From Sycon ciliatum (taxonomy: Eukaryota; Porifera; Calcarea; Leucosolenida; Sycettidae), in the NCBI RefSeq assembly GCF_964019385.1, contig NC_088645.1:26141189-26205188 (forward strand): 64,000 nucleotides of DNA, in the 5' to 3' direction. Shown here piece by piece: positions 1 to 64,000 of this stretch (position 1 is the stretch's first letter; the number at the start of each line of letters is the position of its first letter). A program made the position numbers and the translations under genes. The notes beneath the pieces are model-generated. The model was not told the origin of the DNA, ran no database searches, and saw only the letters and a list, made by a program, of their open reading frames with translations.

Positions 1-578
1 AGGCATACCGAGACATTTTATCACCTGTGCCTCGTACGCACGTGGCCAAGGAGAAATCATCCAGGGATGAACTGAACAAAGTGAGGCAACCTCTGGCACT
101 GCACTATCTGCAAACTGTTGCTACTTTTGGGTTGCGGGCATTGCAACTGAAGCTATTGAGAATCCTCATCTTCCATCTCCTTCTACTTTAAGTACATAAC
201 TTTGGCTAACATGTCGGGATAACTGAACAACCCACTATGTCTTCCCAGCTATGAAGTCATCTATCATCATGGTGAATGTACTGATGGACGGTCATCTCTC
301 CATGACGATTACCCACGCAGACCGAGCACACTTCTTACAAAACCGTGCATGCTCTCCCATTCCAGAAGTTGTTGTTTTCCTGTCATGTTAACACGGGTTG
401 TTTTTCGTTTTCAAGGTTTCGTCAAATTGTCACCTATTTTTGTCCTATTGAGGTCTGTGAATTATTTGTTTTCAACAGAACATGGACAAGTGCAGCAGGT
501 CTGGGTATACCCATGTTCCGTGTTATTAGCAAAATTTTGTCTGCTTCTATCTCTATGGACCATCATAGATGTGGTTAA
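1..578. other. non-coding stretch, no gene seen
   Basis: Nothing recognisable was found in this stretch: no domain-bearing reading frame, no clear splice-bounded exon and no repeat that recurs elsewhere in the window. If the CCP exon at 1103 has an upstream partner exon, this is part of the intervening intron. Confidence 0.4.
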
Positions 579-988
579 ATCAAAAAGTATTCTTTCCAGA
601 CCAAAGAGTGGTGTATTTGAAAATTAATAAAGATAGAAATATTCACGATACTTCTCCAGACGTTTCGTTTTTCTGAACAACATCGTCAGTGGATAAGGAA
701 TGGAGGGCTTTGGGTGGTGGCACGGGTTAATAGGGAGTGATGGTGGTGAGATGAGGTGAGAAGGTGAAGGTGGGAAATAGATGTATCTAAGTTAATGGTG
801 AAGGTTAGGTGCGGGTCGGTACAGGTGGGAACCTGTATCGACCCGCACCTAACCTTCACCTTAGCCCTCCATTCCTTATCCATTGACGATGTTGTTCAGA
901 AAAACGAAAAGAAGTATCGTGAATATTTCTATCTTTATCAATTTTCAAATACACCACTCTTTGGTCTAGAAGGAATATTTATTGATAT
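579..988. mobile_element. foldback (MITE-like) element
   Basis: The left arm (about 579-710) and right arm (about 862-988) are near-perfect reverse complements: the segment around 598-656 (CCAAAGAGTGGTGTATTTG and following) returns inverted around 906-966. A second hairpin is nested inside, 802-827 against 832-858. No transposase is encoded. The small reading frames here exist only because the arms mirror each other. The superfamily is not assigned because no clean target duplication is visible. Confidence 0.7.
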
Positions 989-1102
989 TACAATGAGAAT
1001 GGATATTCAACGGCTTTTCCACCAACTCTTTGATATGGTTTTAGTTGTGTGGTGTTCACTCATTGAGAGTAACTGCATTGAATTTTGTCTCTTTGTTCCC
1101 AG

Positions 1103-1288
1103 CGCAATGCCCTACTCTCACTGACACCAAGTTCAATTACAAACCTATTTCCTGTTTCAACACACTACCAGGTAACACAGTATCCATCGAGTGCAGAACA
1201 GGTTTTCTGTCTAACAATAGTATGGAAATAACCCAGTCTATATGCCAGGGCAATGGAAGGTGGCAACCAAGGCAACCAGTGTGTGAAA
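1103..1288 (+). CDS. sushi/CCP domain exon of a putative receptor
   Basis: This 62-codon exon encodes one complement control protein (sushi) module. The reading frame has four cysteines in CCP order (C-P near the start, a middle C, the ECRTGF segment, C before GNGRWQP, and a closing C), including the typical GNGRW-P-C signature. It is bounded by TTGTTCCCAG and GTAAGT splice sites and is phase 1 on both sides, which is usual for shuffled extracellular modules. CCP domains bind proteins or carbohydrates outside the cell. I infer it belongs to the same gene as the stalk and membrane exons downstream because strand and phase agree. Linkage needs transcript evidence. Confidence 0.8.
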
Positions 1289-1342
1289 GTAAGTCTTTAC
1301 TTGGAAGTATACCAGTGATGCAAGGACAACCAAAATATTTAA

Positions 1343-2333
1343 GACAGCATGTATGAGAAAACCTGAAAAACTGGGCTGGGCTATCTCTCCGATTTCGCTC
1401 AAAATTTGCAAGTCGATTTCCTTTGGGGTCTACAACAACCATGCGAAAGGGCTCGTTGCATAACTTACGGACACCTTGGAACTGAGGACCACCTCGAAAT
1501 TGGCCCAAAATACGACTGAATATTGGGTCTAAAAACGAGCGCTGGTAAAGCGTACACGATGGAGCTGAGAACAAACCACCACCATGCCAACATTACCTCA
1601 CCTGAGTAGTCTTCACATCACCACCAAATAAAGCGATGGCTTCATCCAGGAAAGCAATGGCCATTATCTTCAAATATCACTAAATTGCATCGAAAAAATA
1701 GCCAAATTTCAAGGGCCATAGCGAGAACCATTTACGGCGTCTATTTTTCTGAACCATGCACTGCATGACAGTGGACTATCTCCACTATCATCCTGGACAT
1801 TGTCTCGTAAAAAACGTTCCACGTTTTCTGGAAATAAACAAATTTGAATATTTTCACTTCACCACATTTAAACATTGCCAATTAATTTCCTACCCGAAGA
1901 CGGAAAGGGCTTCCTCAAGCTCCAACACCAGGCACCGCTCCAGACGCCAGCACGCGAATCACTGCAGCGTGGTCACCTCTACCGAGTCTAACAAGAAATT
2001 TGAAATTACAACCTTGTCACTCCAAACAACAACCATGTCCTTCCCTGAACGACTCAAATTTCACTAGCAGCAAAGCTCTGCAGGAGTGCCAAAAAATGAA
2101 CAAACCTCGATTAGTGCGATGGAAGCACACGATACTTTGCGTCCTGAAACTGGCCGTGTGCCGACCACCGCGTGACATAGCAGATCGACGGATTTGATCA
2201 GGTTGATCGACAGTATGCAACGAGCCCTTTCGCATGGTTGTTGAAGACCCCAAAGTAAATATATTTGCAAATTTTGAGCAAAATCGGAGATATGACCCAA
2301 CGCAGCTTTTCCGGTTTTCTCAGACATGCCCTC
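1343..2333. mobile_element. non-autonomous TTAA foldback element (Kolobok-like)
   Basis: TTAA at 1339-1342 and TTAA at 2334-2337 flank a 991-bp unit whose ends are inverted copies of about 130 bp: GCATGT-TGAGAAAACC on the left, and the reverse of GGTTTTCTCAGACATGCC on the right, continuing into a segment with CAACAACCATGCGAAAGGG. The same termini recur in the larger element at 28239-30453. A TTAA target with purine-starting termini is known for Kolobok elements, and piggyBac also uses TTAA. The superfamily is therefore inferred. It sits in the intron between two receptor exons. Confidence 0.65.
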
Positions 2334-2586
2334 TTAAGGAATATCCAGTATCAGTTCCAAACAAACCAACATTCACATTTGGATTTGGGAGTGAAAACCT
2401 GACTGCACTTTCTAGGTTTGGCCTGGCGCCATGATTTAGATGGTTAGAGTACTTCTCCGGACAAGAAAGGTCCTGGTTCAAGTCATGGTGGGGCTGGAAA
2501 ATTCGATGGAGGATGTCACCTGAAGCCGATGCCAATCTTCACAAGGTCGAAGGTAATATAAGACATTTTCCATGTCTCCCCTCCAG

Positions 2587-2715
2587 GTTGCATATTGGAA
2601 TGCAATGACACTAATGTGGTGAATTGTAATCAAGTACCGGCAGTGGGAATGGCAATGGCAACTGTCAACTGTGTTTGTGGACAAAACTTTCAATGGACCA
2701 TCGGCCAATGTCAAC
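2587..2715 (+). CDS. small cysteine-module exon (CCP-like)
   Basis: A 129-bp segment lies between CTCCAG and GTAAGT, phase 1 on both sides like the CCP exon 1.3 kb upstream. It translates to 42 complete residues with six cysteines and a WTIGQC ending that resembles the W-x-x-x-x-C end of a CCP module. It is shorter than a normal 55-65 residue sushi domain, so it may be a reduced module or one half of a domain split by an intron. It is placed with the receptor gene by phase, strand and position. Confidence 0.55.
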
Positions 2716-3169
2716 GTAAGTGAATTGCTGTATAATTATATCGTATTAAACCCAGATTATGAAAATAAAAAAACTATGACTTTCAAAGCGGAAATAATTT
2801 GCCAGAATCAGTGCATTGTGTAGCTAATGAGAGTCTGTGTATTGTACTTGTCAAAGCGCCATTAAAGCCTGTACACTCACCTCACGAACCACGACCCCCC
2901 CGGGCATAACTAGGGTTCAGCGGTTAATGCTCCGAAAATTTTCGTATAATGCTAATCATAATGCTCCAAAAACTACCCTGTAATGCTGATTAGAATGCTT
3001 TAACAAGGGCTATAATGCTCTTGGTTTGGAACAAATATGGAACAAAGGCTGCACATTGTCAAACTTCCAGGAAAGGAGGCATTTAGACGATCTGCCTCTG
3101 AAGCTGCTACAATATCTCTCACGCGCTCAACCACAACTTCGTAGCACTATAAGACAGGATTAGGCAGGC

Positions 3170-3455
3170 AGGCACAGTGGGTTGGTCAAAGACCATGATT
3201 GAGATACGAGAGGTACCTGGTTCAAGTCCTGCCTGGAAGCGGTTTTTCCAGCCGTGCTGCTACCCACAGTCAACTGGGAACTTGTGGCCAGGCACAAGGG
3301 GTACATGGATGCAGCTAATGGGGTCGTTCTCGGCACTTGTGCCAGTGGTTGTGAGACTTATCCACTCACCCCCACCGTTAGGCGCTGCATCTGCCGCTAG
3401 GATTTACCGGGTGTTAGCGGCCGTCGTGAGTTCCCTTCGGGAACGGACACGATAA
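3170..3455 (+). mobile_element. tRNA-derived SINE (family with GGCACAGTGGGTTGG head)
   Basis: The head GGCACAGTGGGTTGGTC resembles a Pol III A box, and GGTTCAAGTCC about 50 bases later is a B box. A body of about 220 bp and a T/TTTAC-rich tail follow. The same family recurs inverted at 60598-60930 and as a truncated inverted copy at 50912-51125. No protein is encoded. Confidence 0.7.
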
Positions 3456-3758
3456 TTTACTTTACTTTTACTTAAGACAGGATCTCGTCTCCATTGGCTG
3501 CTCTCCATTGCAACTTTGTTGCACGGCTGTGCCTTAATAGTAGGTGTATCAAATCTTTTTTCCTTGCTTATCCATGTAATGAGTTCTCCTCCTCATTTTA
3601 GTTCATCATGCAGTGAGTGTTCAATAGTAAAAAAATAATAATAATGAGAGGTGAAACATTATTGCTGGTGATCAGAAATATGGTAGAAGCTTATCATGGG
3701 AAGTGGTATTCCTGCCTGCAGACAAGCTGTCACTGCTTCCACACTGTGAAAAATGTCT

Positions 3759-4145
3759 TCATCTGAAACAGCTCGCGTGAGGCCAGTTCCTGAGAGACGA
3801 TCTCAGACTGTAGGCCTTGCTTGCATTACAATCATTCACCACGAACTGTACGTGCTTCACCAGGAAAGTAATACACGCGCTCCTGAGCACTGAAATCGAC
3901 TTGGTACCGCGTCCATGAGATATTCTAGTTCTTTTCGAGCCTGCTGAGCTGGACTCGGCAAAGGCAGTTGTTTGGAACAACCTCTTTCTGTTCATACCCG
4001 CTCCTTCAACCAGGTCCAAATTTATCAATGGATCAGTGTTTACTTCAGTATCGCTAGAGATGCTTTGGCCAGAGCCTATGGCATAACAGGAAATATCCTC
4101 TCCGTCTGTTTGATATTCAATTCGCGTACGTTTAGTCTCCTCCAT
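3759..4145 (-). other. unidentified 128-codon ORF
   Basis: The open frame from an ATG at 4145 encodes a hydrophilic protein with two KRTRI motifs (an opening EETKRTRIEY and a later SKRTRIS) and an acidic serine-rich middle. No known domain is recognised. It could be the 5' exon of a lost transposase inside the possible element ending near 2905 and 9475, or chance. No copies occur elsewhere in the window. Confidence 0.15.
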
Positions 4146-4364
4146 CGCTCTCCATGATTTCTATAACAGAACTTCTCTCATTTGGGCTTGCTACATCGTC
4201 TGTACATTTAACTGACCACATTGCTACATAAAGATTTCATTTAGCAATAGCATTACACACTCTTTTGAAACGTTTTAGAGTAGGATGCATGTTTTTCAGC
4301 TCCCTTTATTGTATCGTTTTTAGGTTACTTTTGGGGTCTCTGACCCGGATTTTTTGTTGCAAGC

Positions 4365-5735
4365 ATGTCTGCAAACAGGGATTCCACGACCATGGCCGCA
4401 GTAGAGAGCGATGAGCACGAACAGCCGTGCGATGTCCCAGATAATCGTTTCCCCACGTCGAACTGCTGCCGCGATTTCCACAACGCTCTGGCGGTGATAA
4501 TGGATATGCTTGATGCCGAAAGAAGTGCTGCTGCAGACCGTGAGAAAAGGCTGATAAGCCATATCGACCAGCTATCTAGGACCGTTCAGGAGCTATCCAG
4601 ATCAAGCGCACCAAACATTCCAAGTTCAGGAAGTTCCGCCATTACGGTTGGAGATTCTCAGGCTCAGAGCAAGTCGCAAAGAAAGAGGCGCCATGCTACT
4701 AACTGCCCAACCGTTGAGTCCGAAACCAACCCGAATACCGTAGTAGATCTACAACTGACTTCATCTGGTCCGGCCCAGCAGGATGCTGCGGCCACGTGTC
4801 ACATTCCAGTCGGGAGCGGACCTACCGTACCAGGACATGACCTCAGTGACCTGGATCATCACCAACGCGTGGGTGTCACGTCGAACGTTCAAACTACCGT
4901 AAAGTACCGCCAGAGCGCCCCACCATCTCGTCCTTTCGTGGCCGCCTTGTGGAGGTGGATTCCTGTCTGTAGGTCATACGACACGGACCTTGTACAAACA
5001 TTGCACATTGTGCAGTCAATCCGTACCCAGTTTACCTTCGAGCTCCACATAAAAACATGCCAAGTGTGACCTTAGTACACGAAGGTTCTCACATCGTACA
5101 AACTTAGTAGCATTCTGCCATACGATTTTCTTCCCTTGGCTGTAAAATCAAGGTGGGGCGCTCTCGCGAGACGGGGCGCTCTGGCGGTACTTTACGGTAC
5201 TAGTAATTCGAACTCCAAGACCAACACCAACATTCAAACTTCAGCTTATGCAGCCAGTGCAGTCAGTGAGGCCAATTTGCCAGACGTCGATGACGACAGT
5301 GAAGATGCTGCCTGGCGTTTGGTGACAGCCAGGAAACCTGTCAAGAAAAGTGTTGTGTTTGTTGGCAATCTGCTGCGCGATGCCTCACCGGAGCAGCTAG
5401 CACGCTTCGTGGAGTGTCGCTCGTCGGAGCTGAAGACTCCCCCTATTAAAATTCTCGACTGTAAAGTTTTTCAGAAGCAGAAGTCGTCGTCTGCGAGACT
5501 GGTAGTCCACGCATCGCGCAGCAAGACGCTGTTGGATCGTTGCTTCTGGCCCAGACCACTCTATTCTAGACAGTGGAATTTCGACAAGTACTCTGCCTCT
5601 GATGTCAGTGATGATACCACAGAAACCACAGCATGTGACGACACGCAAGCAAACTCTGCATCCCTTTCGGAAGTGAAAACAAATGTGCACGCGCCCTCAG
5701 TCAGCGATGGCTCTGAAATCAACCATGCCTGCTGA
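4365..5735 (+). pseudogene. LINE ORF1 protein, split by a MITE
   Basis: The first half encodes a heptad-like, charged segment (residues about 35-80, with LDAERSAAADREKRL) likely to form a coiled coil. The second half (from about 5280) encodes an RRM-like fold start, SVVFVGNLLRDASPEQL, then a basic stretch, as in the RNA-binding ORF1 proteins of CR1/L2 elements. An in-frame stop at 5067-5069 lies inside the inserted MITE (4897-5197). The insertion plus its TA duplication is 303 bp, so the two halves stay in one frame. Without the insert the protein would be 355 residues. Its last bases overlap the ORF2 start as TGATG. Confidence 0.75.
4897..5197. mobile_element. 301-bp MITE inserted in LINE ORF1
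   Basis: The terminal inverted repeats begin CCGTAAAGTACCGCCAGAGC on the left and mirror this at 5171-5197 on the right. TA dinucleotides flank both ends (4895-4896 and 5198-5199), the target duplication of Tc1/mariner-type elements. The interior has no transposase. The insertion breaks ORF1 by a stop codon but preserves its frame. Confidence 0.8.
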
Positions 5736-8531
5736 TGACCATGCTGCACACTGCCTTCTTGAATGTATGTAGTATCAGGCGCAAGACAGCCGAAGTGCAA
5801 AAGTTCTTGTCAAACAGAGGCATTCATGTCTTTGGTATGGCTGAGACTTGGCTCACTCCAGATATCTTGGACAGTGAACTTACTATCCCACATTTCAAGC
5901 TCCATCGGAAGGATAGATTGCAGCAACGTAGTGGTGGTGTTGGGATATACTGCCATGAATCTGTTCTTGCGCGAAGACGCACTGACTTGGAGACTGACTT
6001 AGAGCTGCTGTGGATAGAAGTTAGCGTTTCCGATGGCATAGTGCTGGTTGGATGCTGTTATCGTCCACCAGACAATCCTGTAGCATTCTGGACCTCCCTG
6101 GAGTCCAACCTAGACGCATCAGTTCATGCACCAGGTAAGAAGGTTCTGGCAACTGTCATGCTGGGTGATTTCAACGTTGATATGAAAATGAACCAGTCAC
6201 CCATGGCCATACGAGTAACTGACTTGTTTAACAAATTTGGTATGTGTCTTCACCAACACGTGCCACCACCCTTACTAAGTCAATCATTGATCTCTTCCTA
6301 TCAACTTGCCCGCTGACGGGGCCTTGTGAGATAGTCTACCTAGACATTAGTGACCACTTTGCAGTACTTGGGAATCTCTCTGTGGCAGGGTTTGCACCAG
6401 GCCGTACTTCCAGCTACAGACCTACACGCCGCATCCATAAGATAAACTGGGACACCTTCAACAGCGATCTCAGTGTAGAGCAGGCCTCTCTGCTCGCCAT
6501 AGATGATGTCAACACCCTTGCATCATCTTTCATCGCCTCCATAGTGTCAACATTGGATAAGCATGCACCCGTGCGGATGAGGCGAATTCGGGATAGACGT
6601 CCCTGCCCGTGGGTAACAGATGAACTTGTGGCCTGCGTACGGGAGCAAGACAGACTCCATCGACTGCTCATGAAGAACCGCTGCAATGATGACCTCCGCA
6701 GTCAACACCGCACTGCTCGTGCCAAGGCCAGGAAGCTGGACAGGAGCCTGAAGAACACGTATTTCATCCAGCAGTGGCAGACTTCTGACCAAAGTAAACT
6801 TTGGTCAGTCATCAATACTGTGGTTGGCCGGAAGAAACAATCGCACACTGCTCAAGTACCCATATCGGATCTTAGCAAGCTGTTTGGTGACGTTGTCCAT
6901 GATCCCCATCGTCCTCCTCAGCTCTGTTCTCCCTCTGGTCCAATGGCGGAAGGGGCATTTACCGACTTCAGTGTAGTGACAGTCGAGGATGTGGCAAGCA
7001 GTTTGAAATCAGTCAACCCTTTCAAGGCAACAGGCAGTGACCAAGTTCCAAGCATCATCCTGAAAAAGTGTTATCCAACCATTGCCCCCACACTTACACG
7101 CATCATTAATATATCCCTGTCCTCCAGTGAGTTCCCCCTGTCCTTCAAGTTGTCCCACGTCAGTCCGCTCTTCAAGAGTGGAGACCCAGCTTTGCCAAAG
7201 AACTACCGCCCTGTGTCACTGCTCCCAGTTATCTCCCGCATCACAGAAGCATTTGTAAAAAATCAGATCACGCAGTACTTGGACTCCAAGCAACTTCTTC
7301 CGCCTACTCAGTTCGCCTACCGAAGGCTTCACTCCACAGAAGATGCCTTAACGTTTGCTGTTGATCGATGGCAAATGGCACGGGCAGAGCGCAAGTATAC
7401 GGGCATCGTGTTTGTCGACATGTCAAAGGCCTTTGACCGCGTCAGGCATGAGCGACTCGTTACTAAACTGTTTAACCTAGGCATCTCGGGAACTGCACTC
7501 AACTGGTTCTGCAGTTACCTGTCTGGCCGGACACAGCAGATCAAATTGCAGGATCAGTTGTCAGGGACTGTTCCTTGCTCTCGCGGTGTTCCGCAGGGCA
7601 GTGTCTTAGGCCCACTCCTGTTTGTAATTTACACTGCTTACGTCAAGTCAACGATGCCTCCCGATGAGGCAGATCAGGAATTCGCTGATGACATCGCTCT
7701 CGATTGCTCCAACGCGTGTCCCAAGCAAGTCTGCGAGTCTCTGTCGTCTGCAGTGACCAACCTCGCCAAGTGGCTAGATGACATCGGCCTACTTCTGAAT
7801 GCCCAGAAAACCCAAATTCTGTTTGTAAAGCTAAGAGGCGGTGCTGATGTTCAAGAACATGTACGTTGTCGAGGACAACCCCTGGAAGCAACAATATCTG
7901 CGAAATACCTGGGTGTTGTAATCGACAATGACCTCTCCTGGCAGCCACATATCAGCCATGTAACACGCAAGATCGGGCCAGTAATTGGACAGCTATGGCG
8001 ACACGGCAGGTCCCTGAGCCTAAGAGCACGCCAAGTCTGGTATGTCAGCATGATACAGGCTCATCTGTCCTATGGATCCAACTGTTTCTTCTCCAGTCTT
8101 TCCAAGCAGCTCCTGGATAAACTCCACCGCCTGTCAAAATCCGTGTCAGAGCGACCCTGCAGCAAAGGACTCTGGTCCCGACTGCCCCCCTTCTCGAGCT
8201 CCTGGGTGTGCCAAGCTTGCCACAGCTGCTCTTCCAGAAGCTTGCCATCTTCGTTTTCAAATGTTTAAATGACAAGACAAGTCCCCTGTTAAAGAATCTG
8301 TTCGTGCTGATCAACGACCCTGCCACACCTCAGCTGAGGACGACATGGGGTCAAGTGTCAAGCCTGCTGAGAGTTCCGTTCCTCCCTGGTCCTGCTGGAC
8401 GTCCTTCAATTCAGTTTGCTAGCAGCATTCTGTGGAATGCTCTCCCAGTTGCAGTCCGTACGGAAGGTGATTGGCAGACATTTAAAGCTCTAGCCACGGC
8501 TCTCGACTTGCCCAGCCTTTACCCATATTAA
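5735..8531 (+). pseudogene. LINE ORF2: endonuclease and reverse transcriptase, two frameshifts
   Basis: Residues from 5735 encode an apurinic-type endonuclease (FLNVCSIRRK, AETWL, GGVGIY, CCYRPP, GDFNVDM, then SDHFAVL further on), used to nick target DNA. The RT follows, with PKNYRPVSLLP, QFAYRRLHSTEDAL, VFVDMSKAFDRV, RGVPQGSVLGPLLF and the catalytic FADD near 7683. A C-terminal domain ends in WNALPVAVR. A 2-base duplication (TG) near 6244 shifts frame between endonuclease and RT, and a second shift of one base lies near 8140-8150. Start choice: the ATG overlapping the ORF1 stop. Confidence 0.85.
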
Positions 8532-8612
8532 CATTCTGTGTACCTAACTTCATGTCGAAATCCATTTTAACAATCCGCATATCTCCCCTCCCCCCCCTCT
8601 CTCTCTGTCTCT

Positions 8613-8666
<54 letters not shown>

Positions 8667-8707
8667 CTCTCTCTCTCTCCCTCTATCTATCTCTCTCTGT
8701 TGTTGTT

Positions 8708-8740
<33 letters not shown>

Positions 8741-8885
8741 GCTGCTGCTGCTGCTGTCGTTATTGTTCCCAGTCCTGCTGTTGTTGTTTGTCTGTTGTTG
8801 TTGTCGCTGTTGTTGTTGCCGTTGCTGTTGTTGTTGGTCATTTTGTAAGAGCTTGGACAGTTCACTTGTCCAGGCAATAAAGCAG

Positions 8886-8970
<85 letters not shown>
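8613..8970. repeat. microsatellite cluster (CA, CT, TTG, CT, TATC)
   Basis: Consecutive simple repeats: (CA)n at 8613-8663, (CT)n at 8663-8698, (TTG)n at about 8699-8755 and again imperfectly to 8840, and (CT)n at 8888-8955 passing into TATC. They lie in the 3' region of the LINE. Confidence 0.95.
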
Positions 8971-8972
<2 letters not shown>

Positions 8973-9720
8973 CTATCTCGAATCTATCTCTCCTCTCTCA
9001 TCATGCATGCGTCACATTCTCATGGAATTTTATTATTATTTTTATTTTATAAGATTGCATGCTTCACACTCTCATGTAATATTTCTTTCCTTTCTTCGTC
9101 TTTTTGTGAGAGCTTGGACAATCCACTTGTCCAGGCAAGAAGGCAGCAATGCCTGTTCATTCTGGCGAAGTAAAATAAAATATACCAACCAACCAACCAA
9201 CATGTATGTAGTCAGGTAAATGAAGCATTAGTGCTAAAGATGTTACGTGTCTACACAATCACAAAGTCATGTGCCGATACGATACATGGCGTTGCACCTC
9301 ATGACTTTAACCGATTGTTCCCAAAAAACTAATATTTCTCGACATTATCCACTATGAAACTCGTTATGCCGCTCAAACCCCACATAATGCTCGTCTTGTT
9401 CCTTTCTAATGCTCCATAGTTCTCTCATAATGCCGAATATGATGCCAGCATTATCCGCTGGGCTCTAGGCATAACACTGTAATGCTCAGCTTTGTATTTG
9501 AAAAACACTATTACGGCAGCTTGGTCTTATTCTAATCATTCAACAGCTACCTTCACTGATGAGCTATGTATCATCGAAACAGCTGTCTGAAGGAATCCAC
9601 GTTTTCAATATCGTCAACGGAAGTGTCCTCGCAGTGCTACTGATTGTGTGCAGGAGGGTCTAGTTGGTTGAGAGTGCAGTGTAGTGGGCCGAGAGCTCTG
9701 TCGCACCCTGTAATATTAAA

Positions 9721-9751
9721 CAGAAAGACATAGTATTCTTATGTCTTTCTG
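9721..9751. repeat. short perfect hairpin
   Basis: CAGAAAGACATA at 9721-9732 is perfectly inverted as TATGTCTTTCTG at 9740-9751, with a 7-base loop. It lies about 90 bp upstream of the linker exon. No T-run follows, so a terminator role is not supported. Confidence 0.5.
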
Positions 9752-9844
9752 TCTATAACGCATGTGCTTTGTGTGCTGGTATCTGTTTGCTGGTATGTGT
9801 GTGTGTGTGTGTGTGTGTGCATTTTTCTCCGTTATATTTTGCAG

Positions 9845-9874
9845 TTATTCCTACAGATCCAGCCACTACTACGA
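9845..9874 (+). CDS. putative 10-codon linker microexon
   Basis: A 30-bp stretch lies between TTTTGCAG and GTAAGT, phase 1 on both sides. It encodes a short Pro/Thr-rich peptide (IPTDPATTT) like the starts of the stalk exons further downstream. The preceding T-rich tract gives a plausible polypyrimidine signal. Consistent phase with the neighbouring receptor exons supports it; its small size means chance cannot be excluded. Confidence 0.4.
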
Positions 9875-10089
9875 GTAAGTTCTATTCTGTATTTTAAAAT
9901 CTTACCCTGCACCCTCACTGAATGCACTGAATTCACCAAATCATTTAAGTTAATTTTGGAAAACACACTATTCCCTCGAATGGAGAGCCACGGACAAATT
10001 TATAGAAAGAAAAAAAGGACCAAGGATAACCGAACGCCTCAATAAAACAGCACCAGAAGAAGACCATAAGCAGGAACAACATGCAGCAG

Positions 10090-10144
10090 TTTCATACGAC
10101 GAACGTTTTGCCGTATAGATGAGGACGGCTCATCAGGTGTGCAA
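10090..10144 (-). ncRNA. decayed hammerhead ribozyme motif
   Basis: On the minus strand the order is stem I, CTGATGA (10130-10136), a 5-bp stem II GCCGT/ACGGC, then AAAA where the core needs GAAA, then CGTTCGTC and the other side of stem I. The first base of the GAAA box has changed, and stem I has two mismatches, so cleavage is not expected. The match to the intact motifs near 47.3-48.2 kb marks this as an old copy of the same family. It lies between two repeats of a GGAGAGCCA-rich segment (9980 and 10159). Confidence 0.6.
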
Positions 10145-10382
10145 GAATTGACTCGGATGGAGAGCCAAAGATCAATTTAGAGAAAATAAAAAGGACCAAG
10201 GCACCAAGGATGAAGATATTATTCAGGCCTCCGGTTTCGCATGATTCCTGTTCGCATAGCTTCCCCTTTAATTGATCTTCGCATCTTTGCGCCACACCAG
10301 TTGTGTGGAATGTTGCATTCCGTCCTTGTATCGTGGTTTGACCGTATTGTCCAAAGGTCTTGCCCTTATCGTAATCGACGTA

Positions 10383-11116
10383 CAGTCAACTTCGCTAATA
10401 ACGACTGCGGATATAACGACAATTCGCGAATAACGACCGAATTTCCATGCCCAGAGCAAAGTCTCATCTAACTGTATACATTTAACTTCGGATATAACGA
10501 CTATCTGAATAACGACAATTCGCGTATAGCGACATGCTTTTAGTGCCCCGTGGTCATATTCACTGCTTGAATAACGACTTTCTGGGCTTTTGACAGCTAT
10601 TTCAAGTACCTGTCAGTCAAGTACATGTACCTGTCATGCAGAAGTACCAGAACCTACATGTATGGTGCACTGGTGATGGATATTATTGCACACATGCAAG
10701 AAAATGCAGCCAAGGGGGGGGGGGGCTTTTTCTTCCTTTTTTATGTTGGCTTCAAAATTGTTGGATTTACCAGCACACCTATATGTATGCAATGTACATG
10801 TAGCTGTACATGATTGCACAGTAATCATCATACATGTACAATGTACATGTCTCTGGCCCTGTAGATGGCTCAAAAAGGCATATTTTTCAATTGATTTCCC
10901 TTGCATATTGAATTTTTAGTTCCTTTCAACTGCAATATGAAAATAAAGTACACATTGACATAGAGCAAGAAAAGAGCTTGATTTTGATATGCATATCATA
11001 CTATACAAAATATGGGTTCACATACATTCAAATGGGACTTCGGTTATAAGGACACTTCGCGAATAAGGACACTTTTCTGATGCCCCGCCGAATGTCGTTA
11101 TTGGCGAAGTTGACTG
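10383..11116. mobile_element. pogo/Tc1-mariner-like MITE, 734 bp
   Basis: The ends are inverted: CAGTCAACTTCGCTAATAAC at 10383 and its mirror at about 11093-11116 (GTCGTTATTGGCGAAGTTGACTG). TA flanks both sides (10381-10382 and 11117-11118). CAGT-starting ends with a TATAACGA-type subterminal sequence are typical of pogo/Tigger-derived MITEs. Internal TAACGAC motifs recur several times. No transposase is present. Confidence 0.75.
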
Positions 11117-11118
11117 TA

Positions 11119-11909
11119 CGTGTACATCCGCCAACGTCCTTAACAGCTGAGATTTTCGGCCGGTGCTTATCTTCGTTGCGTTCACCTTCCCCTCTTTGTG
11201 TTACCTCTATAACTTAGAACGTTCCAAGATGTGCTAGAGCTGATTGCCAGTTAGGTGTAGAACGTCAGTACCGTTGGTCTGTGCCGTGCAAAATAACAGA
11301 AATAATTAGACAAAGATGATGGCCTTAGCTTTCTAGACTTTAGAATGAATCAATCTGCGAACAGCACTGTCGCATCTTTTGTGGACTCTCCTCAGCCTAA
11401 CACAGAGAAACTAATGTCAAACCTGATAGAGCCTGAGAGATTATTGATTTACGGGATATGCTCAATCTGCGGACGGAACTGTTTCGTCCTTGTGGACTCA
11501 TCAGCGCAGCACAGAAAAAATGACGCCGAGCCTGGGAGCAACTGAATTGATCAAGCCAAAAAGCAAAGGGTAAAAACCAAGTAAGTCTGACAGATGACAC
11601 AGAAGTATTGCAAAATTGAGACCTATGAAAAAAAAGAATGTAAGTGTGACAAGTGGGCATGAAAAGTGCCGGACCAAATCATAAACAAGTGATGTAGACT
11701 CACGAAAATAACCCAAGTGCTACAACATACTCTTTTTGCTTACAAAGATCAGGCTTTTGCGCACGAATACGAATAGCTTCCAGGAACTCCGGCTGCTGTA
11801 AATAACGGGCAAGACACATTACGGAGAGTCGTACACACACACACAATCGGGACGTGATAACAAAATTAATGCAAGTACTAACGAACTTCACCCTCATCAA
11901 CTCGCTCAC
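11119..11909. other. non-coding stretch with an imperfect tandem duplication
   Basis: A segment starting CAATCTGCGAACAGCACTGT (11348) recurs imperfectly 115 bp later as CAATCTGCGGACGGAACTGT (11463), with GTGGACTC-TCAGC and CACAGA shared in both. Nothing else recognisable is seen here. Confidence 0.45.
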
Positions 11910-12081
11910 CTTCCCTGCCGCCTGACTCCCTAACGTCCTTTTCATCGCCATCAGCAGCCGCCTCATCGTCATCGGATTCGCCGCCATCCGCCGCATCGTC
12001 ATCCAACGCATCTTCACCGCCAGTTAGTCTCCCTGCTACGTCTTCCACGTGTCTCTGTGCGTAGCTTATCAGCGTCTCCAA
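11910..12081 (-). CDS. possible first exon of an acidic protein
   Basis: From an ATG at 12081 the frame encodes METLISYAQRHVEDVAGRL followed by a highly acidic Asp/Glu/Ala/Gly tract. A good 5' splice site (GGGAAG then GTGAGC) lies at 11910/11909. The open frame also extends upstream of the ATG. No downstream partner exon or domain is identified. It could be a low-complexity ORF by chance. Confidence 0.22.
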
Positions 12082-13570
12082 AATGTGTTTCGTCTTGCTG
12101 ATGGTTTATATTTTCCTTCGCTGCTCTGCGTGGGCTTTGACCATTCCTTGAAAATATCTCCGTTGAGTACTTCGCAGGAGAACTGCACGGTCTCTGTTCC
12201 AACGGCTCAAGCGCTGCAGTGATTTTCGGTGCCCGCACGACCAGATATTGTGTCAACGAAATTGGCCCAGTTTTATGATTGGTGGTACTGTGGATTTTTG
12301 ACGACTCCACGCCAACCCCAGCCACCAACAGCACTGGTGGTGGTTCTAGTGGCGGCAACGGCAACGATGGGGAAGGCACTTTCAGTTGGCATAGTGTCCC
12401 ACCCCTCTTCCTCTGCACCGTGTGTTCAACAATACCGCCAATCACAGAATTTGAACCCACTGCTACGTGTCACGTTGATTGTCAACGCTCAACTAACTCG
12501 CATATGTGACAAATCAACACAAATTATAATGCAAAATAGAGGTGTTATAAAGTCTACAGGACACAACTATCACAATGAGAGGGAGAGGTATACAGGAGTA
12601 GGGTGCGCTAGATTACACGTCAAAAAGAGTACTGGTCGGGGAAAAGATAGGTGAAAAGTAGACGCCTTGTGAAAGCCAACAAATCATCACGGACGTCCGA
12701 CGTCAATATCTGAAATTTGCTAAGTACACAAGGCAAATACTTCACAAACTTCTAACATTGAATATTCAGCCAGTGGTAGGTGAAAGGAAGGCTGCTGGGG
12801 TGTGGCATAGTCGAGAAGTGTGGGGTTCTGAAGCGACGTATCCATCCAGATCTGCACTACAGGGTTAGCGTCTAACACTATACTCTTCTTCTCATTGTGA
12901 TTGACTTTGCAAATAATTGTGATAGTTGTGTCATGTAGGGTTCATTCTGCACTATGCCCTTTGTTTTGATTTATCAGGTGTGTGAGTTAGTTGAGTGTTC
13001 AAACCTTGCGCCAGTATCTTGCCAGTATAGTGAGGAGAACGGAAGACGAAGAGAATAACTTTCTGACGCCAAAGTTGTTCAATGGTTGATAACCACAGTG
13101 TGGGCTGGGTGGCAACGGGATTATGCAATCACAAGACTGAGCGGAGCAGTGAGAGAGGGGTAGAAGGAGTATGGGTCGCTGCACAGTTTCTCCGGATCAT
13201 TGCAAGGTACGGTACCACGTCTGATGAGTTTGAAGACTCAGCGTATCCTCATGCCGCGCAAGCCGGCTCGCTGCCTTCCGAGAGTGTTGATGAGTCCGAT
13301 CAAGAGACTAACAACGGGAACAAGTAGGTTGGTGGAACGAAGTTTATTAGAAACGGGACAAGAGACCAAGACGAACGAAACGACTACATGATGATTATTG
13401 AAGAGGGAGATTATTGAAGAGAGCTTATTGAAGAGAGAGACTTGAGAGAGTAGCAACGCAATATAAAGGGCCTGGGTAGCTATGGCAAACATGGACGCGC
13501 AAGTAGCTACCCAGGCCAAATGAATAATGCATCAACTAATGACTTAATTGACTCGTGGGCATAACAGTAT
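12082..13570. other. no recognisable gene
   Basis: Several overlapping ORFs of 60-150 codons occur on both strands but none has a recognisable domain or repeats elsewhere in the window. A perfect 13-bp inverted repeat GGCCTGGGTAGCT/AGCTACCCAGGCC lies at about 13468-13516. A degenerate TTATTGAAGAG repeat precedes it. Confidence 0.35.
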
Positions 13571-14290
13571 TTACGGGATATGGGAACGCCAGTCCAGGTC
13601 GTCATCGATGGTAATACCAAGGTAACTTTCTGAGGACACCGTGGCAAATTCATCTCCATTACAGCGGACGAGAAAAAGTGGGTTTGGCTGCCCTCGTGGC
13701 TTTAGGAACATGATTCGGGTTTTTCTCTTGTCTAGGAGGAGCCCGAGTTCCTCCGGCCATTTAGCGAGCTTGGTGATGCTTTTCAAGAGCGTCTGAACAA
13801 GGAACAATGGGTCTGGGTGTGGAAAGTCAATGACGATGTCGTCGGCAAACTCCTGATTGATAATGACGGTAAGAACTTCATTTATAGCGTGTGTGTAGAA
13901 AACACACAGAAGCGGACCGATGACACTTGCTTGTGGCACACCTCTGCTGCCGAAAACTTCAGGAGACAGCCTTCCGCCCACTTTTATCCGTTGGCAACTG
14001 CCCAACAAGTAGCTGATGAAACAGTCTAAGATCATACTATAAAAAAAGCCCCAGTGAATGCAGTTCTGTGATGAGGCATTGATGTTGGACTCGGTCAAAA
14101 TATCAATCATGACAATGACAGTAGTTCTCCTCTGGAACGTTGCGTCCTTCCATCGGTCCAGTGCTCGCACAAGGGCATCCTCCGTCCAGTGACCGGAGCT
14201 GTATGCAAATTGCGTGGTAGGGAGCTTTTGTCGTTGAGGTATTTGTCCAGTTGGTCTTTGACAAATTTCTCTTAGGCCTAGTGCTCATTC
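13571..14290 (-). pseudogene. CR1-like LINE reverse transcriptase fragment
   Basis: On the minus strand the translation carries RGVPQASVIGPLL, the catalytic FADD (in NQEFADDIVIDF), LAKWPEELGLLLDKRKT and ESYLGITIDDDL, the palm and thumb motifs of LINE RTs. A frameshift near 14170 separates the finger region (matching the QFAY-x(7)-EDAL block) from the palm. The 5' half with endonuclease and the 3' end are missing, so this is a truncated dead copy of the group represented at 5735-8531. Confidence 0.8.
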
Positions 14291-14585
14291 GACGCAACGC
14301 TGACGTTACAGGACGTAAGGGGTTGTCATGACGGCTGGGGTGAGCAGCAAAATCTTGTACGGTTCGTACGACACGTGCTGCAGTCTGTTCAACAGCGAAC
14401 GGTACGAGTCATAAGGCCAGGTCCGCGAAGGGGTGATTTTTGGACCAAATTTCTAATTTTTCAGGACTTCTTTTCGATTTTTACTTCTTGAATGAAGCGG
14501 AATCGAGTTCACAATACCAATTTTTCATGAAGGCCAAAAAAGGAGCCCTGAAAGTCGTGCCATTCAAATAAAAACCCAAGGAAAT

Positions 14586-14859
14586 TGTGGTGTACCCGTG
14601 TACATCGTACATATTTGCACTCTCATGTTTCTTATTATGGTACTGCATCTCCTTGCATGGACGTGCGTACAACCTTACAGCATACTACTCATACTATGCA
14701 TGCATGTGTGTACTCCGTGCCCATAATCGACAGTGCATGTCTCTTGTTGCTGTTCAGTCTTTCCTTGGTAGTTTCCTGACGAGTCGTCCTCTCTTAGTCC
14801 TTCGTTGCATTATTCTATTTCAATATAACTAATCATCACATAGACTTGATGATACCACA
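14586..14859 (+). repeat. 5' LTR of Ty3/gypsy element
   Basis: It begins TGTGGTGTACCCG and ends GATACCACA. It is 274 bp long and identical to the 3' LTR except one G/A difference (TTGCATT here, TTACATT at the 3' copy). Confidence 0.95.
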
Positions 14860-14875
14860 TGGCGCAGTGAACTTG
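14860..14875 (+). promoter_or_regulatory. primer-binding site
   Basis: TGGCGCAGTGAACTTG follows the LTR with no gap. The TGG start pairs with the CCA end of a tRNA primer. I did not assign the tRNA. Confidence 0.6.
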
Positions 14876-14984
14876 TTTTAGTAGCAGTTTCCATTAGTCT
14901 TTCTCAGTCCTGGGTCTTGCTAGTACCTCTGGCGTTTCGTCTCTCAAATATAGTGAAATAATTATTTGAAATTTCCGTTTCGGC

Positions 14985-17900
14985 ATGGCGGAATCAGACA
15001 CACCAGTACTCAGCCCTGACATTGTTGCCCTCACCCAGCTCATTAGACAGCAGATGGAGACCGCCGCCACCCGCGAGCAACACCTGACACAGCTCGTGGA
15101 GCGAACTTTGAGGAGCATTTCTCAACCTCCACCACTGCAACGTCCACCGTCAGCCCCACTGGCACGAGAACATATACCTGCGGCGAGACCAGTTTCGGTC
15201 GATCGCCCTCTGTTACTTGCCTCTGCTTCTCTCGCAGAGTTTGCCGCATGGGAAGGTCTTTGGCGGGACTACTCCCGGTGCCAGCACCTGGATTCCCAGG
15301 ACAATGCCACCAGAGTGGCAACGGTTCGTCAGTGCCTGGACGCGGACCTCCGGAGATTTCTTCGTGAGGGCACAATTCCTCTGGCTGACAACCACGACGA
15401 CGACGATCTCATCAAGGCTGTACAGGCATACATTCGTGGCCAGCCTAACCCTCTGCTGGACCGGATCGCCTTCTATGCCCGCCAACAGCAGCATGGAGAG
15501 TCTTTCGATCACTACCTGACTTCCCTCAGGGAGATCCACAATTGCTGCGATTTCAGCGAAGCTGCAGCACTCTGCAACTTCTGTTCAAGCAGAGTATGCC
15601 GCCAATGCCAGCAGGGACAGCGTACCAGGTACGACGAAACCATGCGTGATCGCCTGGTTACTGGCATTCTCGACACGGAGACACGCCATAAGCTCCTTGC
15701 CACCACCGATCTAACGTTGGAGAAGGTCATTAAATTGTGTCGAGCGGAGGAGGCAGCCTCTCGGACGAGCAGCAGTATCCCCGGCACTAGCTCCGTCAAT
15801 GCCGCTCGGAAAACAAATTATCAGCGGTCTAAACACGGCAATAACCCGCGACAGCAACAGCCGTCCGCCACGCCATCGCAATGTCCAAATTGTGGTCGCA
15901 CTCTCCACGCCAGCAGGTCGCAGTGTCCTGCACATGGCAAGAAGTGTAGCGGCTGCAAGACTATTGGACATTTCCAAGCGGTGTGCAGAAAATCCCGCAA
16001 ACCGGCTGACCAGTCCTCGCAGCGCACGCTGGGACGACTACAGCTCCGCCGCGCTCAGTGTGACGCATCTCCTACGGTGCTAGTCGACACGCAATTGTGC
16101 ACTGAACCTGACGTTACCTCCCCCGAATGGATCCCCGATACGGGAAGTGACATTGACGCTATTGGCGTCGATCAGTTATTGCATCTCGGTGGTTTTGTGG
16201 AGAATCTGGCCACAGACCATGATAATGTGCATGCTGCCAATGGTGAACGTCTCGTTTCAGCTGGCAAGATCTCTGCCACTCTCACCATCGGCTCGCTCAA
16301 GCATGATAGCACCATCCATGTGTACCGTGGACTGCGTGAACCCCTGTTGTCACGCCAATCGCTATACGCCTTAGGCCTCTTACCAGACGGCTGGCCCAAG
16401 CAAGTTGCGCGTGTTAGTACCAGCAGCACACCACCTCCAACGGCTCCCGTTGTGACGACCGGTCTCGTGAACACACCTGACCCTAGCAAGCTGGCGCAGA
16501 TCCGTGCTGACCTACTGCGAGAGTTCGCAGACGTCTTTGACGACACGACATTGAAACCCATGTGTGGCAAGCCAATGGACATCATTCTCGAAGATGATGC
16601 GAAACCTCACCGAGTCTACACAGCTCGTCCTATCGCACATGCCTACCATGAGCAGGTGAAAACCCAGCTCGACATAATGGTTGAGGAAGGCATTATCGAG
16701 ACAGTGTCAGAGCCGTGCGACTGGTGCCACCCCATTGTTGTAGTCGACAAGAAGAATTCTAGTGAGAAACGTCTGACTGTGGACCTTCAGTCTCTCAACC
16801 GACAAGTGAAGCGTCCCACCTACCCCATGCAGAACGCACGTGATGCTCTCTCTGGCATCGGCACAGCCCGATGGTTCACCAAGTTTGACGCCCGTCATGG
16901 CTATTGGCAGGTGCCCCTGTCTGAGTCTGCCAAGTCTCTCACTACGTTCATCACACCGTGGTGTAGATACCGATTCTGCCGGAATCCACAAGGTCTTGTG
17001 TCCGCCGGCGATGAGTACAACCGCCGCACCGACGCAGCTTTCGACCGTTTGACCCATCTCATTAAGGTGGTGGACGACGGCCTCGTTCACGATGAGTCAT
17101 TCTCGGACCATGTCGCTCACGTCCGTGCCGTCCTGACCCGAGCACGCGAACACGGAATTAATCTCAGTCAAAAGAAGTTTGTCTTCGCCGCTGCTGAAGT
17201 CGAATTCTGTGGGTTTCATGTGTCGTCCAACGGATATACCGTGCCAGCTGACAAGACATCCGCTCTTCAGCAGTTCAACCTACCCACCAATCGTACCGAC
17301 CTCCGTTCCTTCCTCGGTCTGGTGAATCAGTGTGGAGAATTCACCCCACGGATATCCGAGCTGGAAGCTCCGCTACGTCCGTTATTGAAGACCACGAATG
17401 AGTTCGTGTGGGATGATGTCCACACCGCGGCTTTCAACGCCACAAAGTCTGAACTGATATCACCGCCGACTCTCTCGTACTACCGTGCTGGTGACGACCT
17501 TCGGCTAGAGACCGACGCCTCTGCCCTGAACGGACTTGGGTTCGTGTTATGGCAACGCCAAGATAATCAGTGGCGCATGCTGCAGTGTGGCAGCCGATTT
17601 CTCACCGACGCAGAGACACGTTATGCCGTCATAGAACTGGAGTTATTTGCTGTGGTTTGGGCTGTCCACAAGTGCTCCCTCTTTCTGTCTGGCAGCCGAT
17701 TCGATTTGTTCACTGACCACCGTTCATTGGTCCCGATTCTGAACAAGTACACCCTGGATCAGATAGAAAATCCACGTCTGCTACGCCTCGCACTGAAGCT
17801 CCGGTCGTTTCAACTCGTCGCGCACTGGCGCAAGGGCAAAGAGAATGCGTTTGCTGATGCACTGTCCCGTAACCCGGTCGACAAGACGACCAGTGAGGAA

Positions 17901-19283
17901 GAATTCGGTGAAAGCTCAACGCTCTCAGCACCAGCCATCAGAGCATGTCTCCACCAGGGAGAGGATGGCCGAATTGCAGACCTCCGGCACTGCGAGCTCT
18001 TGGACGCTGCCCGTGCCGATGATGACTATCAGGCCCTTCTCCAAGCCGTTCGTGAAGGTTTCCCTGATGATCAGCGCGCCGTCCACTCAGCTGTGAAACC
18101 GTACTTCACTATCCGCGAGCATCTTTCAGTCGACGGTGATCTTGTCCTGAAAGTCCAACGTGTTGTGGTCCCGCGTACCCTCCGCCCACGTGTGCTCCAG
18201 GATCTTCATGCCTCCCACCAAGGCCTCAACCGCACACAGCGTCGAGCTCGACAAGTCGTATACTAGCAACACTTGTCTAATGACATCGCCCAAGTCGTTC
18301 GCAGTTGCGAACAGTGTCGCTTGCACGCTCCGTCTCAGTGTAAGGAACCGATGCGTGTCACCACTGACCGCCGTCCCACCCTGCCATTCCAGTCAACCAG
18401 TGCCGACTTATTTTCCTGTCAAGGCTGGGAATACCTGGTTTACATCGACCGTCACACTGGCTGGCCTTGCATCGCCAAGATCGGCCGCACTGCATCTTCT
18501 GCCGATGTGATCCGTGTGTTCCGTGGCTGGTTCGCCGACGTCGGTGTCCCCAGCATCCTCACCACTAATGGTGGTCCGCAATTTTCATCACGTCGCTTCG
18601 CTGAATTTTGCACCGGATGGCAAGTTGAGCACTCCACGTCTTCACCTCATTATTCTCGATCTAATGGCCATGCCGAAGCCGCCGTGAAAGCGATGAAATC
18701 ACTTGTGTTGAAGACTACGTCCGACGGTAACTTGGACGTCGATGAGTTCAGACGCGCATTGTTAGAATGGCGCAACACCCCCCGAGAAAATGGTCAGAGC
18801 CCAGCCCAAGCACTGTTTGGTCGACCATTGTCCTCCTTCGTGACAGCTCATCATCTTAGCTTTGCTCCTGATTGGCAAGCAAAAGCCACCGATGTTGACA
18901 AGCGCTCTGCCGCTCAGTCTGCCACCCAAGAACAGAATTATGATGAGTCTGCCAGATCACTGTCCCCACTTCGCATTGGCATGCGGGTTGACATCCAAGA
19001 TCCGCGCACCAAACTCTGGCGCACCACCGGCGTGGTCATCGCCATTGGTCGCAACCGGGACTATATGGTGAAGTTATCCAGCGGCCGTGTTTACTGGCGC
19101 AACCGTCGCCTTCTCAAGCCTGCCCCTGCCGTAGCCCCTCCCGCTCCGCCTGCAGACACCTCCCCGGCTGAGCCCACAGCACCGCAGCAGCCTTGTGTGC
19201 AGCAGCCTCGTTGTAGCCAACGGTCTGGCCAGGCACCAGAGCGTTTGAACATTTCGTCCGCAGCATCTAAGTCCTATGCTTGA
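14985..19283 (+). pseudogene. Ty3/gypsy gag-pol polyprotein with one in-frame stop
   Basis: One frame covers gag (capsid-like region, then a cysteine/histidine knuckle region at residues about 299-335), protease (DTGSD near 385), RT (the catalytic site reads VVDD near 696), RNase H (ETDAS near 842) and integrase. A TAG at 18264-18266 interrupts the integrase zinc-binding region where the family usually has tryptophan; the same frame continues to 19283. In the integrase core the catalytic positions are D1141, N1195 and E1231. The spacing fits D,D(35)E, but the second Asp is replaced by Asn. A GPY/F-like C-terminal segment follows. The copy is inactive as it stands. Confidence 0.92.
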
Positions 19284-19431
19284 CTCTACATACCTGTACC
19301 TCACACTCTTGCTACAAGTAGTTGGGATTGGTATCATGCTTCATTAGTGTTTACTTTCTTTTCTGTCACTTCTGTTTTTTCCTTCTCGTTTATGTGAGAT
19401 ATACAGCTCCGATTTTCCGCTTGTTTATCTC

Positions 19432-19439
19432 AGAAGGGG
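19432..19439 (+). promoter_or_regulatory. polypurine tract
   Basis: AGAAGGGG lies two bases upstream of the 3' LTR, the expected site for plus-strand priming. Confidence 0.65.
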
Positions 19440-19441
19440 CG

Positions 19442-19715
19442 TGTGGTGTACCCGTGTACATCGTACATATTTGCACTCTCATGTTTCTTATTATGGTACT
19501 GCATCTCCTTGCATGGACGTGCGTACAACCTTACAGCATACTACTCATACTATGCATGCATGTGTGTACTCCGTGCCCATAATCGACAGTGCATGTCTCT
19601 TGTTGCTGTTCAGTCTTTCCTTGGTAGTTTCCTGACGAGTCGTCCTCTCTTAGTCCTTCGTTACATTATTCTATTTCAATATAACTAATCATCACATAGA
19701 CTTGATGATACCACA
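19442..19715 (+). repeat. 3' LTR of Ty3/gypsy element
   Basis: 274 bp, matching the 5' LTR at all but one base. It is followed by the target duplication GAAAT. Confidence 0.95.
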
Positions 19716-20488
19716 GAAATGATAAACAGTTCTGTCTGTCACGCTCTTGAACTATCCTTAAATAGAAAATACCATAAGTTACATTAGATCTTATCTTGCT
19801 GAAATTAAGTTATATTAGCAATTCTGCGAGTAATGATGGGAAGCGCCGTGTTCGAAATGGTAAAAAACGTCCAAGTACGAATCGGGAGTAGTTGGCGCGC
19901 GACGCCGTCTCGTCATGGTTCATACTCAGAAAGCAGGGGTTTTGTACGCTTGCGTCCCCGTGTACGCCCGTCTACAGTAAGCAGAGTCGAAATTATCGAA
20001 CTTTTCTCGTCGCTTCCCGATTCACAAAGTAGTAAGATTTCGTTCCGGTTCATGATGTTCACATTGGACGCCATCAGATCGTCCTGTTGCTTCCCGTCGA
20101 TCCTTGTGTCGCGTCCAGTCCCCCCCCCCCCGTTGAATGTGAACTACAGTTCATTCATAAAAAGATGGGCCCTGGCTCTGGTGAGCTCCCATACTTGAGG
20201 ATATTTCGTGATTTCATCGTATACAGCGCAGTGCTGCGAAATTTGAAATTTGAAAAAAGGGTCCAAAAAGGTACCTGAACTGCACGATGCACTGTTGCAG
20301 GCTGGGTCAAACGGCCTGGATTTTGTTATGGCTTTCCCCAATTCAGTGCTTTTGGGACAAAACCTGGCCGAACTCCTATTCTTGTTATGGCTTGCTTTTT
20401 GGACAAAACAACTTCAGAGACATAATTTGAAGAGGATTACATAGAGGATTGTAGAAAAAATCCAAAAAAAACTCAAAGTTTGACCCAT

Positions 20489-20765
20489 TTATGGCCAAAA
20501 GCTAGAAGTACATCTTTTTCTTAATGGACTGTAGGCGAGACACGATCGGGAGGAGAGGTATCGGACTATAAGTACTGGCGACGGTCGGTGTCCCCACTTT
20601 GAAAAGGAGAGAAACATAACAGTGCTTGAATGCAGCTGGCATTTTCCCCGATCGCAAGAACTCGTTAAATAAGTCATTCAAGGAAAGGGCAAGCGTGGAG
20701 CAGGTCATTTTAAGGACCAATCCTGGTACACCGTCACTCCCTCGTAGCTTTGTTTGCGTCAAACT
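20489..20765 (-). pseudogene. LINE RT finger-domain fragment (copy A)
   Basis: The minus translation has GSDGVPGLVLK, a block LFNEFLRSGKMPAAFK and TYSPIPLLPIVSRL, which match the N-terminal RT blocks of CR1-like LINEs (compare GSDQVPSIILK and NYRPVSLLPVISRI of the LINE at 5735-8531). The endonuclease and palm are missing. It is duplicated at 31217-31465. Confidence 0.75.
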
Positions 20766-21139
20766 GGGCGAATAGCTTCGTCACTTGGGTTGGGGAAATT
20801 GTTTTCAAGCAGAAAAGACTGGACTCGGCGTGTCGCCCGTGATGAGGTGAGAGGACATGTGGACGGCGAACGTCAGTCACGACTTCGCCTGACGTATTGC
20901 TGAGGTGATGAAGCGATGCCTGTGGTTCTTGATACGACTTTGACCGGCCAGTAACTTTGTCGATGGTTAGGAAGGCAAATTCATGGACATGCGTACAGAA
21001 GGACTTAGGAACAGCTTTAAAACCAATGGTGGACCTGTTAGTCTCTCTGGCTGTGTTGTGGAAGGTGATTATTTCTCTGACGCTCTAATGTTTATGCCAT
21101 TGCTTGTGCTACTGTACATGGTCGTTTTTGATTTTTCAG

Positions 21140-21223
21140 TCAATTCAACACCACAATCAACAACAGGATCAACACCTGGATCAACAACTGGATCAACACC
21201 TGAATCCTCCACGACAACTAGCG
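21140..21223 (+). CDS. Ser/Thr-rich stalk exon (copy A)
   Basis: An 84-bp exon between TTTTTCAG and GTATGT, phase 1 on both sides. It encodes 27 complete residues almost entirely Ser, Thr, Pro and Gly (NSTPQSTTGSTPGSTTG...), typical of an O-glycosylated mucin-like stalk that lifts extracellular domains off the membrane. Its last base plus the first two of the exon at 39806 form an intact codon. A longer paralogous exon lies at 31844-31963 in the duplicated copy. Internal 12-bp units (TCAACACCTGGA type) explain length differences. Confidence 0.7.
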
Positions 21224-21313
21224 GTATGTACAATCTCAAATGAGTTGAGAAAAGCAAGTTGTAAAAGTAGTACTCTATTATTTTAAAATATCGTGGAGGA
21301 GACAAAAACACGT

Positions 21314-22969
21314 AGTATTGAAATGAAAACAAGTATTGAAATGAAAACAAGTATTGAAATGGAAACAAGTATTGAAATGGAAACAAGTATTGAAATGAAA
21401 ACAAGTATTGAAATGAAAACAAGTATTGAAATGGAAACAAGTATTGAAATGAAAACAAGTATTGAAATGCAAACAAGTATTGAAATGAAAACAAGTATTG
21501 AAATGCAAACAAGTATTGAAATGCAAACAAGTATTGAAATGAAAACAAGTATTGAAATGAAAACAAGTATTGAAATGAAAACAAGTATTGAAATGAAAAC
21601 AAGTATTGAAATGAAAACAAGTATTGAAATGGAAACAAGTATTGAAATGAAAACAAGTATTGAAATGCAAACAAGTATTGAAATGGAAACAAGTATTGAA
21701 ATGAAAACAAGTATTGAAATGCAAACAAGTATTGAAATGAAAACAAGTATTGAAATGCAAACAAGTATTGAAATGCAAACAAGTATTGAAATGAAAACAA
21801 GTATTGAAATGAAAACAAGTATTGAAATGAAAACAAGTATTGAAATGAAAACAAGTATTGAAATGAAAACAAGTATTGAAATGGAAACAAGTATTGAAAT
21901 GAAAACAAGTATTGAAATGAAAACAAGTATTGAAATGGAAACAAGTATTGAAATGAAAACAAGTATTGAAATGCAAACAAGTATTGAAATGAAAACAAGT
22001 ATTGAAATGCAAACAAGTATTGAAATGAAAACAAGTATTGAAATGAAAACAAGTATTGAAATGAAAACAAGTATTGAAATGGAAACAAGTATTGAAATGA
22101 AAACAAGTATTGAAATGAAAACAAGTATTGAAATGGAAACAAGTATTGAAATGAAAACAAGTATTGAAATGCAAACAAGTATTGAAATGAAAACAAGTAT
22201 TGAAATGCAAACAAGTATTGAAATGAAAACAAGTATTGAAATGAAAACAAGTATTGAAATGAAAACAAGTATTGAAATGGAAACAAGTATTGAAATGAAA
22301 ACAAGTATTGAAATGAAAACAAGTATTGAAATGGAAACAAGTATTGAAATGAAAACAAGTATTGAAATGAAAACAAGTATTGAAATGAAAACAAGTATTG
22401 AAATGAAAACAAGTATTGAAATGAAAACAAGTATTGAAATGAAAACAAGTATTGAAATGAAAACAAGTATTGAAATGAAAACAAGTATTGAAATGAAAAC
22501 AAGTATTGAAATGAAAACAAGTATTGAAATGAAAACAAGTATTGAAATGAAAACAAGTATTGAAATGAAAACAAGTATTGAATTGCAAACAAGTATTGAA
22601 ATGAAAACAAGTATTGAAATGAAAACAAGTATTGAAATGAAAACAAGTATTGAAATGGAAACAAGTATTGAAATGAAAACAAGTATTGAAATGAAAACAA
22701 GTATTGAAATGAAAACAAGTATTGAAATGAAAACAAGTATTGAAATGAAAACAAGTATTGAAATGAAAACAAGTATTGAAATGAAAACAAGTATTGAAAT
22801 GAAAACAAGTATTGAAATGAAAACCAGTATTGAAATGAAAACAAGTATTGAAATGAAAACAAGTATTGAAATGAAAACAAGTATTGAAATGAAAACAAGT
22901 ATTGAAATGAAAACAAGTATTGAAATGAAAACAAGTATTGAAATGAAAACCAGTATTGAAATGAAAACA
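21314..22969. repeat. 18-bp minisatellite, 92 units
   Basis: The unit AGTATTGAAATGAAAACA repeats head to tail 92 times with no length change. Nearly all variation is at one base (ATGAAA, ATGGAA or ATGCAA), and the order of these variants repeats in blocks, showing higher-order duplication. Because 18 is a multiple of three and no frame has a stop, long open frames run through on both strands (605, 657 and 568 codons); these are by-products. The paralogous site near 32050-32090 has only one to two degenerate units. Confidence 0.97.
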
Positions 22970-22984
22970 AGTATTGAAATCCAC

Positions 22985-23280
22985 TACATGTATTCAATAC
23001 TTTGTGGGAAAGACACAAATGAGGAAAGTCTGAAGAAAACATTGACTGTAACCAGACTCACCACCAGGACTCGAGCCAAGGATCTGAGCTTGAGGCCAGC
23101 GATTCTCTAACCACAGAGCTAAGGTGTAGCAATCATCCCATCAGAGACGGTTGAACACTTTCTTCTGACTTCGTAACTCACACTTCCTGTTTATCCACAC
23201 ATGCCGGTGGGATGAAGCCCTTACTTTAACTTGGCCCCCCCGTCTTAGTTTGTACGTGAAGTGTGTGGACGTGTCTCCGC
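22985..23280 (-). repeat. tRNA-like repeat, minus strand (copy A)
   Basis: On the minus strand TAGCTCTGTGGTTAGAG (A box) and GGCTCGAGTCC (B box) lie about 40 bases apart, at about 23127-23060. Part of the same body sequence lies both before and after this head. It matches the 280-bp tandem units at 55697-56450, so this too was a head-to-tail piece, not a single insertion. Its downstream edge abuts the minisatellite. The counterpart in copy B is at 32090-32400. Confidence 0.75.
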
Positions 23281-24275
23281 AACGACCACCACAACTGGAT
23301 CTCCCTGGAGGTAACGGCACATATAGTAAGTGGGTCTAAGCACCTTTATAGCAAGTACACATTCTGCGACATGCGCCAGAGTCCAAACTAGACGGCCAGC
23401 CGATCCGTGGCCCGCCAGGACTGTTTACTTTATCAAGTCCTGCAAGCAACACATCCAGACTTGGCACAGCAGGCGCAGCGTGTGTCTGAAGCAGAATATC
23501 ACCAACCACTTAATCAGTGCCGCTCACTGGCGAATCAGACTGCTCCTGCCCGCAATAGCAGTGCACCGGTGTGACTGCGAGTGCTGCGTCACAGCTGTTA
23601 TGCACCCGCTTACTGTTAGACTACGGACTGTTAGCGCAATACATCTATAAAATTAATAACATTTTTTGTTCAAAGAACAATGACAAATGCAACAACACCA
23701 TTCTTCTGTGCATGCTGAACGGTTACACTGGTAGCAGAGGCTGGTTGGACCTGCGCAGCTCCAACCACCTGACGCATCACGAGTCGCCAGAAGTGAAGAG
23801 CCTCAAGCTGGGTAACAAGGACCAGCAACGGAGGTGACCCAAGACGGGCAGGAGAAGAGCAACGTAACGATGCGACGTACATGGAATGAAACGTGAGGAA
23901 ACAGCTAATGGCGTTGTACGTTCGGACAGCCTACATGACGAGTGCTCAGTGGATACTGTATGTGACAGCTAGGCTGAGGCGGAGTATGTCGCACAATTAA
24001 TGACGTAATATGTTGGTTGCAAATTTGGAGCATAATTTGGCAGGTTTACACATTTTGCTGCGGTTAGAGTATTCTGATATATTCTCAGATATATGTAGTT
24101 GAAGTACGTGTAAGTAACCATGCTATGGGAGATGGGTATGGCGTAACAATGTGAGTGCGAGCGCTGTATCCCAGTTATTATGCTTACAGCCTGCGCGCAA
24201 TTCATCTACAAAAAACATTTTTTGTTCTGAGAAAAATGTCGAATCTGACACTGTCATTCTGTGCGTGCTCAACGG

Positions 24276-24728
24276 TTACAAGCTGAGCATCTGAACGGCT
24301 TCTGTAACTCTGCTCTCAGACATATGTTTACAAAACTGGCGTGGTCGACCCTCATCAAAGCGAACCCTATGACCAGTCCTGCCCTTTAAGCCGCGCTGGA
24401 TCGTTTCGCTCTCGTCAAGGAGCTCGGTAAAATGTCCATCTTTCCATAACCCAAGGGAGCACTCCAAGTGTTTGCCGCAATCCTTGGCTGCAGGGGAACG
24501 CCCTATGCGTTGTAGTGATAAAGAGGGAAGCATGGAGAACCTATACCAGGAATCACAACCAATTGAATTTTCGTAGTTCCGTAGAAAGCACCCGAACAAA
24601 AGTCTCATTGGCCGCAGATCAAGAAGATTTTGTTGCCATCGAATGACCTTATTATAGGCACGGATGGCAGTATCGCATGGTAAGGACGGAAGGTGTACCT
24701 TCCTTTGAGGGCATTGAGACAGGTGCAC
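24276..24728 (-). pseudogene. LINE-type ORF fragment (copy A)
   Basis: A 150-codon minus ORF contains LWKDGHFTELLDESETIQRGL and a following MSESRVTEAVQML. This resembles the connector before the RT in some LINE-derived ORFs of invertebrates (pattern L-x-x-LW-x-G-x-x-x-x-LL-x-E-x-x-x-IQ). The copy at 33392-33850 differs by few residues and stays open. The identification is from memory of the motif and is modest. Confidence 0.4.
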
Positions 24729-25219
24729 TATCCGACCATTTAGCAGGGCATTAACTATGCGGTAAGTCTACACACAGAATCAGCCGGGAACATTCAACAT
24801 TAGGCAAAGCGCATCCACCGCCATTTTTTTGTGTGGTTGTCAGATATCAGTGAACATCCCGAGGAACCGATCGTAATAAGTACAGGTTCCTGCACGAGTA
24901 TGAGGGCAGTACCGCGGAATCTAGCCCGCGCCGCGATAGCGGCAAGGGCTGGATAAACGGCGTACTGGCCGAGTATGAGTGACTGGAACATGTTTCCCGT
25001 ATGCACCCAAGCCAAGGTCGCAAGGAGATCACTCACAATCTTTGAGTTTACATGAACCATTCTGTGACTCGAGTCCTGTACAGCTGTATTACTATGAGGC
25101 TGTGAGCTGAGTGAGAGTGACTTCGACAACCGTACACGGACTACAGTACATGACTTTTGCATGTACTTTCAGACCACAGAAGCTTGTCATTGAAATGGTA
25201 GACTCATGAGTGGATTCCG

Positions 25220-25336
25220 TCCACTGCCCGTCGCCAAGTGACGACAGGCAGTGGATTCTGTCCACTTCCCCCCGTCAAGTGACGACGGGCAGTGGATTCC
25301 GTCCACTGCCCGTCGTCACTTGACGACGGGCAGTGG
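25220..25336. repeat. nested palindromes
   Basis: A perfect 16-bp inverted repeat with a two-base centre spans 25303-25336 (arm CCACTGCCCGTCGTCA). Two degraded versions of the same arm lie at 25220-25255 and about 25262-25295. The block lies in the part of copy A missing from copy B. Confidence 0.85.
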
Positions 25337-25490
25337 AACTAGTTCCATCACCATTCAGCAGGCAGGATCGCGCTTTCCAGCCCGCGTAATTTGATCTGTC
25401 ATTGGTCGACTCCAAGGCGACAGTCACGTGACATACGGGAATATTATCTTCCTTATTGGCCTTGGGCTATCGTGGAAATATAGAGTACTA

Positions 25491-27540
25491 TATGAAACCC
25501 TAGGACGGCCACCACTTTCAGTACTCCTAGAACGGCCAAACGGTGTCATTTGACACCTGCATAAATTTCCATGTCTAAGACCTATGATATAGGTTATTAT
25601 AGTTTTTGCTTTCAGTGCTGGCTATCACTATCGGAATTTAGGATGTACACAACATTTTAGGATTCACCCAGGCACTATTGTTGGCTATACGCAACTAAAA
25701 TACAATGTACGCGTAACGGCAATTGCGAAGGATGAACTCAATAACTGGCAAAACTTCAATTACTTGCATAGGAATTTTTTACAATCACAGAGTTACAATA
25801 ACAAGCAATGTGTCAACGTCACTGGGCCCATAAGGAACTGTTTTTCGGGAATATGTGCTTTGGCATAATCGGATTACTCGACCGTCACGATGAATGACAC
25901 ACAGTAACAAGTACAAACATGGACTGACTATGAGCATCATTTTTTCACCAAACTGACACATATTCTGCTAGAGATGGTTTAGGCTAGTAACGATTGTATT
26001 TTAGACTCTTTCAAAGAGGTATACCCTTCTCTTCTCCTTGGCTGGCACTTAGCAACCAGATGCCATAACTATCTACAAGCTTATTGACCAGTGCAGGAAT
26101 GAGCGTTTTCTGGATGTGCATGAACTAGCAAATGTCTTGGATATTGTGGAGGCGTTGATTCCTGTCACATCGCAGGGGCGTACGCCGCTCGCCTCCAGGA
26201 GTGGTTCCCATGCCAACTGATGAACCACCATTACACACAATTGAAGTGCTGTTTTTCGTACCCCACAGAGTTTCTGCATATTCTCCTCAGACTGGGTGAA
26301 ATTGCCATCCACAAGCTGCTGGACGATGTCATTGCTACGCATTTATGACTTTTCCCCGTTTTATGGATGTTTTGGTCAGCATGACGATTGCATGCAGTCT
26401 TGAAAGCTGCCTAAGTTTCGAATCATCTGGAGCAAACATCACACAGGGCAAGCAGAAGCCACCATTGCATGCCTGTCAAAAGACTATCCAGGGTAACTCC
26501 TCCAACAAGGATAGTTGAAAGTGGCGCTGTTTGCCATCCATCTGGACACGCACAGGAAATGAAATCCTTCGCCTGCGGTGGCGCACAACGATTGTCGATG
26601 ACGGAAATCTTTTCCGTGTCCAGCAAATTTCGGGGGACTGGATTCCACTGTGGACGTCGACTTTCAGAATATCCCTTCCAACACCCTCCCATGTCATTGA
26701 AGTACGTTTTGGATGATCCAGCAGCTTCCAACAACGGTCGCTCTACAGCTTCGCCGACGATTTCTTCCTCAGCGCTGCTCGTTGCATGCATACTTCACTT
26801 GCACGTCAGGTGCGTCTGCATTCTCATCTATCGCTTGACGTTCGCCACTAGCACTGGCTACACATTTTGCCTGCAGCTCAAAATAGCTCTGAATAGAGCG
26901 CTGGCCCTCTGGATGTCGACGCTTCATTTTTCTTTTCCACAAAGCGAAAGCATCGTCAAAACACGACCAACTTTGTCAAAACAAACTCCAAAAGAAAATT
27001 TGACTCTGAGATCGAGGAATCCGGCGATGTAACTAGACTAGAGACTTTGTTGAACCCATGATGGGTTCAGGCACGGCCCAGTTCAGTAGATCTACGCTGT
27101 GTCCCACTCCCAGCACCACTTTCACACCTGGGCTAGTTACAGTAGTAGTCAGTCACCGTCGACGCGTCCTCGGACCGGCAGGCGGACTCCAGACATGCAC
27201 TGCATGCACTTGCACTGTGAGTCTGTGATTGGATCAAAAAATTCTCTGTACCCATTATCGAATTTGTTTTACTGGTTCCCGGGCATCCCGGGAACCGCCC
27301 TATGTACGCCCCTGCATCTATTCATTTATGTAACCGCCTTGCAGGGGGACATCTTCTGGAATAGTCTTTGTTGAGTAGATCCACCATATTCCATCGAAAC
27401 GGTCAAGGACGTATCTCGTCTTTTACTGGAATTGGACGATGTGGGGCTTCCTACTCTCACCATGTAAAACATATGGCTCTAGGTGGTCTACACTAGGTGG
27501 ACCATTGATAATTCTTGCTACTTCTACCTTCTATGTCTAC
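25491..27540. other. unassigned stretch with unidentified minus ORFs
   Basis: Minus ORFs at 26791-26423 (122 codons) and 26342-26073 (89 codons) lie in succession and could be parts of one decayed gene, but neither shows a domain I recognise and no repeats link them to other parts of the window. Nothing else is seen. Confidence 0.3.
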
Positions 27541-27544
27541 CATC

Positions 27545-28234
27545 TTTGTCGTTTGGAGTGACAAGTGATCACCGCTGCTTTTCCTTGTCAGAGTCAACAA
27601 TACACTTTGTTCTGCAGCGTTGGGAGTGGTGTTGGAGTAGAAATTGCTGACTAGCCGTCGCGGAGGGCGAGCTTTCCTGCGCAGGTATGAGTTTGGACGT
27701 ATTTCAGAATGGTCGAGTGGAAAAATTCAAAATTGTTTATTTCAAGAAAACCCCAAAAGGATGATGGGGGACATGTCCTCAGTGCTAGAAGAGGTGTTCT
27801 ACTATCTGCCGGTGTATAGTGTTTGCTAATTGAGGACGTAGCTCGCTGTTTTATCAGCGCTTGTAATTTGGCTATTTTCAAGGTGATCATTTGTGGCGTC
27901 AAGGGATGATTGCCCTCGTCTTCTGGGATGCTGGCGTGGCTAAGTGGTGCTGCCCCAAGAACTCTTTTAAGGTGAGGTAATGATGGCTTGATGGAGTTTT
28001 GTTCGTAGCTTGTTCTTGTACGCTGTGCCGTGGCTCGTTTGTAGACCCATAAATCGTGCCAATATTGGGCCAATATTGAGGGGTATGCCAATTTCATGGT
28101 TCCCTTCAAAAGATTTTGTGCGGGCTTTGGAATGTCGATCTACACCCCAAAGCAAACCTACCTTCAAAATTTGAGCGAAATCTGAGAGATCGACTTGCAC
28201 ATAATTATGTTCTGGTTTTCTCAGACATGCTCTC
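27545..28234 (-). mobile_element. partial Kolobok-like element, inverted against its neighbour
   Basis: This is a diverged copy of one arm of the element at 28239-30453, running the other way and ending at TTAA (28235-28238), so that GCTCTC-TTAA-GAGAGC makes a palindrome at the junction. A 152-codon minus ORF here matches the ORFs in the arms of its neighbour, but with many amino-acid changes. Confidence 0.75.
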
Positions 28235-28238
28235 TTAA

Positions 28239-30453
28239 GAGAGCATGTCTGAGAATACCAAAGTATGTGTGCAAGTGGATCTCTCCGATTTCGCTCAAAA
28301 TTTGCAGGTAGGTTCCCTTTGGGGTGTGGATCGATTATGCAAAGCCCTTGAAAAAGTTTCTGAAGGGAACCTTGAAATTTGCATACCCCTCAAAAATGGC
28401 CGAAATATCACATTATTTATGGGTCTAGAAACGAGTCACGCCACAGCGTATACGAACAAGCTATGAACAAAACTCCATCAAGCCAACATTGCCTCACCTT
28501 AGAAGAGTTCCTGGAGCAGTGCCGCTTAGCCACGCCAGCATCCCAGAAGACGAGGTCCATCACCCACTGACGCCACAAATGATCGTCTTGAAAATAGCCA
28601 ATTTACAAGCGCTGGCAAAACAGCCAGCTACGTCCTCAATTGGCCAGAACTATACACCGGCAGATAGTAGAACACCTCTTCTAGCGCTGAGGACATGTCC
28701 CCCATCTTCCTTTTGGGGTTTTCTTGAAATAAACTTTTTAGAATTTTTCCACTCGACCATGCTGAAATACGGCCAAAGTCATACCTGCGCAGGAAAGCTC
28801 GCCACTCCGCGACGTCTCCTCAGCAATTTCTACTCCAACACTACTCCCAAGGCCGCAGAACAACGTGTAGTGTTGACTCTGACAAGGAAAAGCAGCGGTG
28901 ATCACTTGTCACTCCAAACGACAAGCTTCTCCTTGCGCCACCAATAATTTTTTGTGCGACTGTTGCTGCAAAAGTGACTGAAGGCCTGAGCGCAGTTTTT
29001 GAATTTTATTGCAAGATGCACGGTGAAATCACGTGCCTTGTGACGCAAGAATGCCAAGTCGCGTGGCCCACGGCTCACGCGATTTCAGAGTCACCTTTGT
29101 CAAGTGCGCTTGTTACTCGCCTTGAACGCCCGTTGGTCTGGAAGTGATCACACTTGTGTTGTTACGGCGCTCAAGAACACGCTGACCGTGTTGTAGGCCT
29201 ACGAACCGGGACTTTCCCTGACCATGTAGGTCGAAGACCAGTGAAATGATGATGAAATCACATTCTTTATGACGTAAGAAATCTCTCATGCAGTTCACGC
29301 GACAAGTGCGTGCAGCCAGTGCTGCTCCCGTGACAGTCAACACAAAGGGACCGAGCTAGTCGCTTTTGTCGAGCATCGACATGAAACAAGGGACTTTTAC
29401 TGTTGGACTCCGTTCGGGATTGCAGGAGGTAAGTGTGAAAGACGAATAACTCTCCATGCTGTACGGAGCATATTCCAACGACTTGCTGCCATTGCAACAC
29501 TCCTACGACAGTTTGTGGGGGTTCTCAGCAGTTCAAGCAGGAAATGAAGCTCATCTTACCTCTGCCATCATGGTCTGTTCCGAGTAGCGTTCCAGGCACA
29601 TTCGCGATCGATGGCCGCGTAACGTGATGCAGGAAGCGTCATCCTACGTCACCGAGCACGCGATCTCACCGTGCATCTTGCAATAAAATTCAAAAACTGC
29701 GCTCAGGCCTTCAGTCACTTTTGCAGCAACAGTCGCACAAACAATTATTGGTGGCGCAAGGAGAAGCTTGTCGTTTGGAGTGACAAGTGATCACCGCTGC
29801 TTTTCCTTGTCAGAGTCAACACTACACTTTGTTCTGCGGCCTTGGGAGTAGTGTTGGAGTAGAAATTGCTGAGGAGACGTCGCGGAGTAGCGAGCTTTCC
29901 TGCGCAGGTATGACTTTGGCCGTATTTCAGCATGGTCGAGTGGAAAAATTCAAAAAAGTTTATTTCAAGAAAACCCCAAAAGGAAGATGGGGGACATGTC
30001 CTCAGCGCTAGAAGAGGTGTTCTACTATCTGCCGGTGTATAGTTCTGGCCAATTGAGGACGTAGCTGGCTGTTTTGCCAGCGCTTGTAAATTGGCTATTT
30101 TCAAGACGATCACTTGTGGCGTCAGGGTGTGATGGACCTCGTCTTCTGGGATGCTGGCGTGGCTAAGCGGTACTGCTCCAGGAACTCTTCTAAGGTGAGG
30201 CAATGTTGGCTTGATGGAGTTTTGTTCATAGCTTGTTCGTATACGCTGTGGCGTGACTCGTTTCTAGACCCATAAATAATGTGATATTTCGGCCATTTTT
30301 GAGGGGTATGCAAATTTCAAGGTTCCCTTCAGAAACTTTTTCAAGGGCTTTGCATAATCGATCCACACCCCAAAGGGAACCTACCTGCAAATTTTGAGCG
30401 AAATCGGAGAGATCCACTTGCACACATACTTTGGTATTCTCAGACATGCTCTC
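28239..30453. mobile_element. giant foldback element with TTAA target duplication
   Basis: TTAA at 28235-28238 and 30454-30457 flank a 2,215-bp unit. Its two arms (about 28239-29025 and 29665-30453) are nearly perfect reverse complements of about 790 bp, with a unique centre of about 640 bp. Both arms carry the same 152-codon ORF (28489-28947 plus, 29745-30203 minus) starting MPHLRRVPGAVPLSHA, with no known domain. The unoccupied TTAA site is visible in copy A of the duplication at 19754-19757. Kolobok assignment rests on TTAA and shared termini with 1343-2333. Confidence 0.8.
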
Positions 30454-31216
30454 TTAAATAGTAAATACCATAAGTTACATTAGATCTAATCTTGCTGAAA
30501 TTCAAATGAAGTTCTATTAGGAATTCTGCGAGTTATCATGGGAAGCGCCGTGTGCGAAATGCTAAAAACGTCCAAGTACAAATCGGGAGTAGTTGGCGCG
30601 CGACGCCTTCTGGTGTTCATACTCAGAAAGCAGGGGTTTTGTCAGCTTGCGTCCCCGTGTACGCCCGTCTACAGTAAGAAGAGTTGAAATTATCGAACTT
30701 TCCCCTCGCTTCCCGATTCACAAAGTAGTAAGATTTCGTTCCCGTTCGTGGTGTTCACATTAGACGCCATCAGATCGTCCTGTTGCTTCCCGTCGATCCT
30801 TGTGTCGCGTCCAGTCCCCCCCCCCCCCCCCGATGAATGTGAACTACAGTTCATTCATAAAAAAGATGGGCCCTGGCTCTGGTAAGCTCCCATACTTGAG
30901 GATATTTCGTGATTTCATCGTTTACAGCGCAGTGCTGCGAAATTTGAAATTTGAAAAAAGGGTCCAAAAAGGGTACCTGAACTGCACGATGCACTGTTGC
31001 AGGCGGGTCAAAGGGCCTGGATTTTGTTATGGCTTTCCCCAATTCAGTGTTTTTGGGACAAAACCTGGCCGAACTCCTATTCTTGTTATGTCTTGCGTTT
31101 TGGACAAAAGAACTTCAGAAACATAATTTGAAGAAGATTACATAGAGGATTGCAGAAAAATCCTAAAGAACTCAAAGTTTGACCCATTTATGGCCAAAAG
31201 CTAGAAGTACATCTTT

Positions 31217-31465
31217 TTCTTAATTAATGGACTGTAGGCGAGACACGATCGGAAGGAGAGGTATAGGACTATAAGTACTGGCGACGGTCGGTGTCCCCAC
31301 TTTCAAAAGGGGAGAAACATAACAGTGCTTGAATGCAGCTGGCATTTTCCCCGATCGCAAGAACTCGTTAAATAAGTCACTCAAGGAAAGGGCAAGCTTG
31401 GAGCAGGTCATTTTAAGGACCAATCCCGGTACACCGTCACTCCCTCGTAGCTTTGTTTGCGTCAA
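31217..31465 (-). pseudogene. LINE RT finger-domain fragment (copy B)
   Basis: Same RT blocks as 20489-20765, with scattered substitutions. It is part of the duplication, not a new insertion. Confidence 0.75.
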
Positions 31466-31843
31466 ACTGGGCGAGCAGCTTCGTCACTTGGGTTGGGAGA
31501 AATGGTTTCAAGCAGAAAAGACTGGACTCAGCGTGTCGCCCATGGTGAGGTGAGAGGACATGTGGACGCCGAACGTCAGTCACGACTTCGCCTGACGTAT
31601 TGCTGAGGTGATGAAACGATGCCTGTGGTTCTTGATACGACTTTGACCGGCCAGTAACTTTGTCGATGGTTAGGTAGGCAAATTCATGGGCATGCGTACT
31701 GAAGGATTCAGGAACAGCTTTAAAACCAATGGTGGACCTGTTAGTCTCTCTGACTGTGTTATGGACGGTGATTATTTCTCTGAAGATCTAATGTATATGC
31801 CAATGTCTTGTGCTACTGTACATGGTCGTTTTTTTTTTTTCAG

Positions 31844-31963
31844 TCAGTTCAACACCTGCATCAACACCTGAATCAACACCTGCATCAACACCTGCATCAA
31901 CACCTGGATCAACACCTGGATCAACAACTGGATCAACACGTGAATTCTCCACGACAACTAGCG
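31844..31963 (+). CDS. Ser/Thr/Pro-rich stalk exon (copy B)
   Basis: A 120-bp exon follows a T-run and CAG and ends at GTATGT, phase 1 on both sides. It encodes a mucin-like repeat based on STPA/STPG/STPE units of 12 bp, three units longer than the exon at 21140-21223, then the same STTTS ending. Both duplicated exons keep frame, phase and splice sites, so both could be used together or alternatively in the receptor stalk. It lies 7.8 kb upstream of the membrane exon, with an LTR element in the intervening intron. Confidence 0.7.
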
Positions 31964-32089
31964 GTATGTACAATCTCTAATGAGTTGAGGATAGCAATTT
32001 GTAAAAGTAATACTCAATTATTTTCAAATATCGTCGAGGAGACAGAAACCGTAGTATTGAAATGAAAACAAATATTGAAAATCAGCTAC

Positions 32090-32400
32090 TAGTATTAAAT
32101 ACTTTGTGGAAAAGACACAAACGAGAAAAGTCTGAAGAAAACATTGACTGTAACCAGACTCGCCACCAAGACTCGAGCCAAGGATCTTCGCTGGAGGCCA
32201 GCGATTCTCTAACCACAGAGCTAAGGTGTAGCAATCATCCCATCAGAGAGGGTTGAACGCTTTCTTCTGACTTCGTAACTCACACTTCCTGTTTATCCAC
32301 ACATGCCGGTGGGATGAAGCCCTCACTTTAACTTGGGGCTCACCCCCCCCCCCCCCGTCTTAGTTTGTACGTGAAGTGTGTGGATGTGTCTCCGCAACTA
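32090..32400 (-). repeat. tRNA-like repeat, minus strand (copy B)
   Basis: The same A-box and B-box head and partial flanking body as 22985-23280. A long C-run (about 32343-32356) differs in length from copy A. Confidence 0.75.
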
Positions 32401-33391
32401 CCACCACAACTGCATCTCGCTGGAGGTAACGGCACATATATGTAAGTGGGTCTAAGCACCTTTATAGCAAGTACACATTCTGGGACATGCGCCAGAGGCC
32501 AAACTAGACGGCCAGCTGATCCGTGGCCCGCCAGGACTGTTTACTTTATCAAGTCCTGCAAGCAACACATCCAGACTTGGTACAGCAGGCGCAGCGTGTG
32601 CCTGACGCTGAATATCCCCAACCACTTAATCAGTGCCGCTCATTGGCGAATCAGACTGCTTCTGCCCGCAATAGGTGTGCAACGGTGTGACTGCGAGTGC
32701 TGCGTCACAGCTGTTATGCACCCGCTTACTGTTAGACTACGGACTGTTAGCGCAATACATCTATAAAATTAATAACATTTTTTGTTCAAAGAATAATGTC
32801 AAATCCAACACCACCATTCTTCTGTGCATGCTGAACGGTTACACTGGTAGCAGAGGATGGTTCGACCTCCGCAGCTCCAACCACCTGATGCGTCACGAAT
32901 CTCCAGAAGCGAAGAGCCTCAAGGTGGGTAGCAAGGACCAGCAACGGAGGTGACCCAAGACGGACAGGAGTAGAGCAACGTAACGATGCGACGTACATGG
33001 AATGAAACGTGAGGAAACAGCTAATGACGTTGTACGCTCAGACAGCCTACAGAACGAGTGCTCAGTGGATACTGTATGTGACAGCTAGACTGAGGCGGAG
33101 TATGTCGCACAATTAATGACGTAATATGTTGGTTGCAAATTTGGAGCATAATTTGGCAGGTTCACACTTTTTGCTGCAGTTAGAGTGTTCTGATATATTC
33201 TCAGATACATGTACTTGAAGTACGTGTAAGTAACCATGCTATGGGAGATGGGGATGGCGTAACAGTGTGAGTGCGAGCGCTGTATCACAGTCATTATGCT
33301 GACAGCCTGCGCGCAATTCACCTACAAAAAATATTTTTTGTTCTGAGAAAAATGTCGAATCTGACACTGTCATTCTGTGCGTGCTGAACGG

Positions 33392-33850
33392 TTACAAGCT
33401 GAGCATCTGAACGGCTTCTGTAACTCTGCTCTCAGACATATGTTTACCAAACTGGCGTGGTCGACCCTCATCAAAGCGAACCCTATGACCAGTTCTGCCC
33501 TTTAAGCCGCGCTGGATCGTTTCGCTCTCGTCGAGGAGCTCGGTAAAATGTCCATCTTTCCATAATCCAAGGGAGCACTCCAAGTGTTTGCCGCAATCCT
33601 TGGCTTCAGGGGAACGCCCTACGCGGTGTAGTGATAAAGAGGGCAGTATGGAGAACCTATACCAGGAATCACAACCAATTGAATTTTCGTAGTTCCGTAG
33701 AGAGCACCCGAACAAAAGTCCCATTGGGCGCAGATCAAGAAGATTTTGTTGCCATCGAATGACCTTATTATAGGCACGGATGGCAGTATCGCATGGTAAG
33801 GATGGAGGGTGTACCTTCCTTTGAGGGCATTGAGACAGGTGCATTATCCG
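33392..33850 (-). pseudogene. LINE-type ORF fragment (copy B)
   Basis: Counterpart of 24276-24728. The frame is open through about 34156 owing to a fused upstream segment. It carries the same LWKDGHFTELLDESETIQRGL block. Confidence 0.4.
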
Positions 33851-34044
33851 ACCCTTTAGTAGGGCCTTAACTATGCGCAAAGTCAACACACAGAGGCAGC
33901 CGGGAACATTCCACATCAGGCAAAGCGCATCCACTGCCATTTTTTGTGTGGTTGTCAGATATCGGTGACCATCCCGAGGAACCGATCGTAATAATATTAT
34001 CTTCCTTATTGGCCTTTTGCTATCGTGGAAATATAGAGTACTAT

Positions 34045-34355
34045 TGTAGCGTATAGCGTATCCCCATACGTTAGCATATCCCCGTACGTTACTGTATTCC
34101 CGTACGTTAGCATATCCCCGTACTGTATCCCCATACGTTAGCGTATCCCCGTGCATTAGCGTGCGGAGTCTGCCTTTGCATAAAAGCTGCTGCTCACGAT
34201 TCTTTTAATTGCCAGTCAGTTAATTTAGTAGCCAGTTAGTTAATTTAGTTGCGAGTTAATTTCATTGCCAGTTATAGTTACATTTGAATTGCTAGTTACA
34301 GTTTGTTCACTGAGACCCTTGTATTTTTGCCTCCGAGAGGCTGCGGCCCGCTACA
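34045..34355 (+). repeat. 5' LTR of the ubiquitin-carrying element
   Basis: 311 bp, made internally of near-repeats of TACGTTAGC-TATCCCC and of CCAGTTAGTTAATTTAG. I count roughly nine differences from the 3' LTR, so this insertion is older than the one at 14586. Confidence 0.9.
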
Positions 34356-34534
34356 AATTGGTGGCAGCGGTGGTTAAAGTCAACTTTGTCAGATTCGACC
34401 CCACCTGTTTTACGCGCTACAAATTGGTGGCAGCGGTAAATTCATTTTTTTTCATTCTATACCAAACTTTGTTACTTTACACGTTCCCCAGACACCATGG
34501 CTCAACCCGCTACAGCTCCGTGCGACGAATCAAG

Positions 34535-34909
34535 ATGAGAATCATGTTTCTTGCATTCCTGGGCTTGGCTCTGCTTATTAGCCTGCAGCACAGTCAGGGT
34601 GCTAGCGTAGATCACCCTTCTTTCCGCACGGCACTCACTGGAGACTCCGATGGCGATTCCAAGCGACCCGCTACCTACATGTACCCTATCGGTGGTGATG
34701 GCGAAGCTGATGAAGACGACAACAGGCAGGCTGCTGACCAAGACAAGGAGGGTATTCCCCAAGACCAGCAGCGTTTGATTTTCGCCGGCACGCAGTTGGC
34801 AGACGGCCGAACCCTGAGTGACTACAACGTTCAGCAGGAGTCCACTATTCACTTGGTACTTCGTCTCCGTGGTGGAATGCAGAATTTCGTCAACACTCTT
34901 CCTGGCTAG
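34535..34909 (+). CDS. signal peptide fused to a ubiquitin C-terminal segment
   Basis: This 124-residue ORF starts with a convincing signal peptide (residues 1-22, hydrophobic core [12 protein letters not shown]). A 46-residue acidic spacer follows, then ubiquitin residues 31-76 at positions 69-114, ending in the diglycine RLRGG. A second ubiquitin start (MQNFV) follows and stops after ten residues; degenerate ubiquitin sequence continues in frame past the stop to about 35000. The positions of ubiquitin Lys48 and Lys63 are Thr86 and Gln101, while Lys33 and Ile44 are kept. The ATG chosen is the one opening the signal peptide; a short upstream ATG ORF (34497) ends over it. It looks like a captured polyubiquitin piece in an LTR element. 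Confidence 0.65.
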
Positions 34910-35614
34910 ACCATCACTCTTTACGTCGCGCAAAGCGATGCTATCAACAATGTGAAAACCACGATTCAAGACGAGAAGGGAGGTTTTTGTCTGACGCCGA
35001 GCTAGTCGCTCTGAGTGACCGGCTCAACCAAGATGAAGATAAAACCTGGCTCGCCCTCCGCCATAGCTCCAACCGCCGCCGTGGTTACTAACGCTGATTC
35101 CAGGTATGGCATTTTCTTTCCTCTCTTCCTTCAGTCTTCCTATTCTCTTCAGTCTTCCTTTATGCGAGTGTGTGAATCCAGTTCAGTTTGGTAGGCGTCT
35201 GATCATGGTGAGCCACGGTTTACCCAGCTAATCTGGGACAATGTGTTTGACAATGCCCCTTAATTTATTTAACCCTTATAGTGAATAGTGATAATTATAA
35301 TGTATTCAGTTCGGTTTTTGAACTGCGATGTTCCTGGCGGGTTGTGCCAGCGTTGTGCAGCACGAGTGCTGTGGTTTTTCAGGTCCTATTTGGAGGACAG
35401 TTCTTTCCCCTTTTGACCCTGTGAGATCGTGTGAACCTGGTGTGCTTCTACTTTATGATTTTGTTTATCAGTTCATTCTTCTGTCTATACCAAACGTTAT
35501 CATTTCCGATATTATTTGCCATACTCCGGTTGACGCTCTCCCAGTAATTCGCGATCTACTACTTGGTCCGCGTCAGCGATATTGTTGCTTATCTTTCAGC
35601 TTTGTTTATATGTT

Positions 35615-38260
35615 GGACTCAGTAGAGCGTCCAGCCCCTATATGATGTCCAACCCCTATATAGAGTCCATTGGTCCAAAATCCACTGTACAGAGTCCAAA
35701 CTTGGAATCAACTGTGAGCTCAAAGTTTAGATGGACATCACTCCATGTATAGAGTCCAGCCAATTGGCTTCACCCCTATATAGAGTCCATTGGTCCAAAA
35801 TCAACTGTACGGAGTCCAAACTTTGAAATCAACTATACAGATTAAAGAGTCTTATGTGGACAACACTCCCTGTATAAAGTCCAGCCAATTAGGCATCCCC
35901 TATCGAGTTCGAAATTAGACATAGGATCTGCTGTAAGCAGTGAATATTAACCAGAAAACGGCCTCTCCCTTTAATCCTTTACATCATTCACTTCTCAAGG
36001 TAAAAAATATGTATTGAGGCGCCACTGCAGCCACTTCATTACATGAAAAAGCCTACAAACACCATCCTCAGATCAAGTGGTCTCTTCGCAGACGCTGCAA
36101 ATTACAATATCTCAATCATGTAATAATAATAATATTCGCGGGATCCGCGTTAGCATCACTTGAATGTTCAGAAACACACAAGCTATAGCCTTCGCTTCCG
36201 CAGGCCACCACTATGCCTTTACACCTTAGTGGCATTGCCAAATAATTGTGCACGCACACACACACATGCACACACCCACACAACTCCAAGAAAATACCTA
36301 GAAAAAAACAAGAATCGAAAGAGAATAATGGAGAGCCCAGGATTGATTATTTGTTTTCAAATTATTGCGCGCGCGCTCGCGCGCACACACACACACACAC
36401 AAACTTATACAACGCCAAGAAAACACCAAGAAAAGAGTAGAGACACAATACACACGCAACTCCAACAGCCATGCAAACGTCCACCCATTTACAAGTAAAG
36501 TCAAGAGGGATAACAAATAATAATACGAAACGAATGCATACAGGGACGGGTACACGCACGTTTACATACACGTAGTAGTGTAAGAGAGTAACATAGTGCA
36601 GTGGTCAGCATAATACTAGCACATGCTGAGAGTGAAATAGCAAGCTTCGCCATTGCTCATGGCCATGCAAATGTTCAGCAGCACTCAGTTCCGCAAGCTT
36701 CTGAAGATCAGCACACATGCAACAAATAGATAGCACAAGGATACGCTTATTACCGTAATGATGCATGGGAGCACACAACTACCAAGTTCTCAATGAATGT
36801 GATGCTCCATGAAAATCAATCCACTCAAAGACCTGTGAACAGGTGACGGTGGGGACAATAATCTATTAATAATACGAGGAATAAGATCGTTTGTGCACAC
36901 TCAAGACGCACAGACACACCACCATACATGTAGTGTACACAGTGTTTCACTTCACTGCAACTAAATTGAAATTCGATGATTTGAACAATCTGTACAGCAT
37001 TGCCGTCAGTCAGTCTTCCCCAAGATGGAAATGCAATGATTTGTTGTTACTAGGCAGTTTCACTGACACAATGTCATGTTCGTGACATCAAAACGGTTAC
37101 TTCAGGGAATACGAGTATTAGCTTGAGAAGCTTTTTCTTCAAAAAGTGTCATTGGCATACAAACAATCCTCCTACTACTACTAGTACACTGGCACTGCGT
37201 TTGTGGATCCCATTGTATTTGACATCATACTAGAGGAATAGTGTCGTGGAGTTTCACATAATTATCACAGGGATAAAAATACATTTCTCATGAAATAATT
37301 ATAAAAATTGATGATAGCTAGACGATCGTATACGATTGATGCAAAGTCCTTGCAGTCCTTGGGGACTATTACGAAGTGGTTGATTACTTTTAGGGCATTC
37401 ATTCAAGCAACATCAAACAAACGCGATGCGCTCCTTGAAAATGGAAAAAAATTTCAGCATAACGAAAGAACAGCAGACCAATCGAAACGAGTAAAAGCTT
37501 CCTTACCTCAGTCATCGTCCTGCCATGTAGTTGGACAGCCTTTTGACACGGTGGTACAGGCAACTCTTGTCCAGTCAAACAGGGGTATCCTTGTGGCGTC
37601 GAACGAAAGAGAGTGTCAGTGTATCTGACTCGTCAGATTGGAACTGTGCTGAACTTTTCTCTTTCTCCCGTTTCTGCTTTCATCCCTCGCTCTGATGAAA
37701 CCGTTCAAACGTCTTACTGGCAGCAATGGCCAGCCAAACAGGGGATCCTTGTGGCGTCGAACGAAAGAGAGTGTCAGTGTACCTGACTCGTCAGATTTGA
37801 ACTGTGCTGAACTTTTCTCGTTCTGCAATTTCTGCTTTCAACCCGCGCACTGATGAAACGTCTTCAGAGAACCACAAGACGCTTTCCAGATTTGATTTTG
37901 AACGTCTCCTTATCCTCCTTGGTTACCTCGAGACAGATTACTGTCAGCAACTTCACAGCAGAACTGGCAGCCATGGCTGAAGTGAAGAAAGGAATGCGCT
38001 GCCACCAGGCAAGCAAAACTGAAAAGGTGTTTGTTCTTTTTCGGGCACAACACACAGGACGGCGTGACTGGATAAACTGGACTCCTGGACTGTGAATAGG
38101 GGACTTGAAGAAAATGTATACTCCTTATAGGGGATTGCGCGGCAGGTTGAAGCTGATCAAAATTGAGTGGACTCCTGGACTCTGTATAGTGGATTTTGGA
38201 CCAATGGACTCCATATAGGGTGCTGGACATCATATAGTGCATGGACTCTATACTGAGTCC
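35615..38260. mobile_element. nested DNA transposon with long inverted ends
   Basis: The left end (GGACTCAGTAGAGCGTCCAG, 35615) and the right end (inverted, up to 38260) match over about 85 bp, including CCATTGGTCCAAAATCCACT. A further copy of part of the left arm lies at 35772-35842. TATATGTT occurs immediately left (35607-35614) and four bases right (38265-38272), which could be an 8-bp duplication as in hAT elements. No transposase is seen. The interior has CA repeats at about 36248-36290 and 36380-36400. Confidence 0.65.
37567..37859 (+). repeat. tandem duplication, about 160-bp period
   Basis: CAAACAGGGG-ATCCTTGTGGCGTCGAAC and the following 110 bases occur at about 37575 and again at 37735, with a few differences. 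Each copy ends in CTGATGAAAC. Confidence 0.85.
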
Positions 38261-39211
38261 TACATATATGTTGCCAATGCTTACTTGGCAGCCCATTTCA
38301 TCCCAATTTTGGTTAGCAAGTTGGTTTGCTAGTACCTGAAAGGTCTAGCTAGAGTTCGAGTGGATTTCGAGAGTGACAGGTGGGTGATTCTGATTGATAC
38401 AGCGCCACACCAAAATGGATTATCTTGTTACGCTGTGCAGGCAAGAGCAGCGCAAGCCACAAGAAAGTAATCGGCTACTCGGAATCAGCTCCATTTTGCT
38501 GAACGGCCGAGATCGCTCACCTCAGGGATCGCTCATCAAGCTGAGATCGCAGCTCCCTTACCTCCAGCTCAACGCTCGGAGTATCCAGCGCGTCGTGGAG
38601 ATTTGCAAGTACCGTACGTGTCGTCGTCGTCGTTCAAAATAAAATCTTGCAAAGAACGGCGTCTGATTTGAACCACACAGGCAGTCGTGCTGCCCACGCG
38701 AAGTCCTACAGAGAAGGTGACCGTCACGGTCGACTTCTCTTTAGAAAATAGCCAGGCAGCGGAGAGGAAGAGATATGAGTTTGCAAAAGCAAGAGAGTCG
38801 ATCCCGAGCAAAAATATTTGTCACCAGCGCCAAGAGCAGCGACGAGGAGGACCGAAAAAAGTAGGAACCCTTCCTTGGACAAAAAATTCCTCGCAGCTAG
38901 TTGTCATTCTCTACCTTACCGTCCATCGTACCAAGGTTTATCACTTCAAGTGCACGCATTCATGTCCAAAGTCTAAGTTCAAATTGTCGAAAGATAAGCG
39001 ACAATATTGCCGACGCGGACCAAGTATAATGTTCAAGACTCCATACCTGTATTATATTATGCAAGTCATCCATTCTGCCTGTCTCTTATCGTCGAGTTTA
39101 TTCCGACGCGACCATGCATGCCGCCAGTTTTTTTTCTAAATAGCAGCCAGTTGTTGATGTCCAGCTATCACCTACATGTAGTATTCGAATCACGAGGACG
39201 TGATTGTATTT

Positions 39212-39222
39212 GAGAGGGGAGG
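39212..39222 (+). promoter_or_regulatory. polypurine tract
   Basis: GAGAGGGGAGG abuts the 3' LTR at 39223, the expected plus-strand priming site. Confidence 0.7.
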
Positions 39223-39533
39223 TGTAGCGTATAGCGTATCCCCATACGTTAGCATATCCCGGTACGTTACTGTATTCCCGTTCGTTAGCATATCCCCGTA
39301 CTGTATCCCCATACGTTAGCGTATCCCTGTACATTAGCGTACGGAGTCTGCCTTTGCATAAAAGCTGCTGCTCACGATTCTTTTAATTGCCAGTCAGTTA
39401 ATTTAGTAGCCAGTTAGTTAATTTAGTTGCGAGTTAATTTCATTGCCAGTTATAGTTACATTTCAATTGCTAGTTACAGTGTGTTCGCTGAGACCCTTGT
39501 ATTTTTGCCTCCGAGAGACTGCGGCCCGCTACA
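39223..39533 (+). repeat. 3' LTR of the ubiquitin-carrying element
   Basis: 311 bp, same length as the 5' LTR, followed by CTAT. Confidence 0.9.
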
Positions 39534-39805
39534 CTATATTAAGTTAATAAAGTGGCGGAAGGCGTGTATGCATCACCATTTTGCTAGGTGTGTTCTCTAC
39601 AATTCGAGCACAAAACATGAACGCCGCATGTTCAGATCTTCCACTCAGTTCCCATGACATGTTTTTCACTTCGAAAGATATACTTTGTAATGCAAAACCA
39701 TAGATCATAGAACTGTGTCCAGGCAAACAACCATTGAGGTTAGAATGCACGTACAGTATCTGTAGATGTTGGAACGTTCAATGTGCTGTGTTCTCTCACC
39801 TACAG

Positions 39806-40080
39806 CGGAAAATCAAACCCAGACGTCATACACACTTGGGACTGTGATCGGCGGTGTTGTCGGCGGAATGTTTTTCGGGATAATAGCAACAACGTTGGTA
39901 GCCATAATAGTCCATCGTAAGATACAAAGCAAACCGGTGAATACCGAAGTTCCAGGTCAGACACAAAATGCAGCATATGAAGACGCTGACATTGCTGAGA
40001 GTTCCCTCACTAAAAGTGATGCTTATGGTGTGGTAGAATCCGCCCCGCAACCACAGTATGAATTTGTTTGCCCACAGTAA
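39806..40080 (+). CDS. terminal exon: transmembrane segment and cytoplasmic tail
   Basis: The exon begins after CTCACCTACAG in phase 1 and ends at TAA 40078-40080. A short ENQTQTS segment (one N-glycosylation site, NQT) is followed by a single glycine-rich membrane span of about 24 residues with GG/G spacing, then HRK as stop-transfer. The tail of about 55 residues has tyrosines in AAYEDADI, SDAYGVVE and PQYEFV, plausible phosphorylation sites, though none is a strict ITIM or ITAM. Codon assembly with the stalk exons is exact (G + CG gives Ala). An AATAAA at 40854 is a possible polyadenylation signal. I infer it ends the CCP receptor gene. An alternative is a separate small membrane-protein gene sharing the stalk. 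Confidence 0.75.
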
Positions 40081-41021
40081 CTCACTGATTTCGCGCATTT
40101 TCAACATTTTCTGTAGTTGGGTGTACTTCTCTGTGTTCTTTGCCTATTGTTTTGCCTCAGCACAATTCATCTCAGTATACATTCTTTCATTTCTATCCCG
40201 TCGCAACGATTTTCTCAATCAGTTTTTTGCAATTCCTCAGTTTGGTATTTATTTTTTGATAGTTTTATCCCAAGCAATACATGGCTGGGGTAGCCAATGA
40301 CCACTTTGCGTGGCGATTTCAGGGTGTTTATAACCACAACGTACTCTCCAACGCCTCCTTTATTTTCATTCTATCTTTGTGTTATGTTCCTCTGGGAGCG
40401 TGATCCCAACGAATTAAGGGATTGACTTTCAACCATGGCTCTTTCCTTGTTGCTCAAAAGCGTTAATTTCTAATCTATGCCTTTAACTCACGTTGTCCTC
40501 AGCGCAGCACACAACTCATTCATAGCTAGGCTCATCACACTCCCATGACTACCCCCAAACAAAATTTGCCATTAATCGCGTTAGCACTTTTCCAGGGTTA
40601 TTAGCGGTACTTATAATGTAGATTGTTCTCCATCAAGTAACTTGTGATGTTGTTTCTTCCTTTCCAATATTCTCAGATCTACTTCATATGCATACACACA
40701 CTTCACCTCGTCCTTTCCTCTCAATTTTTATCCCGCGATTATTTCTCACTTTTCTCGTGTACAACTGGTTCATAATTCTATCCTTTTTCCGGATGGGTTT
40801 TCCAAATACACGTAAAAAGGAATATGATTCATGCATAGGGCTTTTGGGATTGCAATAAACCGAACAAGCTCAAGCGCAATATCATGAATGTTATATTGAG
40901 ATGTCATGAACACACTCTTGAGAAAGTGATGATGGACAAAGAAATATAACGAATATGATGGGAATGTAATGTGAAGAACAATGATAGGAACATACAAATA
41001 ATCAACGAGGAGCTAATATTT
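40081..41021. other. 3' UTR and intergenic sequence
   Basis: No coding signal is seen. The part at about 40850-40990 (GAGAAAGTGATGATGGACAAAG and on) is related to 54140-54240 (GAGAAAGTGGTGATAGACAAAG and on), a dispersed repeat. Confidence 0.4.
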
Positions 41022-41447
41022 TTAATATAGCTATGAATAGGACGATGGCGGCAGACATCACGCAACTACGTTACTTGTTCGACATGTATGTGTATTTTTA
41101 TAACAATAATAATGAAACTCAGAATCGATTTTCTCGTTCATATCATCAGTGGGGAAAACTACGTAACTAAAGGATATAAAACAATGAAACTGACGTTAAG
41201 TCGTAGAAAGGTGGTTTTACTGCACTTGTATCACGATGTTATGTGGTATTTCTATCATCTTTCCACTACTTAACTTCAGTTTCATTGGTTTGTATCCTTT
41301 AGTTCCGTGTTTTCCCCACTGATGATAGGAACGAGAAAATCGATTCTGGGTTTCAATATTATTGTTGTAAAAATATATGTACATGTCGAACAAGTAATGT
41401 AGTTGTTTGATGTCTTCGGCCTTCATCCTACTCATAGCTAAATTAAT
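41022..41447. mobile_element. long hairpin element, about 195-bp arms
   Basis: The left arm (about 41022-41222) and right arm (about 41250-41447) are inverted copies with a loop near 30 bp. Both arms keep a frame encoding LFDMY-YFYNNN-ETQNRFSRSYHQWGK; in the right arm it is a 72-codon minus ORF. No known domain is recognised. The arms differ by about 10 percent. Confidence 0.8.
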
Positions 41448-41728
41448 AGGAACGATGGGAAATATCTTACCGTACTCGCGGGATTAGAGTCCTCTCTTGA
41501 ATAGTGACCCGCGAGCTTGTAATCAAGCGCAAGTGCACGTTTGATTTTCGTTTGCTGTTGTTCTTGTCCTTGCCATTGCACTGGTGTTTTGAGGATAAAG
41601 GTCGCAGTTCTTGTTGCCGTTCCTGGTGAGTCGGGATAGTGTATAGTACACGTTGGGCTCATTTTTTTTCCTTTCCTGTTTTGGTTTGATGCTGGATGAC
41701 CCACATTTACAAGCATTGAAAAAATGCC

Positions 41729-41912
41729 CTCTCTTGAATTGTGCCCTCTCTTGAATAGTGTCCTCTCTTGAATATTGCCCTCTCTTGAATTGTACCCACT
41801 CTTGAAAAATGCCATCTCTTGAATAGTGCCCTCTCTTGAATTGTACCCTCTCTTGAATAGTGCCCTTTCTTGAACAGTGCCCTCTCTTGAATAGTGTCCT
41901 CTCATAGAGCAC
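41729..41912. repeat. minisatellite, 15-17 bp unit
   Basis: Around eleven units of CCCTCTCTTGAATAGTG type with small length and base changes. A lone related unit lies at 41491 (CTCTCTTGAATAGTG). Minus-strand ORFs run through it as a by-product. Confidence 0.9.
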
Positions 41913-42199
41913 AATCTGTGATGCAAATTGAACACATTGTGCCCGATGGGTAGTATTCAGGCGAGTACGGTATATATACTTTCTTGGAGAGAGGAAACTT
42001 ACGAGGGAAATATAAACTACAAATCTCAAGCTATGGACGAGACCGTTCTCGAAGTCTCTTCTATCTGAATGTGTTTGAAGCCATTTATAATGTTTAAACT
42101 ATCCAGCCACCTTTGTGTAAACAAAAGAAGTTTTATTTCTCGCCGGCCGAGTGGAGCGAGTGAGGGGAGAAATGATTTCTCGAGCAACAAAATTATTTG

Positions 42200-44130
42200 T
42201 CTTGCGAATATGGAATCCCAGAGTGTTCGCGAGACTATACATTTGGATATCAGTGACCACTCTGCAATACTTGCCAGGCTGCCAATTTCAGCAAGTCCCC
42301 ACTTGAATGGACAGCATCTGCGCAAGACTCGCTGTTTGCACAAAGTGGATTGGAATATGTTTACATGTGACCTGGAGAAGACGCTAACTACCTGTGACTC
42401 TGTCTGTGTGGATGTGCTTGCGTCGTCACTCACTGCGTGAATCCAGACCACTCTAGACAAACATGCTCCACTTCGGGAACGGCGCCGCAAATCTCGAGGT
42501 CCTTGCCCCTGGATTACAGATGCGTTAGTGGCAAGTGTTCGTGAACGGAACCGGGAGCATCGTCTCTGGCTCCGAGACAAAACCGATCAGAACCTTCAAG
42601 AAGCACACCGGTCAGCTCGCTCCAAAGCACGGAAGTTGGACAGGAGTCTGCGCAACTTGTACTTCACTAAGAGATGTGATACATCAGATTAACCGCCACC
42701 TTGGGGCTGTCATGAACGATGTCACAGGCCGGCAGAAGACACGGAAAGAACCTGAAGCGCCGCTTGAGTCACTCATTAAATTGTTTGGAGACATTGTGCA
42801 TGACCCTATGCGGCGACCTGAGCTGCATATACCACATGGTCCAGCCTCTGCATCTAGCTTCTCAACATTTCAGCCGGTAAGCGTGTCTGATGTTGCACAA
42901 TGCTTGCAAAGTGTGAGTCCTCACAAAGCATCTGGGGAGTGACAACATTCCTGGAATTGTACTGCAGCAGTGTTCAGACGTCCTGGCACCTCCATTTATC
43001 ACCCTAATCAATGCATCCTTGACATCAGGTACTGTGCCAGTGTGTTTTAAAACATCACACATTAGTCCACTGTTCAAGAGTGGTGATGCAACATCCCCTA
43101 CTAACTATAGACCAGTGTCATTGCTCCCTATTCTGTACTGGATTTTTGGAGTTTTTTGTAAAGAAGTAACTCACAGCATACCTCACGCAACATAGCATAT
43201 TACCTAGCAGTCAGTTTGCCTACAGGGAAATGCACTTTACCGAAGATGCATTAGTTCTAGCCGCCAACCGTTGGCTGTTGGCCAAACAAGAGCGAAAATA
43301 CACAGGTATTGTGATGGTTGATATGTCAAAAGCGTTTGATCGTGTCCAACATCAACGTCTGATTGGTAAACTATTCACCCTGGGAGTCAATGGCAGAGTA
43401 TTGTAATGGTTGGCTAGCTATCTGTCTGGTCGTACTCAGCGTGTCAAGGTGTGTGAGGCTCTCTTTGATGCAGTCCCATGCTCAAGGGGTCTGCCCCAAG
43501 GCAGTGTTATTGGGCCGCTTCTCTTTGTCCTTTACACGAGTGACATTTCCCACGTCATACCTTGCATTGTTGTTCATCAGGAGTTCGCGGACGACATCAT
43601 CCTAGATTATTCTGATTCAGATCTGGACACTGTTTGCAAGACGTGGACTAGGGCTGTGACACGTCTGTCTGACTGGATCTCCGAAATTGGGCTTCTGCTG
43701 AATACCGGCAAAACCTAAGTCATGGTAATTCAACCTCGGGGACTCACTGGCGACGTACCAGTCGTGAAATGTAAGGATCAAGCCTTAACTGTTACCTCCA
43801 CTGCCAAATACCTTGGCGAAACCATTGATGACCAGCTATCCTGGCAGCCACATGTCTCCCGTGTTGTGCAGAAGGCGTCAGTCGCCATCAGCCAGCTATG
43901 GCGCCATGGGCGATCTCTGCCCATAAGAGCCCGCAGACTTTGGTACATTGGCATTGTGCAAGCACGACTAACGTACGCATCCAATGCATACTTCCCGTCG
44001 CTGACACAGCGACTGCAGAGCCGTTTTATCAATTCCAGCAAATCCGGATGTCGTGCAATTTTCCGACTCTCCAGCCGTGCATCCACAGCCCCCCACTCCT
44101 CGTGCGCTATACATCCTTTATAATGGTCAG
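42200..44130 (+). pseudogene. CR1-like LINE ORF2, decayed
   Basis: The endonuclease end (LDISDHSAILARLP) is at 42241. RT blocks follow in broken frames: NYRPVSLLPI (about 43105), QFAYREMHFTEDAL, VMVDMSKAFDRV, RGLPQGSVIGPLLF (about 43480) and FADDIILDYSD (about 43585). The thumb (KYLGETIDDQLSWQPHV) continues in the same frame after a TAA near 43718. Multiple stops and small indels show it is dead. The 5' end with ORF1 is missing. It is a sister family of the LINE at 4365, with closely similar blocks but many substitutions. Confidence 0.85.
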
Positions 44131-44282
44131 TTTTGCAATTTGTTAATCACTACAACGTTGCTTCCTGAAGAGGGTCGTGCGAAGACTTGTTCGATGCATT
44201 CTTATATTTCTCATCGCTCCTACTTTGAGTATCATTTTTTAAAGAGAAAAGATCCTATGCGTTACAACTAATGAGAACTTAT

Positions 44283-44850
44283 GACTGACAAGGATGTGGA
44301 AACATTCGACGACCGAACACCTTGCTGCGACACGGTATAATTATTGTGATGTGATGTAGATTCATAGATTTGTTGGAGCTAGGTGTCAGGTCGTCGAACG
44401 TTTCAATATCCTTGTCAGTTATGTGCCTTGTTGGCACACTATCTGACTGTATATTACCTCGTTACCATGGTGGACTGTTAGTCATAACTAGTGACTAGTA
44501 GAGAATTTTAAAAATCTTTACATGTACCTACTATTGTTATTCACATTGCATTTTCATCACAGGTATTTCTTTGTCCGTGATATTTCAATAAAACTTTCGT
44601 GAAATAATGCTTCAGCTGGTTCTGCTTTTTGCAATCCTTTAACAGTCGTCACTTCTTCACCTTTTTGCATAGGGCCCTATTAGCAGTTCTTGAGAATATT
44701 TTGGTTAGTGTTTCCCAACTTTCCTCCAAGCCTTGTTGTCGTACTATCTGACTGTACGTTTTCTCGTTACCTTGGTGGACTATTAGACTATTAGTCATGA
44801 CTAGTAACTTATAGGCCCTTTTCTCTTTACATGTTACTACTACTGTTCTA
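44283..44850. repeat. diverged relatives of the retrozyme-like repeat
   Basis: 44283-44313 and 44388-44420 form an inverted repeat (ACTGACAAGGAT against ATCCTTGTCAGT). The stretch CTAGGTGTCAGGTCGTCGAA through TATCTGACTGTA and GGTGGACTGTTAGTC matches the monomer at 48595-48720, and a second relative lies at 44735-44840. No hammerhead core is retained here. Confidence 0.55.
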
Positions 44851-46209
44851 CGCTTGGTAAGATTCGATTCCAAGAGGGTCTTTATTGTATTGCATTGTCA
44901 CTGTGGTCTGTGTGTATTCTGCGAGTAAGATCCTATCTCAAGCCTATGCTGAGCCGTACGCCACAGCATTTCTGTCTCCAGTTGCTTGCGCTGAGTGCAC
45001 ACAATGGCATGACATCTCCTAATGCATGCACACAGACCTTGGTCGCATGGATGGATGGCCTCAAGCACGCAAACGCCTCAGTCTTTATTGGAGACTTTAC
45101 CGGCTGAACCTGGAACGCAAACTGCCAGTAGCTGCATTTCCACGGCAGAATGCGGAACACAAGCCTGCATTGAGCACCAAAAAAAATCCACACGAACACC
45201 ACGATGGGAAAGCCCCCTGTTTGCAACGCATATGTCGCAGTTTGACCGAATTTATCATTATTTGACAAATAGACTACTTCAAGTGTATGTATAGAATAAA
45301 GTACGGTAGGAGTATGATTTTGGTATGGTGTAGTCTCTCCTCTGCTGCATCCCGTATCCAGGCCAGTGTGGCTGGCCATCATCTGTTGCTTCTGCCAATC
45401 CATGGTATGGTTCACCTGAAAATATTAACCCACTGAGATTTGTAGCAATGAGCTTTCGCCAATGTAATTTGCAAGGCATCTGCATAATAATTCAATAACA
45501 ACCCGGGCCATATTAAAATATGAAATGACTCGATGTACGAAATTCAGGATTTGAAAGAACTTTTGTCTTGCAGATATATTTTATAGTGCTTCTCCGTGTG
45601 CTTAACTGTTATTTTTTATTTTTGTTATCATGACAAGATAATATACAAATTCTTAGAAAAGATGTACAGCATTTCCGGCTAGTTTTGAAGTTATTTGCAC
45701 ACAGTAACCAATTACATGTACGAAGAGAATTCATTCAGCATTAGGGTACTTCTGCCTTATAGCTGAAACTGCACATGATGGTGTTCAGTATCGGACACCT
45801 CGGCCAAGTTTCCCGAATACCAGCCATATGCATTGTCAGTAGGCTGCATAACGGGACGAGCTGCAGTGGGGAACAAGAGAGTAGAACTCCCTGTTGTTAG
45901 TCTCACATGTCAGCGTAATTTCAGTGCAACAGCAGAACACTACAACACAATTATTTTTGATGAAAAATAACCTGGCTAAATCTTTGCCCTAGGGAACAGC
46001 ACATTTGTTGATGAGAAAATATATTTCTGCAATGCAACATTCTTGACAGTATTAAACTGGTAGCACGTACCGGTTTTCAAATTCGGATAGCCTCAATCCA
46101 GCTGGCTGATGGATCGTGTCCAAATAGCCACGCAGCGCAGTATACAATGCGTGCTGGTTGCTGCAGCCTTCCTCGAACTGTGAGGTGCAAGTACTGCAGC
46201 CACACTCAC
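44851..46209. other. no recognisable gene
   Basis: A 160-codon minus ORF (45415-44933) with no known domain is the longest frame. No repeats shared with other parts of the window were noticed. Confidence 0.35.
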
Positions 46210-46582
46210 CAATCGCTGCCGATTCCTGAACATCATTGCAGCAAATGCAGTCGTTCCGCAATCACTGAACGACGCATTTGCCACGATCTGCACTTGGCCA
46301 GCATTGCTCTAAGCAAACAGCAAGGTCAGTGTCGGCAGCAGCCTCTGCAGCTTCGTCAGCATTTCCACCAACTTTCTCCGCACTCGCCATCTCCATGATC
46401 TCATCTTCGGTATATTCAGGTTCCTTCGCGTATGCGAGGATATCACTGGCGTCCAACTCGCCCTCCTCGGATTCACTGTCATCTCCTGACAAGGAGCTAG
46501 ACCTACCGTCTGAATCGTCTCCGCTCATACTGTTTCTGCCTTGGACATTCACGACTTCACTTTCTTCTCCGTCCAACTCCAT
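46210..46582 (-). CDS. acidic ORF with cysteine cluster, function unknown
   Basis: From ATG 46582 the frame gives a Ser/Glu/Asp-rich N-terminus (MELDGEESEVV, then DDSDGRSSSLSGDDSESEEGELD) and reaches a cysteine-containing end with a TGA at 46262-46264. The same frame continues with CICCNDVQE up to a consensus donor (GTGAGT) at 46209. The CxCC cluster after an acidic start faintly recalls the P2X7 intracellular-domain proteins common in invertebrates, but key flanking residues are missing. The stop may mark a pseudogene. Confidence 0.25.
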
Positions 46583-47283
46583 GTAAAACGTCCGAGCTCC
46601 AGGAGCTCCTCTATCTCTTTGATGTCGCAGTTCCGTGACGTCATGGTGGCGCCAAAAACAGGGGACCTAAGTGATCTGTCAGCTGCGTACTTCTCCGGTT
46701 ACAGTCACAGGATGAAGACGAGACATAGACCATTTCAATCGGCTGATTTTTCCTCAATAACATAATAATTATTATCTGTAGAAAGGAAAAGGACATATGG
46801 AAACGAGTTAAGAGTAACTCCCCACCACTGTAACTAGATACTATAAAACAGTCAGAAAGTGCAACAACTAGGCACAAAACTGACAGAGTACTAAGACATT
46901 CGACGTCCTGACACCTAGCTTCAACACACCTCCGTAGCGCTAACCCACAGCCTTCCAACTTGGAAGGTTCAAGGTTATGGAAAGACCAAAGAGGGGAAGG
47001 TAAGCGCAACGAAAACGAGGACAAGCTACAGTCCCAACGGAACAAAGAATGTCGATTGTCACTGGACGATGACGAGACCAGTAGGCGATTTGACAAAGCG
47101 GTCTAACTACAATTCGAAGCAGCAAAGCAGCACACCACCCAACTTGGGTGGGTCAAAAATATCAAAGATAAGTTAAGAAGGGGGAAGCTTTGCGAGAACA
47201 AATTGTACAAGCCGAAATCTAAACTCCTACAGTTGTCCTCATGCATGACACTGTGATGGACTAGTTGACTACAAAACCAGTTG

Positions 47284-47338
47284 TTTCACACGACGTACGT
47301 TTCGCCGTATGGTTCGTGACGGCTCATCAGGTTTGCAA
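47284..47338 (-). ncRNA. hammerhead ribozyme motif (stem I weakened)
   Basis: Minus strand: CTGATGA (47324-47330), perfect stem II GCCGT/ACGGC with a 10-base loop, GAAA (47300-47303), then the self-complementary CGTACG and the cleavage triplet ending in TC. Stem I pairs at six of eight positions. The core residues are all present. Confidence 0.75.
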
Positions 47339-47869
47339 TTTGAAACTCGGGTATTGAGCCAATAATAAAATTAGAAAGGAAAAGGACATAATGGAAACGA
47401 GTTAAGAGTAACTCTCCACCACTGGAACTAGATACAGTCACAAAGTGCAACAACTAGGCACAAAACTGACAGAGTACTAAGACATTCGACGTCCTGACAC
47501 CTAGCTTCAACACATCTCCGTAGCACTAACCGACAGCCTTCCAACTTGGAAAGTTCAAGGTTATGGAAAGACCGAAGAGGGGAAGGCAAGCGCAACGAAA
47601 CCGAGCACAAGCTACAGTCCCAACGGAACAAAGAATGTCGATTGTCACTGGACGATGACGAGACCAGTAGGCGATTTGACAAAGCGGTCTAACTGCAATT
47701 CGAAGCAGCAAAGCAGCACACCACCCAACTTGGGTGGGTCAAAAATATCAAAGATAAGTTAAGAAGGGGGAAGCTTTGCGAGAACGAATTGTACAAGCCG
47801 AAATCTAAACTCCTACAGTACTCCTCATGCATGACATTGTGATGGACTAGTTGACTACAAAACAAGTTG

Positions 47870-47924
47870 TTTCACACGACGTACGTTTCGCCGTATGGTT
47901 CGTGACAGCTCATCAGGTGTGAAA
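47870..47924 (-). ncRNA. hammerhead ribozyme motif, all stems paired
   Basis: Minus strand: stem I TTTCACAC/GTGTGAAA is perfect over eight pairs (47917-47924 with 47870-47877). Core CTGATGA is at 47910-47916. Stem II GCTGT/ACGGC has one G-U pair and a 10-base loop. GAAA is at 47886-47889. CGTACGTC follows, with predicted cleavage after the C complementary to 47878. Stem III is tiny and palindromic, as in the minimal hammerheads of Penelope-like elements and retrozymes, which are thought to act as dimers. Confidence 0.85.
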
Positions 47925-48177
47925 TTTGAAACTCGGGTATTCTTTCCACAACCTTCAACCTTCCAAGTTGACAGGCTGTCGGTTAGCGCTACGGAGATGT
48001 GTCGAGCTAGGTGTCAGGACGTCGAATGTCTCAGTACTCTGTCAGCTTTGTGCCTAGTTGTTGCACTTTCTGACTGTATATAGTATCTTGTTACAGTGGT
48101 GGAGAGTTACTCTTAACTCGTTTCCATATGTCCTTTTCTTTTCTACTTCTATTATTGGCTCAATACCCGAGTTCAAA

Positions 48178-48232
48178 TTGCACACCTGATGAGCTGTCAC
48201 GAACCATACGGCGAAACGTACGTCGTGTGAAA
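48178..48232 (+). ncRNA. hammerhead ribozyme motif, plus strand
   Basis: CTGATGA is at 48186-48192, stem II at 48193-48197 and 48208-48212, GAAA at 48213-48216, and CGTACGTC at 48217-48224 with predicted cleavage after 48224. Stem I 48178-48185 pairs with 48225-48232 except one G-A mismatch. The core is intact. Confidence 0.82.
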
Positions 48233-48766
48233 CAACTTGTTTTGTAGTCAACTAGTCCATCACAATGTCATGCATGAGGATTACTGTAGGAGTTTAGATT
48301 TTGGCTTGTACAATTCGTTCTCGCAAAGCTTCCCCCTTCTTAACTTATCTTTGATATTTTTGACCCACCCAAGTTGGGTGGTGTGCTGCTTTGCTGCTTC
48401 GAATTGTAGTTAGACCGCTTTGTCAAATCGCCCTCTGGTCTCGTCATCGTCCAGTGACAATCGACATTCTTTGTTCCGTTGGGACTGTAGCTTGTCCTCG
48501 TTTTCGTTGCGCTTGCCTTCCCCTCTTTGGTCTTTCCATAACCTTGAACCTTCCAAGTTGGAAGGCTATCGGTTAGCGCTACGGAGATGTGTTGAAGCTA
48601 GGTGTCAGGACGTCGAATGTCTCAGTACTCTGTCAGTTTTGTGCCTAGTTGTTGCACTTTCTGACTGTATATAGTATCTATTTACAGTGGTGGAGAGTTA
48701 CTCTTGACTCGTTTCCATATGGCCTTTTCCTTTCTACTTTTTTTATTGGCTCAATACCCGAGTTTC

Positions 48767-49279
48767 AAATTATTATCTGATTTTGACTTTAGGGTGAACT
48801 TCCCCTTTAACAGCTAAAAATAAAGTAATAAGCCCTCGAGTTGAGAAAGAGCAGGAGATGCTATTACACATTTTGGTGGAAGAGTTTGTGGAGCGATTTC
48901 TGGGCATAACGCAAAATCGAGTGGAATTCTCACTTTGATACCAGCATGCACAGTAGTAAGAGATAGTACCCGACAAAACAATACACTCTTGCATTATTGG
49001 ATTGCTTACTCTGTTCACGTCAAGCGCTTATTATCTGGAGCTGTATTTGATGTGTTTGAAAGAGGGGACATGCTTTTTTCAAAACCTTCCCACCTGTAAG
49101 TACATGCACATGAAACCTAGTGGCACGGAAATAAAGGTAACATAACGGAGATCCATATTAATTTTCATGATTCCTTCTCCATCGTTGTCAGATGGTGCTG
49201 ATTTTCGTGTTTGGCAAAACGCATTATATAGCGATAGTGACACACCTCCTCGCGCTGAAATGCCGTGTCTGTGAAAAGG
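48767..49279. other. no recognisable feature
   Basis: Short AT-rich sequence with no domain-bearing ORF and no repeats recognised. Confidence 0.4.
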
Positions 49280-49525
49280 TAGTCAATACTAATAAAAATG
49301 TCGATACATCTTGTTTTTCTGACACGCAGAACTCACTGGCATGTCTGTTTGAGAACTCCAGCAAGTTAGATTCAGGCCTAAAATAAATCTGGGTTTGGAA
49401 CCATTATTGCCAATGTCATTGTTATAAAATTCGGCCTCATTGTCTGTGCTATGCTCTGATCGATGTGTTCGTGAATCTTTTTTTTTTCAATTATGTGAGA
49501 GTATATACCGGTATCATCATTATTT
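49280..49525 (+). repeat. dispersed repeat, inverted relative to 53262-53500
   Basis: GTCGATACATCTTG-TTTTCTGACACG through GATCGATGTGTTCGTGAAT is found as its reverse complement at 53285-53500, including a T-run matched by an A-run. The translated frame (DTSC-SDTQNSLA-LFE) is shared, but no domain is recognised. Confidence 0.7.
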
Positions 49526-50911
49526 TTTCGACTCTCGAAACAAATTCCGTCTCTTCACCTATTCTACGTGCAGAATCGCATGCTCATAATAAAGTGGTTG
49601 CGCTAAAATGCCTCGCGCTGTAGTGCACGCGCTGTCGCGGGATGGAATCGTAGTTGTCCATGACTTGTGTGTGAACAACTGACAACAGGGATGGGAACTA
49701 TCTGTCATTTGGTTCCACCAGCTGCATCAACTGGCTGCTGAAAGCTACATGTAGTTCTTGACTTGAAAAAAGTTGAGATCCAGACCTGCCGTCAACGTTG
49801 AGTATCTGCCATGAGACACGATCCAGGTATGCGTAAATGCTAGTAACATTACATCGATGCAACACTACACGAACATCTAAATGTTCATGTACAATGTGCG
49901 GACAGCCAACTACGTCGTCAATATACAGGCTCACACGGTGATCTGAGTGGAGTGTACTCAGTGGAGTGAGCTAAGCCTTAGGATCATAAACATCTTACGA
50001 GAGTATAATTACACATAATATGGACGTCCCTATGGCTAGTGATCTGCCATTCAGAGTTTTGATTCAATCGGGTCACTACTGTTCGCCACAGCAGACTTGA
50101 TCGCTGCTGTAACTGTTGCCATGTATGGGTAATCAGCACGAGCGTCTTATTGAGCTACTCCCATCATCCAAGTGATGTATACTACTCCTTTTCATATCGA
50201 ATATACTCGAGTACACCAGTAGTGCTGGACAGCTTTCAAACTCCTTCTGTACTAATAGTACTATCTCTATACTATAGGAGATTTGTTTGGAATGTACCTG
50301 CGCGGCTGCCCGTGCCTCGCACTACACTGTCAGGCAGAAGCTTAGTAGACCCTGGGAGTGTCGGTGACAGATGGAATCCAGGTGCCAACCAGCTGACATG
50401 AGCATACACTGTACTCAGGTAGACTTTGACTGGCATTCGATGTGTTTGGCAAATCGCCCGACTGTTCCTGGACGCCTTGGAAAGAAATGCGTTGCCGGAG
50501 AATGTAGTTTAGTAAGAACCATGTTTCTGTGATGACTTGCAGCTGCTTGTAACTCGTATTAGCTTTGTTGTATATAGTGCGTACAGAATGGAATGGAGAC
50601 GCAACGCCATTGGCGTGCATACGGGTTTTAGAGGTGAGTCATTATTTCCTGTGGGTGCGATTGGACGATTTGTTGGATGCCGCTGAACAACTGACGGGCA
50701 TGGAGTGGGGAGGTGGACAATGCATTTTGCGAACTTACCTATCCTGGTCTCATCAAAAACCATGATGGGCCTTATTCGTGTGATGAGATTTGCCTCAGGA
50801 TATGTGACATCATATGAGCATGCGAGCCTGCAAGTACATTAGGTGAAGGGACAGAATTTGTTTCGAGAAGAAATAATGATGATACTGGTATAAAAATATA
50901 AAAAATCACGG
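49526..50911. other. no recognisable gene
   Basis: Overlapping 60-92 codon ORFs on both strands show no domain. Nothing in this stretch recurs elsewhere in the window as far as I could see. Confidence 0.35.
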
Positions 50912-51125
50912 TTCGCGTGAGTCTCGGCTGGAAACCGAGTTATCCGCATCCGTAGGAACGCCACCACCCATCAAGGATCAAGGCGCAGATGCAGCTCCTA
51001 AAGCGGTGGGAGGTGAATAGATCAGCTGACCAGAAAGTGGTCAAAGACCAAAAATCCCATTCACTGCATCCATGTTCTCCTCGTGCCAGGCCACGAGTTT
51101 CCAATAACTATTATTATTATTAAAA
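50912..51125 (-). mobile_element. SINE fragment (same family as 3170-3455)
   Basis: AGATGCAGCTCCTAAA-CGGTG, ATAGATCAG and TGCCAGGCCACGAGTT match the inverted SINE at 60598-60930. The tRNA-like head is missing. Confidence 0.65.
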
Positions 51126-51330
51126 GCATGTCCGCGTAGGTGGCGGGGGTGCCACTATCGCTTATGCCATTCAGGATTCATGTCTGAAGAGTAGTACGAT
51201 ACAATGAAATGACAGAAGTGACGTCAACAAAAGCCGTTAGCAACAACACCAATATGACTAATGGAAAACTTCATCCAAAGTATAAAATAAAATAGAATAA
51301 TTATGCATACAGCATGTCTGGTCAGTCCTG

Positions 51331-51600
51331 TTAGGTGGGGAGGGCTCCACGCCATGCCTGTCGGTCCGCTGCCATTGTGCGGACTGCGTCAACATCTAGC
51401 AGCTGGTGGAGGGTAAGTCCATGCCATGATAACAATTCCGTCTGCAAGACCGTTACCAAAGTCGTCCGAGGTCGACCCCTGAAGCGTTCAGTGCCCTCGT
51501 CGTTGGCCAGGCGAAGATACATATCCACTGCCAACTGTGGAGGAGCAGTTGGGGCCAAACGAAAGATATGGTCAGCGCGACTGTAGCTTTGCCTTGTGAT
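51331..51600 (-). pseudogene. LINE ORF2 C-terminal fragment
   Basis: The minus frame ends RFRGRPRTTLVTVLQTELLSWHGLTLHQLL-x-x-DAVRTMAADRQAWRGAL, the closing block (RGRPRTTW...AxDRxxWR) of many LINE RT proteins. Only the tail remains. Confidence 0.7.
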
Positions 51601-51601
51601 C

Positions 51602-51778
51602 ATATCACGCAACAGCGTACAGCAATCATTTCCGTCCGCCATCATTGAGGAGTGGAATCGCCTTCCTCCAGAGCTCATCACAGCACCACCTACTCGACCT
51701 CACCTCCAGCAGTTCAAAGAAGGCGTTCATAAGTATCTGCAATCTGCTGACTGGCATTGGGCCTCTACGCATTTGTGA
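51602..51778 (+). pseudogene. LINE ORF2 C-terminal fragment, opposite strand
   Basis: The plus frame reads SFPSAIIEEWNRLPPELITAP-x(6)-LQQFKEGV, the typical last block (x-WN-x-LP) of CR1-like RT proteins, with a stop at 51776-51778. A TG-rich 3' region follows. It abuts the oppositely oriented LINE tail at 51331-51600. Confidence 0.65.
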
Positions 51779-52005
51779 TCTGTGTGTGTGTATGGGGGGG
51801 GGGGGGGGCGTGTGCATGCATTCGGATGCATGCGTGTATGTGTGTGTGCGTGTGTGTATAGTTTGTATGTGTGTGTGTGTGTGTATAGTACTTGTATGCG
51901 TCACAGTGTGTGTGTATAGTACGTGTGTGTGTGTGTAATACTTACGTGTGTGTGTGCGTGGCTGTGCGTGTGTGTGTGAGCGCGCGCGTGCGTGTGTGTA
52001 TGATT
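51779..52005. repeat. TG-rich microsatellite with G-run
   Basis: (TG)n tracts are interrupted by TATG, a run of about 15 G near 51794-51808 and GCGC. They lie in the 3' flank of the plus LINE tail. Confidence 0.9.
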
Positions 52006-52250
52006 TCGGATACATGCTGCTGGGCGTATGCAGTCAATGTATGATGTACCTGAACCTCAACTTTTTTCCTCCCATTGAACCACATTCCGTGACCGTGCTG
52101 CCACCCTTATTTCACATTTGCTCTGTAGTGCTCCTGCTCATTTTTCTATTTTCGTATTTTTCTGTTTGGCGCGCATGAGCAGTGCTGAGGCCGAGACCCC
52201 TGGTCGGTTTAGCTGCTCTTGCCCCGCCTCCACTGCTTCGGCTGCCATCG

Positions 52251-53288
52251 CTACGTGCATCTCTGTGCGTTTAGCGGGCGTTTGAACCATGAAGGTTTGT
52301 GGTTATCTTGTAAAAAATAAAAATAAAAAATCTCGCTGATGGGGACAGCTCCGCAGCGCTTATACAGAGTGTCATTGCTAATTCGTTTAGGGTACCGCAT
52401 GTCGATGATGCTCCTCAGCTGGGTCCAGTGGAACGAATCCATTCGCGCGAGCTCCGACATCGGTAGGCCCCAAGTACCGCAGTTGTAGGTAAGGACTGGG
52501 ATGACGTAGGCGTTGTAGAGCCTCAGCCGAAGACCTTCACTGATCTGGCGCCTCATGGTTCAGATCTTGAGGAGTGAGTTGAAGTCGGCGGCGGCCAGTT
52601 GACGCCTCCGAGCAGCATCTTCGGCGTCACCCAGGAGGGAGCCTAGTTTGCGGACAGTACGCCACGTTTCTTGGTTCCTATCAGGAAATCGGGCGACGGT
52701 GGTATGCTCTGTCTTGGAGGGATTAACGTTCAGGTTCCATCTCGCAAGAACTGCTGGAGCTTGTTGTTCAACTTCACTGAGAAACGTCTTATCCCGGCTC
52801 ACAAAATCAACATCGTCTGCGTATGCGATATCCAGAGGCAAGTCATTGTCCACAGCAGGGCGAGATGGCAGCTCCTGTCATAGGTCCCGGAGAGCAGCCT
52901 CCAGGTAAATGGTGAAAAGCACTGGAGAAAGACTGTCCCCTTGAGGGACTCCAATAATTGTTTTGAAGGAGCTTTTCGATGCACCTTTCACACGAGGTTC
53001 AAGCCAGGTTTCAGTCAACAGTATACGGATCATTCGGAGCTCACTTTCTTTGAGGAAGGATTCAAGGATCCTCATCAGGACATCGCGGCGGACAGTGTCA
53101 ATTCCCAATATGTGGATGGACGTATTGAATCGCTGCGTCATACTGCATAGCCATCTATGGCACCACACCACATCACTTGTGCTGCGGCCACGGCGAAAAG
53201 CACTTTGGGATGTAGCCAGGTACTGATCAACCGCTGGCTGTATCCTCTTCAGCACATTTCCAATAATATTATCGGTATACTCGCACAT
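52251..53288 (-). pseudogene. LINE reverse transcriptase of another clade
   Basis: Minus strand RT: SAFRRGRSTSDVVWCHRWL, GVPQGDSLSPVLFTIYLEAALRDL, the catalytic AYADDVDF (about 52820), LNVNPSKTEHT, and a C-terminal region with VLTYNCGTWGLP and RRQ-type motifs. Frames break near 52880 and 52558. The GVPQGDSLSP form and the C-terminal FHWTQLRSII block differ from the CR1-like copies here. I leave the clade unassigned. Confidence 0.8.
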
Positions 53289-53504
53289 ACAGTAATTTAA
53301 AAAAAAAATTCACGAACACATCGATCAGAGCATCACAGAGACAATGAGGCCAAACTTGATAACACTGACATTGAAAATAATGATTCCACACCCAGATTAG
53401 TAATAGGTCTGAATCTATCTTGCTGGAGTGCTCAAACAGACGAGCCAGTGAGTTCTGCGTGTCAGAAGAACAAGATGTATCGACAGTTTTCATTAGTATT
53501 GATG

Positions 53505-53665
53505 GCCGCTTCAATGCGCTTCCCAAATCCGTTCGCACAAGTCATATCCCTAACTCATTTCGCCAGAAACTTAACAAATTCATTCATCTTGGGCACCCTG
53601 TAAGAAGACGTTAGGGTCTGTTGGGAATGCCCAAGTAAAATAATACAATACAATACAATACAAAT
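53505..53665 (+). mobile_element. 3' end of LINE (same family as 62840-64000)
   Basis: It encodes RFNALPKSVRTSHIPNSFRQ to a stop at 53614, then GGGTCTGTTGGGAATGCCCAAG and an AATAC-repeat tail. The same C-terminus, 3' UTR and tail occur inverted at 62825-63010. Confidence 0.85.
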
Positions 53666-53936
53666 ACCTTTACACAGACACAGGTAGATAACCTGAGTGA
53701 TGCGCCGAGGACACGTTTACATTGTCATAGTACCGCCCTGGATGTGGTTTGTCCTACTACTAGGACCTAGACGCTGTGTGTCACATCTTTCCCACCTGTT
53801 TATACTATACATGTATAACAATAAGTTCAGGCATTCACGGTTCGCGGTCACGTGACGGCAACACATATAGCATGGAATACTGAATGTTACTAATTACTTT
53901 TGAATGTGCCTATTTTTCGATTTACTCACTGTACAG

Positions 53937-53987
53937 CGTGCTGGCTCATGGCAGTATATATCTGGTTGGAGAACCAAGCTGTGGAAG
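53937..53987 (+). CDS. possible 51-bp exon, low support
   Basis: A 51-bp segment lies between CACTGTACAG and GTAATA, a multiple of three. If phase 1 like the other exons it encodes 16 open residues with no domain. It is listed only because splice context and phase fit. Confidence 0.15.
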
Positions 53988-54129
53988 GTAATAACTTATT
54001 CAATAATTTTATTCTTTTACTATTAATCACAAAACCCAGCTGGTAATTTGAACACTCGGCGAGGCGACAAAGGTTTAAGGATGGCAAGAAACATAATCAG
54101 CTGAAGTTTCATATCACGAAGGCTCTATT

Positions 54130-55177
54130 GATATGTCACAAACGGATTCTGGAGAAAGTGGTGATAGACAAAGAAATAACTATGAAGGAAATGGAATATG
54201 AAGAACAAAAATAGGAATGATGAAAAATGCATCGAACTAGCTTTAGCACAACGATCATCAGGAAGCATCGTTCTACTAATTAACATACAATACATGCAAG
54301 ACAGACTATTATAAAGGATCAGTAGTGATAAATAACACATAACCAACGCCCAAATAAATAACACAGTGCATTATTGCAGGATACCATGTGCGTGAAAGAT
54401 TATTATTATTATTATTACATCATACCCAACCACGGCCAAATCAACAAAAGAAAATTTGTAGACATACATGTATAAGAAAGAAGATGAAAAGTCTTTGGCA
54501 AGTCTTGAGGTCTTGTGACAGCAACGACCAATGTGTATAATTATGCTAAAAATAGACCGGACGTCAGAAGAGTGGCTGATAGGGAAGCAGAGAGAGTTTC
54601 GGGTAGCTGAGGACTGATGAAACAAGTTAAGCTGGGATAAAACATGAGGTAGGGCAAGACCAAGACGAATTTTATGAATAAAGATTACATGACGAAAGTC
54701 TGAGCCTGTTAGAGAGAGGGCAGCTGGATGCGATAGCATAGACAGTATGAGAGGGCGTCGAACGGGGAATAGCAAAGACAGCGCGAATTAAGCGACGATG
54801 TGTGACTTCGAGACGATTCGTCAGCGATGTGCTGATGCCAGCCCAAATGGAGGAACAGTAGTCAAATACAGGCAGAACATAGCATTTATACAGCATTAAA
54901 CGTCGATCACGGGGAAATGGGATAAGTGAGAGGAAAGGAAGCCAACAATAGAACTTGCACGTTTCTCCTGGTACGTAATGTGGGGATCAAAGGACAATTG
55001 CTGATCCAGGATAATCCCAAGGGGTTTGTGCTGATCGACTATTGAGAGACAGGTACGGTCATCAGAGAACGTGAAAGGGGAGGGACTTAATACAGACAAG
55101 TCACTTTTGGGACGAGGAGGGAAGCAGAAAATAGCGGTTTTATATGCGGATGACAATGAAACACTTCCAGGGGACAA
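54130..55177 (-). pseudogene. LINE RT C-terminal part and 3' region
   Basis: The minus frame from 55177 gives KTAIFCFPPRPKSD and HKPLGIILDQQLSFDPHI (thumb), then after a short break LYKCYVLPVFDYCSSIWAG, RLEVTHRRLIRAVFAIP and later SATRNSL, which are LINE RT C-terminal motifs. The catalytic region is missing. The 3' flank (54140-54260) includes CTTCCTGATGATCGTTGTGC on the minus strand, related to 44160-44180. Confidence 0.75.
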
Positions 55178-55297
55178 AATTCAAGTATGAAACCACGCGA
55201 GTGACAAAACGTCTGGCCCGAGTTGACAAGACTAACACAACATTCTACTGATCAACAGTAGATTACTACAAGCGTCGAGGTCTCATTCAACAACATT

Positions 55298-55585
55298 ATG
55301 TACAAGGAGACGGACCGTGTCGCTATGGGTTCCCCGCTCGGTCCTGTACTGGCGAATATTTTGGATGGCTTTTGTGAATCCAAAATGGGTAAATCGATGT
55401 GGCCAGATCTCTATGTTCGTTTTGTTGATGACTCGTTTACATATCTCAACACCAAGCATGATAGTGAAGTCATTCTCGACATGTTGAATAATCTCCATCC
55501 TTCTATACTGTTCACTTGCAAACATGAGCAGTCCAATCAATTCTCATTTCGTGAGGTACTTGTACAACTAATGATACTCAACTAG
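55298..55585 (+). pseudogene. Penelope-like element reverse transcriptase fragment
   Basis: The frame reads MYKETDRVAMGSPLGPVLANILDGF then YVRFVDDSFTYL. GVAMGSPLGP-x-LAN followed by YVR(Y/F)VDD-(T/S)F is diagnostic of Penelope-like RTs and distinct from LINE and LTR RTs; here the usual DGV is DRV. The frame begins before the ATG (about 55266) and ends at 55585. The finger region and any GIY-YIG endonuclease are absent. Penelope-like elements are the known carriers of hammerhead ribozymes, which makes its presence near the cluster at 46.8-48.8 kb relevant. Confidence 0.85.
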
Positions 55586-55696
55586 AACAACGAAAAGATT
55601 CATCAAGAGACAGCAGCGGACCCAACATTAGTGTTGCACAATATTTATGTTCCATTACGCGCAACTGTGTTATTATTAGTATTATTTTTATAACCC

Positions 55697-56450
55697 CATA
55701 GCTCAGTGGTTAGAGCATCGCTAGCTACAAGCGAGGGTCCCTGGTTCGAGTCCTGGTGGTGACAGTCAATTTTTTCTTCAGACTTTTCCCGTTTGTCTCT
55801 TTCCCTCGAAGTAGTGAAGATTTTATGAATTGGGGCTCCCCGCGTGCTAGAGTGTACGTGAAGTGTGTGGGTACAGTGAGGGCTGCGTCCCACCTGCCTG
55901 TGTGGATTCACAGGAAGTGTGAGTTACGAAGTCTGAAGAAAATGCTGAACAGTCTCTGCTGGGATGACGACTACACCATAGCTCAGTGGTTAGAGCATCG
56001 CTAGCTACCAGCGAGGGTCCCTGATTCGAGTCCCGGTGGTGACAGTCAATTTTTTCTTCAGACTTTTCCCGTTTGTCTCTTTCCCTCAAACTAGTGAAGA
56101 TTTTATGACTTGGGGCTCCCCGCGTGCTAGAGTGTACGTGAAGTGTGTGGGTACAGTGGGGGCTGCGTCCCACCGGCCTGGATTCACAGGAAGTGTGAGT
56201 TACGAAGTCTGAAGAAAATCTTGAACAGTCTCAGCTGGGATGACGACTACACCATAGCTCAGTGGTTAGAGTATCGCTAGCTACAAGCGAGGGTCCCTGG
56301 TTCGAGTCCTGGTGGTGACAGTCAATTATCAATTAAGTCAATTAAGATTGTATGACTTGGGGCTACCCGCGTGCTAGAGTGTACGTGAAGTGTGTGGGTA
56401 CAGTGAGGGCTGCGTCCCACCCGCCTGTGTGGATTCACAGGAAGTGTGAG
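55697..56450 (+). repeat. tandem array of three tRNA-like 280-bp repeats
   Basis: GCTCAGTGGTTAGAGCATCG starts at 55701, 55981 and (with one change) 56257. Each head has an A box, a TCGCT/AGCGA anticodon-type stem, and the B box GGTTCGAGTCC (GATTCGAGTCC in unit 2). A body of about 205 bp containing GTGTACGTGAAGTGTGTGGG follows. The anticodon-like loop lacks U33, so these are not functional tRNAs. The third unit has an internal deletion. Partial multimers on the minus strand occur at 22985-23280 and 32090-32400. Confidence 0.85.
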
Positions 56451-56457
56451 TGCTGTT

Positions 56458-57239
56458 TCATGTTGTCGCGGACTGTGTACCTAAGCATTGCTTGCATATT
56501 CCAGTGTAGACTGCTGCATTGGTCCACATGGTGCGGCAACGCCGAAATGCATTCACTTTTGCACTGACCGTGGGCTTCCGCAGGACAAGAAACTGAGTCT
56601 TTGGCGTGGCTAATTTGAGTTCCCTGGAGTGCAGAAACTCGCTGATTAAGTTCAGGTCTTTCGGAAGCCTTCTCAATTACTGCATCGGAAGTCTTGTCTG
56701 CACCATATACATTTGTAGAGTTGGCTGGTGGAGAAAACCAAACATGTTGGAAGAGAGCGTGCGTACAGAACTGAAGCGGTATCTCTCAGGGTTGCTGCGA
56801 GGCAGTGGTGATTGGCTTTGAGGATAGCAGCTGGCACGCCATCTGAGCCTGTTGACTTCCAAACATTAACTCTTTCCAGGAGCTTCTGCACAATCACTGT
56901 GACGGGTCGGAATGTGACTACTGCAGATTCCCTACATGGTTCACTCGGGATCTGGTATGTTGAAGCAAGGGCAGACGATATTTCACAGACTTGGCCTTCA
57001 AAAGTTACGTCAGAGCAGGTACGTCCACTGGCAGGGTACCTGTTTGCTTCTGGCGGCCAAGAAGACGGTTTCAAAATGATCCTCAACTGAGCACGGACAT
57101 CATGTCGACTTGCAGCCAACTGGTGAACAAAGTGGGGTTCCTTCAACCGACGATTCAGAAGGGAATACTCACGGCGGGCTGCGCGTACGGCTTGATGTGC
57201 AGACTCATTTGTACGGTCTTTGAGCCAGTTTCGGTGCAA
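56458..57239 (-). pseudogene. CR1-like LINE fragment with internal deletion
   Basis: Minus frame from 57239: the pre-RT region (AARREYSLLNRRLKEPHFVHQL) and the finger block WKSTGSDGVPAAILK. After about 56690 the sequence jumps to a later RT region (LNLISEFLHSRELKL-x(3)-KTQFLVLRK), so the palm with the catalytic site is lost. A frameshift lies near 56860. Confidence 0.7.
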
Positions 57240-58031
57240 ATGGGCTTTCCTTCTAATCCGTTGTGTCAGAGCTGACGCAAATCATAGTGGAGGCGGAGGG
57301 TGAGAAGTACCTAGGCCAGAGCGCACAGGACAGACTTTGTTGATGGCGTGCTGAAATTTGTCCAGGTATTCTCTCCAGGAACGCCAATGCTTGTCGTTTC
57401 CCTCATAGCAGCGGCCTCGCAGTAAGGTGATTAAATGGAGCAAACGTGGCTATTGCGCCTCTGGCAATGTACTTGATAGGACGGTGGAATCTCCCTTATA
57501 CCTAAATGAAAACATATCAATTGTGACACAAACTATTCACTCACTAAGAAGGAATATACTCTTCAGGTTCTTAAGAACCTCACAGATGTGTTGATGATGT
57601 AAAAGGTCCAGAGCAGCATCACCTACATTGGAGATGTGATGGTGAGAATAGTCGCTGTGACATAGCTTATGTGCCAGGCACTAACTTATATACTAAATGG
57701 CTATATTATGGATATTGTCTGGCGTACATGGGCTATGCGCCATGCGCAGATACATACACATGGGGAATGAAAAATCAATCTTTTTCCTAAATTTCCGCTC
57801 TCTGAGAATGGTTTCTAGGAGGGCGTATACGCGTATATGCCGTTTCGACAGTTAGGGGTGGTCTAAGCACCAGATCTCACTTTTTTGTTTATAAGACTTA
57901 GTATCTTTCATTTCCTTCCCCAATGGTTATATAGCGGCACAAAAAGTATTGTTTTCCCAGTACCTAGTCCCAGCGTTAGTGATGTATTGAGCTAGTATTG
58001 TAACACTGTACTGTTGTGTATGCTCATGCAG
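57240..58031. other. non-coding, upstream intron of the Ig exon
   Basis: No domain or repeat recognised. The 57240-57420 part may be more of the adjacent LINE fragment, with no motif clear enough to assign. Confidence 0.35.
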
Positions 58032-58349
58032 GTCAATCTGTCCTTCTAGGTGCTAGTGGTACAGGACAACAATCACCATTCACAGTGACATTTGGTGATG
58101 GACAACATACTGCTGATGTTACCAGTTACTTACCTATATGTATTGTGCCCAGTGGATCAGGACCATTCATTCGACTAGAGAAGACTGATGGTAGTCTAGT
58201 GTTGGCTGAGACAGGTGCCTTCACAATATTTGGAATAGCACCAGTGAACAGCACAAAACATCATATACTGGACACTTCATACACTGGACTGTACCATTGC
58301 AGAACAGCTACACACAAATCCACCCAGACATATCAACTCAACATTTTAG
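58032..58349 (+). CDS. Ig-like domain exon
   Basis: A 318-bp exon between CTCATGCAG and GTAAGT, phase 1 on both sides. It encodes one Ig-like domain of 105 complete residues: a first-strand VLLGASGTG, a cysteine in LPICIVPS, FTIFGIAPV, and the F-strand signature DTSYTGLYHC. The two cysteines are about 55 residues apart. The usual core Trp after the first Cys is absent, so it is a divergent V/I-type fold. It is probably part of an extracellular or cell-adhesion protein. Partner exons are not visible, and whether it belongs to the CCP receptor locus or the next gene is unknown. Confidence 0.75.
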
Positions 58350-59999
58350 GTAAGTACAAACCGGCTTCTTTTTTCTAATGTATGCAATGTGTACCAGGCG
58401 CCCGAGCAACAGAAAGCCTCCCCCATGAGCCCGAAGTTGCATATGACGCAATCAATGTACCAGACGAGTTGCGGCACTCTTGGTTGCAATAAGACGCAAG
58501 GAGTATATTTTCAAAGCATGCTGCACACCATTTATCCATGCTGAAGTCAACAATGAACAGTTTTGGAACTGATTTTCCTCTCCTGAGATCATTGTTGTCA
58601 ATTGCCATTTTGAGCAAAGACCGAATGCGATGCAAGGATTGTTCGATATATCCATTAGAGAGTTTACGCTTCACGTGGTTTAAGTTTGGAAAGTGAGAAA
58701 AAATGCGTTGAATCGCTTTTTTCCCGAGAGTTGGACTTCTGTCACGTTGAAAGCTCACTTTGCAACGTGAGATGCGCCTTTTGACCTTTTGACATCACGT
58801 TCGAAAATGGAAAAATACGTGAAGGGTAAACTCTCTAATAAACAAGTAAAAGAATAAACGAACACGCGACGCATACACCAAGGATTAGAGAGACAACCCG
58901 CAGCAACAACCAAAGGAAGAGAGAGCGCCGGATAGTCAGGAACAACGCAGATGACTAAGGCCAAAAGCAACTGGCATCGGTAAGCATAGGAAGTACAGGT
59001 ATGTTCCAATTCCGCAACATACATTCAAAACAAGGAGTACATGTACTGTCAATTCATAAAATTACAACACACACAAAGTCACAGAAGTCTCAAAAACTCT
59101 CTTACGATGTTTAGTCTCGTTGAGCATTACAGTCATCATAATGCAGTGCTCTTGGAGCACAAATTTCCTTTGTCTACTAAAACTCAACTGATTAGTTCCC
59201 CGAAAAACTGCGTGTTGAGCACGAGTGGTACTTTCTTGCAGGTTTGCGGAGTGGAAGGTTTGATAGAATTTTCGTGCACACTGGATGTCGTTTTCTTGTC
59301 AAGTGAGGAGCGCAAGTCCGCATAAAAAGCGTGATCTCGCAGTTCCTGATATTTTTAATACCATGGGAATGTGAGCAAATGCCAGGTTCCATTTTGTGCT
59401 AGTAGATCTCTATAGTGGCATTCACATGTCGTAGCAATCGTGTTCCTTGTTCGATTGGATAGGCAGTCCAGCGACAGGAATGGTGGTGTGTCCAGATACA
59501 AACCAAAGGAATGCTTAGCTCAATATGTGAGCCACGTGAGGTCTTGTTCAATTTTTATAATGCTTATGGTCAACACGTGATTTTTTCATCAACACACAAC
59601 TACAAAGACTGCAATTCGAAAGAAACCCTCATTGCAATGACGCCTAGACACGGTAACCGTTACTGTAGACAAGTCCCTCGACTACAACAGAGAACAGTTT
59701 GAACTAGCTCCTGGTTACAGAAAAAACACTCCATTGTAAGTAGCACAATGACATAATAGCATTTAACAAAACAGGATAATTCCCCTCCACACACAAAGTA
59801 CCCGGAAGGGCAGAACTTCCTTACAAGTAAGGTGCAACGTTTTTTTTTAACTCAGAGTTTCACGCTTCATCAGGCTATACTTATTCTGGTCTGAAACGGG
59901 GAATAATGCCTTGTTACAAATGTATATGCACAGGAAAGTAAGTGAAGAATCATTGCCTGAGGAATACAGTGGGAACCTCGTATATCTGTGTACTCACAC
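58350..59999. other. no recognisable gene
   Basis: A 127-codon minus ORF at 58758-58375 (starting MSFQRDRSPTLGKKAIQRIF) has no domain I recognise. A hammerhead-like remnant lies near 59851-59883 on the minus strand (CTGATGA then GCGTGAAAC, without a stem II of normal length). Confidence 0.3.
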
Positions 60000-60222
60000 G
60001 CACACACACTCCCACACATGCACATACACGCACGCGCGCGTGCGCGTGCAATGAATAACAAAACAAAAACATAATACTTACACTCACTCCAACACCCACA
60101 AGCCCAAAATCACACACACACTCACACACTCCTACACACACTCACACACGCACATACTCCTACACACACATAATATCTTCACCATCACATCCCCCCCCCC
60201 ACACACACGCACACAAACTCAC
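60000..60222. repeat. CA-rich microsatellite
   Basis: Interrupted (CA)n and CACACTC tracts, with a GCGCGCG stretch near 60033 and a C-run near 60190. A TG-rich stretch follows at about 60410-60560. Confidence 0.9.
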
Positions 60223-60597
60223 ACGTACACTGAACACCTTCATGCCGCCCACTGGGTGACCCAGACACCATACATTCACAGTGACACTCAGCCATACATG
60301 GACGTGTTGTCAGCTCACATTCACGCTGACGGAGTAGTCACATAGCTACAAAATTAATGTACGAGCATGATTGCAGAGCACATCTCTACCATGCCATATT
60401 TGGGCGTCGGTGCATGTGTGTATGCTTGTGGCGTTGTGGGTGTGTTTGTGTGGGTGTTTGTTGGTGTTTGCATAATTATGTATACGTGTGGGTGCGTGGT
60501 GAAGCATGGGCATGCATGTGGCACTGTGTGCGTGCGTAGTTGAGTGTGCAGTGAGTATAGGTGAATGTGTGGTGTGCATTAAAATAATAAATTCGAC

Positions 60598-60930
60598 GGG
60601 GTTCGCGTACCGGGCAGGTCTAGAACAAGGAGTCGTACAACTCCCTGGTCAAGAACCACCTTTTCGCTTTCGTGGGACGCCAACACCCCATGATCAGGCG
60701 TCAGATGCGGCTCCTAAACGGTGAGGGAGGATAGATCAGATCCACCAACCAGAGGCCAAAGGCCTCGATCCCATTTGCCACATCCATGTATTACTCATGC
60801 CAGGCCACGAGTTCCCAATTAACTGTGGGTCGCAGTACTTTTGGAAAAAATCCTTCCGCTTCCAAGCAGGACTTTAACCTGGTACCTCTCGTTTATCAAT
60901 CATGGTCTTAGACCAACCCACTGTGCCTGA
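60598..60930 (-). mobile_element. tRNA-derived SINE, minus strand
   Basis: Read on the minus strand it starts GGCACAGTGGGTTGGTCTAA, has GAGAGGTACCAGGTTAAAGTCCTGC, and continues in the same body as 3170-3455 reversed. The B box is one base off consensus. Confidence 0.7.
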
Positions 60931-61045
60931 CTGCTGTGGTGTGCATGCGTATGAGTAAAGGTGGCTGTCCTGGGTGCAAAGGTGAGGGTTCTGTGGAGGG
61001 TACAGTATGGTATTAGATTTGGCCTTGCGAAGTAAAATATAATTT

Positions 61046-62268
61046 GGCCCGATATCTGAGACTTTCGACCTTCGGGGCTACGCGGGTTTTTTGAGAAAAC
61101 ACAAAAAACAAATTTGTTCGCAAAAAAAATCGATTCCGTCAAAGCAAAGTGCAGAGACGACAATGGCGGAAGAAAATTGAAGGCGATTTTTGTGTCAGTT
61201 GCTTATTGGGCTCACGGAGCACAGCAGCAGTAATCCCATGGACGGTGATGCATCGTTCTTTGTGGATATCCTGTCCAGCGGCGACAGCGCTTCTAGTTCT
61301 GAGAGCGCATGTCAGGCGAATCGATCGCAAGTGACACGCGGTACTTACCTGTCGGTGGTGACGATGATGACTTGGCCTGGATGAGTATGAGCAAGGCCAA
61401 CCACAGTCTGCCTCAGCGATAGCTGCTATAGCTCCAGGCAAGGAAAACCAGGTGGATTCCTGACGGTACGCCGCTTGCAAGGTCACTGGGCGCCCTTGCG
61501 CGAGTGGCAGAACTGTTTCCTGAGTGTCACGCCAGACCTGCTAAACAGCGCGACATGATGCGAGTTTTCTTTGCGATGATGATCCTAAAATGTCTTGGAT
61601 GGCAAGCTCGATACTCGGGCTAATAATGGCGAATCAGACCATCACGGAGCACATGAGGCTGGGCAATCTCGAGTAACATTCTGTTACTTTTGAGTTGGTG
61701 GTGTGAAACGCTTGTCAGGCTGTGTTACTGATGTTTGGAAATGGTCAGTCTCCACAAAGTGCAACAAGGCGAATCTGGACGCATTTGCTCTGTTTGACTC
61801 CTTCACAATAAGCATGTGAATGCTGTTACATGTATCATGGTGTTCCGTCAAAATCTGTTGCAGTTTATCCTGTCAAGCATGTCCATCACCAGGAGAACAG
61901 ATAAATCACCTCTCCTTCTAATGCTGCTATTGCTGCTGTTGCAACTACACAACCTCAATAAAGTCACGGAATGCTGGAAATGAAGTACCTGAACAGTCAA
62001 AACACTCTACTATATTAGTTGGCTATTGATATCACGTGGGAACAATTTTTGGTGGCTCCAAACACACTAATCTTTCAAAATTGTAAAAAAAAAGAACAAT
62101 TCATTAACATGACTCCTGACTGTAAAATGCATTTCTACATGGTCAATATTGGTCTGATGGCCGTGAAACGAAGTCACAATACTCTACAAAGGCAAGACAT
62201 GAATTTGCAATAAAAAAATCAATTTCACCAAAACAGCCCCGAAGGTCGATTTTCTCAGATATTGGGCC
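61046..62268 (+). mobile_element. decayed DNA transposon with ATTT flanks
   Basis: The ends are inverted: GGCCCGATATCTGAGACTTT at 61046 and GGCCCAATATCTGAGAAAAT on the other strand at 62268, both followed by TCGACCTTCGGGGCT. ATTT flanks both sides (61042-61045 and 62269-62272). The interior has broken plus-strand coding pieces, such as FFVDILSSGDSASSSESA (about 61256) and RPAKQRDMMRVFFAMMILKCLGW (about 61535), which could be remnants of a transposase. The superfamily is not assigned. Confidence 0.65.
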
Positions 62269-62523
62269 ATTTGTTTTGTTCAAAAATGTTGAAGTTGGAA
62301 GAAAAAAGAGTTAAAAAGGAAGAACTATTATTATTGAGTGTTCGCCTGTAGATTGCGTCTATGACAGAGCATGATTTCAAAGTGTATGCCAGCGTGAATA
62401 TGAGCAGACATCATGTGCATGTATGGATGTGTGTGGGTGTATGGTGTTTGAGTTCTCCCAGAGGGCAGCGTTAAGGTGTTATAACAGTTAGGTGTGAGGT
62501 ATGAGTTTGTGTACTTGTATATA

Positions 62524-62612
62524 TTGTGTGTGTGTGAGTGTGTCTGTGTGTGTGTGTGTTTTGTGTGTGTGTGTGTGTGTAATGTGTGTTGTATGTGTGG
62601 GGGGGGGGGGGT
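62524..62612. repeat. TG microsatellite with G-run
   Basis: (TG)n tracts at 62524-62580, then GTGTTGTATGTG and a run of G at about 62599-62611. Confidence 0.9.
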
Positions 62613-62625
62613 GAGTATGAGTGTC

Positions 62626-62700
62626 CCATAATTATGGTGCAGTGGCATGTGCAGCGATTTCCAATAGATAGGTTGCGGGTTCGATTCCCGACGATTATGG
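62626..62700 (+). repeat. tRNA-like repeat head, not a functional tRNA
   Basis: A 75-base segment has a perfect 7-bp acceptor-type stem (CCATAAT/ATTATGG), an A-box-like TGGTGCAGTGG and a B box GGGTTCGATTCCC. No good anticodon stem forms and two extra bases separate the T arm from the acceptor strand. TCTTTCTTCTCTTTCTCAGAC follows, similar in style to the SINE bodies here, so a SINE head is the likely identity. Confidence 0.55.
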
Positions 62701-62824
62701 TCACACATGTCTTTCTTCTCTTTCTCAGACTCTTACTGACTTTTCTTTCATTCTCCTGGGTGGTTACCAACAGCCAGTGCATGCCGGAGTATGTGGTGTG
62801 ATGTGCGTGCGGGAAAAAATAAAA

Positions 62825-64000
62825 AAGGACCATTGTATTGTATTTTGTATTGTATTTTATTATTTTCCTTGGGCATTCCCAACAGACCCTAAGGTCTTCT
62901 TACAGAGTGCCCAAGATGAATGAAATTGTTAAGTTCCTGGCGAAATGAATTGGGGATATGATTTGTGCGAAGCGATTCGGGAAGCGCATTAAAGCGGTCA
63001 GCACCAAGGAATGAAATAGATCTGTATCCAGCTTGAGCTTGCACAATGGGTAAGGAAAGGGAATAATGGACTTGGCCGCGGGTTACTTTCTCTGTGTGAG
63101 CGCAGTCACGGCGAATGGAGAACATGTCAGAGAGGAGTGAACTGCAGATATTGTGGATGCAACGGAACACGAAGAATATGGACTTAGTATGATATCTTTT
63201 GTCTAAGCTAATTATGTGGTATCGCTCAAGCAAGTATGATGTCCGCGTGAATGTGTCATGCTCAAATATGCATCTAAGTGCTCTCTTACTTATGCGTAGC
63301 AGCTGATCTCTCACATTGTCAGCGAGGCAGTGGACGTAGGCAGTGCTGGCGTACTCGAGCTTGCTCTGGACTACTGACAAGTAGAACTGCCTTCTGGCCT
63401 GGACAGCAAGGTTCCTCCTTCCACGTCGAAAAGCACCTAGTTTCTTTCCGATGTCTTCCCTGAGGGAGTTAACGTGGGCACTGAAACTGAAAGTTGAATC
63501 GAGAGTCAGTCCTAGATACTTAACTTCGTCAGACGGGGCAATAACAGTCGAACCACAGACAATGCTCAGGTTAGGTGGGGGATGTGAGCGTCTGCTGTGG
63601 ATCAGTAGTACTTGGCTCTTGCTGGAGTTCAGGAGCAGGCCGCGATCTGTGAGGTGCTGCTTAACCACTGAAAAATCGTCTTCTAAGTAAGACATGAGAA
63701 TTCGTGGACACTTTCCAGAGGCATACAGGGTGGTGTCGTCTGCATAAAGAAGGCATTGGGAACGCAATGGCAGAGTGGGGACAAGTCGAGTGTAGATGCT
63801 GAAGAGGGTAGGGACTAGGACGGAACCCTGGGGAACGCCCCTAGTGCAGGTTCTACAGTCACTTGTGGTTCCGTTCACTTCTACGCGTTGCTGTCGGTGA
63901 GACAGATACGACTTGAACCACTCAAGAGCATTTCCACGGATCTTCAGATTGTGAAGGTCATCTATTAGCGTTTGGTGGTGGACGCGGTCAAAGGCTTTGC
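62825..64000 (-). mobile_element. LINE 3' half running off the window edge
   Basis: Minus strand: an open RT frame enters from beyond 64000 with KAFDRVHHQTL, then TRGVPQGSVLVPTLFSIY, the catalytic YADDTTLYASG (about 63740), LLLNSSKSQVLLI, VKYLGLTLDSTFSF, and a C-terminal block with RFNALPESLRTNHIPNSFRQ. The frame is uninterrupted to the stop at 62889. The 3' UTR GGGTCTGTTGGGAATGCCCAAG and an AATAC-type tail follow. The undamaged frame suggests a fairly recent insertion. A short relative is at 53505-53665. Confidence 0.9.

What the first reader, a model, noticed from the sequence alone, without database searches (positions are those of the whole stretch)
47284..47924. Tandem hammerhead ribozymes 586 bp apart: a retrozyme-like element
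On the minus strand, two hammerhead motifs with complete cores (CTGATGA, stem II, GAAA, cleavage site) lie exactly one monomer (586 bp) apart in a non-coding tandem repeat. One has a perfect 8-bp stem I and a fully paired stem II. Established knowledge: animal retrozymes are tandem non-coding repeats with type I hammerheads that yield small circular RNAs, mobilised in association with Penelope-like elements. The monomer here would release a 586-nt RNA if transcribed through both.
Basis: partly seen in the sequence, partly recalled or inferred. Interest (0 to 1): 0.88.

Follow-up and report, generated by a model that had tools for sequence, protein, structure and literature searches.

The report
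Hammerhead-ribozyme jumping element, two-armed insertion
A small non-coding jumping element carrying a self-cutting RNA motif has inserted in this eukaryotic genome as two mirror-image arms, a signature that points to the Penelope class of mobile elements copying a small, possibly circular, RNA into both strands of a cut in the DNA.

Summary
Two minus-strand hammerhead (HHR) cores 586 bp apart are real; a third, on the plus strand, was missed. All three belong to one insertion, 46779-48771: two head-to-head arms between copies of ATTATCTG (8 bp, up to 12 with ambiguous bases). It is an old, decayed copy of a family, F1 (monomers 586-596 bp); a 48-mer holding F1's commonest HHR form occurs 989 times in the 538-Mb genome.

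F1 is retrozyme-like but inserts like a Penelope-like element (PLE). One arm ends at site a, the other at site b, ~33 nt apart: 14 of 14 script-resolved pairs, and 19 of 22 in a second, slightly overlapping set; of the 3 a/a pairs two are shown and one is inferred to span more than one insertion. A PLE here has the same short/long ends in the same (ATT)n target. Monomers of one insertion, both arms, trace to one parental monomer, as expected if one circular RNA is copied from both cut strands.

Not shown: which PLE moves F1, RNA circles, cleavage.

The parts
46779..48771 (.). whole insertion (1993 bp, GC 0.446), two head-to-head arms
46771..46778 (+). left target-site duplication ATTATCTG (12 bp AATTATTATCTG, 46767-46778, if ambiguous bases are counted)
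48772..48779 (+). right target-site duplication ATTATCTG (12 bp form 48768-48779)
46779..47940 (-). minus-strand arm; outer end at site b (short end)
47941..48771 (+). plus-strand arm; outer end at site a (long end, about 33 nt further along the monomer than site b)
47286..47336 (-). hammerhead A: core and stem II intact, stem I damaged; predicted cleavage between 47292 and 47291
47870..47924 (-). hammerhead B: core, 8-bp stem I, 5-pair stem II; predicted cleavage between 47878 and 47877
47292..47877 (-). the 586-nt monomer between the two minus-strand cleavage sites

Best explanation
An old insertion of a non-autonomous, retrozyme-like element (F1). Proposed cycle: tandem copies are transcribed; the hammerheads cut the RNA into ~590-nt monomers, which are closed into circles (inferred from metazoan retrozymes). 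A Penelope-type reverse transcriptase/endonuclease cuts both strands of AT-rich DNA, often an (ATT)n microsatellite, and both 3' ends prime on one circle: one strand starts at site a, the other at site b about 33 nt away, both just 5' of the hammerhead. Each polymerase runs round the circle for less or more than one turn, giving two arms of identical monomers. The cDNA ends are joined, often at overlaps of 1-6 nt, leaving a head-to-head inverted pair between target duplications. Shown: the ends, their pairing, the arms, the targets and the within-insertion identity. Inferred: cleavage, the circle, one circle feeding both arms, and which PLE acts.
For: One end site per arm: 14 of 14 pairs resolved by script, out of 23 head-to-head pairs in 20 C1 loci plus the window; 19 of 22 neighbouring pairs on C1+C2, 0 b/b, label-permutation p 0.0005 (2 of the 22 are loci). 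The 3 a/a pairs: C1:2633275 is two insertions, C1:82084474 is two, C1:60874982 has HHRs in the order +,+,+,- between its ends (not fetched). Sites a and b beside (AAT)4 or (ATT)4 have 327, 459, 131 and 160 listed matches, some counted twice; a mid-element 14-mer beside (ATT)4 has 0. Variable columns within insertions: 148 private, 8 shared; between insertions 3829 and 3392. 11 of 23 inner junctions overlap by 1-6 nt. PLE copies with GIY-YIG above cut-off and a weak RVT_1 match in one piece are present; PLE1 and PLE2 show short/long end pairs and PLE2 the (ATT)n target (read by eye). Published: a purified PLE protein cuts and extends both strands with two adjacent internal start sites (PMC11167929); a 31-bp tail optionally on one of two inverted pLTRs (PMC3846280). 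HHR stems differ between families yet pair. The L009 F1 monomer as a circle is more stable than shuffles (z -5.5).
Against: No PLE with a 3' end like F1's was found: F1's tail is no closer to the PLE1 or PLE2 tails than shuffles. In PMC11167929 the start sites did not appear to differ between top and bottom strands, start sites were not homologous to the cut DNA (here they often abut matching ATT), HHR mutants did not affect insertion, and no reads began or ended at the HHR site; so an allotted site per strand and a need for the ribozyme are not supported by that system. Inner arm ends do not favour the cleavage site: two apparent cases shrank to one when read. A transcript of a young homogeneous array would also give identical monomers. 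The predicted fold of the isolated F1 motif is a competing hairpin (-14.2 against -8.9 kcal/mol for the hammerhead). The window monomer's circular fold is weaker (z -2.7) and F2's is not unusual (z +1.65). Six of the 23 pairs have at least one outer end that is neither a nor b even by eye. Loci were chosen by exact HHR cores on one contig. No RNA data.
Confidence: 0.72

Rival explanations
1. F1 is the terminal repeat (pLTR) of an autonomous PLE not yet found, deposited as ORF-less copies, not a separate circle-forming element.
For: The insertion signature is PLE-like. PLE1 and PLE2 pLTRs carry HHR-like motifs that I read as minimal HHRs.
Against: F1 arrays of several full monomers with no ORF between them occur (e.g. 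L009, L014). In PLE1/PLE2 the HHR lies upstream of the end sites; in F1 the end sites lie just upstream of the HHR. BLAST found no F1 match in the PLE1 pieces and no significant tail similarity in PLE2; the ends of only two PLE families were read.
Confidence: 0.15
2. Same element, but the template is a linear multimeric transcript of a young tandem array, not a circle.
For: Arms cross several uncut HHRs. In one PLE tested in vitro, HHR mutants did not affect insertion (PMC11167929).
Against: Monomers of one insertion rarely carry alleles that segregate in the family (8 of 156 variable columns), also in the older insertions that supply most of those columns (window 2 of 49, L010 2 of 28, L025 2 of 20, L011C 0 of 16).
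Confidence: 0.25
3. An ordinary satellite, or a canonical retrozyme moved by another non-LTR element, that happens to hold HHRs.
For: The same genome has a canonical-looking family F3 (226-228 bp) that mostly ends at one site about 12 nt after the cleavage site, mostly in one direction.
Against: F1 uses two end sites, one per arm, unlike most F3 copies; F1 copies are dispersed and some have target duplications.
Confidence: 0.05
4. Head-to-head arms come from later recombination or assembly error rather than from the insertion event.
For: Inverted repeats can be misassembled in principle.
Against: Where readable, target duplications flank the pair of arms, not each arm (window; L010, L011A, L011C, L023A by eye), and the a/b pairing recurs at separate loci on two contigs.
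Confidence: 0.03

Closest known systems
Metazoan non-LTR retrozymes (PMC7229834, parts 1-4 of 6 read)
   Same: Non-coding tandem monomers with a type I hammerhead, GC below 50%, target duplications, many copies; circular RNA presumed here by analogy.
   Different: Monomer 586-596 bp against ~170-400 nt; head-to-head arms with two end sites are not described in the parts I read.
Penelope-like elements (PMC11167929, parts 1-2 of 4 read; PMC3846280, passages)
   Same: Head-to-head inverted copies, a short and a long (tail) end about 31-36 nt apart, AT-rich targets, target duplications of 8-10 bp in the passages (8-13 bp here), hammerhead in the repeat.
   Different: F1 has no ORF; its HHR has a short helix III with a palindromic loop and lies just after, not before, the end sites.
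F2 in the same genome (352-bp monomer, this work)
   Same: Type I HHR; at L001 one arm ends at 240 and the other at 278 with a 13-bp target duplication (by eye); monomers identical at L017.
   Different: Unrelated body; only one complete two-end pair seen, and L008 has an arm ending elsewhere (321). Its tail resembles the PLE1 tail (3 of 2000 shuffles as good; 109 of 2000 for PLE2), which F1's does not.
LINE-1 twin priming (recalled, no call)
   Same: Inverted 5' part after priming from both strands.
   Different: As recalled, the second primer lands at varied places; here both start sites are fixed.

Membership tests
Type I hammerhead ribozyme (Rfam RF00163) | Score above the family's gathering cut-off | tested here: not met
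   Window copies 28.2, 24.3, 19.3 bits against 34; 4 places elsewhere in the genome, F3-like, reach 34.6-34.9
Type I hammerhead ribozyme (Rfam RF00163) | Conserved core with helices whose pairing is kept while sequence changes | tested here: met
   Core in all three copies; stems I and II differ between families but pair (a list filtered for pairing); stem I is broken in copy A
Type I hammerhead ribozyme (Rfam RF00163) | Self-cleavage | not testable with these tools
   Needs in vitro transcription
Metazoan retrozyme | Non-coding tandem repeats with type I HHR | tested here: met
   longest open stretch 86 codons in the L009 and window monomers; no Pfam match to the 153-aa open stretch at 46644-47102
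Metazoan retrozyme | Monomer about 150-450 bp, RNA ~170-400 nt (PMC7229834) | tested here: not met
   Nine spacings from four loci: 586, 591, 592, 596 bp
Metazoan retrozyme | GC below 50%, target duplications longer than 4 bp | tested here: met
   GC 0.43-0.45; 8-12 bp
Metazoan retrozyme | No LTR, primer binding site or polypurine tract | not tested
   No search for these motifs was made
Metazoan retrozyme | Loop 1-loop 2 tertiary contacts | tested here: inconclusive
   A 10-nt loop II and a mismatch in stem I are seen; contacts cannot be read from these tools
Metazoan retrozyme | Abundant circular RNA | not testable with these tools
   No RNA reads available
Penelope-like element | ORF with RT and GIY-YIG endonuclease | tested here: not met
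   No long ORF in the F1 monomers; GIY-YIG in PLE1 and PLE2 and weak RVT_1 in a further PLE piece
Penelope-like element (mode of insertion) | Inverted copies with a tail on one of them, target duplication | tested here: met

The most novel reading that the evidence does not exclude
One ribozyme-made RNA circle is reverse-transcribed from both strands of a Penelope-type double cut, with the two start sites allotted one to each strand, so that each insertion is a two-armed, often multimeric copy of a single circle. This would make PLEs the engine of retrozyme spread and the two-start-site rule a part of the PLE mechanism.
Probability: 0.5. Interest if true: 0.8.

Novelty: new variant of a known kind. 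Interest (0 to 1): 0.62.

Why it matters
The papers I saw name PLEs only as candidates for moving animal retrozymes (PMC7229834, parts 1-4 of 6; PMC7761336 and PMC11722881, passages). The insertion ends here tie a hammerhead element without an ORF to the PLE mode of insertion, contrast it with a canonical-looking family (F3) in the same genome, and supply hundreds of natural insertions from which the two-strand priming rule can be read. They also give a sequence-only test for a circular template.

Tried and rejected
Rejected or withdrawn: (1) That two arms begin exactly at the HHR cleavage site (notes): reading the junctions showed that L017 runs about 15 nt past the site and that only L014 begins at or within a base or two of it, about what chance gives for some 46 inner ends. 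(2) That the F1 piece at L013 8234-8299 is the 3' end of PLE2 (written in a note): one search shows it fused to two tRNA-like repeats; corrected. (3) That F1's tail is homologous to PLE1/PLE2 tails: no better than shuffles (the local alignments ran, the script then failed before the global ones). (4) The C291 GIY-YIG hit: its flank reads like bacterial UvrC (my reading), probably a contaminant. (5) The exact 39-nt F1 core in viral contigs: 0. (6) PLE3: the pieces fetched did not reach its ends. The organism was not identified. Two papers asked for are not held: PMC4209133, PMC5785218.

Limits of counts: the 20 loci were picked by me from the first 100 places listed, all on contig 1. One search counted one L023 pair from two neighbouring insertions as 'within'. 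One search left out matches under 82% identity or 60 nt and trimmed match ends; 'shared' means at least two alleles each found in two or more other insertions. One search uses only C1 and C2 (listings stop at 100 places), only exact ends, neighbours within 5 kb, and rows that I removed when doubled. Counts include some loci twice, since L001-L007 and L050 overlap L009 or neighbours. Target duplications other than the window's, the PLE ends, and the a/b reading of L010, L011A and L023A are by eye. PLE2's RT part was not read; its 902-codon open frame is, which scored only 150 of 2716 candidates.

Full report
What is in the window. Two hammerhead cores lie on the minus strand 586 bp apart, as reported, and a third on the plus strand. 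Repeats and alignment to the monomer show one insertion, 46779-48771: a minus-strand arm (46779-47940, HHRs A and B) and a plus-strand arm (47941-48771, HHR C), head to head, between copies of ATTATCTG. Rfam gives sub-threshold hits to Hammerhead_1 for all three, none at gathering. The copy is old: its segments are 91-96% identical to each other and copy A's stem I is damaged.

The family. The window lies in an unnamed 538-Mb genome. The wide core pattern has 2202 matches there, the reversed pattern none; the 48-mer with the commonest F1 HHR form has 989 exact matches. Nine same-strand spacings between F1 cleavage sites, from four loci, are 586, 591, 592 and 596. Other HHR families in the genome are F2 (352 bp), F3 (226-228 bp) and smaller ones. 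Between them stems I and II change in sequence and stay paired, which supports the fold; that list was filtered for pairing and holds some loci twice, so it is not an unbiased count. RF00163 matched in 0 of 14 control genomes.

The ends. Among 20 loci that I picked from the first 100 places, plus the window, the script found 23 head-to-head pairs. Both outer ends are at a (monomer ~545) or b (~512) in 14, and in 14 of 14 one arm has a and the other b. Of the other nine, three are a/b when read by eye (L010, L011A, L023A); six have at least one end elsewhere, perhaps through truncation, nesting or age. A second set takes the listed exact a and b ends beside (AAT)n or (ATT)n on contigs 1 and 2 (141 a, 39 b) and gives 22 neighbouring head-to-head pairs within 5 kb: 19 a/b, 3 a/a, 0 b/b, permutation p 0.0005. 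Two of the 22 (one a/b, one a/a) are loci of the first set. One a/a pair is two insertions and one; the third has HHRs in the order +,+,+,- between its ends, which one head-to-head pair cannot give, but it was not fetched. A mid-element 14-mer beside (ATT)4 has 0 matches, against 327, 459, 131 and 160 for the four end patterns, some counted twice. Of 23 inner junctions 11 overlap by 1-6 nt.

One template per insertion. Segment identity is on average 99.0% within arms (38 pairs), 98.5% between the arms of an insertion (39 pairs) and, as a median, 94.9% between loci (1378 pairs). Where monomers of one insertion differ, 148 of 156 variable columns are private and 8 shared; between insertions the figures are 3829 and 3392. 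In L009 nine segments of both arms show no variable column. So each insertion derives from one monomer sequence. A circle copied more than once round explains this directly; a transcript of a very homogeneous array remains possible.

The PLE link. A PLE endonuclease piece finds at least 150 places in the genome, some in open frames of 902-918 codons (only 150 candidates were scored). GIY-YIG is above its cut-off in PLE1 and PLE2 pieces; RVT_1 is weak and below its cut-off in a third piece (E 1.1e-4), with YIDD visible in the translation. PLE1 at contig 1 ends short on one side and about 36 nt longer on the other, with a shared flank of 7-11 bp (by eye). PLE2 ends short on one side and 31 nt longer on the other, both in (ATT)n (by eye). 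In PMC11167929 (parts 1-2 of 4 read) a purified PLE protein cuts and extends both strands and starts at two adjacent internal sites; but there the sites did not appear to differ between strands, were not homologous to the cut DNA, and HHR mutants did not affect insertion. PMC3846280 (passages) describes a 31-bp tail optionally on one of two inverted pLTRs, with TSDs of 8-10 bp. F2's tail resembles PLE1's (3 of 2000 shuffles as good); F1's does not. So the mode of insertion is PLE-like, and the acting PLE is unknown.

F3 as contrast. Of 21 loci fetched by Rfam score, 20 have F3-like matches (L039/L040 and L045/L046 are near duplicates). Most end about 12 nt after the cleavage site and run in one direction; L047 has a head-to-head case, and L048 and L049 differ. 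The two-site, two-arm pattern is therefore not a general property of HHR repeats here.

Folding. As circles, against 60 shuffles each: F1 of L009 z -5.5, window monomer -2.7, F2 +1.65, F3 -2.5. The isolated F1 motif prefers a 9-bp hairpin that hides the cleavage site; its pairing is 9 of 9 in 54 of 56 F1-like motifs and 8 of 9 in 2 (found by their core, some loci counted twice). Whether this is a switch is speculation.

Literature. Searches listed no paper whose title or abstract start describes head-to-head, two-end-site insertion of retrozymes; I saw listings, and read only the papers named here in the parts named. Most subscription papers are not held. PMC7761336 and PMC11722881 (passages) propose PLEs as mobilisers of animal retrozymes or as their ancestors. 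Passages of PMC7936874 and PMC6431247 were also seen.

Noticed in passing
window 55693-56451; also L011, L013 8298-8819, L015, L017 7432-8059, L045 1902-3046: A ~280-bp tandem repeat with a tRNA-like sequence, in which Rfam finds tRNA but no hammerhead, often abuts (ATT)n tracts; at L017 it lies head to head with an F2 array and at L013 two copies are fused to an F1 tail. Perhaps another template of the same machinery.
   Followed up: partly
window 11472-11504 (minus): An F3-like hammerhead copy; F1-like fragments lie at 10098-10377, 11164-11231 and 44366-44492.
   Followed up: partly
F1 HHR, e.g. window 47870-47924: The 3' part of loop II and stem II can pair with the 3' strand of stem I over 9 bp, hiding the cleavage site: a possible on/off switch.
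   Followed up: partly
G000:C1:78524354-78539400 and C1:97529571-97543053: PLE2-like endonuclease hits in arrays with a period of about 2935-2938 bp, several in 902-codon open frames.
   Followed up: no
window 21314-22980: An 18-bp tandem repeat with 92.6 copies, 97% matches.
   Followed up: no
window 14970-19283 and 5717-8268: Retroelement ORFs: RT, RNase H and integrase in the first stretch; endonuclease/phosphatase family and RT in the second.
   Followed up: no
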